DNA from: a virus
Reading direction: 5' to 3' (one strand)
Virus record (IMG/VR): IMGVR_UViG_3300008261_000093
Span: 1-52,461 of that record
Length of the DNA stretch: 52,461 nucleotides
Part shown: positions 1 to 52,461 of the stretch, piece by piece
Position numbering within the stretch: position 1 is the first letter of the stretch
Layout of the letters: every line of letters begins with the position of its first letter
Translations under genes and position numbers: made by a program
The notes under the pieces: generated by a model
Database searches by the model: none
The model's input: the letters and a program-made list of their open reading frames with translations, nothing else
What the model was told of the DNA's origin: nothing

Positions 1-89
1 GAGTCCTCCCCGGTCTTTTCGCCATTAATATCGGCCACAATACGGTCTGCTTCTTCCAGCTGTTGCTGGACTGCCTTTGGCAATGCCAT
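1..89 (-). CDS. Scaffold-like protein, N-terminal fragment
   Basis: Only the first 29 codons are present; the gene runs off the left edge. It starts at an ATG at 89 with an AAAGGAG Shine-Dalgarno 6 bases upstream. The visible peptide begins MALPKAVQQQLEEADRIVAD and is acidic and helical. It lies downstream of the portal gene on the late strand, the usual place for a head scaffold or capsid-assembly protein. With the capsid end at the other window edge, this supports a scaffold-capsid junction split by the window boundary. The role is inferred from position only. Confidence 0.5.
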   Translation of the reverse strand, partial: MALPKAVQQQLEEADRIVADINGEKTGED

Positions 90-131
90 TTCTATCTCCT
101 TTAGCTCCGACTCTCACGTACGCTCCGCTCT

Positions 132-164
132 TAACGGTCTGCGCAGGCTCGAATAACGGTCTGC
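132..164. repeat. 11-bp direct repeat pair before the scaffold gene
   Basis: TAACGGTCTGC occurs at 132-142 and again at 154-164, a 22-base period (two helical turns). It lies in the 91-base gap between the scaffold start and the gene ending at 181. It could be a protein-binding site or a local duplication. No hairpin or promoter consensus is obvious in the gap. Confidence 0.5.
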
Positions 165-180
165 TACTACGGTTTAAATA

Positions 181-423
181 CTAACCTTTACGATTAGCGC
201 TTAGTTTAGTGACTAACTCATTTGAGTTTTTGATATGGGCGAGTAAGTCCGCCAATATCCCGGCTTCACCTTGTAGCCGATAAATATGTTCTTGTTGTAT
301 AGTTCCTACAAGTTGTTCGAGGGTTCCGTTTCGGCTGTCCCTCAGCCATTCAACTAGTGGACCAAATTCTTCTGCTTGTAACCGTTGAAAACAACGAGCT
401 ACTCGCTCATCGAGTCTTTGCAT
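181..423 (-). CDS. Small conserved-type phage protein, unknown function
   Basis: 80 residues, predicted helical, with a core RLQAEEFGPLVEWLRDSR. Small acidic-helical proteins of this kind often lie between portal and scaffold genes in podovirus-like phages. No catalytic motif, signal peptide or membrane segment is seen. It follows the 427-618 gene by 3 bases, so the two are probably co-transcribed. Confidence 0.7.
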   Translation of the reverse strand: MQRLDERVARCFQRLQAEEFGPLVEWLRDSRNGTLEQLVGTIQQEHIYRLQGEAGILADLLAHIKNSNELVTKLSANRKG

Positions 424-426
424 TAC

Positions 427-618
427 TTACTTGCAGAGACCTTCAGTTTTTGCGGATTCTTGAGCGTACTCTTTACCGCCGCGCATGCCTAAAGCATCAT
501 TGTCGCCATCAGAACCACCTGCGCCCTGAGTAGCAGCACCTTTGCTCATGCCATCAGTCTTTGCAGACTCTTGGGCATATTCAGCACCGCGCTTTTCCAT
601 TGGGGAAATAGCTTTCAT
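427..618 (-). CDS. Small protein with an internal duplicated motif
   Basis: 63 residues. The segment EYAQESAKTDG near the N-terminus recurs almost exactly as EYAQESAKTEG near the C-terminus, separated by a glycine-rich, probably disordered linker. This looks like a short duplicated binding peptide. An AAGGAG-type Shine-Dalgarno precedes the ATG at 618, and a candidate promoter lies at 662-690. No enzymatic motif; function unknown. A capsid- or scaffold-associated peptide is possible given the neighbours. Confidence 0.65.
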   Translation of the reverse strand: MKAISPMEKRGAEYAQESAKTDGMSKGAATQGAGGSDGDNDALGMRGGKEYAQESAKTEGLCK

Positions 619-661
619 AAAAACTCCTTTTTGTCATCAGACAACTGTCTGACTTAGTTAC

Positions 662-690
662 TATTTACAACGTATATACTAAATTGTCAA
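662..690 (-). promoter_or_regulatory. Candidate sigma-70 promoter before the 427-618 gene
   Basis: On the minus strand a perfect -35 TTGACA (690-685) is followed after 17 bases by TAAATA (667-662). The -10 match is weak. It lies in the only gap between the portal gene and the small downstream gene. Confidence 0.4.
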
Positions 691-695
691 GTCTT

Positions 696-2813
696 TTACT
701 GCGAAAACCTATTTACTACTGGTGAACCATCCATCAAATTCTGACCGCCCGGTGCCGCTGGGGGTGTTCCGCCTGCCTGAGCCTGCCCGTTTTGCTGAGC
801 CATTTCTTGCGCCATCATAGCTTGTTGCTGCTGGGCAGCTTGTGCAGCTTTAGCTTTCATAATCTCAACTGAAGGGACAATCTTGTCCACGTTCATATCA
901 AGAGTCATGGCTGTCTGGCGTAGCAATTCTGCAATACCTTCCATACCAACAACCTGTTGAGCCGCTGGGCTATTTAGGGCAAGACCTAAGAATTCATTAC
1001 GACGCTGTTGAGCAGTCTCTTTTTCCATGATTGAAGATGCACCACGGGCAACAATATCTACATCGCCCTTTAGATCCGGATCGTCAGAGTAGCGCATATT
1101 GTAGTAATACAAACGGTCAATACATGGCTTAATAACGTGCTCATCAATATTTGAGATGACCTGTTTAATCGATTTACCAGCGTTGGTCATGAGCATACTC
1201 ATACCAGAAGCAGTTCTACCTGCCCCACCTGCGGGCGCACCGCCAGTCATATAGCGTGGAATACCTGTGTACTCATCAGCTAAAATTGCAAATCTTTCAT
1301 AAACTGCCATCAATTCATTTGCTTGTGAGTTTGGCTGATAGAAAGAAACTGGGGTCTGATTTGCACCTAATGGGTCAGCTGTAACTTGCCAAACCTTCCA
1401 GGGGTACAACTGAGTAATATTTTCGCCTTCAGGCAAACGATCTATGTTGTAGACAACTTGAGGCCCAGATGCCAAAGACATGTTATTAACAAGACTACGA
1501 GCAGCAGCGTTGCATACATCTTGAACGTCTCGACAGAGGTCGGCGACAGAGTTGCCCCAAAAAGCTCCTGGGACTTCTTCATACGAAGTTTTATAATATG
1601 GCTTACGACCGAGCGGATCGGGGTTAATAACGGCTTTAATAATCCATGTACCGATAAGCCATGCTTCAATAGGATACTCCGCCATAGGGTCGGGAACCTC
1701 TTCAGGAGACATTCCCCAATCAATAAGTAAACGGCCTTGCACTGAACCCCAAAATTGTAACGCATCAATTAACTCCGATGGGTTTTGGCCTGCAGCAGTT
1801 GTAGACTTGCCTTCTGCTGTTGCTCTAGTAAGGTCAACATAGATCCATTCGCGTAAGCCACCTTTTCCATAAGCTTCAAGAACTTGGCGTATGGCTCCAT
1901 CACTATAGCCGTCAACTCCAATAAGTTCGTGGAGGTCAGCCCTTGATAATTTGTGTCTTTCAATTAAATATCCGTCATTAATCGTTGAGGCATCAGGCGC
2001 AGGGTATAAGTTAAACGGACTTACTCGCTCCCACTCTAATGCTAAAGTTTTTTGAACTTGCAAATCATAGCCACCATTTGGTAACTTAACCCATTTTAAC
2101 TCAGGACGGTTACGAACAACAGGGCCCTTAAGAACTGCAGATGGGAATGTGACTAAGTCATCAATAAACTGAGCAAATGCTGTAGTCCACTGGCCTTCAA
2201 TCATCTGCTGATGCATTTTCTTTTCCATGCGCTTGGCAGTCTCTTCTGCAATCTCACCAAGCTGGCGGTATGCAGCGTCTTTAAGATCAAGCAGCATCTG
2301 ACGTACTTCGACATCAGTGGGATTCATCCCTGAACGCAACATCATCTCTAACTGCTGCTGAGCACGCATCATCAAGTCTTGGAGAATATCTGGTTCCATA
2401 TCTGGAATCGGACTTGGACGCAAGCTCCATGGTTTTTCTTCAGGAGTCGACATAACAACATCGCGCAGCCAGCTTGAAGCCGCACGGCACTTGTTTGAAG
2501 TCAACATCATGTAAATCGTTGAGCTGCCCTGCTCGCGTAGCTGAGCTAATTTGTCCGGATCATACTGACCACGGCGCTGGCGCACGGCTTTTAGCATTTG
2601 CTGTTCGACTGTGTACTCTTTTGCCATACGAGCGTACATCCACTTCTGCTTGATATACGCAGCAAGGTTTTGTACTACTGGGCTAGAGTTTGCAGTGACG
2701 GCTGCAGCACGCTCCTCTTCTTGGAGCTGCTTAATCGATTTGATTGGTACGATACCACCCACGGTCGTGTAACCGGGAGCAGTCGCGTTTGTGATATTCA
2801 ACGCAGCATCCAT
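696..2813 (-). CDS. Portal protein
   Basis: 705 residues, within the size range of P22-type and related podovirus portals. The portal forms the dodecameric ring at one capsid vertex through which DNA is packaged and ejected. The sequence has the mixed helical architecture of the family: a long helical insertion around residues 140-200 rich in M/Q/E, a central wing region, and a Gln/Ala-rich C-terminus (about 660-690) resembling a barrel or crown helix. It follows the large terminase directly, as in most tailed phages. I see no clear Shine-Dalgarno before the ATG at 2813. A promoter at 2841-2870 would give a leader of only about 20 bases. Confidence 0.88.
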   Translation of the reverse strand: MDAALNITNATAPGYTTVGGIVPIKSIKQLQEEERAAAVTANSSPVVQNLAAYIKQKWMYARMAKEYTVEQQMLKAVRQRRGQYDPDKLAQLREQGSSTIYMMLTSNKCRAASSWLRDVVMSTPEEKPWSLRPSPIPDMEPDILQDLMMRAQQQLEMMLRSGMNPTDVEVRQMLLDLKDAAYRQLGEIAEETAKRMEKKMHQQMIEGQWTTAFAQFIDDLVTFPSAVLKGPVVRNRPELKWVKLPNGGYDLQVQKTLALEWERVSPFNLYPAPDASTINDGYLIERHKLSRADLHELIGVDGYSDGAIRQVLEAYGKGGLREWIYVDLTRATAEGKSTTAAGQNPSELIDALQFWGSVQGRLLIDWGMSPEEVPDPMAEYPIEAWLIGTWIIKAVINPDPLGRKPYYKTSYEEVPGAFWGNSVADLCRDVQDVCNAAARSLVNNMSLASGPQVVYNIDRLPEGENITQLYPWKVWQVTADPLGANQTPVSFYQPNSQANELMAVYERFAILADEYTGIPRYMTGGAPAGGAGRTASGMSMLMTNAGKSIKQVISNIDEHVIKPCIDRLYYYNMRYSDDPDLKGDVDIVARGASSIMEKETAQQRRNEFLGLALNSPAAQQVVGMEGIAELLRQTAMTLDMNVDKIVPSVEIMKAKAAQAAQQQQAMMAQEMAQQNGQAQAGGTPPAAPGGQNLMDGSPVVNRFSQ

Positions 2814-2840
2814 AGACTATTTCGAAATGTCAATACTTGC

Positions 2841-2870
2841 TTTATAAGTTATAAACCATTGATCTGTCAA
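2841..2870 (-). promoter_or_regulatory. Candidate sigma-70 promoter for the portal gene
   Basis: Minus strand: consensus -35 TTGACA (2870-2865), 18-base spacer, -10 TATAAA (2846-2841), five of six matches. It fills the 60-base gap between the terminase stop and the portal start. Confidence 0.6.
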
Positions 2871-2873
2871 GCC

Positions 2874-4274
2874 CTAGTCCCAAATAAATGTAGTTTTTTC
2901 TACAACTTTGGCTTTTCTGGTTAACACACCACCTGTAATGTTGCCGTCTGCATGCAAACATGCGTACTGAAATGCGTCTGCAATGTGAGAGTAACTGTTT
3001 TTCTCCGGCTTGTCATCAGTATCGCCGTTATTTTTTATTTTATACCTATATCCGCCTCTTAGGGCATTTATTAGCTCTCGACAGCTCGGATCGATCAACA
3101 TTGCTGATTTTCCATCAACAATACGGGTAAGTAGGGCATCAACTGCAGAAAGACGAGCCACAACACTGTTTGATCTTGCTGGAATTACCCTAAATCCCTC
3201 TGCTTTTAGGATATCAAACACACTTCTTTCGTCTGTTTGAGCCCTCTGCTGACCTGCTGGATCACCAATAATTAGCACTGGCATCCCGGGAAACTTGTTT
3301 GATAACAAGGGTTTAAGCTTCTCCCGCACAAATCGTAAGGTCCCCATTCCGTCAGATACTAAATTTGCATAAGTCAAAAATCTTCCCTGCGGATCAACCT
3401 GCGATATTGTGCAGGCGGGGGTTAAACCGAAGTCCATTCCAATTACTAATGGGTTTGTAGACAATTTTATGTAGTTTAACTCTTTTTGAGCCACATGAAT
3501 ATCACGATCGAAAGCCCTAAACACAGGCTGTCCGGATAACGATTTACCAAACTGCGCGTTGATATATACATCAATCCAGTCTTCTGCTTTACCCTCTGCC
3601 AAATTCTCATAGTATCCGTCCGGTAGGAATTCCAGCCAATCTGCCTCTTGCGACAAACCGCTAGGTTGAAAAAAACATTCTGCATTGGCTGGTGGCTCAG
3701 AAAGATATGTTTCCCAAAAGGTATCCATATCCGGTGGGTTTGTCATCCCCCAGATGTGAGCATTAGAATCGCCGTTGTCATCGACACAGCCCACGCTGTT
3801 GTCCAACTTACTAGGGAAACGACCAAGACGGCCTTGAAGCGCGTTAAAGATGTCCGGGTTAATTTCTCGAAACTCATCCAGTATGCCAAAGCTAGCCTGT
3901 AAAGACAGTAAGCGCCTAACGTCATTAGAGTCATCGAGACCGCGAAAAAGAATTTCACACTCAACATCGTCAAACCTCAGAATAAATTTATATTCGGACT
4001 TAAGATAAGTCCCCGCCTGGCCGTCCGGATACCAGCGTAGTACATCAGGAATCGACGTGTCTCGCAGCTGCTCTCGTGTGTTACGTACCCAGATCGCTCG
4101 ACTTCTGCGGATTCCGTCCTTACATTTGGCCATTTTCTTGGCGTGATATGCAATTTTCATTATGCCCGCCGTGGTTTTTGTACTACCCACTGGCCCCACA
4201 ATCAATGAAATAAAGGCATCTGAGGTCAAAAACCCCTTAACCGACTCTGGCGGTGTGTACTGTAAATTACTCAT
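2874..4274 (-). CDS. Terminase large subunit (ATPase/nuclease)
   Basis: 466 residues from the ATG at 4274, chosen because GAGG lies just upstream; a TTG 9 bases earlier is less likely. This motor pumps DNA into the prohead and cuts the concatemer. Walker A-like GPVGSTKTT is at residues 27-35; Walker B FGILDEF has its acidic pair at D133-E134. The coupling-like segment WGMTNPPD follows near 175. The RNase H-fold nuclease begins with VIGMDFGLTP (D281), with further acidic residues in LIIGDPAG and the C-terminal SHIADAFQYA. The start overlaps the small-subunit stop by 8 bases, a typical coupled arrangement. Confidence 0.93.
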   Translation of the reverse strand: MSNLQYTPPESVKGFLTSDAFISLIVGPVGSTKTTAGIMKIAYHAKKMAKCKDGIRRSRAIWVRNTREQLRDTSIPDVLRWYPDGQAGTYLKSEYKFILRFDDVECEILFRGLDDSNDVRRLLSLQASFGILDEFREINPDIFNALQGRLGRFPSKLDNSVGCVDDNGDSNAHIWGMTNPPDMDTFWETYLSEPPANAECFFQPSGLSQEADWLEFLPDGYYENLAEGKAEDWIDVYINAQFGKSLSGQPVFRAFDRDIHVAQKELNYIKLSTNPLVIGMDFGLTPACTISQVDPQGRFLTYANLVSDGMGTLRFVREKLKPLLSNKFPGMPVLIIGDPAGQQRAQTDERSVFDILKAEGFRVIPARSNSVVARLSAVDALLTRIVDGKSAMLIDPSCRELINALRGGYRYKIKNNGDTDDKPEKNSYSHIADAFQYACLHADGNITGGVLTRKAKVVEKTTFIWD

Positions 4275-4779
4275 TATCCTCAAACGCCGGTTTGGCTTTT
4301 AGGTTTAATTTCGGGGGTTCAAATTCCACCTTTTCAACAGGTTCTACATCAATTACCTGCTTTTTCTGGCTGTCTTGCAAATTTATGGTTATAGAGAACC
4401 CTGGGCCACTAGCAACTTGTGCACTAGCCTTTGGCTCCATGTCTCCAAGTTTAGCACCAAGTTTTATAAACTCAAGCTTCTGCAGTAGCGTCGCATCATT
4501 TGACCGAGCAATTTTATACGCATCCTCGAATACATCTTCGGTCAGCGCCTTGGCCTTTATACGGAACGTAACCCCATTCTGCTCAAGCTCCGCCTTCTGT
4601 TTAGCAACAGCATCATTAAACGGCTTCCATGCCTGCATGGATTTCCAACGGATACCATCAAACCCATAACGTGACGCAACCTCCTCGGGATCTTCCATCC
4701 CGATCGCCATGGCCAGGATCATCTCCTGGGGTATATCAAGCGCTGGTGGCAGCTGTGTCGGTAGTAGTTCTTCGTCCAT
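4267..4779 (-). CDS. Probable terminase small subunit
   Basis: 170 residues from the ATG at 4779. It lies directly upstream of and overlapping the large terminase gene, where the DNA-recognition subunit normally sits. The N-terminal part (SRYGFDGIRWKSMQAWKPF) could be a helix-turn-helix. The middle (about 75-120) is helical, as in the oligomerisation core. The C-terminus is proline/lysine-rich and probably flexible, suitable for contacting the large subunit. There is no direct motif proof; the call rests on size, layout and position. Its start overlaps the ribbon-helix-helix gene by 44 bases. Confidence 0.65.
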   Translation of the reverse strand: MDEELLPTQLPPALDIPQEMILAMAIGMEDPEEVASRYGFDGIRWKSMQAWKPFNDAVAKQKAELEQNGVTFRIKAKALTEDVFEDAYKIARSNDATLLQKLEFIKLGAKLGDMEPKASAQVASGPGFSITINLQDSQKKQVIDVEPVEKVEFEPPKLNLKAKPAFEDNE

Positions 4780-4897
4780 CGAGGTAGTCAACTAAAGCTT
4801 GGCGGATTATTTCAGATACGGTAGTGTGGCGCTTTTCTGCTACAACTTTGAGTTCTTCCATAATCTTCTCAGGTAAGAAAAAGTTATGTCGCTTCAT
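4736..4897 (-). CDS. Ribbon-helix-helix DNA-binding protein (CopG/Arc type)
   Basis: 53 residues. The N-terminal pattern KRHNFFLPEKIMEEL (beta strand, then helix A), followed by RHTTVSEIIRQALVDYL (turn and helix B), is the classic ribbon-helix-helix layout. Such proteins bind DNA as dimers through the strand. The start ATG at 4897 overlaps the stop of the basic-protein gene (ATGA), and the end overlaps the probable small terminase by 44 bases. It could autoregulate this late unit or aid packaging-site recognition; both are inference. The Shine-Dalgarno is weak, so translation is probably coupled to the upstream gene. Confidence 0.75.
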   Translation of the reverse strand: MKRHNFFLPEKIMEELKVVAEKRHTTVSEIIRQALVDYLDGRRTTTDTAATSA

Positions 4898-5064
4898 TTT
4901 TTAACCACTTTCTTTACTACCTTTTTTGCCGCTGGCAATGCGGCCGCCCTACGCTCTTCTTTTTTGGGTCGAGCAGGCTTAGCTTGTTCTACGGGTTTTG
5001 CTACTGGGGTTTGGGCTTTAGGACGGAAATAGTCCATTAGTTTTTTCATCGCTTCGGTTACCAT
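4894..5064 (-). CDS. Small lysine/alanine/proline-rich basic protein
   Basis: 56 residues. After a short helical start (MVTEAMKKLMDYFRPKAQ) the rest is Lys/Ala/Pro-rich, like a histone H1 tail or other nucleic-acid-binding peptide. AAAGGAG lies 5-6 bases before the ATG at 5064. A very good promoter is just upstream at 5088-5115. The stop overlaps the next start by ATGA. Function unknown; DNA binding is inferred from charge only. Confidence 0.65.
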   Translation of the reverse strand: MVTEAMKKLMDYFRPKAQTPVAKPVEQAKPARPKKEERRAAALPAAKKVVKKVVKK

Positions 5065-5087
5065 GTTTTCTCCTTTGGTTTTTGTGA

Positions 5088-5115
5088 ATCATACATCATG
5101 TGTGGCTGTTGTCAA
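5088..5115 (-). promoter_or_regulatory. Strong candidate sigma-70 promoter for the terminase unit
   Basis: Minus strand: TTGACA (5115-5110), 16-base spacer, TATGAT (5093-5088, five of six). It overlaps the end of the HNH gene and precedes the basic protein, ribbon-helix-helix and terminase genes. Confidence 0.65.
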
Positions 5116-5491
5116 TACTATTTTTAGACTTCTTTTTTGATTTGGGTTTTTTGGAGTGGTGTTCAGCGTAGTGATGCTTTCTATGGCAATTTGCACACAA
5201 TACGATACATTTCTCTCGGATCTCTTTTATTGCCTGCCCAATCATCCCGTCATGGACTAGTTTAAAAACCTTTTTGTTCGAGGGGTCTCTGATTACGTGG
5301 TGAAAGTCTAATGCCGCTGGATGGTTTTCTGAACAATTGGTGCACTGCAATGTTTTCTTAAAGGCAAGCCATTCTTTACGAAGACGTGTTCTTCTTGCTT
5401 TTACAGCATCTTTAACCTTTTGCTTATGGTTTTCATAATGCCGACGCTGGGCTTCTAACCTTCTTGGGTCATTCGGATCTTTGTATGGCAT
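5096..5491 (-). CDS. HNH endonuclease
   Basis: 131 residues. CTNC (C50, C53) and a later Cys pair in CIVLCANCHRKHH (C99, C102) form the structural zinc site. LDFHHV (H64-H65) and the downstream N101/H106-H107 supply the beta-beta-alpha-metal nuclease residues. The N-terminus is strongly basic and the C-terminus is Lys-rich. HNH nucleases next to the terminase genes are common and, in several phages, are needed with terminase for DNA cleavage and packaging. A homing nuclease is the alternative, but nothing suggests a disrupted host gene here. The ATG at 5491 lies 6 bases after a promoter -10, so its transcript may be leaderless. Confidence 0.85.
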   Translation of the reverse strand: MPYKDPNDPRRLEAQRRHYENHKQKVKDAVKARRTRLRKEWLAFKKTLQCTNCSENHPAALDFHHVIRDPSNKKVFKLVHDGMIGQAIKEIREKCIVLCANCHRKHHYAEHHSKKPKSKKKSKNSIDNSHT

Positions 5492-5497
5492 GGCGTG

Positions 5498-5526
5498 AAT
5501 GTAATGGGTTGTATGTAGATTGTCAA
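5498..5526 (-). promoter_or_regulatory. Candidate late promoter before the HNH gene
   Basis: Minus strand: perfect TTGACA (5526-5521), 17-base spacer, TACATT (5503-5498, four of six). The expected transcription start falls at or next to the ATG at 5491. A 13-base palindrome sits two bases upstream of the -35. Confidence 0.55.
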
Positions 5527-5528
5527 TA

Positions 5529-5541
5529 TAGGGAAAACCCT
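5529..5541. promoter_or_regulatory. Palindromic site shared with 9992-10004
   Basis: The minus strand reads AGGGTTTTCCCTA, arms AGGG/CCCT around TTTT. The identical 13 bases occur on the plus strand at 9992-10004, downstream of the sigma region-4-like gene. Here the centre lies near -44 of the predicted late promoter, a position typical of activator sites. Function is inferred. Confidence 0.4.
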
Positions 5542-5848
5542 TAGGGGTGGGTGTCGATTTGGTGGGCTGCTAGCTGTGAATAAGAAAGCCGAAAAAGTCT
5601 CCACTTGCCACATCCTCGATTGTCGGCTTAACCACCCGTGTGTAGTGTACTTGAGTGTTGTGCAGATGCAACAGTGAGGTGTGAGTAACATATTTGTTAC
5701 GTTAAATACCTTTAGGTAATGTTTATATTACACAACTGTGTCTGTATAACGTGTGTATAGTCATATTTTTACCGGGCGCATTACGGCCAATACGTAAGCA
5801 TAGCCCCCGCCCCCCACCCCCTCTGGTCAGGGGGGTGTCCCCTTAGCC
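5542..5848. promoter_or_regulatory. Divergent control region with palindromes
   Basis: No convincing gene lies here. It holds two clean operator-like palindromes 11 bases apart: TACCT-TT-AGGTA (5707-5718) and ACACA-AC-TGTGT (5730-5741). A G/C hairpin ACCCCC/GGGGGT (5816-5836) lies just before the structured RNA. The stretch 5700-5770 is AT-rich and is the likely place for the start of rightward transcription, though I see no convincing -35/-10 pair there. A plausible-looking open frame at 5455-5691 has no family features and overlaps the HNH start and promoter. Confidence 0.5.
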
Positions 5849-6285
5849 CTCTGCCTATGGTGTAGGTCGCATCACTTAGTGTTGTGCCTATATCGCAGAG
5901 TATCGCTACGGGTTGGTCTATACCTGAGTATCCTTTAGACTATGGCGGGTAGGTTGTCCGTGCTGAATGTTGAGTCATTCTGATACTTAGTAAGCACAAT
6001 GGATTTGCCGAAACCATGCGGGAGAGTATCCGTGCAAAAGTGAGCAGAATACCGCTTACACACTAGAGCGAACCGCACCTGACCTAGTTGTCAGGATTAG
6101 GGTGGATTACCTGAGATAGCCGAAGTGCCTCAAGTAATATGCGTATCCCCCCTAAGTGTCGCAAACAATGGCAGACACAGGCACAGGGTTATGATGAGAT
6201 TCCTAGCCCTGACTGCAAAGTATCTAGGTCAAACCTCGGATACCCATAACAGTCAGGGTTTTTCCCCCTCGCAAGAGGGGTTTTT
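5849..6285 (+). ncRNA. Candidate large structured non-coding RNA
   Basis: About 437 bases with dense, mostly perfect stem potential and no convincing reading frame. Stems in order: CTCTGC 5849-5854 with GCAGAG 5895-5900, enclosing a GCAT/CAC hairpin with UUA loop; GTGCT 5960-5964 with AGCAC 5993-5997, enclosing GAATG/CATTC; CCTGAC 6078-6083 with GTCAGG 6090-6095; TTACCTGAG 6107-6115 with CTCAAGTAA 6129-6137 (one mismatch); GTGTC 6156-6160 with GACAC 6174-6178; CCCTGACTG 6207-6215 with CAGTCAGGG 6250-6258, enclosing GTATC/GATAC and AGGT/ACCT. It ends in an intrinsic terminator. Large ornate phage RNAs of unknown function (GOLLD, ROOL) are known, but I cannot show this belongs to either. It does not look like tmRNA, RNase P RNA or a group I intron. 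The 5' end is uncertain. Confidence 0.6.
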
Positions 6286-6287
6286 AT
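6265..6287 (+). terminator. Intrinsic terminator of the structured RNA
   Basis: CCCCTC-GCAA-GAGGGG stem (6265-6280) with a GNRA loop, followed by TTTTT. It ends the structured RNA and separates it from the first early gene. Confidence 0.85.
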
Positions 6288-6315
6288 CAAGTGCTTTAGC
6301 AATAGAGTGCTTGAT
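6286..6315. promoter_or_regulatory. Inverted repeat before the first early gene
   Basis: ATCAAG (6286-6291) and CTTGAT (6310-6315) form an inverted repeat. AGTGCTT also occurs twice in direct orientation within the stretch. It may be an operator; no clear -35/-10 pair is seen. Confidence 0.3.
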
Positions 6316-6342
6316 TCTGACTAACTAACTTAGGAGTAAATC

Positions 6343-6864
6343 ATGGCTCTACTTAACGCCAAAGACCTCGAATCAAAAATTGCAACAATCGGTAAAACTG
6401 CTGGTGAGTTGCAGTCTGAGATTCAAATCGCCGCTGTAAATGCAATCGGCTACTCTATCGAGCATGGTGATATTCGTTACGGGCAAAAGTTGTTTGATGT
6501 TTTGCCTACGGGTGTCCGTCGTGCTAGTTTGGTGGCTTTCCTTGAAAAGCATGGCAATTTCTGTTATCTCAAAGATGACAAGAAGTTTGCGTTTTACAAG
6601 GCTCAAGATTCCTACGATGAAGTTGCTTTATTGGCTACCTCGTGGGCTTCTGCTAAGGCTGAGAACATCACATCTGAGTATGATGTGCAGAAGATGTTTG
6701 ATAGCCTCATGAAACGCATCGAGTCCGCTATCAAGAAATCTGGTGATGGCTCGGTCAAGGTTCTCAACACACCCCTGTATGACTACCTACAAGAAGCACA
6801 AGACCGCTTCAATGTTGAAAAGAATTTCGTTCAACCTGATTCAGTCGAGCAAAAAGTAGCGTAA
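6343..6864 (+). CDS. Early protein of unknown function
   Basis: 173 residues, soluble and mostly helical. TAGGAG lies about 8 bases before the ATG. It is the first rightward gene and lies directly after the structured RNA and its terminator. A perfect palindrome that could end its transcript follows at 6876. I recognise no family or catalytic motif. Aromatic and charged residues around 85-105 (GNFCYLKDDKKFAFYKAQD) suggest a folded core. Its position next to the RNA makes it the best candidate for an RNA-associated protein, but that is speculation. Confidence 0.75.
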   Translation: MALLNAKDLESKIATIGKTAGELQSEIQIAAVNAIGYSIEHGDIRYGQKLFDVLPTGVRRASLVAFLEKHGNFCYLKDDKKFAFYKAQDSYDEVALLATSWASAKAENITSEYDVQKMFDSLMKRIESAIKKSGDGSVKVLNTPLYDYLQEAQDRFNVEKNFVQPDSVEQKVA

Positions 6865-6875
6865 TCTCGCACCCT

Positions 6876-6895
6876 GCACCCCCCTAGGGGGGTGC
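6876..6895. terminator. Perfect 20-base palindrome after the first early gene
   Basis: GCACCCCCC-TA-GGGGGGTGC, nine-base arms. It would form a very stable hairpin in RNA from either strand. The downstream tract (TCATCAAAT) is not a good U-run, so it may be a pause, RNA-stability or weak terminator element. Confidence 0.55.
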
Positions 6896-6929
6896 TCATC
6901 AAATCCACAACATTCATGGGAGTTATCTT

Positions 6930-7103
6930 ATGGGTTATGCCCTTCAATGTCTTAAGTTCGCTAATGCAGTTGTCCCCAAAGGTGCGTATGCCAACAAGTC
7001 GTATGCCAATAAACGGGATAACAAAAAACCATCTAGTGTAGAGATATACAAACCCAACGCATCGGGTGCATTAGAACTTGTAGTCCGTGTCAGCATTAAA
7101 TGA
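6930..7103 (+). CDS. Small basic protein with an internal repeat
   Basis: 57 residues from the ATG at 6930 with GGGAG about 6-8 bases upstream. The protein contains a short tandem repeat, AYANKSYANK, and is basic (Lys/Arg/Asn-rich). Family unknown. Its position between a hairpin and the octamer-repeat block could mean a DNA-binding role, which I cannot show. Confidence 0.5.
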   Translation: MGYALQCLKFANAVVPKGAYANKSYANKRDNKKPSSVEIYKPNASGALELVVRVSIK

Positions 7104-7511
7104 GTAATGTGTGTCCAATGTAGTCATGTTCGGGGTAATTATCCAATTTGAGGGTATAAAAAAACGGATAATTACAACGGATAATTACAAACCCTTATAA
7201 ATCAATATCCTAGAAGGGTAATTATCCAATTATCCAATTATCCGAAAAAAAACAATATATAGAGAATAATAGAAATGCTCTTATGGTCATGTGTGCGTGT
7301 GCGAATATATATCTCGTAATGGAATATACGGGGGGTGTTTTCGGAAAAAAACGCATTTTGGATAATTGTAATTAAATCAATGACTTCGGGTAATCCGTTT
7401 TAATTATCCGCTTTATATCCATCGAATAAACTACATAAAACCCATTCAATCCATCACATTTTTCAACAAAAAACGCTAGTGCCCACTAACCAATTTCGAG
7501 GTTCACCTATC
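7104..7511. other. AT-rich non-coding stretch, possible replication origin
   Basis: About 400 bases with no convincing gene. It is markedly AT-rich, with poly-A and poly-T runs, and carries the octamer cluster listed separately. A G-run (TACGGGGGGTG near 7327-7337) and an alternating GTGTGCGTGTGCG tract (7290-7302) lie inside. AT-richness, repeated octamers and position ahead of the early genes resemble a phage origin or a multi-operator control region. No promoter with both boxes is clear. Confidence 0.45.
7136..7409. repeat. Eight copies of octamer AATTATCC (iteron-like)
   Basis: The octamer AATTATCC appears at 7137-7144, 7220-7227, 7228-7235, 7236-7243 and 7402-7409. Its complement GGATAATT is at 7166-7173, 7179-7186 and 7360-7367. 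The three central copies are exact head-to-tail tandems with an 8-base period. Several copies extend to TAATTATCC. Clusters like this bind replication initiators or repressors. All copies are seen directly; the function is inferred. Confidence 0.8.
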
Positions 7512-7661
7512 ATGCCAGACCACGATGCATTCGAAATAAAACGCAAATTATTTATCAAATCCACTAAACCCAAATTTTCCATGCAGTATGGAATTCTACT
7601 TTTAGCAGTTGCCGTCATCTATTTCGGCGGTCATGTTTTGTATTATTTATACACACATTAA
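7512..7661 (+). CDS. Small membrane protein
   Basis: 49 residues from the ATG at 7512; a GTG at 7479 would add 11 residues but lacks a ribosome site. A basic, soluble N-terminus (about 1-24) is followed by one transmembrane segment, YGILLLAVAVIYFGGHVLYY. The predicted orientation is N-in. Function unknown; early phages often carry such small host-directed membrane proteins. Confidence 0.6.
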   Translation: MPDHDAFEIKRKLFIKSTKPKFSMQYGILLLAVAVIYFGGHVLYYLYTH

Positions 7662-7679
7662 ACCCACGGGAGGCATCAA

Positions 7680-7907
7680 ATGAATTATTTGTGCACAGTT
7701 TGTTACGGAGGTCATGTTGACCCAGAGCGGGCGAAAGTCCTAATTAAAAACAACCAACCCATTACCTGCCTTGAGCATGGTGATGAACTAGCCAAGCAAA
7801 AGGCTAAGATGTATACAGTTGCACCAATGCATAAGTCTAACTATATGCTGATAACCAACCGAGATGACCTTAAAGGTCTGAACAACAAGGGAGGGCTGAT
7901 TAAATGA
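7680..7907 (+). CDS. Small cysteine-containing protein, possible zinc ribbon
   Basis: 75 residues with GGGAGG about 7 bases before the ATG. CTVCYGGHVD at the N-terminus and TCLEHGDELAK about 25 residues later give a C-x2-C plus C-x2-H pattern that could hold zinc. The stop overlaps the next start (ATGA). No known family; a role as a small host-modifying or nucleic-acid-binding protein is possible. Confidence 0.65.
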   Translation: MNYLCTVCYGGHVDPERAKVLIKNNQPITCLEHGDELAKQKAKMYTVAPMHKSNYMLITNRDDLKGLNNKGGLIK

Positions 7908-8143
7908 GTAAAGCCATGACACCCGACGAATTGAAATTCATACAGAAACTTATCGTAGATTCCAAGACACAAGCAACATATTGGAAGGTATGGAATGACC
8001 CCAAGACAACGAAACGGGTGTTAAAACTCATGGCTAAGTATGGCAAGAACAAGGTATACAAAACCATAGAAATACTTAAAGAGCATGAGCAACTACATTC
8101 AACCATGAAACAAGAATATGCACACCTATGGGTAAAGCCCTAG
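7904..8143 (+). CDS. Small helical protein of unknown function
   Basis: 79 residues, highly charged and helical throughout, with many lysines. The start at 7904 overlaps the previous stop by 4 bases (translational coupling). There is no membrane segment or recognisable motif. It resembles many small early phage proteins with no assigned role. Confidence 0.65.
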   Translation: MSKAMTPDELKFIQKLIVDSKTQATYWKVWNDPKTTKRVLKLMAKYGKNKVYKTIEILKEHEQLHSTMKQEYAHLWVKP

Positions 8144-8176
8144 AAATACATTAAATCATACAACCACGGAGAACTT

Positions 8177-8686
8177 ATGACTGAACTTGAACCGGACCTG
8201 CAGCAGCAGATTGAAACTACACACCCTGAACTAGCCGAGCAACATGAAGAGGCTGAGATTGGGGTATTCCCAACGCTTAAAGACCGAGTCAATGTTCTTA
8301 CCCGCTTAAAACTACTAGGCATCCGAGAAGTAAGAGTCGAGTTTAGTGGAGGGGGCGACGACGGGTCGATCAACAATGTAGAGTGTGTATCCGCAGACAA
8401 TAGCACCATAAGTATTGAGGATGAATGCATCGAAGGATGGGCGACAGAAGGACATCAGACTCACGACGGCAAATGGACATCTGAGATTGTGCGTAAGGAC
8501 ATGGAACTTAGAGACTTACTCGAAGGGATGTGCAACGACGCATTGGAGATATCGAACTTAGATTGGTATAACAACGAGGGAGGTCAGGGGCATTTAATCA
8601 TAGACTTTTCCGAATCGCCACCCAATATCAGGCTTGAAGTGGGTATCAACACAATGCAGACAGACGATCATATGTTTAATCTATAA
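8177..8686 (+). CDS. DUF6878-like protein
   Basis: 169 residues. The middle reads VRVEFSGGGDDGSINNVEC, and the C-terminal half has LDWYNNEGGQGHLIIDF. This pairing of a glycine/aspartate-rich turn with a WYNNxGGxG segment is what I recall for the DUF6878 family of phage and bacterial proteins, whose function is unknown. The N-terminal 45 residues are acidic and variable. A GGAG site lies before the ATG. The call is by motif memory only. Confidence 0.65.
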   Translation: MTELEPDLQQQIETTHPELAEQHEEAEIGVFPTLKDRVNVLTRLKLLGIREVRVEFSGGGDDGSINNVECVSADNSTISIEDECIEGWATEGHQTHDGKWTSEIVRKDMELRDLLEGMCNDALEISNLDWYNNEGGQGHLIIDFSESPPNIRLEVGINTMQTDDHMFNL

Positions 8687-8695
8687 GGAGAAACC

Positions 8696-9040
8696 ATGCA
8701 TCCATGCCATCATGCATTAACAAGTGTAAAGATGTGGGGCGGTAAACCCGAAGACTATACACAGATACACGATTGGTTTGACGCAACCAAGGAACAATTC
8801 GCTGACGCTAGGCATCGGGCTTTGAGGCATCACAGTCAGGGTATATTCGAATGTGAGCGAGTATTTGGTACAACCATAACCAACTCAGATGGGAAGCTAG
8901 TACCCGTGCGGTACATCGGAGAGCAACATATCAAAGAGGATTGTGGGGGTAGAATCCCTACTGTAGCTGACTGGTTTAGGAACATAAAGATGGAGGTGTG
9001 GATGAATCGAGGATATAAGATTGAGCCTGAAACAGTATGA
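8696..9040 (+). CDS. DUF6915-like protein
   Basis: 114 residues. It has a histidine-rich, well-conserved appearance: MHPCHHAL at the start, then GGKPEDYTQIHDWFD, RHRALRHHSQGIFECER, GEQHIKED and IPTVADWF. This matches my memory of a widespread phage family (DUF6915) of unknown function. The many His/Asp residues could bind metal. AAGGAG lies before the ATG, and the stop overlaps the next start (ATGA). Confidence 0.75.
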   Translation: MHPCHHALTSVKMWGGKPEDYTQIHDWFDATKEQFADARHRALRHHSQGIFECERVFGTTITNSDGKLVPVRYIGEQHIKEDCGGRIPTVADWFRNIKMEVWMNRGYKIEPETV

Positions 9041-9225
9041 CCAAGTACACGGCATTCATCGTATTGGTAGTATCCCTAGGTTTTCTTTTTGGGTGTTTGC
9101 TACATATAATTAGGGAAGACTTGAAAGGATTAGATCGTGGCAACACATTACAAGGGAAAACCAATCGAAGGAATACTAAGCGAACTCGCACACGCAGAGG
9201 AAATATTCGATCAGGTCGATCCTGA
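9037..9225 (+). CDS. Small membrane protein with a basic tail
   Basis: 62 residues. The N-terminal segment (about 4-24, TAFIVLVVSLGFLFGCLLHII) is one transmembrane helix. The rest is rich in Arg, Lys and Asn. The ATG overlaps the previous stop (ATGA), supporting expression. The last 30 codons overlap the next gene in another frame, so only the membrane part may matter. Function unknown. Confidence 0.5.
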   Translation: MTKYTAFIVLVVSLGFLFGCLLHIIREDLKGLDRGNTLQGKTNRRNTKRTRTRRGNIRSGRS

Positions 9226-9331
9226 TTCATTAGACCATCAGATGTTTGCTAAGTTGTGTAGAGGTTATGCGTATATTGCCATATCAAAAGCTAAATTAAC
9301 TGCATTACAACGGGAGGATACTAAATCATGA
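9137..9331 (+). CDS. Small helical protein, GTG start
   Basis: 64 residues starting at GTG 9137, with GAAAGGA 8-10 bases upstream. It is acidic and helical, with EILSELAHAEEIFDQVDPD-like heptads that may form a coiled coil or helical bundle. It overlaps the preceding membrane-protein gene by 89 bases and the next gene by ATGA. No known family. Confidence 0.6.
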   Translation: MATHYKGKPIEGILSELAHAEEIFDQVDPDSLDHQMFAKLCRGYAYIAISKAKLTALQREDTKS

Positions 9332-9477
9332 ATACATGGGATGTGGTACTTTGGTCGCTTTTAGTAGCGACTTTTTTTACGGCTCTAGCCATCGTGCTGA
9401 CAGGGGCTAATTGGTTTTTTGTTATGAGTTTAGTAGTTACCACGGCATGCATAACATACTTTTTGGGGGAAGCATGA
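9328..9477 (+). CDS. Very small two-helix membrane protein
   Basis: 49 residues from the ATG at 9328. Two hydrophobic segments, VVLWSLLVATFFTALAIVL and WFFVMSLVVTTACITYFL, are separated by TGAN, giving a helical hairpin. It overlaps its neighbours by ATGA at both ends, which strongly supports translation. It could be a small holin- or host-membrane-acting early protein; no family is recognised. Confidence 0.65.
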   Translation: MNTWDVVLWSLLVATFFTALAIVLTGANWFFVMSLVVTTACITYFLGEA

Positions 9478-9743
9478 CAACATTTACAACCGAAGATCGG
9501 ATCATGGCACAGGTAATTAATCCAATACAAGATCCAGCTCACATGAAGATAGTAAACAAACTACAAATTGTTGTGAGACTTAAAACCAACTACGGCAGTC
9601 AAGTAATATATCCTACATGTGACAAGGCTAAATTGTTTGCTAAGCTTTTGAATCAAGAGACTCTCACCCCGCTAAACATTCGGGTAATAAAAGAGTTAGG
9701 CTACGAAGTAGTTGTTAAACCATCTGAACCGAGTAGGCTATGA
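9474..9743 (+). CDS. Small early protein of unknown function
   Basis: 89 residues from the ATG at 9474, chosen because it overlaps the preceding stop (ATGA) and has GGGGGA just upstream; an upstream in-frame ATG at 9411 would overlap the membrane-protein gene. The sequence suggests alternating beta strands and helices (KLQIVVRLKTNYGSQVIYP). It ends 3 bases before the sigma-4-like gene. No motif recognised. Confidence 0.65.
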   Translation: MTTFTTEDRIMAQVINPIQDPAHMKIVNKLQIVVRLKTNYGSQVIYPTCDKAKLFAKLLNQETLTPLNIRVIKELGYEVVVKPSEPSRL

Positions 9744-9746
9744 ACG

Positions 9747-9956
9747 ATGCCATCTAAATATATACCGCAGTTTAAGGAAGAAGACGCACGAGCCACAACC
9801 AAGCCGAGAAGGTCTATGACTTTAGAAGAAATCGCCGATGTATTTGGCACAAGTCGTGAACGAATAAGGCAGATAGAACAAAATGCTCTTAGGAAGATTC
9901 GTGGCAGATTAAGAGCAAAGGGTATCGACAACCTTGACGATTACTTACCCGATTAG
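9747..9956 (+). CDS. Stand-alone sigma-70 region-4-like protein
   Basis: 69 residues. Residues 24-55 read [20 protein letters not shown] then [12 protein letters not shown]. This closely follows the region 4.2 helix-turn-helix of primary sigma factors, including the RERIRQIE recognition helix. No region 2 or 3 is present, so it is not a full sigma factor. Such proteins could bind -35-like DNA, contact the beta flap or compete with host sigma, acting as the phage's early/late switch. The stop codon lies inside the first of several hairpins (9944-10004) that may be its own operator. Function is inferred from similarity. Confidence 0.8.
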
Positions 9957-10004
9957 GGTAAGTCCTTACCCAATTAGGGTAAGTCCTACTTAGGGTTTTC
10001 CCTA
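9944..10004. repeat. Three consecutive hairpin repeats after the sigma-4-like gene
   Basis: CTTACCC-GATTA-GGGTAAG (9944-9962) is repeated 21 bases later as CTTACCC-AATTA-GGGTAAG (9965-9983). TAGGG-TTTT-CCCTA follows (9991-10004), whose last 13 bases recur upstream of the late promoter at 5529-5541. Two perfect 7-base-arm palindromes two helical turns apart look like tandem operators, or RNA hairpins slowing decay. Confidence 0.7.
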
Positions 10005-10021
10005 GGTGTGAAGTGCAGTAG

Positions 10022-10054
10022 GGTATATACCATTGGTATATACCTTTTCTTTTT
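10022..10054 (+). terminator. Intrinsic terminator
   Basis: GGTATATACC (10022-10031), loop ATT, GGTATATACC (10035-10044), then TTTTCTTTTT. The arm is itself palindromic, so the DNA could also be two operator half-sites. It lies between the sigma-4-like gene and the MoxR gene. Confidence 0.75.
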
Positions 10055-10086
10055 ATCAATGTATTACTAACTTACTGAAAGGCATT

Positions 10087-11070
10087 ATGAAATTCTCTGA
10101 CATAAAACACTCCATCGTTACTCAGTTCAACACAACTAATTCAGTTGTTCCCTATATTGAGGGTGCACCTGGGGGCGGTAAGTCTGCACTTGCCAAACTT
10201 ATTGGTAAGGAGTTGGGCTTTGACCGAGTTGAAATGTTCTTTGCATCGTTGCGTGACCCCGTCGATTTGCTCGGCACACCGAACAATGATGGCGAGGTGA
10301 CTACATGGAAACCACCTGAGGAGTTCCATGCACTACAAACTGGTCGCAATCTTTTGATTCTCGAAGAACTTTCTGACGCTGTTACGCCGATGCAGAATGC
10401 ATTGTGTGGTCTGATTTTCGAGCGGAGAGTCGGTCGGGTTCACCTATCACCGCAGACGCACATCATTGCAACGGGCAACCGAACCAAAGACAAGTCGGGT
10501 GCAAACCGAATCGTGTCTAAATTGCGTGGTCGTGTCCGCACATTCGACTATGTCGAGAACATCGACGATTGGTCTGAGTGGGCTTTGATGAACGACATCG
10601 ATCCCGTATTGATTCAGTTCTTGCGTTTTAGACCTGACTTACTCTCAGCGTTTGACCCCGATAAGATTTGCCCAACTCCTCGTAACTGGGAGCGTGTGAA
10701 TCAGATTCCTACTGACTTGTCCACCGAAATCTATTTTGGTAATGTGGCTGGCGATGTGGGCGAGGGTGCGGCGGCTGAGTACACGGGCTTTCGTCGTATC
10801 TATGAAAACTTACCGAATGTCGATGGCATCTTGATGAACCCAAGCAAAGCGGAAGTTCCCAAAGATCCCGCAGTTCTGTATGCCTTGACTGGTGCGTTAG
10901 CACATAAAACATCTAAGGATAACTTTGACAGAGTCTCCGAGTATATCGACAGACTTACCCCTGAGTTCCAAGTGATGTGCGTGTCTGATGCGATGAAGTT
11001 AAAGCCTGAAATCAAAACAACCAAAGCGTTTGTGAATTGGGCGGTTAAAAACTCAAATGTAATGATCTAA
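10087..11070 (+). CDS. MoxR-type AAA+ ATPase
   Basis: 327 residues from the ATG at 10087 with GAAAGG upstream. Earlier in-frame starts would lie in the terminator U-tract. Walker A GAPGGGKS is at 26-33; Walker B LLILEELSD has its acidic pair at 93-94. A sensor-1-like ATGNR and an arginine-rich segment SKLRGRVRTF follow. MoxR ATPases are chaperone-like machines that act on partner proteins carrying von Willebrand A domains. That partner is almost certainly the product of 13499-14659, five genes on. Target and role in infection are unknown. Confidence 0.88.
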   Translation: MKFSDIKHSIVTQFNTTNSVVPYIEGAPGGGKSALAKLIGKELGFDRVEMFFASLRDPVDLLGTPNNDGEVTTWKPPEEFHALQTGRNLLILEELSDAVTPMQNALCGLIFERRVGRVHLSPQTHIIATGNRTKDKSGANRIVSKLRGRVRTFDYVENIDDWSEWALMNDIDPVLIQFLRFRPDLLSAFDPDKICPTPRNWERVNQIPTDLSTEIYFGNVAGDVGEGAAAEYTGFRRIYENLPNVDGILMNPSKAEVPKDPAVLYALTGALAHKTSKDNFDRVSEYIDRLTPEFQVMCVSDAMKLKPEIKTTKAFVNWAVKNSNVMI

Positions 11071-11079
11071 GGAGGATTT

Positions 11080-11328
11080 ATGTTTTGGAATTGTAGAGTC
11101 GTAGTCGTACACGAACCTGAAGACGAAACCGATGAAGCACTAATGGAAGTATGCGAAGTCTTCTATAACGAGAAGAATGAACCATGCGGATATAGTGAAA
11201 CATCAGCAATGAGCGAAACTCTTGAAGGCTTAACTGAGCACTTAGAGCGTATGAAAGATGCTTTGGCTCTACCCGTGTTAAGGCAGTCTGACTTTGTCGG
11301 GCGGTTTGAAGATGAGGAGTTGCACTAA
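11080..11328 (+). CDS. Small acidic protein of unknown function
   Basis: 82 residues, strongly acidic, with a beta-type N-terminus (FWNCRVVVVHEP) and helical rest. AAGGAGG lies just before the ATG. It sits between the ATPase and the GCDIH-protein genes and shares 1 base with the next gene. No family recognised; an adaptor or DNA mimic is possible from the charge alone. Confidence 0.65.
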   Translation: MFWNCRVVVVHEPEDETDEALMEVCEVFYNEKNEPCGYSETSAMSETLEGLTEHLERMKDALALPVLRQSDFVGRFEDEELH

Positions 11329-11837
11329 TGGGATGCGACATTCACATGATGGTCGAGAAGAAAGTCAAGACCGAAAAACACGGAGAAGTATGGGCGACAG
11401 TCAATACATTGGGTGCAGTATTTCCTGATGGTTTGTCTCGTGCTTCTGAATTAAAAAGAGATACACCATTTGGTTATTACTATCGTGCCGAGGACAGAAA
11501 CTACGAGTTCTTTGCTGACTTAGCGTGTGTTCGAGGTGAGGGCGAATATCAAGAGAGGGGTTTACCCGATAATGTATCGCCACTTTTCTTGAACTGCGTA
11601 GAGTCGTGGGGTATTGACGGACATTCTCATTCTTACCTATATGCTGACGAGTTTATTCCCCTGTATGTTAAGCACAAGTTTACACAAAACGAAAAGGCTG
11701 AACATGCGGTGAATAGAATTGAAGGCATAAGTAGTGTAGAAACTTTCCACTTAATTATGGAGAAGCATTTCAACATAACGACGCGGGAAGAAGATAATCC
11801 ACGAGATTATCGATTTGTATTTTTCTTTGACAACTAA
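11328..11837 (+). CDS. Conserved phage protein with GCDIH start
   Basis: 169 residues. The start MGCDIHMMVEK, the middle EDRNYEFFADLACVRGEG and the segment SWGIDGHSHSYLYADEF are hallmarks of a family common in phages and seen in many environmental genomes. The conserved Asp/His residues (CDIH, DGHSHS) suggest metal binding and perhaps hydrolase activity. No function is established to my knowledge. It is co-transcribed with the MoxR/VWA genes. Confidence 0.75.
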   Translation: MGCDIHMMVEKKVKTEKHGEVWATVNTLGAVFPDGLSRASELKRDTPFGYYYRAEDRNYEFFADLACVRGEGEYQERGLPDNVSPLFLNCVESWGIDGHSHSYLYADEFIPLYVKHKFTQNEKAEHAVNRIEGISSVETFHLIMEKHFNITTREEDNPRDYRFVFFFDN

Positions 11838-11855
11838 CTAACTTACGGAGGACTT

Positions 11856-12419
11856 ATGGCTAAAGTAGAGCCAAAAATTATTACAGACAAGTACGAAATA
11901 ATGCGTAAGAACACACCAGCATTTGCTTCATGTGAGATTACGTGGGACACAAGCAAGCTGACTAAGATTACTAAAAATCGTGTGATCAATGCACTTAATT
12001 CAGGGTCAATTAACTTTCGTTGTGGTGATGCGGCGGCTATGTATCACGAAGTTCGTAAACGATTTGAGATACCTGAGTTTATTTTGACTAAGCCTAAACC
12101 GAAAAAAGGCTATGTTCAAAATGGCTATCTAAATTGGGAGTTCGCTACAGATAAACTTATGCTTGCTCTTGACCGAGTGTATAAGGCTGAACGGGCTATT
12201 CAGCGTATGGAAAGTCAACACGGATTGCCTTGGTACTTAGAGGGAGAAGATCTAAAACAACAGGATAGAGAATATTTTTACTTTGAAAATAATCACGACC
12301 TGACCGAGGTTGAAGAAGCAATTGCTGAAATCGTGGGCAGTCCTGAAGTTCGGGACAAGCGGGAACAAGCAATACATTTTATAGAATCAGGCGGTAAATT
12401 TACATTCACATGGAGGTAA
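11856..12419 (+). CDS. Protein of unknown function in the MoxR-VWA block
   Basis: 187 residues, soluble, mixed helix and strand, with a charged helical centre (AERAIQRMESQHGLPWYLEGE-like, about residues 109-130). GGAGG lies before the ATG. No catalytic motif or membrane segment is seen. It lies between the MoxR ATPase and its VWA partner, so it may belong to the same complex; this is positional inference. Confidence 0.7.
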   Translation: MAKVEPKIITDKYEIMRKNTPAFASCEITWDTSKLTKITKNRVINALNSGSINFRCGDAAAMYHEVRKRFEIPEFILTKPKPKKGYVQNGYLNWEFATDKLMLALDRVYKAERAIQRMESQHGLPWYLEGEDLKQQDREYFYFENNHDLTEVEEAIAEIVGSPEVRDKREQAIHFIESGGKFTFTWR

Positions 12420-12421
12420 TG

Positions 12422-13303
12422 ATGCAGATAACTAAACTATCTGAGAAGGCAATGTTGGTCAAGTTGACCATGCGTAGGGCAAACCTAACCAAACGGGATA
12501 CCTATGCGGAGAATATGATTCAGCAACAATTAGATGACACAAGTTTGATCGTGAACTCGAAGTTGTTTAGGGACAAGGCAAACCCAATTAACAAAATTAT
12601 GTCAGCGGCGAATGAGGTTTACTCTGAGCACAAGCGACGCACCTTGAGTTGGGCAGACAAAGGCCCTAGGGTTTTACCTAATAGTCAGTACATGGAATAC
12701 ACGCAGATAATGAGGGATAAGATCTCTCAGGTGGATACTATGATGCAAACTTACTTACCCAATTACGATACCTTTGTACAACAAGACATTGCGTATCGTA
12801 GCAAAGCACCCAATGCTAGGGCTAAGACTGACGACTATCCAACAGTCAATGAGTTCCAAGCAAAGATGGGATTTGATTTGAAGTTTATGCCCATGCCAGA
12901 TAAACGGCACTTCCTGTTTGACTTATCTGAGGATGATGAGAAAGCGTTTGACGAACTGATGAATGATGTACAGGTAGCCACACGCAACGAGACTATCGAG
13001 AAGATGCTAGATCCACTTGCCAAGTTGGTGGATAAGTTGAACACACCGATTGGTGCAGATGGTGCGATATTCCGTGACTCAGCGGTTGAGAACATCATCG
13101 AGGGTATTGACATAGCACGCAAGCTAACACTTGATGAAAGCCCCGAAGTCAAGCAATTGACTGACGAGTTGAACCGAGAGATCAGTAAGTATGCCGAGCA
13201 TATGAACTGGTTGCGTGAGTCTCCAATCGTGCGTGAACAAGCGGCTAAGAAGTTAAGCGACATCGCATCTCAGATGAGTGCATTCATGGGAGTACCAGCA
13301 TGA
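12422..13303 (+). CDS. Helical protein of unknown function in the MoxR-VWA block
   Basis: 293 residues from the ATG at 12422, preferred to the ATG at 12410 because GGAGG at 12412-12416 is correctly spaced for it. Mostly helical, with long charged helices at the C-terminus (about 200-285) that could form a coiled coil. The central part (SEDDEKAFDELMNDVQ) is acidic. No family recognised. Similar-sized helical proteins lie beside phage MoxR/VWA pairs, so it may be a substrate or scaffold of that system. Confidence 0.7.
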   Translation: MQITKLSEKAMLVKLTMRRANLTKRDTYAENMIQQQLDDTSLIVNSKLFRDKANPINKIMSAANEVYSEHKRRTLSWADKGPRVLPNSQYMEYTQIMRDKISQVDTMMQTYLPNYDTFVQQDIAYRSKAPNARAKTDDYPTVNEFQAKMGFDLKFMPMPDKRHFLFDLSEDDEKAFDELMNDVQVATRNETIEKMLDPLAKLVDKLNTPIGADGAIFRDSAVENIIEGIDIARKLTLDESPEVKQLTDELNREISKYAEHMNWLRESPIVREQAAKKLSDIASQMSAFMGVPA

Positions 13304-13533
13304 CAGAACTAGAGATATGTTTGGTTGTATATGGGATGGCGGTAACATCCTTTGCAATACATTACTTTCTAAAGTTTAAGCAGGCAGTTTTTGTGGGGGT
13401 CATGATGACTCGTTCACTTATAGGTGTAGCAACAGGTAATGTAGAAGTAAGTATTACAGCAGATGGAAATCTTAAAATCACTGACTTAGAGGATGAAAAT
13501 GGCAAACCAAGTAAGCAAGATAGACAAAGCTAA
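13300..13533 (+). CDS. Small membrane protein
   Basis: 77 residues. The N-terminal hydrophobic stretch ELEICLVVYGMAVTSFAIHY is one transmembrane segment; a second weaker segment may follow (FVGVMMTRSLIGVATG). The C-terminus is soluble and charged. It overlaps its neighbours by 4 and 35 bases. It could anchor MoxR-VWA partners to the membrane; no direct evidence. Confidence 0.6.
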   Translation: MTELEICLVVYGMAVTSFAIHYFLKFKQAVFVGVMMTRSLIGVATGNVEVSITADGNLKITDLEDENGKPSKQDRQS

Positions 13534-14659
13534 AGCACAGATTGTTTTAGACCACCCGTTCTTTGCGAGTATCTTACTCAAGAAGCAACTCAAAGCGGAC
13601 AACACTATTCCAACATTGCAAGTCGATGCACGGGGTAACATCTCATACAACGAGAAGTTCATTGAGGGCTTGACTGTTCCGCAAGTAGTATGGGGTTTGT
13701 GTCACGAGATCGGACACGTAATCGCTCAGCATGCGATGCGTCGTAAACATCGTGATGCATTCAAGTGGAACTACGCAGGCGATGCATGGATTAACGACAT
13801 GCTAGATGATGCTAAAGTGGGTCAGCGTATCGAAGGCACAGTTGATATGCAAGGCAGTAAAGATAAAACCACCGAGGCTATTTACGATAGCCTCCCACCT
13901 GAACCACCGAAAGGTAAGAAGGGTCAGGGGCAAGGCGGTAGCGGTGATGGTGATGAAAGCGATAAGTGGGACAACGGCTTAGGCAACGACATCAAAGACG
14001 AGGATCTTACTGAGTCTGAGATGAAAGAGATCGAGGCAAATGCCAAGGTTGATATTGCACAAGCGGCTCAAGCAGCGAAAGCACGAGGCAAGTTAAGCGG
14101 TAAGCTGGCTGATATCGTAGCAGATATTATCAATGTCAAGACCCCGTGGTATGAGATCCTCGAACGCTACATGACAAGCAAGACCAAGCAAGACTACACA
14201 TGGACTAGACCTAATCGTAGATTCATCGGCTTGGATTTGTATCTCCCAAGTATGGGGACTGAGCCTTGCATGGGCGAGGTAGTCTTTCAGGTTGACATCT
14301 CAGGTTCAATTAGCAAACAGGAGATTGACTACGCTAACGGACATATATCTCGAATCATGAAGACATGCAATCCATCTAAGGTTCACGTTATCTACACCGA
14401 TACCGAGGTTAAACATCATGAGATATTTGAACAAGGTCAGGAAGTTAAGATCTCGTTCTATTCGGGTGGTGGTACTCATATGCCAGCAGGCTTTGATTAT
14501 TGTGTAGAACATAACATCGATCCTGAGGTGTTCGTGTGTTTGACTGACGGCTATACGGACTTTGGTGAGCAACCTGACTTTCCAGTTGTATGGTGTATCA
14601 GTTCAGATGTAGAAGCACCATTTGGCGAGAACGTACACTTTGAAATGGAGAAACAATGA
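13499..14659 (+). CDS. DUF2201-type metallopeptidase / VWA-domain protein
   Basis: 386 residues from the ATG at 13499, which has AGAGG at a proper 6-base distance. The N-terminal domain has a zincin HEIGH motif (69-73). A Gly/Gln/Asp-rich linker follows (about 130-160). The C-terminal von Willebrand A-like domain has a MIDAS motif DISGSIS at 266-272, plus a later SGGGTHMPAG and LTDGYTDFG. This architecture matches the DUF2201 family paired with MoxR ATPases. The MIDAS site likely binds a partner through a metal, while MoxR remodels the complex. Whether it cleaves a host protein is unknown. Confidence 0.88.
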   Translation: MANQVSKIDKAKAQIVLDHPFFASILLKKQLKADNTIPTLQVDARGNISYNEKFIEGLTVPQVVWGLCHEIGHVIAQHAMRRKHRDAFKWNYAGDAWINDMLDDAKVGQRIEGTVDMQGSKDKTTEAIYDSLPPEPPKGKKGQGQGGSGDGDESDKWDNGLGNDIKDEDLTESEMKEIEANAKVDIAQAAQAAKARGKLSGKLADIVADIINVKTPWYEILERYMTSKTKQDYTWTRPNRRFIGLDLYLPSMGTEPCMGEVVFQVDISGSISKQEIDYANGHISRIMKTCNPSKVHVIYTDTEVKHHEIFEQGQEVKISFYSGGGTHMPAGFDYCVEHNIDPEVFVCLTDGYTDFGEQPDFPVVWCISSDVEAPFGENVHFEMEKQ

Positions 14660-14868
14660 ACGAAGATCCATTTGCTAACATACCATCACACCCAGATCCG
14701 CAGTTAATTATCAGCAAACTTATTACAAAAAACAACAATATAGTCAATGACTTATACCTTGAGAGAGCGAAGCATCATCAGCTAAAAGACTACATAGACT
14801 CTAAGGGATTGTACGAAGACTTTATTGCATGGAAAGTAGGTAGACGAATGGAGGGTAAAAATGATTAG
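14656..14868 (+). CDS. Small protein of unknown function
   Basis: 70 residues, with a helical C-terminal part rich in Lys/Arg. The start overlaps the previous stop (ATGA), and the stop overlaps the next small ORF. No motif recognised. Confidence 0.6.
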   Translation: MNEDPFANIPSHPDPQLIISKLITKNNNIVNDLYLERAKHHQLKDYIDSKGLYEDFIAWKVGRRMEGKND

Positions 14869-14977
14869 TTTATTAACGGCATATGTATTAGCGGCAGGCG
14901 AAGCAAGTTGGTATTGGTGGGCATTTTGGGTAGTACTTGCATTCGTTGAGTTTATAAAATTTATAGAAAGAAACTAA
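14861..14977 (+). CDS. Very small membrane protein
   Basis: 38 residues from the ATG at 14861 with GGAGGG about 10 bases upstream. One hydrophobic, tryptophan-rich segment (SWYWWAFWVVLAFVEFIKF) would span the membrane. It overlaps the previous gene by 8 bases and abuts the next start at 14978. Function unknown. Confidence 0.5.
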   Translation: MISLLTAYVLAAGEASWYWWAFWVVLAFVEFIKFIERN

Positions 14978-15550
14978 ATGGAACTTACTGACGAACACAA
15001 AGAACTAATAGAAAAGCACAGAGATATAAATGTAGACCACGAATGGTGGGATTTTACCTACGAGATGTGGGCTGAGAAGCTAATCGAAAAAGGTATCGAA
15101 CCTGATAACTTTAGATTTACGGGCTTTTACTCACAAGGTGATGGCGCATCGTTTGAGGGCAAACTAAACCTTCTACAGTTTTTAAAATCACATAACCTTA
15201 CGATGGAGTACCCTGCGGCAACATTCTTTGCAGATGATTTGCTAACAGCAAGATTGTTTAGATGTGCAAGTCGTTACTCTCATGAAAACACAATAGATAT
15301 TAGTACATCTTTTAATGACTACAACGACTACGCCGAAGAGGATTTGCGACATGATGTTTATAACACCATGCGTGACGAACTCAACGACGAGACAAACGAA
15401 TTAGAGGAAACCCTAATTGACATCTGTCGTGGATATATGAGAGCCTTGTACTCCGATCTACGCAAAGAGTATGAGCATTTAACAAGTGATGAAGCAGTAT
15501 GGGAAACCATAGTAGCAAACGATTTACACAACGAAGAAGTAACTTACTAA
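14978..15550 (+). CDS. Conserved phage protein with SQGDGASF motif
   Basis: 190 residues. The segment RFTGFYSQGDGASFEGKLNL is a strong landmark of a phage-borne family seen in many tailed phages. The C-terminal half is helical and acidic. I know of no proven function. The start directly follows the previous stop. Confidence 0.75.
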   Translation: MELTDEHKELIEKHRDINVDHEWWDFTYEMWAEKLIEKGIEPDNFRFTGFYSQGDGASFEGKLNLLQFLKSHNLTMEYPAATFFADDLLTARLFRCASRYSHENTIDISTSFNDYNDYAEEDLRHDVYNTMRDELNDETNELEETLIDICRGYMRALYSDLRKEYEHLTSDEAVWETIVANDLHNEEVTY

Positions 15551-15567
15551 CTAAAAGGAGAAGTAAC

Positions 15568-16218
15568 ATGGCATTTGTAGGCATATCAAAAGACTTTATG
15601 GAGCGGGTCAAAACTAAGATTAACAGCATGCACTTTGCAGAAACCAAGAGCCTAGGGGAGATTCCGACTATATCAATTACTGATCGTGAACCTTGGGTAC
15701 TTAAATCATTATGGGGTGATCATACACATCTAGTAGATCAGATGCCTGAGAAATGGATGAACAAACTTGAAGAAGTTAGGCTAAGAGTTGAGATCAACAA
15801 TCCTGATCTTGTTGACAAAGCAGATAGGAATTTTAGTTTTAAAGTTAAACCCCCTTCAAAAATTGTCGCTCCTCCTAATTTCGATTGGTATCAAGAAAGT
15901 TCTGTTCCAGCAGACTGCCCTCAGATTGCGCCCATCGTAGAGTATGCGATTAAGTTCAAAGAAATCCAAGTGCGTTGGTCTAATGTTCTACGTGAAGTCA
16001 CTGAGTTCTTGCATGCATGTAAGTCAGCTAACGAAGCAGTCAAGCTATGGCCTGACATCAAGATGTACTTTGACCAGCATGACATTGATCGTCTTGAAAT
16101 AAAGGTCGCACGTAGTGGAACTGCCGAATCTGAAGCGGCTAAGAAGCTGGCCACATTAGATACAACTAGCTTAACAAGTGCGGCGGTAATCGCCCGGATG
16201 TCGGGAGCTACAGTCTAA
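15568..16218 (+). CDS. Phage protein, possibly Nmad5-like
   Basis: 216 residues from the ATG at 15568, which has AAAGGAG about 7 bases upstream; an upstream in-frame ATG at 15499 lies inside the previous gene. The C-terminal half (FLHACKSANEAVKLWPDI, then a helical tail ending VIARMSGATV) recalls proteins annotated as putative nucleotide-modification (Nmad5) proteins. The resemblance is weak and I would not rely on it. No catalytic residues can be named. Confidence 0.6.
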   Translation: MAFVGISKDFMERVKTKINSMHFAETKSLGEIPTISITDREPWVLKSLWGDHTHLVDQMPEKWMNKLEEVRLRVEINNPDLVDKADRNFSFKVKPPSKIVAPPNFDWYQESSVPADCPQIAPIVEYAIKFKEIQVRWSNVLREVTEFLHACKSANEAVKLWPDIKMYFDQHDIDRLEIKVARSGTAESEAAKKLATLDTTSLTSAAVIARMSGATV

Positions 16219-16383
16219 ATGCAATACAAGTATTTAATTCATGACGAAGAAGGAGAACATATGCGTTGGGTATGTACTAAAGCTGAGGCAGAAGAAATCG
16301 TATCTGTACGGGAGGGGTGGGGGTTTACCTATCATCAACCTCCGTCAGCCAAAAAACCTACGTTTGAGGAGGCACCATTTTGA
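16219..16383 (+). CDS. Small protein of unknown function
   Basis: 54 residues. The ATG at 16219 directly follows the previous stop. It contains a short beta-type start (MQYKYLIHDEEGEHMRWV) and an acidic helix. The stop overlaps the next TTG start. Similar short proteins that start with a beta hairpin are common in phage early regions; function unknown. Confidence 0.55.
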   Translation: MQYKYLIHDEEGEHMRWVCTKAEAEEIVSVREGWGFTYHQPPSAKKPTFEEAPF

Positions 16384-16589
16384 AAGACGACACAAAAACC
16401 CGCTTAACTCGCATAGAGTCTAGGCTTGTTCAAATCATGCTACACCTTGGCATGGATCCTTATAGAAAGATGTACGAAGCAGATGCTAACCAACCACATA
16501 ATCCAGACCCAACAAGTTTTAGCTTTGATTCACAAAGCGGAGGCAGTCAACAAGCGGTTAAAAGACGACCACCTCCAATCCTTGATTAG
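16380..16589 (+). CDS. Small protein, TTG start
   Basis: 69 residues starting at TTG 16380 (TTGA overlap with the previous stop), with GAGGAGG 8-10 bases upstream. The N-terminal helix TRLTRIESRLVQIMLHLGMDPY looks like a short coiled coil or dimer helix. The C-terminus is Pro/Ser/Gln-rich and probably disordered. Function unknown. Confidence 0.6.
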   Translation: MKDDTKTRLTRIESRLVQIMLHLGMDPYRKMYEADANQPHNPDPTSFSFDSQSGGSQQAVKRRPPPILD

Positions 16590-16728
16590 TTCATGTGTAT
16601 CTATTTTAGTCTTACACCTAAGAAATCCATCCCCAAGAGTTACGCTTCAACAGCTGCGGATTATAAATAGGTTGCGTGAACAAGTGGAAGCTGATAATAT
16701 ACACACCTCATTACAACAGGAGATATAA
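16483..16728 (+). CDS. Possible overlapping helical protein
   Basis: 81 residues from the ATG at 16483, in a different frame from, and overlapping, the 16380-16589 gene for about 107 bases; it is the only open frame from 16590 to 16728. It is helical with a hydrophobic stretch LISSCVSILVLHL. The ribosome site is poor, so the true start is uncertain. Real expression is plausible but unproven. Confidence 0.4.
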   Translation: MLTNHIIQTQQVLALIHKAEAVNKRLKDDHLQSLISSCVSILVLHLRNPSPRVTLQQLRIINRLREQVEADNIHTSLQQEI

Positions 16729-16730
16729 CA

Positions 16731-16967
16731 ATGAGTACATGGGAAGCAACAAATAAACTAGAAACACTAGTTTATAAAGTATCAAATGCCGCAGATGTAT
16801 TAGAGATAATTGCGGTTGAAGCGGAAGACCCTATATCAGGGGCTCTTTGGTGTGTACGAGACACTTTAAAATCTTTGGCCACGGAGTATGAACGTGAAGT
16901 AGAAGAACTTTATCGACTATCTTCACAAGAAAAAAAAGCTGAGAAACCAAAGAAGGAAAAGAAATGA
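16731..16967 (+). CDS. Small phage protein, acidic helical
   Basis: 78 residues with AGGAGAT about 6 bases before the ATG. Two helices with acidic faces (LETLVYKVSNAADVLEIIAV and a later ATEYEREVEELYRL) end in a lysine-rich tail. It resembles small phage proteins next to polymerase genes, but I know of no function. The end overlaps the next start (ATGA). Confidence 0.65.
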   Translation: MSTWEATNKLETLVYKVSNAADVLEIIAVEAEDPISGALWCVRDTLKSLATEYEREVEELYRLSSQEKKAEKPKKEKK

Positions 16968-17149
16968 TTACAGTAAAAAAGTGTGTAGAACATAAAGATG
17001 GTTCAGCCACGGCTACATTTCATTTTGACAAAGAAGACCATGCAGTAATCTTGCGCCATGGTTTAGTAGCCTTACTTACACTTGGGGTTAAGATGTACAA
17101 ACCCAAACTAAACAAAAAAGCAGTTAAAATAACCAAAAGAGCAAAGTGA
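16964..17149 (+). CDS. Small phage protein, KKCVEHKDGSATATF type
   Basis: 61 residues. KKCVEHKDGSATATFHFDKE followed by HAVILRHGLVALL recalls a small protein recurrent before phage DNA polymerases. A beta hairpin and one helix are likely. Function unknown. It is linked to both neighbours by 4-base overlaps. Confidence 0.65.
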   Translation: MITVKKCVEHKDGSATATFHFDKEDHAVILRHGLVALLTLGVKMYKPKLNKKAVKITKRAK

Positions 17150-17361
17150 ATTTTGTTAAATGGTCAGGAACAATCTTATGTTTGGTAGGCATTGGCTTTA
17201 CGAGCTTCAATATATACCCGATAAACATTTTCCTCAGTTTGATTGGTAGCGGATTATGGACATACGCTGGCTATAAACAGTCTGACTTTGCTTTATTTTT
17301 GGTAGAACTGGTTGCAGTTCTTTTTTATTTAGTAGGCGCAATTACTTGGGCATTGAAATGA
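17146..17361 (+). CDS. Small polytopic membrane protein
   Basis: 71 residues, starting at GTG 17146 (GTGA overlap). It has two or three hydrophobic segments: SGTILCLVGIGFTSFNIYPI, IFLSLIGSGLWTYAGY and FALFLVELVAVLFYLVGAI. Function unknown. Confidence 0.6.
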   Translation: MNFVKWSGTILCLVGIGFTSFNIYPINIFLSLIGSGLWTYAGYKQSDFALFLVELVAVLFYLVGAITWALK

Positions 17362-17552
17362 TTGATTACGCAGAATATGCATTAAAAATTAAAAAATTAG
17401 AAAAAGAAATTCATAACTTAGTTTTAAAACGAAAATATAAAGAAGCAGAATTATTGGCAACTGAGTTAGTAGTTGAAGCAAGGCAAATGCGAATATGGCT
17501 AATTCATACACAGGAGATTATTAATGAGTCGAATAGTAACGTTAGACTTTGA
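17358..17552 (+). CDS. Small helical protein before DNA polymerase
   Basis: 64 residues from the ATG at 17358 (ATGA overlap with the previous stop). Highly charged and coiled-coil-like (YALKIKKLEKEIHNLVLKRK). Its last 29 bases overlap the polymerase start at 17524, coupling their translation. Function unknown. Confidence 0.6.
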   Translation: MIDYAEYALKIKKLEKEIHNLVLKRKYKEAELLATELVVEARQMRIWLIHTQEIINESNSNVRL

Positions 17553-19374
17553 GACTTATTACGACAAAGAATATAGCCTTAAGAAATTAACCACCGAAGC
17601 TTATATAAGAGACGATCGGTTTGAGGTTATCGGTGTCGCAGTTAAAGTTGATGACTACCCCACGGATTGGTTTAGTGGGTCTATGGAAGAAACAAAAAAG
17701 TGGCTCAGTGCTTTAAACTGGAAAGACTACTATTTGCTATGCCATCACACGGCATTTGACGGGGCGATTCTTAACTGGCATTTTGGTATTAAACCAAAGT
17801 TCTATTTAGATACCTTGTCCATGTCAAGGCCGATTACTGGATTGTCAGTTGGTGGCTCCCTGGCAGCGCTAGCTAAGTTCTACAACATCGGGCAAAAAGG
17901 TACAGAAGTTATTGATGCACTTGGCAAGAGGCGCGCGGACTTCTCCGAGTTAGATCTTTTACAGTACGGTGTTTACTGCAAAAACGATACGGAACTTACA
18001 TACAAGCTATTTAACCTTCTCAAGGCTGACATCCCCCGCAAAGAGCTTTATGTTATTGATTTGATGCTTAGGATGTTTACTGACCCCGTATTGGAGCTTA
18101 GTACGGAAAGCCTAGAACTACATCTTGCTGCAGTGCAAAAGAAAAAAGACGTGCTTATGCAGAGAATCGACCAGTCAATTGGGCGAGACGCACTTATGTC
18201 AAATCCAAAGTTTGCAGAGGTGTTAAAGAAACTGGGTGTAGAGCCGCCCACAAAGGTTAGTTTACGCACAGGAAAGGAAGCATATGCGTTCGGTAAGACA
18301 GACACGGCGTTCAAAGCGCTTCTCGATCACGACGACGAAAGAGTTCAAGCTGTTGTGTCGGCACGGCTTGGAATCAAGAGTACTTTGGAAGAAACTAGAA
18401 CGGCTTCGTTTATCGGAATCTCGCAAAGGGGTGCGCTCCCAATCATGCTTAATTACTATGGGGCACACACTGGTCGTGCTTCAGGCGGAGACAAGATCAA
18501 TCTACAAAATCTACCACGGGGAGGTGAATTACGTAAAAGTATTAGAGCACCCAAGGGGCACTTACTTGTTGCATCAGATTCAGCGCAGATTGAGGCCAGG
18601 GTGGTTGCATGGTTGGCGGGCGAGACAGACCTTGTCCAAGACTTTAAACAGAACGTAGATATTTATTCTAAATTTGCATCGGAGGTATATGGTTACGCTA
18701 TTAAAAAGGAAACGCATCCAACAGAAAGATTCGTCGGTAAAACCTGCATTTTGGGTCTCGGCTATGGCATGGGTGCGGACAAATTTAAGGGCACTCTTAA
18801 AATAGGTATGGCTGGTATGTCTGTAGACATCCCGTTATCTGAGGCTCAGCGTGTGGTTAAGTTGTATCGGGGTATGTATCCGTACATCGAAAAGCTATGG
18901 AAGCAGGGGCAAGAAGCACTAGAAGCCATGATTGCAGGGCACGAGTATGACCTTGGAGTGGCTGTAAAACTTAAGTGTAAAGACAATAAAATATACCTAC
19001 CCAATGATATGTTTGTCAGCTACCCTAATCTGCGTAAGGCGGGTAATGAGTTCTTATATGATTCACGATACGGTCCAAATAAGATATATGGCGGTAAAGT
19101 TATAGAGAACGTAGTACAAGCACTAGCCCGTATTGTAGTGTTTGATCAGATGGCTAAGATTGACCAAGAGTTTAGGAAGTTAGATACCAAAGCCCGCCGT
19201 CATAAAGTTTGCTTAACTGTACATGACGAGATCGTGGCAGTTGTTCCTGAGGATTATGTAGAAGAAGCTCTACATTTTATGGGCGCAATGATGCTACAAA
19301 CTCCATCGTGGTGTTCTGATTTACCAGTATCTTTTGAGGCTGATTCAGGCGGAAGTTATGGGGATTGCAAATAA
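17524..19374 (+). CDS. DNA polymerase, family A, with proofreading exonuclease
   Basis: 616 residues. This is the replicative polymerase. The N-terminal 3'-5' exonuclease has DFET (D8, E10), HHTAFD (D79) and YCKNDTEL (D155). The polymerase has TGRAS (316-320), motif A LLVASDSAQIEARV (D352), motif B R402-x3-K406-x3-L410-x3-Y414-G, and motif C VHDE (H567-E569). No 5'-3' exonuclease is present, as in T7-type enzymes. The motif B residue equivalent to E. coli Phe762 is leucine (L410), a variant reported in environmental phage polymerases. AGGAG lies about 8 bases before the ATG. Confidence 0.95.
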   Translation: MSRIVTLDFETYYDKEYSLKKLTTEAYIRDDRFEVIGVAVKVDDYPTDWFSGSMEETKKWLSALNWKDYYLLCHHTAFDGAILNWHFGIKPKFYLDTLSMSRPITGLSVGGSLAALAKFYNIGQKGTEVIDALGKRRADFSELDLLQYGVYCKNDTELTYKLFNLLKADIPRKELYVIDLMLRMFTDPVLELSTESLELHLAAVQKKKDVLMQRIDQSIGRDALMSNPKFAEVLKKLGVEPPTKVSLRTGKEAYAFGKTDTAFKALLDHDDERVQAVVSARLGIKSTLEETRTASFIGISQRGALPIMLNYYGAHTGRASGGDKINLQNLPRGGELRKSIRAPKGHLLVASDSAQIEARVVAWLAGETDLVQDFKQNVDIYSKFASEVYGYAIKKETHPTERFVGKTCILGLGYGMGADKFKGTLKIGMAGMSVDIPLSEAQRVVKLYRGMYPYIEKLWKQGQEALEAMIAGHEYDLGVAVKLKCKDNKIYLPNDMFVSYPNLRKAGNEFLYDSRYGPNKIYGGKVIENVVQALARIVVFDQMAKIDQEFRKLDTKARRHKVCLTVHDEIVAVVPEDYVEEALHFMGAMMLQTPSWCSDLPVSFEADSGGSYGDCK

Positions 19375-19440
19375 TATAAATAGGAGTAATATAGACACAC
19401 CACAAAAAGGCAATTTGTGGCAATACTCATTGGAGAAAAT

Positions 19441-20094
19441 ATGGCACTTCCATCAGCTTGGACATTCTCAAGCTTAGAAAAGTTTGAGACTTGCCCCCGA
19501 CAGTTCTACCATGTCAGGGTTAAACGGGATATAAAAGAGCCCCCAACCGAAGCAACTAAATGGGGCGAGCGTGTACATCAGGCATTAGAACTTAGAGTCA
19601 CGCAAGGGTTTAAGTTACCCGAAGGCATGGAGCAGTGGGAAGGATTAGCTGCTAAGTTATCTGAAGTACCTGGAAAGAAGCTAGCTGAGCATAAGTTAGC
19701 CGTAAATGACAGTTTTGAAGCCTGCGAGTGGACTGAGGCATGGAGCCGTGGTATTGCAGACTTGATAATTGTTGCAGGTAAGAAAGCTATTAACTTGGAC
19801 TATAAAACAGGAAAGAGGAAACCAACGGAGCAGTTAGCGTTGTATGCGGGTTATACATTCGCCCATTTTCCTGAAGTAGAAGAAGTTGAGACTGGGTTTG
19901 TTTGGCTCAAAGATAAAAAGATTGACAAAGAAAAATTTACTAGAGAAGATATACCCAAGATATGGCAGGAGTTTTTACCAAGGGTGATAAAATTAGAGTC
20001 AGCTTACGAGCGGGATTCTTGGCCTTGCAAGCCGTCAGGTTTATGTAAAGGCTGGTGTCCAGTAAAAACTTGTGACTATTACAAGGACAAGTGA
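19441..20094 (+). CDS. Cas4/RecB-like PD-(D/E)xK exonuclease
   Basis: 217 residues from the ATG at 19441; TTGGAG is about 5 bases upstream, so this is preferred to a GTG at 19417. SSLEKFETCPRQFYHVRV (C18) begins the fold. The active site is RGIADLII (D107) and INLDYKTGKRKPTEQLALY (D120, K122, Q131, Y135). Three or four cysteines at the C-terminus (PCKPSGLCKGWCPVKTC) with C18 would bind a 4Fe-4S cluster, as in Cas4 and AddB-type nucleases. It probably processes DNA ends in replication or recombination. No cas genes are near. Confidence 0.9.
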   Translation: MALPSAWTFSSLEKFETCPRQFYHVRVKRDIKEPPTEATKWGERVHQALELRVTQGFKLPEGMEQWEGLAAKLSEVPGKKLAEHKLAVNDSFEACEWTEAWSRGIADLIIVAGKKAINLDYKTGKRKPTEQLALYAGYTFAHFPEVEEVETGFVWLKDKKIDKEKFTREDIPKIWQEFLPRVIKLESAYERDSWPCKPSGLCKGWCPVKTCDYYKDK

Positions 20095-20098
20095 TACT

Positions 20099-20434
20099 AT
20101 GGCACAAACCCCCGAAGGTAAAGTTAAAGACGCAATTAAGAAAGTCTTAGATACACACGGGTTTTGGCGGGCGGGCACTGCTCAACCTGCCACCGTAAAA
20201 GGATGGTATTACATGCCAGTATCAAACGGTATGGGTGTACATGGTATACCTGATTTTGTTTGTTGCTGGGATGGAAAGTTCTTTTGCATTGAAGCAAAAG
20301 CCTCAGGAGGCACTACAACGGCAAATCAAGAAGCAAGGCACAATGAAATACGTGCGGCTAAAGGATGGGTGTTAGTTGTTGATAATAAAGAAGTATTAGA
20401 GGAGTTTTTAAAAAATGCCCGACATAGTAGATAA
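20099..20434 (+). CDS. VRR-NUC domain nuclease
   Basis: 111 residues from the ATG at 20099. VHGIPDFVCCWDGKFFCIEA followed by KASGG gives the PD-(D/E)xK active site (D52, E65, K67), with the later Q77 of the ANQEARHNEI helix. This minimal fold is the VRR-NUC family, found alone in phages and fused in FAN1 nucleases that cut branched DNA. It probably acts on replication or recombination intermediates. It lies within the replication block. Confidence 0.9.
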   Translation: MAQTPEGKVKDAIKKVLDTHGFWRAGTAQPATVKGWYYMPVSNGMGVHGIPDFVCCWDGKFFCIEAKASGGTTTANQEARHNEIRAAKGWVLVVDNKEVLEEFLKNARHSR

Positions 20435-20612
20435 GGCGAATGATTTGGTGTCGCTCAGTGAAGAACTGGCTCTCAAAGAAATTCGTTCAATGAAACCCGA
20501 AGCCGTATTCACAGGTGAATGCCTGTTGTGCGGTGAAGATCTTGAGCCACCTAAAAGATGGTGCGATGCAGAACATCGTGACCGTTGGGAACTTGAAAGG
20601 AAGCGCAAATGA
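20415..20612 (+). CDS. Small zinc-finger protein
   Basis: 65 residues. The C-terminal half, CLLCGEDLEPPKRWCDAEHR, has C-x2-C and a C-x3-H pair typical of a treble-clef/DksA-like zinc site. The start overlaps the VRR-NUC gene by 20 bases and the stop overlaps the HNH start by ATGA. It could bind DNA or RNA polymerase; this is inference from the motif. Confidence 0.7.
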   Translation: MPDIVDKANDLVSLSEELALKEIRSMKPEAVFTGECLLCGEDLEPPKRWCDAEHRDRWELERKRK

Positions 20613-20872
20613 ATAAAGGCGGACCAGCAAAAGCAGCTTACGATAAAGCATACAATGCTAAGCCCGATCAATTAAAGAAAAGAGCCACTCGCAATGCTGC
20701 TCGTCGTGAATTAATGGCTGACGGCAAAGTTAGTAAAGGTGATGGTAAAGATGTAGACCACAAAAAGCCACTCAAAAACGGAGGCACAAACGCTAAAGGT
20801 AACTTAAAAGTTACTAGCCAAACTGCTAACCGTGGATGGAGAAAAGGCAAAAGTGGCTACTCGGTTGATTAG
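20609..20872 (+). CDS. Small HNH-type endonuclease
   Basis: 87 residues. A basic N-terminal part (KKRATRNAARRELMADGKVS) is followed by GKDVDHKKPLKNGGTNAKGN and LKVTSQTANRG. The DH and the NL-x-V-x-S-x-x-N-R segments match short phage HNH proteins of the type that cut one strand of DNA. The first zinc-type cysteines are absent. The exact substrate is unknown. Confidence 0.78.
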   Translation: MNKGGPAKAAYDKAYNAKPDQLKKRATRNAARRELMADGKVSKGDGKDVDHKKPLKNGGTNAKGNLKVTSQTANRGWRKGKSGYSVD

Positions 20873-21104
20873 AAGAATCAACACTACATATCTCGCCCGT
20901 ATATTGGGTGTTGATTGTGTAGAAGAAACGTATTACCTAGGAGAAGACGCAGTAAAGTATGTCTGCACCACAGAAGGTATTGAAGTATGTAGTATGAAGT
21001 TCAATGAAGATACACCATTAGAAGATCGCATAGCGGCAATGTTGGTGACTATAAGGATAGAACATGGCAACGATAGTGAAGGAAAAGGAGGCAGTACTCC
21101 TTAG
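20853..21104 (+). CDS. Small protein of unknown function
   Basis: 83 residues starting at GTG 20853 (an in-frame ATG at 20832 would add 7 residues and overlap the HNH gene more). It has mixed strand and helix; cysteines in VDCVEETYY, KYVCTTEGIEVC. No known family. The end overlaps the helicase start by 41 bases. Confidence 0.55.
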   Translation: MATRLIRRINTTYLARILGVDCVEETYYLGEDAVKYVCTTEGIEVCSMKFNEDTPLEDRIAAMLVTIRIEHGNDSEGKGGSTP

Positions 21105-22632
21105 GCTACGCAACCCCTCAAGGGTTACATCGGTCATTTCGACCGCTAAGAAAATACTGCATAAAGGTCAGGAACTTGTAGCAGTTCCACATAGACCTGA
21201 CGAGGCTCGCATACTTAAAATGCTGGGCTACGAAACACCCGACCCTATGAAGCTACATTACAAGTGGCCTCCTGCGGGTGGTAGACATAATCCTTTTGCA
21301 GCACAAATAGAGACAGCCAACTTCGTCACTATGCACAACAGATGTTTCATACTTAATAGTATGGGCACAGGTAAGACAGTTAGTTCTTTGTGGGCTTATG
21401 ACTATATGCGTAGTCGCAACCAAGTTAAAAAAGCATTAATTGTTTGTCCCTTAAGTACGATGGAGCGCACCTGGGCAGACGAAGTGTTTAAGACATTTCC
21501 CCATCTAGACGCTCAAGTATTGTATGGCAGTCGTGAACGCAGACGCAAACTTCTTAAAGAGGATGCCCATCTTTACATCATAAATACCGATGGCTTAAAG
21601 ACCATTGAGGAAGACCTTAAGAACCGCCCCGATATTGATTTATTAATTATTGACGAAGTTGCCATGTTTAGAAACGGTAGTACAAACCGTTGGAAGACCA
21701 TGAACACGATAGCCAATAAACAGTGCGCTCGACGTATATGGGCTTTAACAGGTATGCCAACCCCAAATGCCCCAACAGATTCATGGGCACAATGTAAGCT
21801 AGTTAACCCCAACAGCACAACCGTACCAAGTTACTTTACAAAGGCACGGGATGCCCTCATGCGTCAGATCAGCCCATTCAAGTGGGTGGCACGAGATAAC
21901 GCTAACGATATTGTCAAAGAATGGATGCAACCTGCCATTCGGTTTAGTCTTGATGACTGTACAGATTTACCTGAGCAAATTCATATGTCTAGGCAAGTCG
22001 AGATGTCTGACGAGCAGAAAAAAGCATACAAAGAAATGTTCGGTAAGTTAAAGACTGAGTTCGATGGCGGTGAAATCTTAGCCGTTAATGAAGCAGTTAA
22101 AGCTAACAAACTTGTACAGATTGCCTGTGGTGTGGCTTATACAAATGATGGATCGAGCATAGTGCTACCTTCTAATCAACGGCTTGAAGTTTTGCAAGAA
22201 GTCATTGAAGAATCAGAAGGCAAAGTCATTGTATTCGTTCCACTAACTGCCGTGCTTGAGCACGTGGCTGAATACTTAAGTCATCACTGGGAAGTAGCTA
22301 TTGTCCATGGAGAGACTTCTAAAAACGCTCGAGATGAGATATTTAGGGCATTTCAGCAGTCACCAAATCCACATGTGTTGGTAGCTAATCCTGGAACTAT
22401 GAGCCACGGGTTAACCCTAACGCAAGCTACAACAGTTGTATGGTACGCACCAGTCCATAGTAACGACACTTATGAGCAGGCATGTGCTCGAGTAAGAAGG
22501 CCGGGTCAAACCCGAACAACAGTAATTGTGCATGTTGCTGGGTCAGAGATTGAACGTAGGATTTACGAACGATTAAAGACCAAACAAAAAATGCAAGGTT
22601 TGCTCTTAGACATGATGAAAGAGGTAGGGTAA
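21064..22632 (+). CDS. SNF2/superfamily 2 DNA helicase
   Basis: 522 residues. Motif I SMGTGKT is at 99-105; motif II is DEVA (197-200); motif III is LTGMPTPN; motif VI is QACARVRRPGQ (R476 and the following residues). The spacing and the QxxxRxxRxGQ motif fit SNF2-like phage helicases/translocases. It probably remodels or unwinds DNA at phage replication forks or recombination intermediates. The start overlaps the preceding gene. Confidence 0.92.
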   Translation: MATIVKEKEAVLLRLRNPSRVTSVISTAKKILHKGQELVAVPHRPDEARILKMLGYETPDPMKLHYKWPPAGGRHNPFAAQIETANFVTMHNRCFILNSMGTGKTVSSLWAYDYMRSRNQVKKALIVCPLSTMERTWADEVFKTFPHLDAQVLYGSRERRRKLLKEDAHLYIINTDGLKTIEEDLKNRPDIDLLIIDEVAMFRNGSTNRWKTMNTIANKQCARRIWALTGMPTPNAPTDSWAQCKLVNPNSTTVPSYFTKARDALMRQISPFKWVARDNANDIVKEWMQPAIRFSLDDCTDLPEQIHMSRQVEMSDEQKKAYKEMFGKLKTEFDGGEILAVNEAVKANKLVQIACGVAYTNDGSSIVLPSNQRLEVLQEVIEESEGKVIVFVPLTAVLEHVAEYLSHHWEVAIVHGETSKNARDEIFRAFQQSPNPHVLVANPGTMSHGLTLTQATTVVWYAPVHSNDTYEQACARVRRPGQTRTTVIVHVAGSEIERRIYERLKTKQKMQGLLLDMMKEVG

Positions 22633-22687
22633 ATCCCTATATAACATACACACGTTTAGGAGTACAGTTGTAACTATAGGAGGTAGT

Positions 22688-23068
22688 ATGAAACTTAGTG
22701 ACTTAGTAGCAAAGTACATCGAACTTCGAGACAAGAAATATGAACTCAAGCACCAGTATGATTTTAAAGTATCGAAGATTGAAGAAGTACTAGATAAGAT
22801 AGAAGCAAAGCTCTTAGAGACATTTGACAGTGCTGGCATGGATTCTTGTAAAACAGAGTTCGGTACTGCATATGCTTCAACGAGAAGTACTGCTAGTGTG
22901 GCAGACCCCGAGACGTTTATGAATTACGTGGTCGAGAATCAAGAGTGGTCATTGCTTGAAAAGCGAGTTGCAAAACTTGCAGTAGAGCAATATAAAGCAG
23001 CAAATGGCGACATTCCTCCCGGTGTAAATTATCGTGAAGAACGTGTTGTCAATATTCGCAGATCGTAG
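22688..23068 (+). CDS. Conserved phage protein beside SSB-like gene
   Basis: 126 residues. A long N-terminal coiled coil (LVAKYIELRDKKYELKHQYD, IEEVLDKIEAKLLETFDSAG) is followed by a strongly conserved-looking segment, EFGTAYASTRSTASVADPE, and ends GVNYREERVVNIRRS. This pattern is common in podovirus- and siphovirus-like genomes and is usually left without function. GGAGG lies before the ATG. Its place between helicase and SSB genes suggests a recombination or replication accessory role. Confidence 0.75.
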   Translation: MKLSDLVAKYIELRDKKYELKHQYDFKVSKIEEVLDKIEAKLLETFDSAGMDSCKTEFGTAYASTRSTASVADPETFMNYVVENQEWSLLEKRVAKLAVEQYKAANGDIPPGVNYREERVVNIRRS

Positions 23069-23092
23069 TAACCTAGTAACCCAACAGGAGAA

Positions 23093-24013
23093 ATGGCACT
23101 TATGACTAATATAGTCCCCTTTGAGTCGGGTAATTTACCCGCTTACATTAAAGCATCAAATGTTTCTGAATTAAATCAAGACCTTACATCCCACGCAAGT
23201 AATGGCTTCCCCATTATGAGCATTAAAGGTAAATTATTTACCGTAGTGCGGGGTGATGATCGTAAAGTTTTACCAAATCCCAAAGACCCCGATAGTCCTG
23301 CCACAGCAATTGACGTAATTATTGTCAAGGCAAACAAAGGAACATCAAAAGTGTTCTATGCTAGCGGGTACTCTGAGGGTGGTGAGGCTAAAAAGCCTGA
23401 CTGCTTCTCCAATCATGGAGACAAACCTGATCCAAGTTCTAAGTCACCTCAAGCCAAGTCTTGTGCAGTATGCCCACATAATCAGTGGGGTAGCAAGATC
23501 GGAGATAACGGTGGTAAGGGCAAGGCATGTCAGGATAGCGTGCGTATCGCTATATCATCCCCATCTTTGATTAACGACCCAATGCTACTACGTGTACCAC
23601 CCGCATCTATTCGCTCACTAGGCGAGTTAGGTCAGGCTTGCGCCAAGCGAGGTGTGTCGTACAATATGGTCGTTACGAAGATTGCTTTTGAACTTGAGTC
23701 ACCAACACCCAAGCTGACATTTAAGCCAATCGGTTTACTATCAGAAGAAGCGTTTACTCAAGTTGCACAAGTTGCAAGCAGTGATGTGGTTAAGAATATT
23801 CTTGGCCCTGGCTTTACAACTGAACCTGCCGAACCTGCTGAGAAAGCAATCGAGCAAGCAAAAGCAACAAGTAAGGCTGTATATCCAGCGATTACACCGA
23901 AAGAACCTGAAGCAGAACCTGTTGAGGCAAAACCTGCACCAAAGGCTAAAGCAAAGGTTGCTGAGGTTGATGTTAGTGGATTAAACCTAGACGACTTAAA
24001 CTTCGACGATTAA
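23093..24013 (+). CDS. Probable single-stranded DNA-binding protein
   Basis: 306 residues. The N-terminal half has beta-rich segments and a Cys cluster (CFSNHGDKP, CAVCPHN, GKACQDS) that may hold zinc. Residues about 245-290 are Ala/Pro/Glu/Lys-rich and flexible. The C-terminus is very acidic and ends SGLNLDDLNFDD, resembling the acidic tips of SSB and T7 gp2.5 that recruit replication enzymes. Start 23093 is chosen; 23102 is an alternative. The role rests on the tail, size and genome position, not on a recognised OB-fold motif. Confidence 0.72.
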   Translation: MALMTNIVPFESGNLPAYIKASNVSELNQDLTSHASNGFPIMSIKGKLFTVVRGDDRKVLPNPKDPDSPATAIDVIIVKANKGTSKVFYASGYSEGGEAKKPDCFSNHGDKPDPSSKSPQAKSCAVCPHNQWGSKIGDNGGKGKACQDSVRIAISSPSLINDPMLLRVPPASIRSLGELGQACAKRGVSYNMVVTKIAFELESPTPKLTFKPIGLLSEEAFTQVAQVASSDVVKNILGPGFTTEPAEPAEKAIEQAKATSKAVYPAITPKEPEAEPVEAKPAPKAKAKVAEVDVSGLNLDDLNFDD

Positions 24014-24157
24014 TTGTTGCATAGACCTATTGCAGATGGGTGGGGCGCAGCAGCCCCTAATGTCCTCCCTCCCTTCACGGGAACTAGCCTTAACGTCAAA
24101 GGTAATCTGCTGAAGACGTGACATTCGGGAGAGACCGAAACTATATAGGAGCTATAA
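24014..24157 (+). promoter_or_regulatory. Structured leader with three hairpins
   Basis: 144 non-coding bases. GGGGC (24042-24046) pairs with GCCCC (24053-24057). GCAGAT (24032-24037) can pair with ATCTGC (24105-24110), enclosing it. ACGTC/GACGT (about 24093-24118) is an alternative pairing. TTCGG (24124-24128) pairs with CCGAA (24135-24139), just before the next ribosome site. It could be an attenuator, mRNA-processing or ribosome-access element before the primase-helicase genes. Confidence 0.45.
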
Positions 24158-24412
24158 ATGAATGTACAAATAGAACAGAGAAAAGTAGCAGGCGTTGTTA
24201 TCGAAGCAAGTCGCATATTGGCAGATAAAGGATTTAATCGTGGAGAGATCCTCCTAGGTTTATCAGAATTAATTGGCAGATTAATTGTTGATTCAGTTGA
24301 GAACACAATTCAAGCAGAAGAATTAACAAAGGTTGTCGGCCAGCATATTAGCAGGACAATCGAAATCGGAGTTCAAGCAACCCAAACTCGCATCGCAACT
24401 CCAGGAGGTTAA
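24158..24412 (+). CDS. Small helical protein before the primase-helicase
   Basis: 84 residues with AGGAG about 8 bases before the ATG. It is helical, alternating hydrophobic and acidic residues (ILLGLSELIGRLIVDSVENT), without membrane segments. It abuts the primase-helicase gene (start at 24413). It may dimerise. Function unknown. Confidence 0.6.
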   Translation: MNVQIEQRKVAGVVIEASRILADKGFNRGEILLGLSELIGRLIVDSVENTIQAEELTKVVGQHISRTIEIGVQATQTRIATPGG

Positions 24413-27352
24413 ATGAGCACCCTTGAGTTTTTCAAGGCGATATTACCCGCCGAAGGAACTTATTTCCTCGCAATATTTAAACCGGGTAGTAAAGCACCAG
24501 CACACAAGGCTTTTACAAGTCTTGAGGATATGGCTCATGCCGTGGCTGAGATCGAACAGAAAAACCCAACATGGACTACCTATCATGCATGCTCTTCATA
24601 TAAAGACAAGTCTGTTGATGTAGGTGGTAAAAAGAAATATAGGGTGTCTGAAAACTGGGACAAAGCCAAAGCATTTTGGTGTGACATTGACTGCGGGCAA
24701 GACAAAGCAGACGAAGGTAAAGGGTATGCCACAAAAAGGTTAGCCGCTGAAGCACTCGTAGGTTTTTGCAAACAGACAGGGTTTCCTGCACCGATGTTTG
24801 TGGACTCTGGTAACGGAGTTCATTGTTATTGGCCACTTACTAAAGCAATCCCATCAGCCACATGGCAGAGAATGGCTTTTGCAATCAAAGCGCTGTTTGA
24901 CCACCATGGTCTTTTAGTCGATCCATCTCGTACCGCAGACTTTGCATCTATTCTTAGACCAGTTGGTTCTTTCCATAAAAAGGGCGAGCCAAAAGAAGTC
25001 GTGTGCAAAAAGACAACTGACTTAATTGATCCTAGTGAATTTGCCGAAAAGATTAAAAGTCTTGTGCAAGACATTAAAGTAGAAAAGCCAGTCCAAAAAT
25101 TTGACGCAGACAACGACGATCTACTTGCACATGCTCCAGTAAGTATGCCCACATCAGCGATTGAGATTGCTAAGAAATGTAATCAGGTTGCCGAGATGCG
25201 GGATATGCGTGGCGATGTTAGCTACGAGCAGTGGAGAGGTGTAATTGGAATTATCAAGCACTGTACCGAAGGTTCAGAATTAGCCCATGAATGGAGCGCG
25301 GGTCATCCAAACTATACGTATGAGGACACACAATACAAGTTTGATTCTTGGAATACCCCGCCTTCTACATGTGAGTTTTTCTCTAAATGCAATCCAAAAG
25401 GTTGCGAAGGGTGCTCACACAAAGGCAAGATTACTACCCCGATGGTATTGGGTCGAGTTGTTGAGCAACAGAAAGAATTAGTTGTAGAAGCCCAAGTCGA
25501 TGGTAAAACCATGGAGTTTCAGATTCCTGAGTTCCCAAAAGACTATAAATATGAGAATGGTCAGATGGTTCGTTACATGCAAGATAAAGATGATATTTGG
25601 CATGCTTTCCCATTTGCTCCTAATTTATTCTATCCTGTCCATCGAGTGAAAAAAGAAGATGATACTTTCAGCCTTAGACTTAGGTTACATTTGCCTGATA
25701 ATAGAACTCGTGAATTTACTATTGATACTAATCTACTGGCTTCAACTCAGAAGTTACTAGATGGGTTAGGCGAATATGAACTTTTCCCATTGACAACAAA
25801 AGATGCACCTAATCATATGACTGCATATCTAAGACACTATTTAGAAAAGCTGAAAGGCGAAGCTGAAGAACTAAACACCATGACCAACTTTGGTTGGCGA
25901 GAGGATCTTCAGTCATTCTTAATTGGTGATCGTTTATATCATCGAGATGGAACAATCCGTAAAGTTCTTATCGGTGGCTATGCTAAAGATAAAGAGTCTT
26001 CGTTCCCACCACCACGGGGTACTACAAACGGCTACGCAAAAGCATTGAACTTTTTGTACAACAAACCAGGGCTTGAGTATCGGCAGTATGCGATTGCTTC
26101 GGGGTTTGGTTCTATCCTGACACCATTTGGGGATTCGTTGTACAAAGGTTTACTGTTTGCTTTGACTGGTGCAAATACATCAAAAGGTAAGACCACCTTA
26201 TGTAGAGCAGTTCTGTATGCGTTTGGTAACGCAGATAAGATGACCATTAAAACCGACAAAGGTGCTACATTAAACGCACGTAATGCTCGGATGGGTACAT
26301 ACAACAACATCCCATTCTTGTTTGACGAACTTACCCATATTGATGCTGAAGAGTTTTCCCAGCTTGCCTACACCGTATCATTAGGCGAAGAAAAAGACCG
26401 CTTGACTGTTAGCCGTGGTAATAACGGAACTCGTATGGCTACTTCAGGTAGTTGGGCTATGTGTCCTTTTGTAACAGCAAATACAGATTTACATTCAATC
26501 CTTGCCACGAGGGGTGACACCCAAGCAGAAGCAGTTCGTTTAATTCAGATTCGTATGGATCAGTATCAGATGAGCGACCTAAAAGGAAGCGAAGTCACTG
26601 CCGCCATGAAACAGATTGAACTAAATATGGGAGCTGCGGGCGAAGAGTTTGTAAAGTATGTCGTAACTCATATCGAAGATGTCCTTGAACTTATGGCGAA
26701 GTGGGGCAAGCGTATTGAGAAAGACATTCCTGATCTTAAGTATCGTCTGTATAGAGCTCATGCAGTTTGCTCAATGACTGCGATGGAGATTACAAATAAG
26801 TTAAATATTACTGAATTTAATTTAGAAAGACTATACGAATTTGCAATGGGTCTATTCCATGATTTAGCAGAGATTGTTAATGAGCGGAATACGATTACTC
26901 CTGAAGAAGGCTTGAACCGTATGGTTACAGACTTATCTCCTCGGGTTATTACGACAGTTGAATATCGTGATGCACGTGACGGTCGGGGCCCGGAAGACAT
27001 CAGGTACAGTAGTAGTCATGCTCCAGTTGGTCGGTATATTACAGGCAACTCCAATACCAAAGACAATCCATTAGCTGGCAAGTTGTTCTTATGTCGTAAA
27101 GAAGTTCTTGACTGGTGTGATCTCCAGCGGGTAGACTTTAAAAACATGATGTCATATGCACATCAAGCTGGCTTTGTAGTTGAATGGAAAGAGAAGTTTA
27201 CGATTGGTAGAGGTACTAAGGTAGCTACAGGAAACACACGTTGTATAGTTCTTGATTACGAAAAGATGCAATCAGGTAGCTCATCAGTACCAAAATTAAC
27301 CGTACACACGCTAAAACCTGTACAGTCTAATGACACAGCTGTAAATAATTAG
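24413..27352 (+). CDS. PrimPol primase fused to a helicase (DUF927-like ATPase)
   Basis: 979 residues. The N-terminal archaeo-eukaryotic primase domain has FWCDIDCG (D91, D93), VDSGNGVHCYWPL (S132-H137) and the FASILRPVGSFHKKG segment. A PriCT-type helical part (about 255-320) has EQWRGVIGIIKHCTEG and a CNPKGCEGC zinc-like cluster. A P-loop GANTSKGKTT lies around residue 585-594, followed by FLFDELTH (Walker B) and a TANTD sensor. The C-terminal ATPase resembles DUF927/superfamily 3 helicases. It would prime and unwind phage DNA for the PolA enzyme. It is the last rightward gene. Confidence 0.88.
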   Translation: MSTLEFFKAILPAEGTYFLAIFKPGSKAPAHKAFTSLEDMAHAVAEIEQKNPTWTTYHACSSYKDKSVDVGGKKKYRVSENWDKAKAFWCDIDCGQDKADEGKGYATKRLAAEALVGFCKQTGFPAPMFVDSGNGVHCYWPLTKAIPSATWQRMAFAIKALFDHHGLLVDPSRTADFASILRPVGSFHKKGEPKEVVCKKTTDLIDPSEFAEKIKSLVQDIKVEKPVQKFDADNDDLLAHAPVSMPTSAIEIAKKCNQVAEMRDMRGDVSYEQWRGVIGIIKHCTEGSELAHEWSAGHPNYTYEDTQYKFDSWNTPPSTCEFFSKCNPKGCEGCSHKGKITTPMVLGRVVEQQKELVVEAQVDGKTMEFQIPEFPKDYKYENGQMVRYMQDKDDIWHAFPFAPNLFYPVHRVKKEDDTFSLRLRLHLPDNRTREFTIDTNLLASTQKLLDGLGEYELFPLTTKDAPNHMTAYLRHYLEKLKGEAEELNTMTNFGWREDLQSFLIGDRLYHRDGTIRKVLIGGYAKDKESSFPPPRGTTNGYAKALNFLYNKPGLEYRQYAIASGFGSILTPFGDSLYKGLLFALTGANTSKGKTTLCRAVLYAFGNADKMTIKTDKGATLNARNARMGTYNNIPFLFDELTHIDAEEFSQLAYTVSLGEEKDRLTVSRGNNGTRMATSGSWAMCPFVTANTDLHSILATRGDTQAEAVRLIQIRMDQYQMSDLKGSEVTAAMKQIELNMGAAGEEFVKYVVTHIEDVLELMAKWGKRIEKDIPDLKYRLYRAHAVCSMTAMEITNKLNITEFNLERLYEFAMGLFHDLAEIVNERNTITPEEGLNRMVTDLSPRVITTVEYRDARDGRGPEDIRYSSSHAPVGRYITGNSNTKDNPLAGKLFLCRKEVLDWCDLQRVDFKNMMSYAHQAGFVVEWKEKFTIGRGTKVATGNTRCIVLDYEKMQSGSSSVPKLTVHTLKPVQSNDTAVNN

Positions 27353-27367
27353 GTTACTATGTAGGGG

Positions 27368-27430
27368 CTAACACTGCCATGTTAGTCTCCTGTGGTAAAA
27401 CTTAACCCCCGCTTCGGCGGGGGTCTTTTC
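27368..27430. terminator. Bidirectional terminator between convergent operons
   Basis: CCCCCGC-TTCG-GCGGGGG (27406-27423) has a UUCG loop and is followed by TCTTTTC on the plus strand; on the minus strand it is followed by TTAAGTTTT. A second hairpin, CTAACA-CTGCCA-TGTTAG (27368-27385), precedes it. It ends the early operon and probably the late operon. Confidence 0.88.
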
Positions 27431-27431
27431 A

Positions 27432-27554
27432 TTAATACTCGATATATATTCGAAGTATCCCTAGGTCAAATACGACAAACCTTTCCAGGTCTTCAGTCTC
27501 GACCATCTCAAATCCAAACATTACACCCTTAATCAAGTACAGATTAATAGACAT
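27432..27554 (-). CDS. Very small beta-type protein
   Basis: 40 residues, MSINLYLIKGVMFGFEMVET then a second strand pair ending LGILRIYIEY. AAAGGA lies before the ATG at 27554. It is the last late-strand gene before the terminator. Similar tiny proteins are seen in other phages; function unknown. Confidence 0.6.
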   Translation of the reverse strand: MSINLYLIKGVMFGFEMVETEDLERFVVFDLGILRIYIEY

Positions 27555-27564
27555 ATATTTTCCT

Positions 27565-27768
27565 TTAAAGGGTTTCTGCTGTTTCAAAAGCTAATAGCTT
27601 AGCTCGTAATCTTTCAATTTCAGCATCACGTTCTTCTAGCTTTTTAATTAAGCTAGCGTTCATGTTTGCCCACATCTGCAGTCCTTCTAATCGTTCCATA
27701 TGGTCATCAAACATCATCTTGAACATACGATCTGAGGCTTCCATTTGTTTTTCAATAAAGTCAATCAT
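27565..27768 (-). CDS. Small coiled-coil protein
   Basis: 67 residues, almost entirely amphipathic helix (RMFKMMFDDHMERLEGLQMW, KLEERDAEIERLRAKLLAFE). Likely a coiled-coil oligomer. Unknown function, located with small late proteins. Confidence 0.65.
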   Translation of the reverse strand: MIDFIEKQMEASDRMFKMMFDDHMERLEGLQMWANMNASLIKKLEERDAEIERLRAKLLAFETAETL

Positions 27769-27776
27769 ATTACCTC

Positions 27777-28010
27777 CTAGCGGTATTTAGCAGTCTTAGC
27801 TGCGATCTTTTTAGGTTGGGCTACAAACTGCTTGCCCTTAGCTTTACCTTCTCTTTTTGCTTTTGTAGTTGCAGCATATTCTGCTGGACTTAAAGCATTA
27901 ATTGCTTTCTCAGGCAAATATCTTTCGCCTGTCTTACTTGATGGCTTACCTGATTTGGTTCGCCACTTCTGCTCTGTCCAATCTTTTAGGGACTTCTGAG
28001 GAGCTTTCAA
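27777..28010 (-). CDS. DUF5872-like basic protein
   Basis: 77 residues, strongly basic. SLKDWTEQKWRTKSGKPSSK then TGERYLPEKAINALSPAEYA and a KQFVAQPKKIAAKTAKY tail match my memory of the DUF5872 family, found in many environmental tailed phages. Function unknown; probably DNA- or virion-associated. It overlaps the next upstream gene by 4 bases. Confidence 0.75.
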   Translation of the reverse strand: MKAPQKSLKDWTEQKWRTKSGKPSSKTGERYLPEKAINALSPAEYAATTKAKREGKAKGKQFVAQPKKIAAKTAKYR

Positions 28011-28195
28011 TCTCTATACCCCCCACCAGCAGCTTTATATTTCTTAGCCACTAACTGTGCCTTACGTGCCGACCATTTACCAGCGCCAGTACCTTGCACT
28101 GCAGCAGACTTTACTTGAGAAACAATTCGTTTACGAAGTTCAGGCTTGGTATAGTTACCTGCTGCATTAACCTTTGACTTTGGTTTGGTAGCCAT
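28007..28195 (-). CDS. Small basic phage protein (GKWSARKAQ type)
   Basis: 62 residues. NYTKPELRKRIVSQVKSAA and TGAGKWSARKAQLVAKKY resemble a short basic protein that often neighbours DUF5872-like proteins in aquatic phages. Probably nucleic-acid-binding. Function unknown. Confidence 0.65.
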   Translation of the reverse strand: MATKPKSKVNAAGNYTKPELRKRIVSQVKSAAVQGTGAGKWSARKAQLVAKKYKAAGGGYRD

Positions 28196-28465
28196 TTAGC
28201 AATCCCATTTCTTCAGCGATAGAGCTTTACGAGTTGGGCGACCCTTTTCATCTTTCATTGGACCCGGCATTCCAGACATACGGGCGCAAAATGACTTGCG
28301 TCTTGCCGCAGACTTAGGGGATTTAGCAGCTTCCTTAGCCGACACAGGTGGTTTAAGTCCTGGTTTGCCTGGATTTGCTGCGTTGTAAGAAGCCCTGCCT
28401 TTAGCATTTAAGCCGCCTTCAGGGTTCTTGCCTTCTTTACGAGTCCATGCTGGTGTCTTTGCCAT
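28196..28465 (-). CDS. Basic phage protein (DUF6321-like)
   Basis: 89 residues. TRKEGKNPEGGLNAKGRASY and MSGMPGPMKDEKGRPTRKAL are conserved-looking blocks that I recall from DUF6321-type proteins. Basic, Gly/Pro-rich, probably extended. Found beside related small basic proteins, perhaps packaged with DNA. Function unknown. Confidence 0.65.
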   Translation of the reverse strand: MAKTPAWTRKEGKNPEGGLNAKGRASYNAANPGKPGLKPPVSAKEAAKSPKSAARRKSFCARMSGMPGPMKDEKGRPTRKALSLKKWDC

Positions 28466-28467
28466 GA

Positions 28468-28755
28468 TTATTTACCATAGAAAACAGTTACTTTTGCAGA
28501 CGTTGGGAGTGTTACATGCAGATTAGTTTCAAATAAAAGCCCCGCTGCAGGGATAAGTATAGGCACAGAATTGTTTGTATTTGCTGGAATATTAAACTGT
28601 ACAAGAACAGTACCACCTGCACCGCCGTCACGGAAAATAATATCCCCAGCAGTACCGCCAGATAAAAAGGTTACGCCCTTTAAATAGAATGCGCCGGTAA
28701 CTAAAGTTCCGGTTGTCTCAGTATGAATTGCTTTTAAGCCTTGTGGATCGCTCAT
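28468..28755 (-). CDS. Small beta-rich structural protein
   Basis: 95 residues of alternating hydrophobic and Thr/Gly residues (LVTGAFYLKGVTFLSGGTAG, ILIPAAGLLFETNLHVTLP) suggesting a beta sandwich. Such proteins occur as virion decoration or head-fibre components. The call is from composition and neighbourhood only. Confidence 0.6.
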   Translation of the reverse strand: MSDPQGLKAIHTETTGTLVTGAFYLKGVTFLSGGTAGDIIFRDGGAGGTVLVQFNIPANTNNSVPILIPAAGLLFETNLHVTLPTSAKVTVFYGK

Positions 28756-29117
28756 TTACTTTTCCTTTTGATAGTACGTTTTTTGGCCGCAACTGCGGTA
28801 CGAGTGCTTACTGTAATCTTTTTTGGCTTAGCCATCAAGTACTTGAGTAAGTCCGGATTATCTCCTAGAAGTGCATAAAGCGCAGTCCCCATACCGCAGA
28901 CTTGCTTCTCGGACATATTTAGTTGCATGCAATAGTCAATAGCATGAATGGCTTCGTGCAATAAGGTATCTCTTTCTAAGTCATGAGCCATACCTTGGGA
29001 GATCTTAATCTCTTGTTTGTTATCGTCACATTGCCCACAATCGTCGACCATGGGAGTTTCAGTTTGAATTACTGCATAGTTCTTTCCGACGATTCGTAAT
29101 ACTTTTGGCAAGTTCAT
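28752..29117 (-). CDS. HExxH zinc metallopeptidase-like protein
   Basis: 121 residues. LLHEAIHAIDYCMQ contains the zincin motif HEAIH (54-58), with a helical scaffold like small SprT/ImmA-type peptidases. CGQC (27-30) may bind a further metal. The C-terminus is Lys/Arg-rich. It lies directly downstream of the polyvalent protein and may process a virion or host protein. Overlap with the downstream gene is 4 bases. Confidence 0.75.
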   Translation of the reverse strand: MNLPKVLRIVGKNYAVIQTETPMVDDCGQCDDNKQEIKISQGMAHDLERDTLLHEAIHAIDYCMQLNMSEKQVCGMGTALYALLGDNPDLLKYLMAKPKKITVSTRTAVAAKKRTIKRKSK

Positions 29118-32100
29118 TTATAGCTCCGATGTTTGGCGAACAAAGCCACGATTAGCCTTGTTAGTTTGTACCCCGCCAACTACACTTCTTTCACGTTTAG
29201 CTTGTTCTTGTGGAGCTTTCAGTAGTATTGACAACGATTGTCTTTTAAATCCATTACGAACTCTTGACTGTTGTAGTTCTTCCCAATCATTTCGTGCATC
29301 TGATAGACCCACTCCACTTCTATACGCACGTGCATACGCACGTTTGATTTCGCTGGCCTTATCATTATAAAACTTCTCGTACTCAAACTTGGCATTTTGT
29401 AAAAATTGTTTATCGGTCAACTGCTTAGTAGGTAGCCCAATTCCGGCCATAAATGCTTCGGCAAAGCTAATATCCTCTGCTGGGATAAGTACATCGTCTC
29501 TACGTGATGTAACCCCTTCAGTGGCAAATCTATAGCCCTTCATGGCATTGGCTACACCGGTAGGCATAAGCTGCTCTAAGCCCTTGTAGTAGTCCCCCTG
29601 ACCCATTAATGATATGCCGTCAGCGGCTTTAAGGGTTAAACCACCGAATGGGCCGGTCATTAGGGCAAAGCCTGCTTCGGCAACACCCCTACGGCTAAAG
29701 TCTATATCTGTATATGGCAGGATTGAGAGCATCTGACCCATACCGAGCTTGCCCGAAAGGTCTACACCCAAAGCTGCAGGCACACCCTTAACTATTAAGT
29801 CTGCAAGGGTATCATCGCCAATAGCCCGACGCATAGCCAACTCTGGGTTATCAGGCTCATCCTCATCTCCAAAGACCAGACCATACAGGAATGATAGAGC
29901 CGCAAACCCTGGTAATCCCATTACCCCGCCCATAGCTGCGGTATGTCCAATTGTAAACATCAGGGCGCGGCGACCAATTCTGCGGGTATCTGCATCTTGA
30001 CCTGCAAATGCGTCGTTAAATAAGCGAGCCATCAGGCTTAGCTGGATAAGCTGGAACTTACGGAACTGGGTAGCTAAACGACCTAAACCTTTACGACTAA
30101 TACGTGGAGCATTAAATCCACTGTAGTCACCATGGGTTCTGTAGATTATGCTGTCAGCGTAGTTAATAGCATTGGCTTTATTGTTAGTTCTAGCCTCAAG
30201 ACGGTACGCAGCCACTGCAGTTGCTACACGGTTAATGGATTCAATGTCTTGGGCAATCCCACGGAGATATTCAGTAGCACGACCAAACTTATCTAACTTA
30301 GAGTCTTCAGTAGATCTCCAGCGTCCTAAGTCCTGCTCCAGGCTAATGTCAATTCTTCCCCGGTTAACCAGTTCTTCGACAACATCCTTAACATCCTGTG
30401 GCAGCTTGTTATAACTGTCTTCGCCAAGACCATGCCTACGAATAACGCTGGCAATATCAGTATACGCACGAGTAAACTCTTTCCATGACTTATCGTAGCC
30501 ATGCTTAGCACCGACTACTGGCAAGGACATCATGAATGGCTGAGTCATGTTCTGTAAATAGTAGGATGGGTTAGTTAGTAACATCCATACAGAAGTCGTA
30601 TTTAAAGCCTTATCAATAAATGGCGATGGCTCGTAGTCTAGCCCCATTACATGACGCTTCATAAACTCGTTGTAGTACCGGCTACGTTCTGCTCGAGTAC
30701 CTTCTGTGCCTTTTCTGGCTTCCTCTTTCATATCCCGTAAAGAGTCATAGATCTCTTCAGAATTCTCTAAAGACGAGATAAAGTGGGCTGTAGCACGGCC
30801 TTGCGTAGCAAATGCACGCATCATATCTTTTTCAGCACCGGCAATCTTACGGCGACGCTTCTCAGACTGGCGAGCAGACTGCTCAGACAACAGGCTTAAA
30901 TGAAGATCGGATAGTAAGCGATTAATCGTTCGTTCAGACTTGTCAGTAGTGTTGCTGTCTTGGGTGTCGGCTATTTGGTCAGGGGCAGACTTGGGGTTAT
31001 CCCTAATGCTTTCCTGATCTAGGTATGCCTGTGAACGACCAACAACTACATAATTACCAAAACGCTTAAGTGGAGCGTAAGGACCTTTATTTCCCATACG
31101 CATCAAAGTTCTGTATTCAGCTAACGAATTGGCTTTTTTCTTAGTAAGTTCGGCTACTTCAGTAACATCACCGGCTTTTTGCGCTGCAGCAATTAATGCA
31201 TCGTATTCGGTATTGATGTTGTTAATAACCGCATCTTGCATTGCCTTTAGCGTCTGGCGCCCATGATCAAAGACTTCTTTAATAAGGTTTTGGGCTACTA
31301 CAGGGAATGCTTCAAAACGAGTTTTTAACTCTGGGTCAATCTTCGAACCCTTAATGTTAGCGTCATAACCCCACTCACCTTTCATGGTTGAGTCTTTAAT
31401 AAATGCGTTTACGCTATTCTCGCCAACACCCCTTACCTCATTTGGTAAGGCATCATACTGTTGCAAAATCTTATCGATACGACGCTCAAGAGAAGTCCTA
31501 ATTGCTTGCTGGGCTTTTACCAACTGAACATAGCGTTTTGCCGATGGCAGATATTTAGATGCTAAGTCAGCCAAATCTTCGGTAAATGCAGCAAATGGTA
31601 AGCCCTTCTTAGCAAAGTCAATGATGTTATCGGTAATTGCTTGTAATGGACCACGGATTGGCTTGGGTAGTTTTGCTACCTGCTGGGCTGCTGTTTGACG
31701 TGCGGCATTTAAACCTGCTTTGGAGAACTGTACTTTTTCTGTGTCAGCACCAACTAAAGACAAAGCACGGAAGATGTCTTCGTCGCTAAACATGACGATG
31801 TTTTTGGTAATTCTTTCTTCCGATGTATTTTTACGAGATGTGGCATCTTTAAATTGATTACCTTTAATACCTTGTTCATACAAAAACTGAGACACTACCC
31901 GTTGAGCTTGTTGTCCAGAAGCTAATACTTCTTTGTCTTTTACAGCTTTAACTAACCATCGTGGATCACCTAAAGCAAGAGCTTTTATACCAAAATAAAG
32001 GTCATGTCCTGTGGCTTCTTCTAAAAGTACTCCAGCATTACCTAAAGCTGCCTCAATAACCATAGCTTGGTCGTCAGGAAGATTTTTTAAAATGTTGTAG

Positions 32101-35100
32101 ATATATGGCTGATCTTTAACCTTCTTATCAAGATCAAGAAGCTCTTCTGGACGAGCATTAATATCCACCCGCATTAAATTACCAGGTACGCCTTCAGTAG
32201 CTGTAGAAAAATCAATTGGATTTAGCTTGTTTAGCGCATCAATAAAGCGCTGATTTGTACCACTTCTGGTACCAATATCATTATTGTCGATACGTTTTTG
32301 CCAGCTTTCAATTTCAGCTTTAATAGCTTGCAAAACAGTTGGATTTTTTACAGATAATCCCATCATGGCAGATACAGGACTTTTCATGCGTCGTATAACA
32401 TCAAGAGCTACGTTTGTCTCAATATCATCACCAGTTTTACTAAAAGTAGCCATAACTGATCTACGCAGGTCTCTAACAGACCGGCCTTTGTAGCGATAGC
32501 CTACATCTTTAGTTTTGTTTTTAACATCAGTTTTCCAGTACTGATATGCAATTCCTGCTTTTTGAGCAAGATATGTACCCCAACCAAAAGCTTGAGCACC
32601 TTCTCCAGTACCCATAAATCTTTGGTCAAATCTACGGAATGAGGCTGCAGTACCATGCCATGTGCCACCTATTTCTAGTCGTGCGGCACCATAAGCAATA
32701 TTAATAATGTCCTGAGCGTCAATTTTGTCAGGATCAAACGTATTCAAACGACGAATTGCAGTTTTAAATGCAGCCCACAAAGTACGGAACCAACGGCCTA
32801 ATTGGGTATCAGGTTTAGTAGCGGTTGGGTCTATGTCGTGTAATACAGCTTCTTCTATAAAGTAAGCAATTAATTCTGTATTAGCTTGTTCATTTTCAAC
32901 ACCTGTAGAACGCTCTAACGCTTTTTTAGCAATTACTGACTCAATAGAACCGTCATCTTTTTTAGCCCACTCAAGAACAGTATCTACTAAGTAGTCAAAC
33001 TGCTTCTCTGTAAGCATCTTTTGGATGCCTAAATGTGAGCCTACTTCGTGCATAAACACAGCACGTGCTGTGCCTGGCTTAATATTATCTGCAATCAAAT
33101 ATGCTTTATTTTTCCAAACAAACGCTTGGTCACCGGCTTTAGGATTGGCTGCAATTTTAGCGTCAAGAGGCAAGTCTTTTACCGACTGGAAGACTTCTAC
33201 ACGACGAAGATTTTCACCACCAATAAAGTCTTTTAACTCTTGGCGTATTTCTTCAGCGTTGGAACTTTCGCCACGTTCAACAGCTTTAGAAAACTCTGGT
33301 TTATTGCGCTCAAAGACAATATTCATGTCGGCAAGTTTTGTATTACCAGTTTCTACTGAGGCTTGCCAATCATCTTGTACTTCTGGAGATAGCTCGTCGT
33401 AAGTAGGTAGCCCATACTGCTCAGCTTTAGTGTCCCACTCTTCTCGTGCTGTTTCTTCTAGCGTCCTCGCGCTGACTTCTTCATCGGCTTGTTCATCTTC
33501 TGTGGCAGCTTCGACCCTTTCGGTGTCTTTGCTTGGAACTCTCTTGCCAGTTTCGGCTTGTTTGCGTACAGGAACCCCTTTTGTGCTTCGCTTTTGAACG
33601 GCATTTTTCTCTTCTCCTTTACCAATACGAATCTCTTCGCGGCGGTTAATTTCTTTAACAATGGCTTGAATTTCTGCGTCTGTAATACGCTCATCAATAG
33701 CTAAGTTGTTGAGTTCAAAGTCTTTTAAAGCCTGTAAACCCTGCTTCTTAAACTTCTGATAAGTTCTGTTTGCAGCCGATGCATCCTCAAGTTCAGTAGC
33801 TCCGCTTTCTTGTGGGTTAAATACTCTAAATCCAGAAGCACCACCACCTTCTTTTTCGGTAGTTTCTTCACGACCTAAAGTCTGCTCACCCTCAGCTTCC
33901 ATAGCAGCATCTTCAGCCATGGATGGACCAGCCTCATCTGATACAGCAGCCTCACGAGCAGCCGCAGCTTCAAAGTCTAAGTCTTGCTCAGTAAGTGTTT
34001 CGGCTTCAGTAGCAGCTTCAGTTTCAGCCGTAGCTACAACCATTAGGTTATAAATTTGATCTTTTGTATAACCTAGGCGTTTAGCCGCTTCAAAAATACG
34101 AGCACCCCAAGTCTCTTGAGCTTTTGGCCCAGCAATTTGAGCAATACGAGCATCAGATACACCATACTCATCCGCAATCTGTACAGAGGTCTTTTCCCCT
34201 GTAAGGTATTCCATAACAATACCGCCATCACGAGTACCGAACGCTGAATTAACAATCGTTCTAATTCTCTCAATTGCCTCTAGGCGGTCGTCAGGAATTA
34301 CTTGCGTTTCTTGCTCTTGCCCAACACTGGGAATGGCATTATCGCCCCCACTGGTACTGGGCTCAACCCGTGGTCGTACACTTCCTGGTCCGACATCTTG
34401 GACTGTACTCGGGAGTATAAGGTTGCTTCCTGTCCCGACGGGTCGAATTTGGTCGGGTCGTACAGGCCCAACGAGTCCACCGCTTGTTTCTGCTGCTCTT
34501 CCTTGCTCTGGTACTGCTCCCACCCCGGTAGGCACTCGCAATTGCTGCTTTTCATTTTTTGCTCCTTTAGTTGTGTTTGTTTCGGATGCTAATTGCTGAA
34601 GGGCTACAAAAGCTGGTGCATCCTTACCAGTTAAAGCCTTATAAAAATTGTTGAGCTCATCGGCTTCTTTCAAAGCTTTTGGGCCTTCCAAAGTACTAAT
34701 TAAAACCTCTGCACGCTCGGCAGCTTCTGCTTTATCTGCCGAAGTATCGATACCCCACTCAGATAAGAATTTAACTGCAGCAGCATTAACAGCCTTGGCA
34801 GTAGACTTAAGAGGTACTTTTACAGCACCAGAAGATAGAGTTGCGCCAATAAGCGACTTTTGCTCTGGGGTCTTATCTTTATTAAGTGCGTCGAGCTCTG
34901 CCAAAAACTTAGTTGCATCAGCCTGACTAAATAGTGTTTTCCCTGCAATGTTATAACGACCAGCTACTTGAGTTGGCTGTACACCATAGGTAGAGGAAAT
35001 CTCGTCAAATGCAGCTTGAGTTTCTTGTTGTTTTTGAGCAGCTTGTTGTTGTGCTACTTGGGCTGCTTGCGCTTGCTGCGCTGCAGCAACTTGTGCTGAA

Positions 35101-36212
35101 GATGGTACGGGTGGGCCGGCTTGCTCAGGTGGTTGTGGGCCAACTAATGCTTCTCTTGGGGGTGGGCCGACCAGAATTTCTGAGCTATTAGCGTCAATAG
35201 CTTTATTAATAGCATTTTCGTCAGGGGTTTTACCCTCACCAGTACTGATGTTAGTAGAGCCAGGCAATAGACTATTAGGTGCAGTAACTCTATTTAAAGT
35301 ACCGACAACGGCGCCAGTACCACCGCCCAATAAACCACCTAAAGTAGCTGAGCCAATAACACCACTTAAAGGCTGAATAGTAGGAGCAAACTCACCTGCG
35401 GCAAGGTTAGCAGATAACTTAGTAACACCTTCTTCAACAAATTCTGAGCCTGCTTCAGCTGCAGTTGTTTTTAATATGCTTTTTGTACCAGCGGCAAATG
35501 CTTTATCAGCACCAACTAAACCTGACGCTGCACCAATAATAAATGGTAGTGGGGCTGCACCTCTAGCTGCACGGGTGGCAATCTGCTCACGCTCTTCAAT
35601 CGGTAAGTCTTGTAGTTCAGGAGCATTCATTACCATTTGGTAAGCATCGCCAGACGCATCACCACCTGCAAGAACACCACCGGCAGTACTACCGCCAGCT
35701 AAACCAGCTCGGGCAACACCTCTCTCGGTTAGACCAAGGGCGCCACCTATCATTCTTCCACCTTTAATTGCGGCACCTGGGCCAACAAAACTACCAATTG
35801 CTTGGGATGCGGCTAATAAAGGATTTTCTTTTACATATTTAAATGCACCTGCGGCTTGTTCACCTAAGTCTTCGGACTGCATTGAACGACCAAGTTGATA
35901 CTTAGCTTCGGCTGCAGTAAGTGATTGTTTCTTTTCACCTTCTTCAATAAAGCGACCGATAGCAGCAGAAGTTTCTGTGCCTGGTTTTACTAGATCAATA
36001 GCTGCTTTGGGTAAAGATGCTACAGCATTTCCAAACTCAATAACATAATCGTTAGCTGCGCCTAATACACCTCGTTTTTCGGATATACCTAAATAGCCTG
36101 CTACTTCCATGGGGGAAAGACCAGTTAGCTCGACCCCTTTATCTAAGATCTGTCGATCAGTTAGGTCTTTAGCCCATGGTGCTGCTTGGCGAATATCGTC
36201 AAACAAAGACAT
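29118..36212 (-). CDS. Giant polyvalent protein (ADP-ribosyltransferase-like, zincin-like)
   Basis: 2364 residues, the longest gene here. Residues about 130-320 are Gly/Ala-rich and hydrophobic and could enter or cross a membrane. A Gln/Ala-rich linker (about 350-400) and a region-4-like helix-turn-helix (about 643-720, SVQIADEYGVSDARIAQIAG) follow. A variant zincin motif HEVGSH is at 1055-1060. An ADP-ribosyltransferase-type segment begins WHGTAASFRRF (H1186) and continues GAQAFGWGTYLAQK. The C-terminal third has long helices and hydrophobic stretches of the LPD38/PLxRFG type. Such polyvalent proteins are thought to be packaged and ejected with the genome to act on the host early. Two small genes are nested in its linkers. 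Confidence 0.85.
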   Translation of the reverse strand: MSLFDDIRQAAPWAKDLTDRQILDKGVELTGLSPMEVAGYLGISEKRGVLGAANDYVIEFGNAVASLPKAAIDLVKPGTETSAAIGRFIEEGEKKQSLTAAEAKYQLGRSMQSEDLGEQAAGAFKYVKENPLLAASQAIGSFVGPGAAIKGGRMIGGALGLTERGVARAGLAGGSTAGGVLAGGDASGDAYQMVMNAPELQDLPIEEREQIATRAARGAAPLPFIIGAASGLVGADKAFAAGTKSILKTTAAEAGSEFVEEGVTKLSANLAAGEFAPTIQPLSGVIGSATLGGLLGGGTGAVVGTLNRVTAPNSLLPGSTNISTGEGKTPDENAINKAIDANSSEILVGPPPREALVGPQPPEQAGPPVPSSAQVAAAQQAQAAQVAQQQAAQKQQETQAAFDEISSTYGVQPTQVAGRYNIAGKTLFSQADATKFLAELDALNKDKTPEQKSLIGATLSSGAVKVPLKSTAKAVNAAAVKFLSEWGIDTSADKAEAAERAEVLISTLEGPKALKEADELNNFYKALTGKDAPAFVALQQLASETNTTKGAKNEKQQLRVPTGVGAVPEQGRAAETSGGLVGPVRPDQIRPVGTGSNLILPSTVQDVGPGSVRPRVEPSTSGGDNAIPSVGQEQETQVIPDDRLEAIERIRTIVNSAFGTRDGGIVMEYLTGEKTSVQIADEYGVSDARIAQIAGPKAQETWGARIFEAAKRLGYTKDQIYNLMVVATAETEAATEAETLTEQDLDFEAAAAREAAVSDEAGPSMAEDAAMEAEGEQTLGREETTEKEGGGASGFRVFNPQESGATELEDASAANRTYQKFKKQGLQALKDFELNNLAIDERITDAEIQAIVKEINRREEIRIGKGEEKNAVQKRSTKGVPVRKQAETGKRVPSKDTERVEAATEDEQADEEVSARTLEETAREEWDTKAEQYGLPTYDELSPEVQDDWQASVETGNTKLADMNIVFERNKPEFSKAVERGESSNAEEIRQELKDFIGGENLRRVEVFQSVKDLPLDAKIAANPKAGDQAFVWKNKAYLIADNIKPGTARAVFMHEVGSHLGIQKMLTEKQFDYLVDTVLEWAKKDDGSIESVIAKKALERSTGVENEQANTELIAYFIEEAVLHDIDPTATKPDTQLGRWFRTLWAAFKTAIRRLNTFDPDKIDAQDIINIAYGAARLEIGGTWHGTAASFRRFDQRFMGTGEGAQAFGWGTYLAQKAGIAYQYWKTDVKNKTKDVGYRYKGRSVRDLRRSVMATFSKTGDDIETNVALDVIRRMKSPVSAMMGLSVKNPTVLQAIKAEIESWQKRIDNNDIGTRSGTNQRFIDALNKLNPIDFSTATEGVPGNLMRVDINARPEELLDLDKKVKDQPYIYNILKNLPDDQAMVIEAALGNAGVLLEEATGHDLYFGIKALALGDPRWLVKAVKDKEVLASGQQAQRVVSQFLYEQGIKGNQFKDATSRKNTSEERITKNIVMFSDEDIFRALSLVGADTEKVQFSKAGLNAARQTAAQQVAKLPKPIRGPLQAITDNIIDFAKKGLPFAAFTEDLADLASKYLPSAKRYVQLVKAQQAIRTSLERRIDKILQQYDALPNEVRGVGENSVNAFIKDSTMKGEWGYDANIKGSKIDPELKTRFEAFPVVAQNLIKEVFDHGRQTLKAMQDAVINNINTEYDALIAAAQKAGDVTEVAELTKKKANSLAEYRTLMRMGNKGPYAPLKRFGNYVVVGRSQAYLDQESIRDNPKSAPDQIADTQDSNTTDKSERTINRLLSDLHLSLLSEQSARQSEKRRRKIAGAEKDMMRAFATQGRATAHFISSLENSEEIYDSLRDMKEEARKGTEGTRAERSRYYNEFMKRHVMGLDYEPSPFIDKALNTTSVWMLLTNPSYYLQNMTQPFMMSLPVVGAKHGYDKSWKEFTRAYTDIASVIRRHGLGEDSYNKLPQDVKDVVEELVNRGRIDISLEQDLGRWRSTEDSKLDKFGRATEYLRGIAQDIESINRVATAVAAYRLEARTNNKANAINYADSIIYRTHGDYSGFNAPRISRKGLGRLATQFRKFQLIQLSLMARLFNDAFAGQDADTRRIGRRALMFTIGHTAAMGGVMGLPGFAALSFLYGLVFGDEDEPDNPELAMRRAIGDDTLADLIVKGVPAALGVDLSGKLGMGQMLSILPYTDIDFSRRGVAEAGFALMTGPFGGLTLKAADGISLMGQGDYYKGLEQLMPTGVANAMKGYRFATEGVTSRRDDVLIPAEDISFAEAFMAGIGLPTKQLTDKQFLQNAKFEYEKFYNDKASEIKRAYARAYRSGVGLSDARNDWEELQQSRVRNGFKRQSLSILLKAPQEQAKRERSVVGGVQTNKANRGFVRQTSEL
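33458..33604 (-). CDS. Nested small basic protein (MPFKSEAQ type)
   Basis: 48 residues, read in another frame inside the polyvalent gene (its codons 870-918). AAAGGAG (33620-33614) lies 9 bases before the ATG at 33604. The sequence MPFKSEAQKGFLYANKPKLA, then FQAKTPKGSKLP, closely matches a small basic protein that occurs as an ordinary gene in many tailed phages. That match in an overprinted frame is very unlikely by chance. The host frame here encodes a low-complexity, charged linker, so it tolerates the overlap. Function of the family unknown to me. Confidence 0.75.
   Translation of the reverse strand: MPFKSEAQKGFLYANKPKLAREFQAKTPKGSKLPQKMNKPMKKSARGR
34298..34555 (-). CDS. Nested small protein in the polyvalent gene
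   Basis: 85 residues, same alternative frame as the other nested gene, covering polyvalent codons about 553-638. AAAGGAG (34568-34562) lies 6 bases before the ATG at 34555, an ideal ribosome site. The peptide is protein-like, not shadow-like: MKSSNCECLPGWEQYQSKEE, then DPTKFDPSGQEATLYSRVQS and a VGAIMPFPVLGKSKKRK tail. It fills exactly the linker before the polyvalent helix-turn-helix. Family unknown. Confidence 0.65.
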   Translation of the reverse strand: MKSSNCECLPGWEQYQSKEEQQKQAVDSLGLYDPTKFDPSGQEATLYSRVQSKMSDQEVYDHGLSPVPVGAIMPFPVLGKSKKRK

Positions 36213-36226
36213 ATTGTATTAATCCT

Positions 36227-37603
36227 TTAAGGCATCATTGAAGATGCGATGTTTCTATCTGTATCGTCTGGTATTGCTTTAGGTGGTAATTTTGCACCAG
36301 GAGGAGGCTTACCATTAAAATTTTTAAATGCGTCAACAACTGGATTAGATGCCCCACCTGGTAGCCCCGTGGCGGGAATAAACTTACCCGCTTTATTAGG
36401 ATCTGGTACAAAAAGCTGTCCGTTAGCAGTTACAGAACCATCTGAGTTAACAACAATTCCTTTAGTTTCAGGAGCTTTTAATACCAAACCAATAGCATAC
36501 TTTTTAGCTTCTGCTGGAGTATATGGCTTATTTGTCTTAGGATTAATTTCTTGAGACTCAACAAGCATGTCAGCATATTCTTCAGCACGAGCTTTTGCAC
36601 TATCAGTTTTTGATTTTCCGCCACTACGTAAATACTCTGCGTAACCTTTATAGTAATCACCTTTATCAGCGGCTTCTTTCTCTTTAATGCCAACTTCACG
36701 CTCTTTGAGTCCTATCTGGCGCTCACCTTGCATATAAGCAATAACTTTATCTGGCGAGCCTAAAAGGTTTACAGACTGGGTCATAAAACGATTCATTGCT
36801 GCTTCAGACAATTTACTTACGGCACTATTTGAGTCACTTATAGTTTCTAAAACATCACCTTTAGGACCAAGAACTTGAATACGGCTACCAACACCATTTT
36901 TACCTTCTACAAACTTTAGGTTCTTCAGACCGTTTTTAGAGGCAACATCATAAACACCTTTTAAACCAAACGAATCAGCAGCACCTTGAATAGCAGCTAA
37001 ATCATCATTTAATTTTTCTTGGCTCTTAAAAAATTTGTCTTCGTTTTCAGATTGACGAACAACTTGTTTTAGCTGAATAGCTTCTAATGTACCTTTACGG
37101 CTAATCTGACCGGCAGCTTTTACATAGTCTTCCATGCCTCTAGCTTTTGTATACTCAGTAGGGCTCATCGCAGGAAGGGCAGCTTGAGGTCGTCTTTCCC
37201 CTTCAGCAGGTGCTTCAAAATCATATCTGCGAGTTTCTTTAGTTTCGCCTGATTTCATATATTGAGCGTTTTGACGCATTGCACCGACCGCAGATGCAGC
37301 AGCATCTCTTTCAAAAGCTTGATCTTCAGCGGTATTACCTGCTAGAGCACCTTGATTAGAAAGCATCTGAGCTTGTTGCGTACCAATTTCGCCACCGGTT
37401 TTTAGGGCTTGAGTGTAATCATCAGATTGCCCTACTCTAGCTTGAGATTGACGCCATGCAGCATCGAGTGCTTCTTTCTCAGCAATGTCTTTTTCAAGCT
37501 GCGAACGTTGTAACTGTTTAAGTCTTATATCTTCTGCACGCTCATAAGCTTTTACTCCAGATTCTGCTACTGCGCCAGCAAAGGCTCCCCAGTTCATTCC
37601 CAT
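36227..37603 (-). CDS. Probable internal virion protein
   Basis: 458 residues. N-terminal NWGAFAGAVAESGVKAYERA and a long charged helical part (about 30-130 and 300-360) suggest a coiled-coil internal core protein. The C-terminus is Pro/Gly-rich. It lies upstream of the polyvalent protein in the ejection-protein block, as T7 gp14-16 homologues do. No enzymatic motif. The assignment is positional. Confidence 0.6.
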   Translation of the reverse strand: MGMNWGAFAGAVAESGVKAYERAEDIRLKQLQRSQLEKDIAEKEALDAAWRQSQARVGQSDDYTQALKTGGEIGTQQAQMLSNQGALAGNTAEDQAFERDAAASAVGAMRQNAQYMKSGETKETRRYDFEAPAEGERRPQAALPAMSPTEYTKARGMEDYVKAAGQISRKGTLEAIQLKQVVRQSENEDKFFKSQEKLNDDLAAIQGAADSFGLKGVYDVASKNGLKNLKFVEGKNGVGSRIQVLGPKGDVLETISDSNSAVSKLSEAAMNRFMTQSVNLLGSPDKVIAYMQGERQIGLKEREVGIKEKEAADKGDYYKGYAEYLRSGGKSKTDSAKARAEEYADMLVESQEINPKTNKPYTPAEAKKYAIGLVLKAPETKGIVVNSDGSVTANGQLFVPDPNKAGKFIPATGLPGGASNPVVDAFKNFNGKPPPGAKLPPKAIPDDTDRNIASSMMP

Positions 37604-38335
37604 TTAAATCTCCAATATCTCGTGGATTCCAGCCATGTCAAGTGCTACAGCTTGGCTAATTTGTCTAATAATACTCGTTACTTCTTTATGTTTTTCAGGG
37701 TGAAACTTTTTAATATACTTCATGCGTTCTTTGCTATCCCCACAATAAGCAGTGCAATTCCAGCAATCTAAAGACGAATGAGCCATGCTCAAACGCTCAG
37801 TAATTTCTACATTATTTGCTTCTAAAAACTTAGTTACTTTACTATTATCCCAGTCTTTTATGGGGAAATAGTATTCAATACCATCAAAAGTATCACCTGA
37901 TTTAAAGGGAGAACGATGAGCTTCATCAGATCGCTGTCCACGAATAATAGCTGTTACTCCTAGTTTTCTAGCTATATCATCAGCTGGCTTCCAAAAGTTG
38001 TCGTGGCAACAATCCATGTAACTGCGAATTTTAATTGGTTTACTTTTAGTACAAGCTTGACCATATGAAGAATAAGAAATTGGAACTATATCAGCAGGAT
38101 AGCCGTGTTTTGCTATAGAAGCTGGCTGGTCAGTTTGGACTTCAAGAAAATTAGGTACAGAGCTACGAATTACTTTCATCATTTCAATAATTTCTGGAAA
38201 CGCTGCGCCTGTATTAACCCAAATAAGAATCGTTTTATCCAAATAGTCTTTTATTAGGTGCAAACAAGCAAGCGAATCACGCCCACCTGAAAACATCAAG
38301 GCTACTTTTTCATGACGGTTAAAAAAATCTTTCAT
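37604..38335 (-). CDS. PP-loop enzyme, PAPS-reductase/DndC-like
   Basis: 243 residues from the ATG at 38335; an earlier start would overlap the upstream gene. The PP-loop ATP-binding motif SGGRDS (16-21) follows VALMF. WVNTGAAFPEIIEMM, AIIRGQRSDEAHRS and FPIKDW are typical of the phosphoadenosine-phosphosulfate reductase fold. A Cys-rich C-terminal part (LDCWNCTAYCGD) could bind a metal or take part in redox chemistry. Relatives include CysH and the DNA-phosphorothioation protein DndC. It is unusual to find one among virion genes; the substrate is unknown. Confidence 0.85.
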   Translation of the reverse strand: MKDFFNRHEKVALMFSGGRDSLACLHLIKDYLDKTILIWVNTGAAFPEIIEMMKVIRSSVPNFLEVQTDQPASIAKHGYPADIVPISYSSYGQACTKSKPIKIRSYMDCCHDNFWKPADDIARKLGVTAIIRGQRSDEAHRSPFKSGDTFDGIEYYFPIKDWDNSKVTKFLEANNVEITERLSMAHSSLDCWNCTAYCGDSKERMKYIKKFHPEKHKEVTSIIRQISQAVALDMAGIHEILEI

Positions 38336-38360
38336 TAGTAAGCTGTAATAGCCGCTCCAC

Positions 38361-39032
38361 CTAAACTTGATTACCAAATTGACCTTGAGATAGAGCAATT
38401 GCATCCATTTTCTTAGCCCATCCTAACTGCTCAGCCGCAGTACGGGCACGATTAGCAGCCGCAGAACCAACCGCAGCTTCCATAATAGAGTTAACATTAC
38501 CTGTAGATACAGAACGACCAGATGTTGGGTCAATACCAAAAGACTGTAAACGACGCTGCTCATCGGCTGCCTTAATACCAAACGCAGATTTAACATCGCC
38601 AAGGGCTTCGGAAGCTATACGCTCACGATTTGCGTCTGTATCATAGTCGGTGGCAGCTTTATAAATGCTTTCACGCATTGGCTTGCCTTTTGTTTCAAAC
38701 TCTTCCATGGTTTTTTTAGCAGAACTAATCTGCATTTCTTGGAGTTCTCTATCTAAAGCAAACTGCTCATCTGCTCGTACGTCTTGTTTTTCCGCCTGTT
38801 CTTTTATTTTAGGCCAAACATCATTTTTCCAATTATCTAAGTACTCTCTAGAAATCTTAGCCATTTCTTGCTGAGCAATACCAATATTGGGATCTGGAGC
38901 AGGAGCAGAAACACTGGCTCCGCCACCGCCTTTACCACCACCTTCAAGTGTCATGCCACGGGCAAAAGGCCCAGACCCACCACGGGGGGAAAACGCCCGC
39001 TCGGGTAGCATCGATTCTAAGTCGTATCTCAT
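38361..39032 (-). CDS. Probable internal virion / ejection protein
   Basis: 223 residues. A Gly/Ser/Ala-rich N-terminus (about 18-45) is followed by long helices with coiled-coil character (ISREYLDNWKNDVWPKIKEQ, SSAKKTMEEFETKG), and an Ala-rich C-terminus (MEAAVGSAAANRARTAAEQL). The pattern resembles small internal core proteins of podoviruses that help build the ejection channel. No motif gives direct proof. The end leaves a 25-base gap to the PP-loop gene. Confidence 0.6.
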   Translation of the reverse strand: MRYDLESMLPERAFSPRGGSGPFARGMTLEGGGKGGGGASVSAPAPDPNIGIAQQEMAKISREYLDNWKNDVWPKIKEQAEKQDVRADEQFALDRELQEMQISSAKKTMEEFETKGKPMRESIYKAATDYDTDANRERIASEALGDVKSAFGIKAADEQRRLQSFGIDPTSGRSVSTGNVNSIMEAAVGSAAANRARTAAEQLGWAKKMDAIALSQGQFGNQV

Positions 39033-39451
39033 CGCTTAATCTCCAGCCATCGGCACTCTTCTTTTAGCATGCCATATAAAATAAAATTACTTCCATCGCT
39101 AGCACCTTTACGAATCAAACCTTCTCGTTTAAATCCAAGATGCTCATCAAACCTTTGTGCGTCTAAATTGTCTTCTCTAACAAGCCCTGTGATTCTGTAA
39201 CATTTTACCTGCAAAAAAGGATAAGCAAAACAACGATATAGGTAGTCTTTAGTCATCCATCGCCTACCTGGTACTGCTGCTACATGCATCATAATTGATG
39301 GTCCTGTGTACAAATTAAACACCACACCAGCAATTAACTCACCATCTTCTTCTAACCCAATTGCCACAGCCTTACCAAAATCGTCTTCGTCGATCCTAGA
39401 ACCGACCCAGGGGATTATCCTATCTTCTTGGCCATAAATAGCTGTTTTCAT
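39029..39451 (-). CDS. GNAT-type N-acetyltransferase
   Basis: 140 residues. GELIAGVVFNLYTGPSIMMH, then VAAVPGRRWMTKDYLYRCFA and EHLGFKREGLIRKGASDGSN follow the GNAT order: strands 4-5, acetyl-CoA helix, and the C-terminal NxxAxRFxExLGFxxEG-like block. Similar acetyltransferases are common in podovirus morphogenesis regions. The substrate could be a virion or host protein. Start overlaps the upstream context by 4 bases with the gene ending at 39029. Confidence 0.85.
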   Translation of the reverse strand: MKTAIYGQEDRIIPWVGSRIDEDDFGKAVAIGLEEDGELIAGVVFNLYTGPSIMMHVAAVPGRRWMTKDYLYRCFAYPFLQVKCYRITGLVREDNLDAQRFDEHLGFKREGLIRKGASDGSNFILYGMLKEECRWLEIKR

Positions 39452-39494
39452 TGGGTTTACTCACCTATATACCACATATGCACCCTATTGTAAA

Positions 39495-39707
39495 TCACTG
39501 TCCGGATGCATTCAATCTAATAATTATCTCATTTACCTTACTAATTACATCACTCAAAGACGCTGTGCTGTTCAAAGTTGTAATTTCTCCGATACCAAGC
39601 CGAGCGCCGTTGATTGTTTCTATGTTTTCCTTAATGGCTGCAATTGCCTGATTTAAAGTTCTATCAGTAGTATTAACCGCAGGAATACCTGGTTTTCTAA
39701 AAGCCAT
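39495..39707 (-). CDS. Small coiled-coil structural protein
   Basis: 70 residues. DRTLNQAIAAIKENIETINGAR and SDVISKVNEIIIRLNASGQ are amphipathic helices, likely a trimeric or higher coiled coil. It overlaps the tail gene by 1 base. Such short proteins often accompany tail or fibre genes. Function unproven. Confidence 0.65.
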   Translation of the reverse strand: MAFRKPGIPAVNTTDRTLNQAIAAIKENIETINGARLGIGEITTLNSTASLSDVISKVNEIIIRLNASGQ

Positions 39708-41512
39708 TACGGAGCAATCTCTCTAAGTTCGCCAATTGAGCTAGCTAATGCAACCATCCTAGTGGGGGTATTTCCCGAAATTCGGATTTCATATACATAC
39801 CCTTTTTGAAGAGCAGGAAGCCTAAAAGGTTCTTGATTTAAAATATCTTTTTGAAAAATTTGAACTCCATCTGCGTACAAAATTACAGTAATAAAGCGAG
39901 TTGCCCCTAGTGGGGGAATATTAACAAGTAAGCTACCGTTAAACTCATACTGATTAATATACCCACTATTAAACTGCCCTTGCACGTTACCAGCAAATAA
40001 TGCAGCGTTTGCGGCCTTTAAAGCATTTACGTACGCATTATAAGCAGCTAAATCGTCCATAAAAGTAAAATTTGCTTGAACTTTCATAGCCCCAAAGTTT
40101 AAAGGGTTAGGCATAACAAATTTCTTAGACAACCACTCAAAAGTCGTAAAGTTAAGAGTAGAAGCATCTAACTTATAAACTTTGTTATCTGTATTACTAA
40201 CAGCAAAAACATCAGAAATACTTCTATCTACAAATACAGAACGAGCTGGAAAATCTAAATTTACTAATGGAGGTATATCACCCCTAGATAGAACAAAACC
40301 GGTACGAGTACCCCCGTCAGGTAAATAAAAACCCATGTACATATTGTTATAAATCGTACCAACAATTGTTTCTGGATTTAGTAGTTGCCACTCGTCTCGG
40401 GTATAAAGAGGTACAGTTACAACGTCTTGACTACCAGATCCTAAGGAAACTAATCCGTTAGGAGAAGCATAAAGCACACCATATTGATCTGAAGCAATAG
40501 ACTTTTTAGATACACATGGTTGGGGGATTGGCAGCTTTTGCTGCGTCATAGATGCTGGGGATACACCTGAAATAAGGTATGGGAATCTTGTAGTTAGAAC
40601 AACTAATGTGGTTTCATAAACCCCAAGCCCAACAATCTGATAATCCACTGTAAGAGAGTAAATATCAGGCCATGCGTGTGGATAATAAGGCTCTGAAAAG
40701 TAAATCTGATTTCCAATAAATCCTGCCAAAATTCCGTTTGGCATGGCTACAAGCCCTTGTAGATTCGCAGGTGGAGGCGTCCAGTATAAAGATGGAAGCT
40801 CAGATCCTAACTGATCAACAGTTAAACTATCTACATAACTTGTTGTTGCAAGTGGGATTTCTGCTACAAAACTATAGATAACATTAGTAGCACCAGTAAT
40901 AGTCCTATAAATACGGCGGTGTGTAATGTTGTAGCCCGTTGTCGGAGCAGCTGAAAATCCAGAAACTGTAACTGTCGTACCAGCTACCGTGCTTACTGAA
41001 ACTGTTTGTGCTGGGCTTGGAGCAGATTCTTCTTTAACCGTGCCAAATGTGCTGACGTACGTATAAACGTACGCTCTTGTTTCTGTGGGTGCAGTACTAC
41101 TAGAAGCAGATAGGGTAGGGGCAGCAACTGGTGCTGGAACACCCATATATAACCATGCGTCGGGGTAGGGTTGAGTACCTGCTCCGCTTGTTGTAGCTAA
41201 TGCATAGTTTGTCTTTTTTGGAGCTCCGTCGCCTGTATAGTAATAGCGAAACTCATTAACGTCAGCAACTGGACCGGGAACCATATCCACATCAGCCGCC
41301 CACTCTAGCCAATATTTTAATCCGCTAGGGCTATCAATACGATAAATTGTTTGTACGTTTGGGGTTGTCGGAGTAAATTCTAAAACAGGTTCTGCCCACG
41401 AGCGAAGCTCACGGGATTGAAGTTTTACATTAAGCGCCTTTTGCGCTTGATTAGCCTCAATTTGGGTAGGGCCTGTCCTAGGAACAATTCCTGAGAAATC
41501 TTCGACCTTAAT
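39707..41512 (-). CDS. Tail tube/nozzle-like protein with an AUU start
   Basis: 601 residues if translation starts at ATT 41512. AAGGAG lies 5 bases upstream, the preceding in-frame codon group ends in TAA, and no ATG, GTG or TTG lies near. The first downstream start (GTG 41290) lacks a ribosome site and would drop 74 coding residues with a good N-terminus (xKVEDFSGIVPRTGPTQIEA). The rest is beta-rich with repeated Ser/Thr-rich strands, a fibronectin-like part (about 120-240) and a possible beta-propeller, as in podovirus tail nozzle proteins. Family call is moderate. Confidence 0.72.
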   Translation of the reverse strand: MKVEDFSGIVPRTGPTQIEANQAQKALNVKLQSRELRSWAEPVLEFTPTTPNVQTIYRIDSPSGLKYWLEWAADVDMVPGPVADVNEFRYYYTGDGAPKKTNYALATTSGAGTQPYPDAWLYMGVPAPVAAPTLSASSSTAPTETRAYVYTYVSTFGTVKEESAPSPAQTVSVSTVAGTTVTVSGFSAAPTTGYNITHRRIYRTITGATNVIYSFVAEIPLATTSYVDSLTVDQLGSELPSLYWTPPPANLQGLVAMPNGILAGFIGNQIYFSEPYYPHAWPDIYSLTVDYQIVGLGVYETTLVVLTTRFPYLISGVSPASMTQQKLPIPQPCVSKKSIASDQYGVLYASPNGLVSLGSGSQDVVTVPLYTRDEWQLLNPETIVGTIYNNMYMGFYLPDGGTRTGFVLSRGDIPPLVNLDFPARSVFVDRSISDVFAVSNTDNKVYKLDASTLNFTTFEWLSKKFVMPNPLNFGAMKVQANFTFMDDLAAYNAYVNALKAANAALFAGNVQGQFNSGYINQYEFNGSLLVNIPPLGATRFITVILYADGVQIFQKDILNQEPFRLPALQKGYVYEIRISGNTPTRMVALASSIGELREIAP

Positions 41513-41536
41513 AAATTCTCCTTATGTAAAAAACTA

Positions 41537-41989
41537 CTAACTAAATATTCTAGTGCCTTTAGAATCAATAATCAATGCACTTTTTCGAGGTGTCCCATCA
41601 GCGGAGTTAGGCACAGAAATATGTGTCCATCCGCCTGGCTTACCTTCTTCATAGAATTCTTGAATAATCTGATCAAACGGTACACCCCTAGCAATAATAA
41701 GTTTACATGCATCACGGGGGGTCATTCCTGGAACTCGAATGTCTGCCGCGCATCCTGTACGGTGCTGGCTTGAATCTTTTGATCCTACTCCGTCGTTTAC
41801 TTGCTTAGAACGAAATGCTGAATTAACAATAATAGGCACTCCTAGAGCGTCCCGTACCATTTCTAGTAAGTAAGCTAGGCGAGTAAGATTTTTTATTTCT
41901 TCTTCATTTGGGGTGTTATCCCAGCCTTTTCTAGCGGCTATGTCTGAAACAATCAATTCTTCAAGGGAAAAATGGGGGGTTAGTTTCAT
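41537..41989 (-). CDS. Endolysin, M15 zinc peptidase
   Basis: 150 residues. The M15A pattern is clear: SAFRS (57-61), SQHRTGCAADIRV with H76 and D83, and GGWTHISV with H123, the three zinc ligands. This family cleaves peptide cross-links of peptidoglycan. No signal peptide is visible, so it needs the adjacent holin. Overlap with the holin gene is 4 bases. Confidence 0.92.
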   Translation of the reverse strand: MKLTPHFSLEELIVSDIAARKGWDNTPNEEEIKNLTRLAYLLEMVRDALGVPIIVNSAFRSKQVNDGVGSKDSSQHRTGCAADIRVPGMTPRDACKLIIARGVPFDQIIQEFYEEGKPGGWTHISVPNSADGTPRKSALIIDSKGTRIFS

Positions 41990-42393
41990 TCCTTTTTGTC
42001 CTTTGCTTTCATGTCCATAATCTTTTCAAGGGTGCGGCCACCAAAGTAGAAAGACATAATCAGCATACCCCACTGGCCTAGGAGCTCAACATAGTTATTA
42101 TTAACCTCAATATCCCATGCCGACATCATCGCAAACATGGAATAAACCATCAAAATAAATACTAAAGTCATGGGGCGGATGTTTTTAGATAGCCATGAAT
42201 CACTAGCCATATCCGCTTCTTGGCGTTTGGTTAGCTCTTGGGCTTCAATATTATCGGCGTTTAATTCTGCCAATTTACCTTCTTGTTGCATCTTAAGAAG
42301 TTCAGCTTGAGCTTTGGCTTTGGCTTCTGGATCAGGAATAAACTTATCTAGTACCTTCATCCCAACATCAACTAATGCGGCTAACGGAAACAT
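41986..42393 (-). CDS. Holin (3-TM gene-transfer-agent type)
   Basis: 135 residues. An N-terminal amphipathic, charged part (LDKFIPDPEAKAKAQAELLK) is followed by IRPMTLVFILMVYSMFAMMS (about 72-93) and a second span ending LIMSFYFGGRTLEKIM. This order matches the 'holin of 3TMs' family associated with gene-transfer agents. It makes membrane holes for the endolysin. It sits next to the M15 peptidase and overlaps both neighbours by 1-4 bases. Confidence 0.88.
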   Translation of the reverse strand: MFPLAALVDVGMKVLDKFIPDPEAKAKAQAELLKMQQEGKLAELNADNIEAQELTKRQEADMASDSWLSKNIRPMTLVFILMVYSMFAMMSAWDIEVNNNYVELLGQWGMLIMSFYFGGRTLEKIMDMKAKDKKE

Positions 42394-42842
42394 TATTTAC
42401 TCCCCCATACTATGTACCACGCAATCCAGCCTGCTGCCATAAAGCACCAGAACTGCACCCATTTAACTTTTGCCAGCTCATCGTCAAAGTATTTCTTATC
42501 TTCTTTTTCTAGCCGTTCAATTTCTTGTTTAATATCCAAGAGTTTTTGCCATTCTTTAGCACCATACTTCTTTATAAAATCTATCCTTAATTTATACTCT
42601 TCATCCGAAATCTGCTTCCGATGTTTGTATTCCTCAAGGGCTTTGAATATTGCCCGTTCTTTCTTAAACTCTGCTTCTCTGCGCTCACGAATCTTGGCAT
42701 TCGCCCGTTCCTTCGCTACATCTACTGCTTCTTTCTGAACATCCTCGATGTTCTTACCAATTTCCCTACCAGCTTCTCGTCCAGTCTTTATACCTTCGCT
42801 GATGCCTTTAGCACCGGCTGATAACCCCAAATCGTCTGGCAT
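42393..42842 (-). CDS. Coiled-coil protein with C-terminal membrane anchor (possible spanin)
   Basis: 149 residues. Long charged coiled coil (about 35-115) and a single C-terminal transmembrane segment FWCFMAAGWIAWYIVWGS. It lies in the lysis block. The anchor position is inverted relative to classical Rz (N-terminal anchor), so a holin-associated protein is equally possible. Function is inferred from location. Confidence 0.65.
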   Translation of the reverse strand: MPDDLGLSAGAKGISEGIKTGREAGREIGKNIEDVQKEAVDVAKERANAKIRERREAEFKKERAIFKALEEYKHRKQISDEEYKLRIDFIKKYGAKEWQKLLDIKQEIERLEKEDKKYFDDELAKVKWVQFWCFMAAGWIAWYIVWGSK

Positions 42843-42850
42843 AACTCATT

Positions 42851-43000
42851 CTAGCTTCCTATTTTAATGTGGCCCGCACCGGCTAAGTAAGTTACAAGTG
42901 ATAAAGCTCCTAAGCCAACGACCCAAAAGAACTTTTTGACTACTGACTCACCAATTGATGTATATACATTTTGAATAACTTTTTCAGTTACTCGTTCTAC
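42851..43000 (-). CDS. Small membrane protein without a canonical start
   Basis: An open frame, about 49 residues from codon 43000, reads VERVTEKVIQNVYTSIGESV then VVKKFFWVVGLGALSLVTYLAGAGHIKIG and stops at 42851. The single membrane span and lysis-block position look real. The frame has no ATG, GTG or TTG after the upstream stop; an AUU occurs at 42976. It may start at AUU, be reached by frameshift from the overlapping 42997-43209 gene, or reflect a sequence error. Confidence 0.4.
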   Translation of the reverse strand, partial: VERVTEKVIQNVYTSIGESVVKKFFWVVGLGALSLVTYLAGAGHIKIGS

Positions 43001-43209
43001 GCACCTGTATCTGTTTCAGTTAACATAGGGATCTTACCAATTAATCCGTGACGACCTTGATATGCTTCTGCAATAGAATCTGCATTATCAATAATTGTGT
43101 CGTAGAAAGATCCTAAAGCCATATGTTGTGCGTATGACTTAGTATTTAAGTGCTCACGATGAGCGACTTCTCGGCTTAAAAACAAAATGGCTATTAGGCG
43201 TGCGATCAT
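42997..43209 (-). CDS. DUF5856-like small protein
   Basis: 70 residues. MIARLIAILFLSREVAHREH and ALGSFYDTIIDNADSIAEAY then QGRHGLIG are characteristic of a small helical phage family (DUF5856) with a conserved E-x-x-x-H helix. The His-rich helix could bind metal. Function unknown. Confidence 0.75.
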   Translation of the reverse strand: MIARLIAILFLSREVAHREHLNTKSYAQHMALGSFYDTIIDNADSIAEAYQGRHGLIGKIPMLTETDTGA

Positions 43210-43227
43210 ATTAATTTTTCCTAGTAA

Positions 43228-44364
43228 TTAGTTGTATTCGTAGACAACAATAATCCCACTGCCGCCAGTGCCAGCCGTACCACCATATCCAGCAGAACCG
43301 CCACCGCCGCCATATAAACCGTTTTGACCTACAGTTCCATAGCCACCTCCAGCTCCGGGCATTCCAAAAAATGCAGGTCTACCACCAGATAGTCCCCATG
43401 TACTACCACCAAAAAATGATCCTGGGGTTTCACCTGGAATATTTAAGTCCCCACCTGTTGCAGACCCACCTGTACCACCTTGGGGATAACCACCAGGTGC
43501 AGAAGGAATACCACCACCATTTCCAGTTATTGTTCCACTTGGAGCGTTAAAAGTTGAAGATGTTCCGGCAGTAGGTGTAGTGCCGCTGGGAACACCACCA
43601 GTACCAACATTTCCACTAATTGAGGCTATAGATGTGACGTCTAATAATTTAATTGCACAACCACCAGCACCACCACCAGTACCGCCGCCGCTGCTGTATA
43701 TAAGCCCCGGACCGCCGCCGCCAATGACGTACACATATATCTTTTTTATTCCTGCTGGTCTAGTCCAAGTAATTGCTCCAGGAGTTGTAAAGTACTGAAC
43801 AGAAATAAACCCACCAGCACCACCAACAGGGGTAACGTTAGCCAAAACAAAAGCCGTAGTTGCTATCTGAGTTGTATTAGTTCCAACCGCAGCAGTTGGC
43901 GCTGTAGGAGTACCTGTTATTACGGGCGAAGCTAAAGTAGCTACACCAGAAAAGTTATTAGTGCCGCTAAATGTGTTATTACCGCTAAGTGTATTGTTGC
44001 CGCTATGAGTATTGTTACCACTTAAGGTGAGTGTGCCACTAAGTGTGCCACTACTATCTAATTGAACTAAATTATCAAAAACAGCAGATACTGGCCGCAT
44101 AGCACAACCAGAGCCCGAAAGAAAAGCTTGCGCTGTTGTATTATCTTGGGCGCGAACAACCGTTAATGTGTCTGTAACTCTAGCAGTGCACTTAACAATT
44201 TCATAGTTACCAACGCTATCAAATAAAGTTGCATAGAAAAAGCTACTTCCACTTGGTGAGGGAAATAAACTACCTAGGCCTGCAGCTAAAACAATTGTAG
44301 TATCACTAGTAGTAATAGACGCTGCTAAAGTTGCAGTAACATTATTTTTAAATAGAGCTGGCAT
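43228..44364 (-). CDS. Glycine-rich tail fibre protein
   Basis: 378 residues. An N-terminal domain (about 1-100) is beta-rich and likely attaches to the tail. A short tandem repeat region follows (about 115-150, S-G-N-N-T units). The block WTRPAGIKKIYVYVIGGGG opens a C-terminal Gly-rich domain with Gly-Gly/Tyr-Gly runs, like adhesin tips in which polyglycine helices form receptor-binding surfaces. This makes it a probable host-recognition protein. Two further fibre genes share the fold. Confidence 0.78.
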   Translation of the reverse strand: MPALFKNNVTATLAASITTSDTTIVLAAGLGSLFPSPSGSSFFYATLFDSVGNYEIVKCTARVTDTLTVVRAQDNTTAQAFLSGSGCAMRPVSAVFDNLVQLDSSGTLSGTLTLSGNNTHSGNNTLSGNNTFSGTNNFSGVATLASPVITGTPTAPTAAVGTNTTQIATTAFVLANVTPVGGAGGFISVQYFTTPGAITWTRPAGIKKIYVYVIGGGGPGLIYSSGGGTGGGAGGCAIKLLDVTSIASISGNVGTGGVPSGTTPTAGTSSTFNAPSGTITGNGGGIPSAPGGYPQGGTGGSATGGDLNIPGETPGSFFGGSTWGLSGGRPAFFGMPGAGGGYGTVGQNGLYGGGGGSAGYGGTAGTGGSGIIVVYEYN

Positions 44365-44388
44365 TTTTTTCTACCTTTATTTGCTAAT

Positions 44389-44502
44389 TTAAGACCAAAT
44401 GCCTAATTTTTTATAGCGCATTTGTTGTGTCAATGTAAAAATACCTCGGCTTGTGCTTGGCACAATTGTATAAATAATTCCACCAGTCCATCTTTGACTC
44501 AT
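44389..44502 (-). CDS. Very small fibre-associated protein
   Basis: 37 residues from the ATG at 44502, overlapping the stop of the upstream gene (ATGA). MSQRWTGGIIYTIVPSTSRG then FTLTQQMRYKKLGIW recalls tiny proteins found with phage fibres (WxGGxI ... TLxQQ). It may be a minor fibre tip or chaperone. Function inferred from context. Confidence 0.6.
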   Translation of the reverse strand: MSQRWTGGIIYTIVPSTSRGIFTLTQQMRYKKLGIWS

Positions 44503-44918
44503 AATGTTATCTCTATCCAGTTAGTTGTTGGCTCATCCCACCGATATTTTTTTCCGTCATTTGGGTATGGTACGGGTGGGTCAAAACGGCAAGTAAATTC
44601 GTTAAACGTCCAAGACGAAAATCCTACAATAGCTGCAAAATTAGCTTTGACTTGGTCTTGAAGTGCAGTAATTTCTTCTCTTGTCATTAAGTCACATGTA
44701 TGCACGTCTGTCCAAACACCGTCGGGGCGCTTTTGATAATTTACTCTATGGTTTTTTTCATATGGGCTTGGCACTGGGGGAGGTACACGTTCAAAGCGAG
44801 CAAAGTTACTTGGTAAGTTGTTAGTGTCAATATGTGGAAAAGCCTCACGAAAATTGTTACCCATTATTGGGTGATTCACCACATTTCCGTTTTTATCTAC
44901 TTGAATAAAAAGTTCCAT
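44499..44918 (-). CDS. Fibre-adjacent protein with a PPVPYP motif
   Basis: 139 residues. NHPIMGNNFREAFPHIDTNN and FSSWTFNEFTCRFDPPVPYP, then GKKYRWDEPTTNWIEI, closely match a protein placed beside glycine-rich fibres in many aquatic phages. The C-terminus may be a small beta fold used as a chaperone or fibre cap. Function unproven. Confidence 0.75.
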   Translation of the reverse strand: MELFIQVDKNGNVVNHPIMGNNFREAFPHIDTNNLPSNFARFERVPPPVPSPYEKNHRVNYQKRPDGVWTDVHTCDLMTREEITALQDQVKANFAAIVGFSSWTFNEFTCRFDPPVPYPNDGKKYRWDEPTTNWIEITL

Positions 44919-44932
44919 CTTATTTCCTTAAA

Positions 44933-45883
44933 TTAAACATCTGGGCAAGCCCCTGGGAATGTTCTTGGTGTACCAGGAGTTGGGCCTTGCCAAATAATTC
45001 TTACTGCACCACCACCACCCATACCATATCCATAAAATGAGCAAACACCGCCGCCGCCATAATTACCAGCTGTAGGAGCATAAGTAGGGCCACTACTTGG
45101 AGTACCGCCAGTACCTCCACCCGATCCACCTCCGCCGCCAGTGGGGGAATTACCCCCAGTACCGCCAGCACCGCTTGCGCCTTCACCATAAACACTTACT
45201 CCACCGCCAGCGCCACCGCCGCCATTGTATCCTGGAGAAGCATAGTAATTACCACCGCCACCGCCGCCACCGCCACCGCCAGAACCAGATGATCCGGGGG
45301 AACCAGCGCCAGAACCATAACCTCCAAACCCGCCAGCACCGCCATTTCCTGTGTAGCCGCCAGCTCCACCGCCGCCGCCACTTGTTGAATAATTACTGGG
45401 GTATTGAAAAACGCCATTAGCACCCATACCACCAGAACCACCACCATCACCTGCGTATGAACCACCAGCACTGCCACCACTAGTGTTTTTACCGCCAAGG
45501 CCAGCTACTGTACCAGTGGAAATAAAATAAGAATCTCCACCATTACCACCAGTAGTGTTGTAAAAAGCATTTCCTGATGCAACTGTGTATGAAGTTCCTG
45601 GGGTTACAGCAATATTATTTTTCCACCCTAAACCACCACCACCACAACCAGCATCAACGTTACTATTTACTGACGCACTTCCCGTGCCACCCGCACCAAT
45701 ACAAACCACATTAACAGAGGTTATGCCCGGAGGACAAACCCAAGTGTAACTAGTAGACCCACCACTACCATATTGTTGACCTGGATATAGTTGTTGCCCA
45801 GGTGGAGTTACTCCAGGCCAAATTCCCGACCCAGCTTGTTGCATTTGTTGTGTAGGGGTCCAGATTCCGCTATAGGTTGGCAT
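44933..45883 (-). CDS. Glycine-rich tail fibre / adhesin
   Basis: 316 residues. The block YTWVCPPGITSVNVVCIGAG begins the glycine-rich domain, followed by long Gly-rich runs (GGxGG, GxGGGGG) and a closing AVRIIWQGPTPG segment. The C-terminal half has more than half glycine in places. It is a paralogue of the 45883-47034 product, which shares the WxxPxGxxSxxVxxxGAGG and AVRIIWP features. Likely a receptor-binding adhesin. Confidence 0.78.
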   Translation of the reverse strand: MPTYSGIWTPTQQMQQAGSGIWPGVTPPGQQLYPGQQYGSGGSTSYTWVCPPGITSVNVVCIGAGGTGSASVNSNVDAGCGGGGLGWKNNIAVTPGTSYTVASGNAFYNTTGGNGGDSYFISTGTVAGLGGKNTSGGSAGGSYAGDGGGSGGMGANGVFQYPSNYSTSGGGGGAGGYTGNGGAGGFGGYGSGAGSPGSSGSGGGGGGGGGGNYYASPGYNGGGGAGGGVSVYGEGASGAGGTGGNSPTGGGGGSGGGTGGTPSSGPTYAPTAGNYGGGGVCSFYGYGMGGGGAVRIIWQGPTPGTPRTFPGACPDV

Positions 45884-47034
45884 TACAAGTCACCTGTGTT
45901 TGTGGAAGGAAAAGATCTTGTTAATGGTTGTCCTGTTGCGGGCCAAATAATTCTAACTGCTCCTTCACCGCCTGCGTTACCATTATTGTTAAATACATAA
46001 CTTCCGCCGCCACCGCCACCGTATTGGCCGCCAGGAGAAGTAACGCTGGGTGAAGTAACTCCGCCAGAGCCGCCGCCGCCGTTTTTTGTTGCTTCGGTAG
46101 TAGTTGGGCCTGAGCCATAGCCACCGCCGCCACTTGCACCAACGCCTAAAAGCCCAACGCCGCCGCCATTGCCAAGATAATGAAGAAAATATCCAGCACT
46201 ATTATTATACCCATAGCCGCCACCGCCGCCGCCGCCAGAACCAGCTTGACCGTTACCGTTTACGCCTCCGTCACCACCATTCCCTGAATAACCGCCAGCG
46301 CCGCCGCCACCCCAAGAATTGCCATAGCTAGTAGAATTTCCGCCGTTACCACCACCATCTGCACCAGCGCCAATTGTTGTGCCAGTGCCTCCTTCCCCGT
46401 AGGGATATTGTCTACCACTTTTACCGGCGCCTGCATAAAAATAGAAAGCATCAGTGCCGTTAGTACCAAATGTTGTGTCTGTAGTACTAGAACCACCACC
46501 AATTTGACCACAAACATTTATATTAATTGTTTGCCCAGGAGTTACAGAAATATTATTTTTGTACCTAAGCCCCCCACCACCACCAGCATAATAGTCAACG
46601 TATCCGCCAGCTCCTCCAGCCCCAACAGCAAGTACACTAATAGAAGTAACTCCTGTGGGAACAATCCACGACCAAGCAGCGCTGTACGGGTATGAAAAAA
46701 CTTCTTGCCCATACGGGCTAGGAATTACCGCATTACTTTCGATGCTTCCGGGGCTTTCACCAAAATTATTAATTGCGGTTACTTGAAAGGTGTAGGATGT
46801 GCCGTTAGTTAATCCATTTACTGTAATTGGTGATGATGCACCTGTAGCCGTAAAACCACCCGGAATTGACATAACTCTATACCCAGTTATGGGGCCATAA
46901 GCTGAACTTTCTCCGTAAAAACTTACTCTTCCGCTAGTATTTCCTTTAACAGCGGTTACTACAGTCGGTGCCGTGGGTGCTTTAGGTCCAACATATGCTG
47001 CATTAACAAAGCCTGCGTTAAATCTATCAGTCAT
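45883..47034 (-). CDS. Fibronectin-III / glycine-rich tail fibre
   Basis: 383 residues. Residues about 20-110 form a fibronectin type III domain (PTAPTVVTAVKGNTSGRVSF, YGPITGYRVMS, NGLTNGTSYTFQVTAINNFG). The rest is a Gly-rich adhesin domain opening WSWIVPTGVTSISVLAVGAG and closing GAVRIIWPATGQPLTRSFPS. It shares its start base with the downstream fibre gene. Probably another host-recognition fibre; paralogy suggests duplication and tropism variation. Confidence 0.8.
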   Translation of the reverse strand: MTDRFNAGFVNAAYVGPKAPTAPTVVTAVKGNTSGRVSFYGESSAYGPITGYRVMSIPGGFTATGASSPITVNGLTNGTSYTFQVTAINNFGESPGSIESNAVIPSPYGQEVFSYPYSAAWSWIVPTGVTSISVLAVGAGGAGGYVDYYAGGGGGLRYKNNISVTPGQTININVCGQIGGGSSTTDTTFGTNGTDAFYFYAGAGKSGRQYPYGEGGTGTTIGAGADGGGNGGNSTSYGNSWGGGGAGGYSGNGGDGGVNGNGQAGSGGGGGGGYGYNNSAGYFLHYLGNGGGVGLLGVGASGGGGYGSGPTTTEATKNGGGGSGGVTSPSVTSPGGQYGGGGGGSYVFNNNGNAGGEGAVRIIWPATGQPLTRSFPSTNTGDL

Positions 47035-47045
47035 AACTGATCTCT

Positions 47046-47417
47046 TTAGGTTATTGCTTCATAAGACGCTGTCATTTCAATAGCGTTGCTTGTTCCTGAA
47101 GTTACTACGATTGACTGTGTTTCACCAATATAAATTGCGGTAGATTTGTCTGAAACAATCAAAGTAGTATTAGCAGGAACTTGAATTTGATAAGCAATTC
47201 TATATGCTGTTCCGCCACCGCCCGTCGCACTGTTAATAGAAACCGTTATGGTTGCAGCTGTTCCTGTAACGTTTGCCGCCATGATGTAGTCAATTTTATT
47301 TACGGTTCCAACGGCGGGTGTAAGGTTGGTCCAAGTAGTTGCACTTGTTCCGCTTGGAACTAAATACGATGAGTTACCGTAGATTGATGTTACGTTTACT
47401 ATGTTTGGGTTTGCCAT
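47046..47417 (-). CDS. Small beta-rich tail/virion protein
   Basis: 123 residues, Thr/Ser/Val-rich strands (ATTWTNLTPAVGTVNKIDYI, AATITVSINSATGGGGTAYR) resembling a jelly-roll or decoration domain. It sits between two fibres. Probably a fibre-associated or decoration protein; no direct motif. Confidence 0.65.
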   Translation of the reverse strand: MANPNIVNVTSIYGNSSYLVPSGTSATTWTNLTPAVGTVNKIDYIMAANVTGTAATITVSINSATGGGGTAYRIAYQIQVPANTTLIVSDKSTAIYIGETQSIVVTSGTSNAIEMTASYEAIT

Positions 47418-47429
47418 AATTGTTCCTTT

Positions 47430-48668
47430 TTATCCAAAAATCATTGCCATAGCGATGGCTTTTCCAGTTGTAACACCACTTGCTGCAGGGGCTGTTGACA
47501 CCCATGCTGTTCCGTTCGAAGATAAAACATTTCCGGCTGTCCCTGGAGATGTTAAACCTGTACCGCCGTTTGCAGGAGCAACAACTCCGGTTACATTGTC
47601 AGCAGTACCAGTTGTGTTTTGATTTAGTGTTGGAATGTCTGCCGCTACTACTGCCCTAAATACAGGTACGCCAGAAGCTCCAGTTGGGGCAGCCAAAACA
47701 AAATTTGCAGTTTTAGAAGCATATGGGTTTAGTGTGTCTCCATATCCTGAAGCAAGACTAATTGCGGGAGTTGTACCGCCGCTTGATACTACAGGGGATG
47801 TTCCACTAACGCTAGTTACTTTACCATTAAAAGTAGTCCAATCTGCCGATGTTAAAGCACCCCGAACAGAAGCCGAGGCTGATGGAAGGTTAAAGGTATG
47901 GACATCTGTAACACTTGAGATATTAAAGTCTGAGCCAGATGTGCCTGTTGTAAAACCTTGAACTTGAGCGGTTAAGCCGTTTAGCGCAGTTAAACCTGTA
48001 GAAAAAGTTGTTTGAATTTCACACAGATTGTTGGCTTGAGTATGTAAAGTAATTGTTTGACCACTGTGAGTTACATAAACTCTAATGGCTAAGCGATCAG
48101 TTACAGTTAATGTGGTTTGGGGTACAGCTAAAGCAGTGTAATAAAGGTCAGTAGATGTGCCCCCATCAATAGCCTCAGGATTTCCGGAACCAGTTGAAAT
48201 TAAAGTAAATGTAGTGCCATCATATTTATAAAGTTCTACATAGAAACTCGGTGAGCCACCACCTGAAGATGCTTGAAACCATAACTCAAAGTTCCAGTTA
48301 CCAGCAGGGATATTTAATAATGAAGGGTCGTTGGCATCAGTAATAAATTGGGCAATATAGCCATCAGCAGAAATATTAAAATTAGCATCTAAAGCTAAAA
48401 CTGCTGTTCTACTCATTTCGTAGTAAGTGTTACCACCAAATGTACCTTGGTTTGTACCACCATTTAAGTAATAAGAAACAGCAGACCCGCCACCACCATT
48501 AGCAAGAACGCTTAAGTTACGGGCCGATCCTGTACCTGTAATAAGAACAGAACCATTAGTAGACGTAATAGTTTCTATCTTAGCGTCATTAAGATTTGTA
48601 AAGTTGGTATCGACCTCGTTATTAGTTAACGGCGATCCTTTACCAGCACGGGTTACTATAGTTGTCAT
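47430..48668 (-). CDS. Tail fibre protein
   Basis: 412 residues. The N-terminus, VTRAGKGSPLTNNEVDTNFT then NLNDAKIETI, is the widespread phage fibre start. The middle is a beta-sandwich-like domain (about 65-225). Residues about 255-400 have repeated NGGTGLTSPG, TADNVTGVV and related motifs of fibre shafts. The C-terminus ends in a short hydrophobic helix. It attaches to the tail and extends the fibre. GGAG-like sites precede the ATG. Confidence 0.82.
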   Translation of the reverse strand: MTTIVTRAGKGSPLTNNEVDTNFTNLNDAKIETITSTNGSVLITGTGSARNLSVLANGGGGSAVSYYLNGGTNQGTFGGNTYYEMSRTAVLALDANFNISADGYIAQFITDANDPSLLNIPAGNWNFELWFQASSGGGSPSFYVELYKYDGTTFTLISTGSGNPEAIDGGTSTDLYYTALAVPQTTLTVTDRLAIRVYVTHSGQTITLHTQANNLCEIQTTFSTGLTALNGLTAQVQGFTTGTSGSDFNISSVTDVHTFNLPSASASVRGALTSADWTTFNGKVTSVSGTSPVVSSGGTTPAISLASGYGDTLNPYASKTANFVLAAPTGASGVPVFRAVVAADIPTLNQNTTGTADNVTGVVAPANGGTGLTSPGTAGNVLSSNGTAWVSTAPAASGVTTGKAIAMAMIFG

Positions 48669-48690
48669 CCCCGTTTACTCCTTCCGAAAA

Positions 48691-49134
48691 TTAGGAAATC
48701 GTTACAGTCCAAGTAACGCTCATTGCGTCATCCACACCTTTGTTAACAACTGCAAATACTGTGCGGCATAGCATTGTTCCTACAGACGCAGCATTAAAGA
48801 TACCTGCTTCAGTAACAGCACCTGTTGCGGTACCCGCTGGAAAACTTGCAGTGTAAGTTACTACGTTAGTAGTTGCCGTCGAGGTGGCTAAAGCTACACG
48901 ACCTAGTTCAGTTTGTAAGGTTGTATCGCCTGCTGCAGCAGCTGTTGTTCCTGATCCAGCAGCCATATGACTCATGACGTTAGCGGAAACACCAACCATG
49001 CGTGAAGCGACAAAGTTCTTACCAACGGTAACAACTAGGTTTTTAAAATCATGTTCCTCTTTTACCTTGCCATCGGCACCGGTAATAACGACTCGCAAGG
49101 AGCCGGAGGCTTTTAAGTTTTCAGTTGCGTTCAT
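48691..49134 (-). CDS. Small structural protein near tail fibres
   Basis: 147 residues, N-terminal helix then beta-rich (SLRVVITGADGKVKEEHDFK, VVTVGKNFVASRM, ATNVVTYTASFPAG-like). Such proteins are common next to fibres and may cap or connect them. Function is inferred from position. Confidence 0.65.
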   Translation of the reverse strand: MNATENLKASGSLRVVITGADGKVKEEHDFKNLVVTVGKNFVASRMVGVSANVMSHMAAGSGTTAAAAGDTTLQTELGRVALATSTATTNVVTYTASFPAGTATGAVTEAGIFNAASVGTMLCRTVFAVVNKGVDDAMSVTWTVTIS

Positions 49135-49143
49135 TACAGCTCC

Positions 49144-50082
49144 TTATGTAAATGTGCGGAATGACCCCACATAGTCTTCTAAAAAGTAAGTTATATCAGA
49201 ATAGCCTTGCATAAGCAAGCTTCCACTACTAGATAATGTCATATTATCATTAGTTTGTCTAGCATAATCAACAAATTTTGATATTACATCACTGGTATAA
49301 AGCCGGTCTCCAGGAACAGCATCTAGCGTATAGTCTTGTAAAAAATAAGAGAGCTCGCAGTAATCCTGAGCCAAACCCAAAATAAGCTTTTCAAAGGTTT
49401 TATAAGAAGTATCTAGTACACTAGAAGAATCTAAAAATGATTTAGTAACGTCAAAAACAAAAATATCTGACTCAAGTAGGCTATCAGCCGGAGTTTTACT
49501 AAATGTTTTTGCAATTAAGTCAGTGGGGGTATCTAAACTATCAGAAACATCTCTTATGTAAACTAAAACAGCATAAATTACATCTGCAAAAGATATATTA
49601 TCTGCCGGAGCTTTATCAAATACTAAGTTATTTTGATCTGCAATAAACTGTAACTCATTGATTACTTTGACAATTTGGAATTCAATATTACCATCCATAT
49701 TGTCAACCATATACACACTATCAGGAGCTAACGGCTTGCTAATATCATAACTAAGCGCTTCTGTTACAACTGGATAATCATACAGTACTTTGCCAATACT
49801 ATAAGTAATGTCAGCGCTGTCAACCATAGAAAAAGTATCTGAAAGCCCTTTTATAGCAGTCCGAGTTGAGCTATCTAAAAAGCCGGTGTATGTATCTGCT
49901 AGGACCTTTGCGGCAGTTAAGCTAACTAAATCTGTTGGGGTTATTATTTCTACCCCTAAAACATCAGGGAAAGTTACAGCCGCACAGATATTTACGTCTA
50001 GATAACTGACACTAAAAGTAGGCTCTAAATAAGAAACCTCTACTTTTACCGCTTGGTCAGGATTAAGACATGTAAATGCCAT
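49144..50082 (-). CDS. Repetitive structural protein
   Basis: 312 residues made of imperfect repeats of about 30-40 residues with an aromatic/acidic pattern (FSKTPADSLLESDIFVF, SFLDSSSVLDTSYKTFEKL, DSVYMVDNMDGNIEF). Acidic and beta/helix mixed. Similar repeat proteins are found in the tail or fibre regions of environmental phages. It could be a fibre connector or head-tail spacer. No motif gives a role. Confidence 0.65.
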   Translation of the reverse strand: MAFTCLNPDQAVKVEVSYLEPTFSVSYLDVNICAAVTFPDVLGVEIITPTDLVSLTAAKVLADTYTGFLDSSTRTAIKGLSDTFSMVDSADITYSIGKVLYDYPVVTEALSYDISKPLAPDSVYMVDNMDGNIEFQIVKVINELQFIADQNNLVFDKAPADNISFADVIYAVLVYIRDVSDSLDTPTDLIAKTFSKTPADSLLESDIFVFDVTKSFLDSSSVLDTSYKTFEKLILGLAQDYCELSYFLQDYTLDAVPGDRLYTSDVISKFVDYARQTNDNMTLSSSGSLLMQGYSDITYFLEDYVGSFRTFT

Positions 50083-50408
50083 TAGAAATCAGCGCGTAAG
50101 GTAAAGTTAAGTAAGTCAAAAGCCGTCAAAATCTGGCCATTAAAGCTCATCTCAATTTCACCTTGGTACTGTCCTGCTGGTACATCTAATGTAGTTCCTG
50201 GAAAACCGAAACGAACAACACCATTAACTGCATCCACTTTTGAGCAAGTTAACGTAGATAAAATTGTAGTACTGCCAAGGGCACGAAACTTAACAACTAC
50301 TGTAGTTGTAGCCGCTGAAAGGTCAATTGGGTCCCCAGTATTGCGGTCGGTAAGGGTTAAAGTTACCTCTGGTAGATTATCATTTTGTACAATTTTTATA
50401 GTGCTCAT
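50082..50408 (-). CDS. Immunoglobulin-like baseplate/upper-protein (BppU-N-like)
   Basis: 108 residues from the ATG at 50408, preceded by GAGGTG and overlapping the previous stop (ATGA). KIVQNDNLPEVTLTLTDRNT then PIDLSAATTTVVVKFR and NGVVRFGFPGTTLDVPAG follow the beta-sandwich pattern of BppU N-terminal domains of phage tails. It is an attachment domain for fibres or baseplate. Confidence 0.72.
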   Translation of the reverse strand: MSTIKIVQNDNLPEVTLTLTDRNTGDPIDLSAATTTVVVKFRALGSTTILSTLTCSKVDAVNGVVRFGFPGTTLDVPAGQYQGEIEMSFNGQILTAFDLLNFTLRADF

Positions 50409-51067
50409 GCCCACCTCTGGAATTCTGTTCTTGTAGAAGCTCGTGTAAGCCCCTTGTTCATCTGGATTCTAGCTCTATTGATATGGTAGTTAAACATTTT
50501 AGCGGCTTCAATAGCGCCCGCCTTATCGGTATAATCCTGTCGTGGCTGAGCCAATAAACGAGCTCTAGCACCCCAAGCAATAGCTTCTGCCCACTGTTCG
50601 TAGATCTCAGAATCAATCTCTGTAGAATCCTGGGTTGGGGCTAAAGCCGTTCTTAAATATAAAGCCCCTGGTTGGGTAATATATGGAATAGGCACTAAAA
50701 GCACTTCAGGTTTAATGGTCCTAGTAATATACTGAGGTGACCCCTCTAACTGATCCCATGCCCCCATGCGGTAAATATCAGCTAGTTCGTCAGGGCTCTT
50801 AGGAATAAGTAACAAAGTATTAAAGTAAGCCTGAATAGGCCCTACCAGCTTAGTATCTGCTGGGGTATTAATTGCATAATTTGCTTGCCCGTTGACTATG
50901 TTAATAGCTGGAATGGTGTATTGCCAAAAATAAGTTCTTTCACAGAACTCAATACAAGCCTGTTTAATTGCATCAACAGCAATAAATTCAGATGCATCAG
51001 GTACATATTGCAGTACTCGAGGCAAAAACTCGTCGTAAGAAACGGAAAAACCGTATGCTTGGGTCAT
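50405..51067 (-). CDS. Head-tail adaptor/tail-tube-like protein
   Basis: 220 residues, helical with aromatic patches (AIKQACIEFCERTYFWQYTI, DQLEGSPQYITRTIKPEVLL, IEAAKMFNYHINRARIQMNK). It resembles podovirus adaptor proteins (P22 gp4/gp10- or T7 gp11-like) by size and by lying between the capsid and the tail genes. It overlaps the 51064-51750 gene by 4 bases. Assignment is positional and by composition. Confidence 0.65.
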   Translation of the reverse strand: MTQAYGFSVSYDEFLPRVLQYVPDASEFIAVDAIKQACIEFCERTYFWQYTIPAINIVNGQANYAINTPADTKLVGPIQAYFNTLLLIPKSPDELADIYRMGAWDQLEGSPQYITRTIKPEVLLVPIPYITQPGALYLRTALAPTQDSTEIDSEIYEQWAEAIAWGARARLLAQPRQDYTDKAGAIEAAKMFNYHINRARIQMNKGLTRASTRTEFQRWA

Positions 51068-51750
51068 GACTCAGATCCTGGTTTATTTGGGTCTTTTGCA
51101 GTAAAGTTTTGATTTGGGCTATTAGCCAACTCAGAAGTCTGCTTAATTTGCATAGCAGCCATAAAGGTTTGTAAATATCCCGCAGCAAGCTGCAAACCAG
51201 GGGCGTATTCTGCGTCTTTACTACAAGCCCTATAAAGAATATAGTCCAATAAAACTGGCTCAAAAGTATCACTAATTGATATTACAGTACTTTCCGAAGT
51301 AATCATCGGGGGTACTGGAGCGTAATTAATTTGTACATAACCCTGACCATTGTTAGGGGGGTATACGTAAAACACTGTTTGATCTTGTTGATCGAATATG
51401 TAATGCTTAGGCACTGCAGATTTTGCGGCTGCATGCCAGTTGGGATTAAAAGAATCAATTAGCTCTCTAGAAGTTACTCGAACTGCACGCCCTGGTGTAG
51501 AACCATTTGTGCCCATGTATCGAATAAGTTCTAGTAAAGTCCATCCATCGGAAGGGATAGTTTGTCTAGTGCCTGTTACTAATTGAACTACGCTGACTTT
51601 ATTAGTCGCGCTAGGGGACATGACAACAATTTGTTTCTGCCCTTGATTAAGCCAGTCTAGTAATTCAGCGCGTGACCAACGGGTATTACCAACGTCAGTT
51701 AACTGAATCGCTGCTTTATTAATTATGGCTTGAGCGGTAATTGTTCCCAT
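51064..51750 (-). CDS. DUF6682-like adaptor protein
   Basis: 228 residues. The start QAIINKAAIQLTDVGNTRWS then RAELLDWLNQGQKQIV is the typical N-terminus of phage adaptor proteins of the DUF6682 type. YYPPNNGQGYVQINYA-like strands (about 130-150) follow. It would join the portal ring to the tail. It lies next to the capsid block. Confidence 0.8.
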   Translation of the reverse strand: MGTITAQAIINKAAIQLTDVGNTRWSRAELLDWLNQGQKQIVVMSPSATNKVSVVQLVTGTRQTIPSDGWTLLELIRYMGTNGSTPGRAVRVTSRELIDSFNPNWHAAAKSAVPKHYIFDQQDQTVFYVYPPNNGQGYVQINYAPVPPMITSESTVISISDTFEPVLLDYILYRACSKDAEYAPGLQLAAGYLQTFMAAMQIKQTSELANSPNQNFTAKDPNKPGSES

Positions 51751-51791
51751 AGTCCTATTATAGTGTAGAGGAGCCGGAGCTCCTCATTTTA

Positions 51792-52310
51792 TTACGAAGC
51801 AGTAACAGTTACTGTAGATGGTGCGCTACTCACAACTCCATCGTTCACTACCAAGCTAGCTACATACGCGCCCGCTAAATCAGCAGTAAATGTTGGGCTT
51901 ACAGTAGTACTACCTGCTAAAACTGCTGTACTTCCTGCTGGTATAGAAGTTAGAGTCCAAGCATAAGTGAGAGTATCACCATTAGGATCGTAGCTTCCTG
52001 CGCCAGTTAGAGTTACTAAAATTGGAGAAACTACAGTTTGAGCTGGGCCAGCGTTTGCTACTGGAGCAGTATTAACTCCTAAAGCAGCTACAATCGCCGG
52101 AACTTGCGTCCCAAACCACAAACCATCAACTACTAATTGATTTGAAGTAATGCTACCTGCATTTAAAGCTGCAATATCTGTAGCTTGCGTCGAGGAAAAA
52201 CCAGCCACTACTAAATCTGTAGTAGTAGCAGTACCTATATTAAAATTAACTACTGTCTGCGCTTGTGGAGTAGAAAACCCACTAGCAACTAAATCATCGA
52301 TAACAGCCAT
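51792..52310 (-). CDS. PKD-domain capsid-associated protein
   Basis: 172 residues from the ATG at 52310, which follows AAGGAG. The N-terminal part contains three imperfect 24-residue repeats (DLVASGFSTPQAQTVVNF; DLVVAGFSSTQATDIAAL; QLVVDGLWFGTQVPAIVA). The C-terminal part, about 85 residues (PVANAGPAQTVVSPILVTLT, SYDPNGDTLTYAWTL, VVNDGVVSSAPSTVTV), is a PKD/Ig-like domain. It directly follows the capsid gene, so it is probably a decoration or head-fibre protein that may bind host surfaces or glycans. Confidence 0.82.
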   Translation of the reverse strand: MAVIDDLVASGFSTPQAQTVVNFNIGTATTTDLVVAGFSSTQATDIAALNAGSITSNQLVVDGLWFGTQVPAIVAALGVNTAPVANAGPAQTVVSPILVTLTGAGSYDPNGDTLTYAWTLTSIPAGSTAVLAGSTTVSPTFTADLAGAYVASLVVNDGVVSSAPSTVTVTAS

Positions 52311-52336
52311 TTGATACTCCTTAAAAATCAAATTGG

Positions 52337-52356
52337 GGGTGGGGACATCCCCACCC
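52337..52356 (-). terminator. Terminator-like hairpin after the capsid gene
   Basis: GGGTGGGG-ACAT-CCCCACCC, 8-base stem. On the minus strand it is followed by CCAATTTGATTTTT, a weak U-tract. It may partly end or slow transcription after the abundantly needed capsid gene, setting a gene-dose step. Confidence 0.6.
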
Positions 52357-52371
52357 ACCTATCATCAGCTA

Positions 52372-52461
52372 TTAACCTGCTGCTTGCAAGAGTGCCAAAC
52401 CATCGGCTTGAACAACTTTGTAACCGTAGACGTTTAAGCCACGGATCAAAGTGCCGAAGTC
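52372..52461 (-). CDS. Major capsid protein, C-terminal fragment (probable)
   Basis: Only the last 29 codons are seen, ending DFGTLIRGLNVYGYKVVQAD, then GLALLQAAG and TAA. The gene continues beyond the right edge. The pattern GLNVYGYKVVQADGLALL is what one expects at the end of a P22-type or HK97-like coat protein with a final strand. Downstream adaptor genes support this. The assignment is from position and the short tail only. Confidence 0.6.
   Translation of the reverse strand, partial: DFGTLIRGLNVYGYKVVQADGLALLQAAG

Follow-up and report, generated by a model that had tools for sequence, protein, structure and literature searches.

A predicted new family of large structured RNA heading the early operon in a group of phages

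The put leader of phage HK022 is an RNA of about 65 nt with two stem-loops, and the large RNAs GOLLD and ROOL often lie near a tRNA island, a setting that is usual for them rather than required. HK022 putRNA can act on RNA polymerase as a leader RNA alone (PMC9378689). In leaders of the boxA type, boxA is the binding site of NusB/NusE, and the Nus complex keeps Rho from terminating transcription; complexes of this kind, formed with boxA, protect untranslated RNA from Rho (PMC4807359, PMC5725501). Among the large RNAs, ROOL env-120 measures 659 nt and many GOLLD exceed 800 nt (PMC12286853). Here we describe a structured RNA found in the 52,461-base virus record IMGVR_UViG_3300008261_000093 (the window), and compare it with these systems.

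The window carries a leftward block with portal (SU10 type), terminase and tail genes, and a rightward block with DNA polymerase A, SNF2 helicase and primase-like genes, which we infer to be early from its gene content and layout. The RNA sits in the gap separating these divergent late and early blocks, on the early (+) strand, and is immediately followed by the first early gene (6343-6864, +), a phrog_1448 member of unknown function (PHROG E 4e-29). Pfam and PDB searches with its protein returned no relative, and the structure model is of low confidence (pLDDT 56). No phage RNA polymerase was found in a non-exhaustive scan of the window proteins, and the window contains no tRNA genes. Further into the early side, positions 7130-7420 are AT-rich and non-coding, with repeated GGATAATTATCC-like words, possibly iterons or a replication origin; repeat-rich gaps occur at a similar position in KPP25 (26300-26890) and Vibrio VA-RY-3 (6780-7240). 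On the minus strand, a 2364-aa protein (29118-36212) resembles DarB-like antirestriction proteins (phrog_10089) over its C-terminal part, and a PAPS reductase domain gene (37604-38404) lies inside the late block.

The 437 nt between 5849 and 6285 fold at -152.9 kcal/mol (z -4.43), a stability that none of 100 shuffles equalled; the opposite strand gives z -3.39. Relative to its composition, 6001-6400 (+) is the most structured of 106 sampled 400-nt segments covering both strands (z -6.63, against a mean of -0.63 and sd of 1.57). The longest open reading frame inside the stretch codes for 67 aa from a GTG start, and no frame is conserved, as the longest one shifts both frame and strand across 12 relatives. 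The stretch is almost certainly a conserved structured RNA rather than a chance fold. It probably begins 5' of position 5849, where the initial annotation had placed its start, as judged by a conserved C-rich tract and an upstream element (see below); the RNA as a whole measures roughly 430-520 bases.

Relatives were gathered in successive scans, which used first the neighbouring protein and later conserved RNA motifs and an alignment of the proteins. This yielded 12 distinct close copies (the window, L002, L003, L004, L010, L011, L012, L034, L036, L023, L025 and L027), whose neighbouring proteins are 56-98% identical to that of the window and whose RNAs vary enough for structure testing. R1, a covariance model built on the 3' domain, recovered all 12 of them and nothing else in its first search. 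When applied to 80 related contigs collected by terminase alignment, it picked up four members that are more distant, L123 (64.7 bits), L119 (47.4 bits; L120 carries the same RNA), L110 (37.6 bits) and L099 (26.3 bits, E 0.007), each at the corresponding place. All loci found by the model lie upstream of an early gene, on its strand, and the family is present in at least 16 virus contigs. Model matches to L130, L111 and L100 were weak and not significant; on reading, these leaders have the same order of C-rich tract, leader, P1, (C)AAA, inner hairpin, CCATAG and P1'.

Outside this group, the region had no blastn match among annotated phages, a scan for the 3' signature pattern in the genomes of 84,980 species found none, and model searches of KPP25, Rollin, RHph, Vibrio VA-RY-3 and Autographiviridae leaders gave no real match (best E 0.29). 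Nine pattern matches (L028-L033, L037, L038 and L041) were rejected on reading as coding or unrelated sequence. In L002 the central domain of the RNA (L002 positions 6004-6148) is swapped for unrelated sequence between nearly identical flanks, which suggests modular exchange within the RNA.

The folded elements are spread over the whole stretch, with about ten covarying helices across 400 nt. In the 12-sequence alignment (A4), 92.7% of the cells are paired as compared to 77.7% in shuffled alignments, with a covariation score of 0.399 versus 0.115. The 16-sequence alignment (A7), which was fitted to the model and leans towards it, gives 95.2% versus 66.1% and 0.771 versus 0.201, and its score falls below 0.15 when partners are slid by 1-3 columns. 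Helices outside the 3' domain were placed by hand, a procedure that leans towards structure; for six of them (A1, A3, B2, C1, C3 and D) each variant pairs 100% with its own strand and 47-62% when the strands of the variants are swapped.

The 5' end is predicted to form a long hairpin, CTCTGC...GCAGAG (5849-5900), with a variable apical part in which CATCAC..GTG is replaced by GAGG..CCTC or CGC..GCG in relatives. Helix A1 (5915-5920/5936-5941; eight variants in 12 sequences, 60% paired when swapped, 6/6 columns doubly changed) closes the near-invariant loop TACCTGAGTATCCTT, of which all but one base is kept in the distant L123. Helix A3 (5960-5964/5993-5997; five variants, 4/4 columns doubly changed) carries the conserved loop TGAGTCATTCTGAT (5971-5984), which is also kept in L123. 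A branch closed by GCGG 6018-6021 and CCGC 6073-6076 encloses B2 (6040-6045/6054-6059; seven variants, 49% when swapped, 5/5 columns doubly changed). It is followed by C1 (6078-6083/6090-6095; five variants, 5/5 columns), by a length-variable hairpin composed of C2 (6097-6102/6150-6155) and C3 (6106-6110/6134-6138; six variants, 47% when swapped), and by helix D (GTGTC/GACAC, 6156-6178), which covaries around the A-rich loop GCAAACAATGGCA.

In the 3' domain, both sides have changed in 22 of 24 base pairs among the 16 sequences. Here P1, the 9-base stem of the initial annotation (CCCTGACTG at 6207-6215 with CAGTCAGGG at 6250-6258), surrounds P2 (GTATC/GATAC, 6220-6224/6239-6243) and P2b (AGGT/ACCT, 6226-6229/6233-6236). 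P1 is doubly changed in 10/10 pairs with 99% of cells paired, which makes it the best supported helix in the alignments, and P2/P2b in 8/9 pairs with 95%. The internal loop between P1 and P2 (CAAA 6216-6219 and CCATA 6244-6248) is kept in distant leaders. GTTATG 6188-6193 is complementary to CATAAC 6245-6250 and may form a pseudoknot; both are invariant in the 12 close relatives, giving no covariation either way, and are not clearly kept in distant members. The compensatory changes seen in this alignment of related phages bear out the picture of a large, dense, non-coding RNA that heads the early operon and ends in a terminator, and the coordinates first given for the 9-base stem, its inner stems, the terminator and CAGGG were all exact.

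A DNA-level element, such as an origin, a packaging site or regulatory repeats folding by chance, is hardly credible: an upstream palindrome and the C-rich tract do lie in the gap towards the terminase, but terminators tied to one strand, and many helices maintained by compensatory changes, are features to be expected in an RNA rather than at a DNA site. Only slightly less improbable is a ligand-sensing switch, in which CAGGG (6184-6188) would pair with CCCTG as an alternative to P1, as had been proposed from the window alone. AGGG/CCCT complementarity is found in 12/12 sequences, and a T run follows P1 in most of them. However, only these four invariant pairs are retained; the next pair is broken without compensation in 6/12 relatives, whereas P1 is 100% paired and fully compensated in 12/12, and distant members keep P1 but do not all keep the alternative. 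The mutually exclusive, conserved stems of a riboswitch-like attenuator were thus not found, and the switch claim is not supported.

Upstream of the folded region, a GTGTGTATA element (5750-5761, +) with a -10-like TATAGT (5756-5761) in an imperfect palindrome is conserved in all relatives read, reading TATAAT in L010. We consider it a candidate promoter with a start site at about 5767, albeit lacking a convincing -35. The C-rich, G-poor tract follows at about 5803-5822 and is shared by the 12 close relatives and the distant leaders. At the other end, an intrinsic terminator is predicted from CCCCTC-GCAA-GAGGGG (6265-6280) and TTTTT (6281-6285). Within the close group such a separate hairpin is limited to the window, L002 and L004. 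P1 is directly followed by GGGGTTTTT in nine close relatives; in L004 the T run is lost (GGGTTTCCCC after P1) and the separate GCAA hairpin with T5 supplies the terminator, and the window and L002 have both P1 with a T run and the GCAA hairpin. In L110 and L123 this place is occupied by unrelated terminator hairpins, and among the leaders read no terminator was found before the gene in L099, L100, L111, L119 and L130. Between terminator and gene lies the 13-bp hairpin E (6286-6315), followed by the conserved TCTGACTAACT; it is 100% paired with few changes in the 12 close relatives, has similar counterparts in distant leaders, and might be a processing site.

If the terminator at 6285 works, free RNA must also be made, which keeps alive the main rival to our preferred reading. 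By this rival, a large RNA ended at 6285 would accumulate early and, by itself or together with a protein, act in trans on a target of host or phage origin, much as GOLLD or ROOL might. We regard it as possible, at appreciably less than even odds. It accounts for a 3' end of the RNA's own, gained differently at the same place (P1 with T5, the GCAA hairpin, the unrelated hairpins of L110 and L123), and for an elaborate fold with near-invariant loops; GOLLD, ROOL and OLE are likewise large RNAs of poorly understood function, which form RNA-only assemblies (PMC12286853). Against it, the RNA always lies directly before the first early gene on the same strand, L099, L100, L111 and L130 lack a terminator, and the window offers neither a tRNA island nor an Rfam match.

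Reading the distant leaders revealed GCTCTTTAACAATT. The boxA core CTCTTTAACA has one exact occurrence in each of L099, L100 and L130 and two in L114, whose contig was sampled twice (L115 represents this leader as well). These five exact matches in four phages, all on the leader strand, compare with about 0.14 expected by chance for the 147 kb scanned at uniform base composition. With up to one mismatch allowed, there are 15 matches on the leader strand versus 4 on the other; L111, L119, L158 and the leader of Rhizobium phage RHph_TM3_14A (L056, 17765) have one-mismatch sites. The window itself differs from boxA by at least 3 mismatches, none being found within 2, and the same holds for its group with the exception of L027 and its two sites, of one and two mismatches. 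None of the seven boxA-bearing leaders (L099, L100, L111, L114, L119, L130 and L158; homology of the L114 and L158 leaders is assumed from position) has a terminator before the gene, and the terminator-bearing leaders (the window group, L110 and L123) lack boxA, except for the one-mismatch site of L027. The two features therefore appear nearly to exclude each other among the leaders read, which come from few, related phages and are uncorrected for kinship.

It is this opposition between a terminator in the window group and terminator-less boxA leaders in seven related phages that leads us to favour a cis-acting early-operon leader governing read-through by RNA polymerase, to which we assign a probability of about 0.45. 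Host RNA polymerase would start at about 5767 and make the leader first; the target of the folded leader, acting in cis, would then be the elongation complex or Rho, and the leader would set what share of polymerases continues beyond its 3' end to the early operon. In the window group, the 3' helix or the added hairpin would cause intrinsic termination, most transcripts being released as free RNA, about 430-520 nt long, while some polymerases read through into the early operon. In the sister phages, which lack a terminator, boxA would instead recruit the host Nus complex; an RNA that is C-rich, 500 nt long and not translated is one that Rho could be expected to act on. The covarying helices, the placement of all model loci before an early gene and the boxA/terminator pattern agree with such a leader. 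On the other side, the window lacks boxA, the RNA is far larger than a put-like element needs, its near-invariant loops hint at a partner of greater complexity, and free RNA released by termination could act in trans. Taken together, the invariant position and the boxA of relatives point to a cis leader being at least as likely as a free ornate RNA.

A further alternative is that the RNA is a partner of the adjacent phrog_1448 protein, in a ribonucleoprotein or an autoregulatory pair. Large non-coding leaders precede members of phrog_1448 in unrelated Autographiviridae phages as well; yet in several phages another small gene stands between leader and phrog_1448, the next gene looks different in L114 and L130, the protein matches no RNA-binding family, and its model is too poor to judge. 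We consider this pairing unlikely.

The unannotated early leaders of the cultured Autographiviridae phages Aeromonas LAh5, Klebsiella 6937 and Acinetobacter phiAB6 resemble the window RNA in being about 350-550 nt long, non-coding and upstream of phrog_1448. They are unmatched by covariance models R1 and R2, and the likeness is offered as analogy, not homology. One candidate for homology, GCGG...CCGTGCAAAA, common to the window and Klebsiella 6937, was rejected as it is not colinear with other shared words and is missed by the models. In Aeromonas phages (L073, L070, L076-L080), a conserved non-coding early leader, 320-360 nt before phrog_1448, is matched in 25 Aeromonas records; its alignment contains an H-type pseudoknot with 4/11 pairs doubly changed. 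The Acinetobacter Friunavirus early leader (L061, 1216-1575) is about 350 nt long, non-coding, conserved in 152 phage records and without an Rfam match, and starts at a TTGACA-17-TAAGAT promoter. An exact boxA core (GCTCTTTAACAAT) is found at the start of the early region, upstream of non-coding leaders, in Yersinia, Klebsiella and Escherichia Autographiviridae phages (L062, L063, L067, L068 and L071). The best cultured relative by DNA polymerase, Rhizobium phage RHph_TM3_14A, has a structured, non-coding 500-nt leader at the same place (L056, 17680-18185; z -3.17), with no detectable sequence similarity to the window RNA.

The family adds a well-supported large RNA outside Rfam, with clear structural constraints for probing or cryo-EM, and the boxA/terminator exclusion together with the Aeromonas, Klebsiella and Acinetobacter leaders makes a role of early leaders in the control of host RNA polymerase testable. 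If released, the RNA would join the small set of ornate phage RNAs of open function. A broader, rather doubtful scenario is that a new class of large RNA is the first product of these podophages in the cell, its P1-CAAA-P2-CCATAR core having been switched between boxA-protected read-through leader and terminated free RNA; together with the analogous Autographiviridae early-gene RNAs, it would represent a general, overlooked RNA-based step of takeover.

How, then, does the RNA compare with known systems? In Rfam, no family scored at gathering level, and relaxing the cut-off to E 10 brought up nothing credible; literature searches turned up no structured early leader for these phages. The suggestion of a new or divergent large phage RNA stands as far as novelty is concerned, since by sequence and model comparison the RNA appears to be a separate new family; membership in GOLLD, ROOL or OLE, whose Rfam models are unmatched in a window with 0 tRNA genes, does not. 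Like GOLLD and ROOL, it is large, ornate, phage-encoded and of unknown function, with its own 3' end in the window group; unlike them, it is shorter, tied to the early operon and away from any tRNA island, and shares no sequence or model match, so that the resemblance is one of size and elaboration only. With HK022 put it shares the position of a structured leader before phage early genes, upstream of an early gene and on its strand in all copies and presumably transcribed by host RNA polymerase; instead of put's short fold of two stem-loops it has 400+ nt, many helices and its own terminator, and antitermination is a putative role here. With rrn leaders and their boxA Nus antitermination, the link is the boxA of related phages (exact in L099, L100, L114 and L130) in long, untranslated, structured leaders (PMC5725501, PMC10250234), whereas the window has no boxA and no rRNA. 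By analogy, the RNA plausibly works like HK022 put or an rrn leader while being, on present evidence, a member of neither.

Follow-up and report, generated by a model that had tools for sequence, protein, structure and literature searches.

Sequence evidence for a conserved small gene nested in the +1 frame of a giant polyvalent gene of a podophage

Can the linker of a giant phage protein hold a second gene in another reading frame? The question is raised by a short open reading frame (ORF) in a 52,461-base virus record, the whole of which was analyzed and is called the window here. The window carries podophage genes: portal/head-tail adaptor, terminase, internal virion protein, tail fibre, holin, endolysin, and DNA polymerase. 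It also carries a giant ORF at 29118-36212 (-), encoding a cysteine-free polyvalent (DarB/PLxRFG-like) protein of 2364 aa. We refer to this ORF as the outer, or host, gene. The short ORF, gene A, occupies 34298-34555 (-) and runs for 85 codons from ATG to TAA. It lies wholly within the outer ORF in the +1 frame, codon position 1 of A being outer position 2, and it begins at outer residue 552. The encoded protein is MKSSNCECLPGWEQYQSKEEQ...GKSKKRK (full translation: MKSSNCECLPGWEQYQSKEEQQKQAVDSLGLYDPTKFDPSGQEATLYSRVQSKMSDQEVYDHGLSPVPVGAIMPFPVLGKSKKRK). A Shine-Dalgarno (SD) sequence, AAAGGAG, lies at 34562-34568 (-), 6 nt before the ATG, and is read as K-G in the outer frame. A preliminary description, made from the letters alone, had reported this 85-residue frame with its AAAGGAG at 6-base spacing and had placed it in a linker of the polyvalent protein. 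Both observations held. The outer-frame reading of A is a cysteine-free linker rich in Gly, Gln, Val, Thr, Ala, Ser, and Pro, with aromatic residues nearly absent.

The host gene belongs to the polyvalent ejection proteins (Iyer et al. 2017, PMC5512222), as its C-terminal matches show. Residues 1776-2300 of the outer protein match the DarB-like family phrog_10089 (E 3e-54) and similar families, and this C-terminal part also matches PLxRFG/DarB proteins of cultured podophages at 22-28% identity. The 2364-aa protein is predicted to be packaged and ejected into the bacterial host. The preliminary description further placed a helix-turn-helix of the outer protein just past A. A Pfam match does lie there, but it is sub-threshold (E 0.14-0.18), and this region has no alignment in most of the distant relatives.

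The simplest alternative to a gene is a chance ORF, with the A frame open merely through conservation of the outer protein. By itself the length of A is ordinary. When synonymous codons of the giant gene were shuffled, 83% of the shuffles had an ATG ORF of at least 85 codons in one alternative frame or another, a figure that favors chance, and several antisense ORF clusters are of this chance kind. Such an ORF arose in the +1 frame in 19% of shuffles and at A's own place in 0.2%. One with an AAGGAG/AGGAGG-type SD arose anywhere in the giant gene in 0.7%. The other long nested ORFs of the giant gene lack the codon-position signature described below or a comparable SD, so the many equally good nested ORFs that the preliminary description had held up as a warning did not appear. 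It is conservation that settles whether A is real.

IMG/VR searches seeded with the A protein returned 3, then 21, then 35 loci. With repeats removed, these A-seeded searches gave complete A homologues on 37 contigs, and a search seeded with the outer protein added one more (L159), for 38 other IMG/VR contigs. A 39th A-bearing contig (L038) holds a partial A, cut by the contig end. The homologues are 36-98% identical to the window protein, and every one lies within a giant ORF, in the same +1 frame. These giant ORFs encode 2,261-3,119 aa where complete. Wherever the outer start is present, A starts at outer residue ~520-690, and the SD sequences before the homologues are of the AAAGGAG, AAAGGA, GGAAGG, and CAGGAG types. 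Since A-derived seeds found most of the homologues, the apparent invariance of the motifs LPGWEQY and FNPSxQE is inflated. Repeat searches were seeded with the outer N-terminal domain, using a single protein because the N-terminus is too variable for a multi-sequence search. An intact A was present in 15 of the 15 outer-seeded contigs whose extended match reached the site. Contig L159, new from these searches, has a diverged A sequence with its own SD, and L148 ends before the A site. Three near-identical contigs (L149-L151), in which only the first 52 outer residues are shared, carry neither A nor the second nested gene, B, described below; their linker is intact and similarly G/Q/A/T-rich. 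The preliminary description had asked whether the frame is broken in close relatives. It is intact in all of them, the 15 outer-seeded contigs included.

Substitutions within A show which frame is conserved. Among the four closest sequences, outer codon positions 1/2/3 differ by 0.194/0.071/0.027 inside A. In the alignable parts outside A the values are mostly 0.06-0.25/0.02-0.2/0.2-0.47. Position variation is thus reversed inside A. Read in the nested frame, positions 1/2/3 of A differ by 0.096/0.056/0.167 (34 close pairs), and the 860 changes in these pairs include 436 that are silent in the nested frame but just 125 that are silent in the outer. This is the codon-substitution asymmetry that the preliminary description had proposed looking for, and the position-specific rates indicate purifying selection on the A frame. 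Within A, the nested protein is the better conserved of the two, which counts against an ORF held open by its host. The SD is also retained against codon bias. It reads Lys-Gly in the outer frame at 32 of 35 loci, and its Gly codon is GGA at all 35, whereas GGA accounts for just 7-21% of Gly codon usage in the same genes. A chance ORF is hardly credible on these grounds, and at the sequence level that reading is already refuted.

The outer frame is constrained over the same DNA. When codons are resampled for A's amino acids, the outer frame stays open ~0.07% of the time per locus and 0.2-2.8 outer cysteines are predicted across A per locus, whereas the real frame is open and free of cysteine at 35 of 35 loci. 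Owing to common ancestry among the relatives, the per-locus figures are non-independent and are not simply multiplied; their direction is uniform across strongly diverged sequences. T occupies 4.7% of A's wobble positions, against 32.5% of outer wobble positions elsewhere. A therefore combines an ORF lying entirely inside another in a different frame, purifying selection on that frame, constraint on the outer frame, and, as far as sequence can tell, an independent initiation signal. Judged from these features, A is almost certainly a genuine nested gene, and both frames are very probably translated. The sequences show that this DNA is maintained for two proteins, and the evidence as a whole makes it very likely that A is a true protein-coding gene in the +1 frame of the polyvalent gene.

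How would A be produced? We propose that ribosomes start inside the long late polyvalent mRNA at the conserved SD and ATG, giving free A protein. The outer frame supplies a flexible, cysteine-free linker of the giant protein, and the nested frame encodes A. The position of A on the same strand in the +1 frame would also suit a programmed frameshift from the polyvalent frame, which would end the polyvalent protein early and add A as a tail to its N-terminal part. Nested conservation, however, begins at A's ATG, and both the SD and the distance from it to the ATG are conserved. Upstream of the ATG, a stop closes the A frame within ~10 codons in the window's close relatives, and a further nested ORF, C, follows A by stop-start coupling. 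A frameshift is highly unlikely given these features, and internal initiation is the mechanism that we prefer.

ORF C starts at A's stop or no more than 21 nt from it, in the same frame, in 24 of the 35 A loci. The junctions read TAAATG or TAA-SD-ATG. Where C follows A, it would be made by translational coupling, and in many relatives A and C would form a nested mini-operon. C is seen in relatives only, the window having none. It is more variable than A. Some C sequences begin MNKPAKALWVAGKHPVNP..., and others may be unrelated replacements. The selection signal on C is weak, with 0.035/0.059/0.073 at positions 1/2/3 (12 pairs). Apparently several unrelated C (ALWVAGKHPVNP, PWLSQLW, and FQVPPKSP types) occupy one slot after A in L010, L012, L017, and other contigs. 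Just past A's stop in L006, TAGTAGTAGGAGCAATTCC resembles the leftover SD of a lost C, which suggests that C disappeared from the window's group.

Gene B lies farther along the outer gene, at 33458-33604 (-), and encodes 48 aa (MPFKSEAQ...). Its longer ORF spans 33458-33697; the real start is the ATG at 33604, preceded at 9 nt by an AAAGGAG SD (33614-33620, -). The preliminary description had assigned both nested ORFs to one frame and strand. The shared frame is borne out, and both are conserved genes. B matches phrog_1375 (E 6e-5), a family of small phage proteins that are usually free-standing. The MPFKSxAQ profile of this family is matched by B and not by A, which falls outside it. Nested B shows the same signature as A, with positions 1/2/3 differing by 0.054/0.051/0.194 (47 pairs). 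B would be made from its own SD, and the polyvalent gene would thereby double as a small operon, yielding small late-phase proteins by internal initiation.

The phrog_1375-like viral loci that we retrieved number 80 and are mostly free-standing. At least 17 further B genes are nested, in the +1 frame, in other giant cysteine-free ORFs of 1,670-3,804 aa. Several giant ORFs that host B have no detectable similarity to the window polyvalent protein, and nested genes in giant phage genes may therefore be widespread. Nesting of B in other giant ORFs is seen in L065, L069, L079, L085, L087, L095, L099, L105, L112, L116, L124, L130, L132, L134, L137, and L139. The outer ORFs around B in L106, L107, L110, L119, L122, L129, and L138 are short and were not counted, being probably over-extended upstream.

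Two origins had been offered at the outset, namely that linkers are a refuge for small genes or that the giant gene grew over genes that were once separate. In a scheme of the second kind, A, C, and B began as small late genes of their own; the giant gene formed when the ejection-protein genes on either side became linked through them in a different open frame. B fits this scheme well. It is free-standing in most of the 80 loci and adjoins or lies near the portal gene in L080, L096, and L109; in L096 it sits between the portal gene and an 848-aa cysteine-free ORF. The large proteins flanking free-standing B, however, gave no informative homology matches to the nested hosts and are not recognizably homologous to them. 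A and C resemble ordinary operon neighbors in their TAA-ATG junctions, but free-standing A was not found among the IMG/VR homologues retrieved. The confinement of A to one phage lineage, never free-standing, is instead what overprinting would give, in which a disordered linker was there first and A emerged de novo from its +1 frame, the linker tolerating nearly any outer sequence free of stops and cysteines. The intact G/Q/A/T-rich linker of the A-less L149-L151 also speaks for overprinting and against absorption. Codon usage is less decisive. The score of A is atypical for the phage (-0.26, against an outer-window mean of +0.13), but dual coding itself is expected to produce such usage, T being barred from the nested wobble by the outer frame, and outer-frame codon usage across A departs from the norm as well (-0.11). 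Overprinting, moreover, cannot account for B. For A the evidence is balanced, and absorption and overprinting are equally plausible, each falling a little short of an even chance. For B, whose free-standing homologues are common and diverse, we favor overgrowth of a once separate gene. Growth of the giant gene over older genes thus gains ground for B, while for A neither proposal prevails. Since B exists both nested and free-standing, overgrowth and overprinting can be told apart by phylogeny.

How does this arrangement compare with known nested genes? In phiX174, gene E is nested in gene D in another frame and is expressed by internal initiation; E is a lysis inhibitor, and the tiny ssDNA genome is under size pressure. 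A is likewise a functional gene in another frame of its host, as the conservation implies, but its phage is a dsDNA podophage of ~50-60 kb. The closest known architecture is that of lambda Rz1 in Rz, a small gene inside a larger phage gene, on the same strand, in the +1 frame, with its own start, and missed by gene callers. Rz1 is an o-spanin lipoprotein that works with the product of its host gene in lysis, whereas a hydrophobic signal sequence or lipobox is absent from the A alignment as judged by eye, and A is not considered a spanin. Unlike Rz/Rz1, up to three nested genes occur within one 7-9 kb ejection-protein gene. Embedded, overlapped, and separated Rz/Rz1 spanin architectures all occur, the embedded genes are usually left unannotated, and an upstream stop-codon mutation has been suggested as a route to embedding (Kongari et al. 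2018, PMC6139136). The nested and free-standing forms of B parallel this variety. A word search of the polyvalent protein survey (PMC5512222) found no mention of overlap, alternative frame, linker, or cysteine, and the open-licence literature that we searched yielded no account of genes nested in polyvalent genes. The locus offers a clear, statistically strong case of dual coding in a dsDNA phage of medium size. By its example, phage gene catalogues may overlook conserved proteins that lie concealed in giant virion genes, and a second coding layer can apparently be accommodated in the disordered linkers of ejected proteins.

What might the A protein do? Its members are ~80-90 aa long and soluble, with an N-terminal Cys cluster in most and a basic tail. 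The search of the peptide against phage proteins, advised in the preliminary description, found homologues in the 38 other IMG/VR contigs and none in GenBank phages (tblastn, E up to 1 and 10). Against Pfam, PHROGs, and NCBIfam there were weak matches alone, for example to phrog_18572 (E 0.13). No significant match was found among PDB sequences, and no homologue in 85,000 bacterial and archaeal species genomes. A ribosomal S16 match (7 of 17 A members, best E 0.004) was judged a chance LGxYNP motif. AlphaFold models from 17 and 33 sequences were helical and of low confidence (pLDDT 59-61), with no fold. A seems to be a new conserved protein family, apparently unannotated.

Because A would be co-expressed with the ejected protein, and because free-standing B lies beside portal genes in several phages, we tentatively suggest that A could be a late-phase cytoplasmic helper in the handling or assembly of virion or ejection proteins. 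A more specialized role is rather improbable. A would then serve as a private chaperone or immunity-type partner, holding the polyvalent protein translated alongside it in an inactive or threadable state inside the producing cell. Such a role would accord with the tie between A and one type of polyvalent N-terminus (the 15 outer-seeded contigs that reach the site) and with a weak ART-PolyVal match in the window outer protein. That match, seen in the window protein, is sub-threshold (E 0.0034), and B occurs in phages without such polyvalent proteins. It is similarly speculative that polyvalent ejection genes are two-layer genes, in which the disordered linkers of a cysteine-free giant protein also serve as a cassette for the small late genes A, C, and B, expressed by internal initiation and coupling; some of these would be dedicated partners holding the giant protein in an inactive or threadable state until it is packaged.

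Scarcity of cysteine marks the giant proteins throughout. There are none in the 2364 residues of the window outer protein and 0-2 per giant protein of up to ~3,100 aa across the 35 loci. The 17 other B-bearing giant ORFs, of up to 3,804 aa, have none each. This scarcity is presumably linked to ejection and could mark ejected proteins; the near-absence of outer cysteine is also an unusual protein-level marker of real outer-frame translation. Directly upstream of the polyvalent gene, a 458-aa protein (36227-37603, -) is cysteine-free as well, has no PHROG match, and is possibly another ejected protein. The late structural block also contains PAPS-reductase-like and acyltransferase-like genes, at 37604-38404 (-) and 39029-39451 (-).
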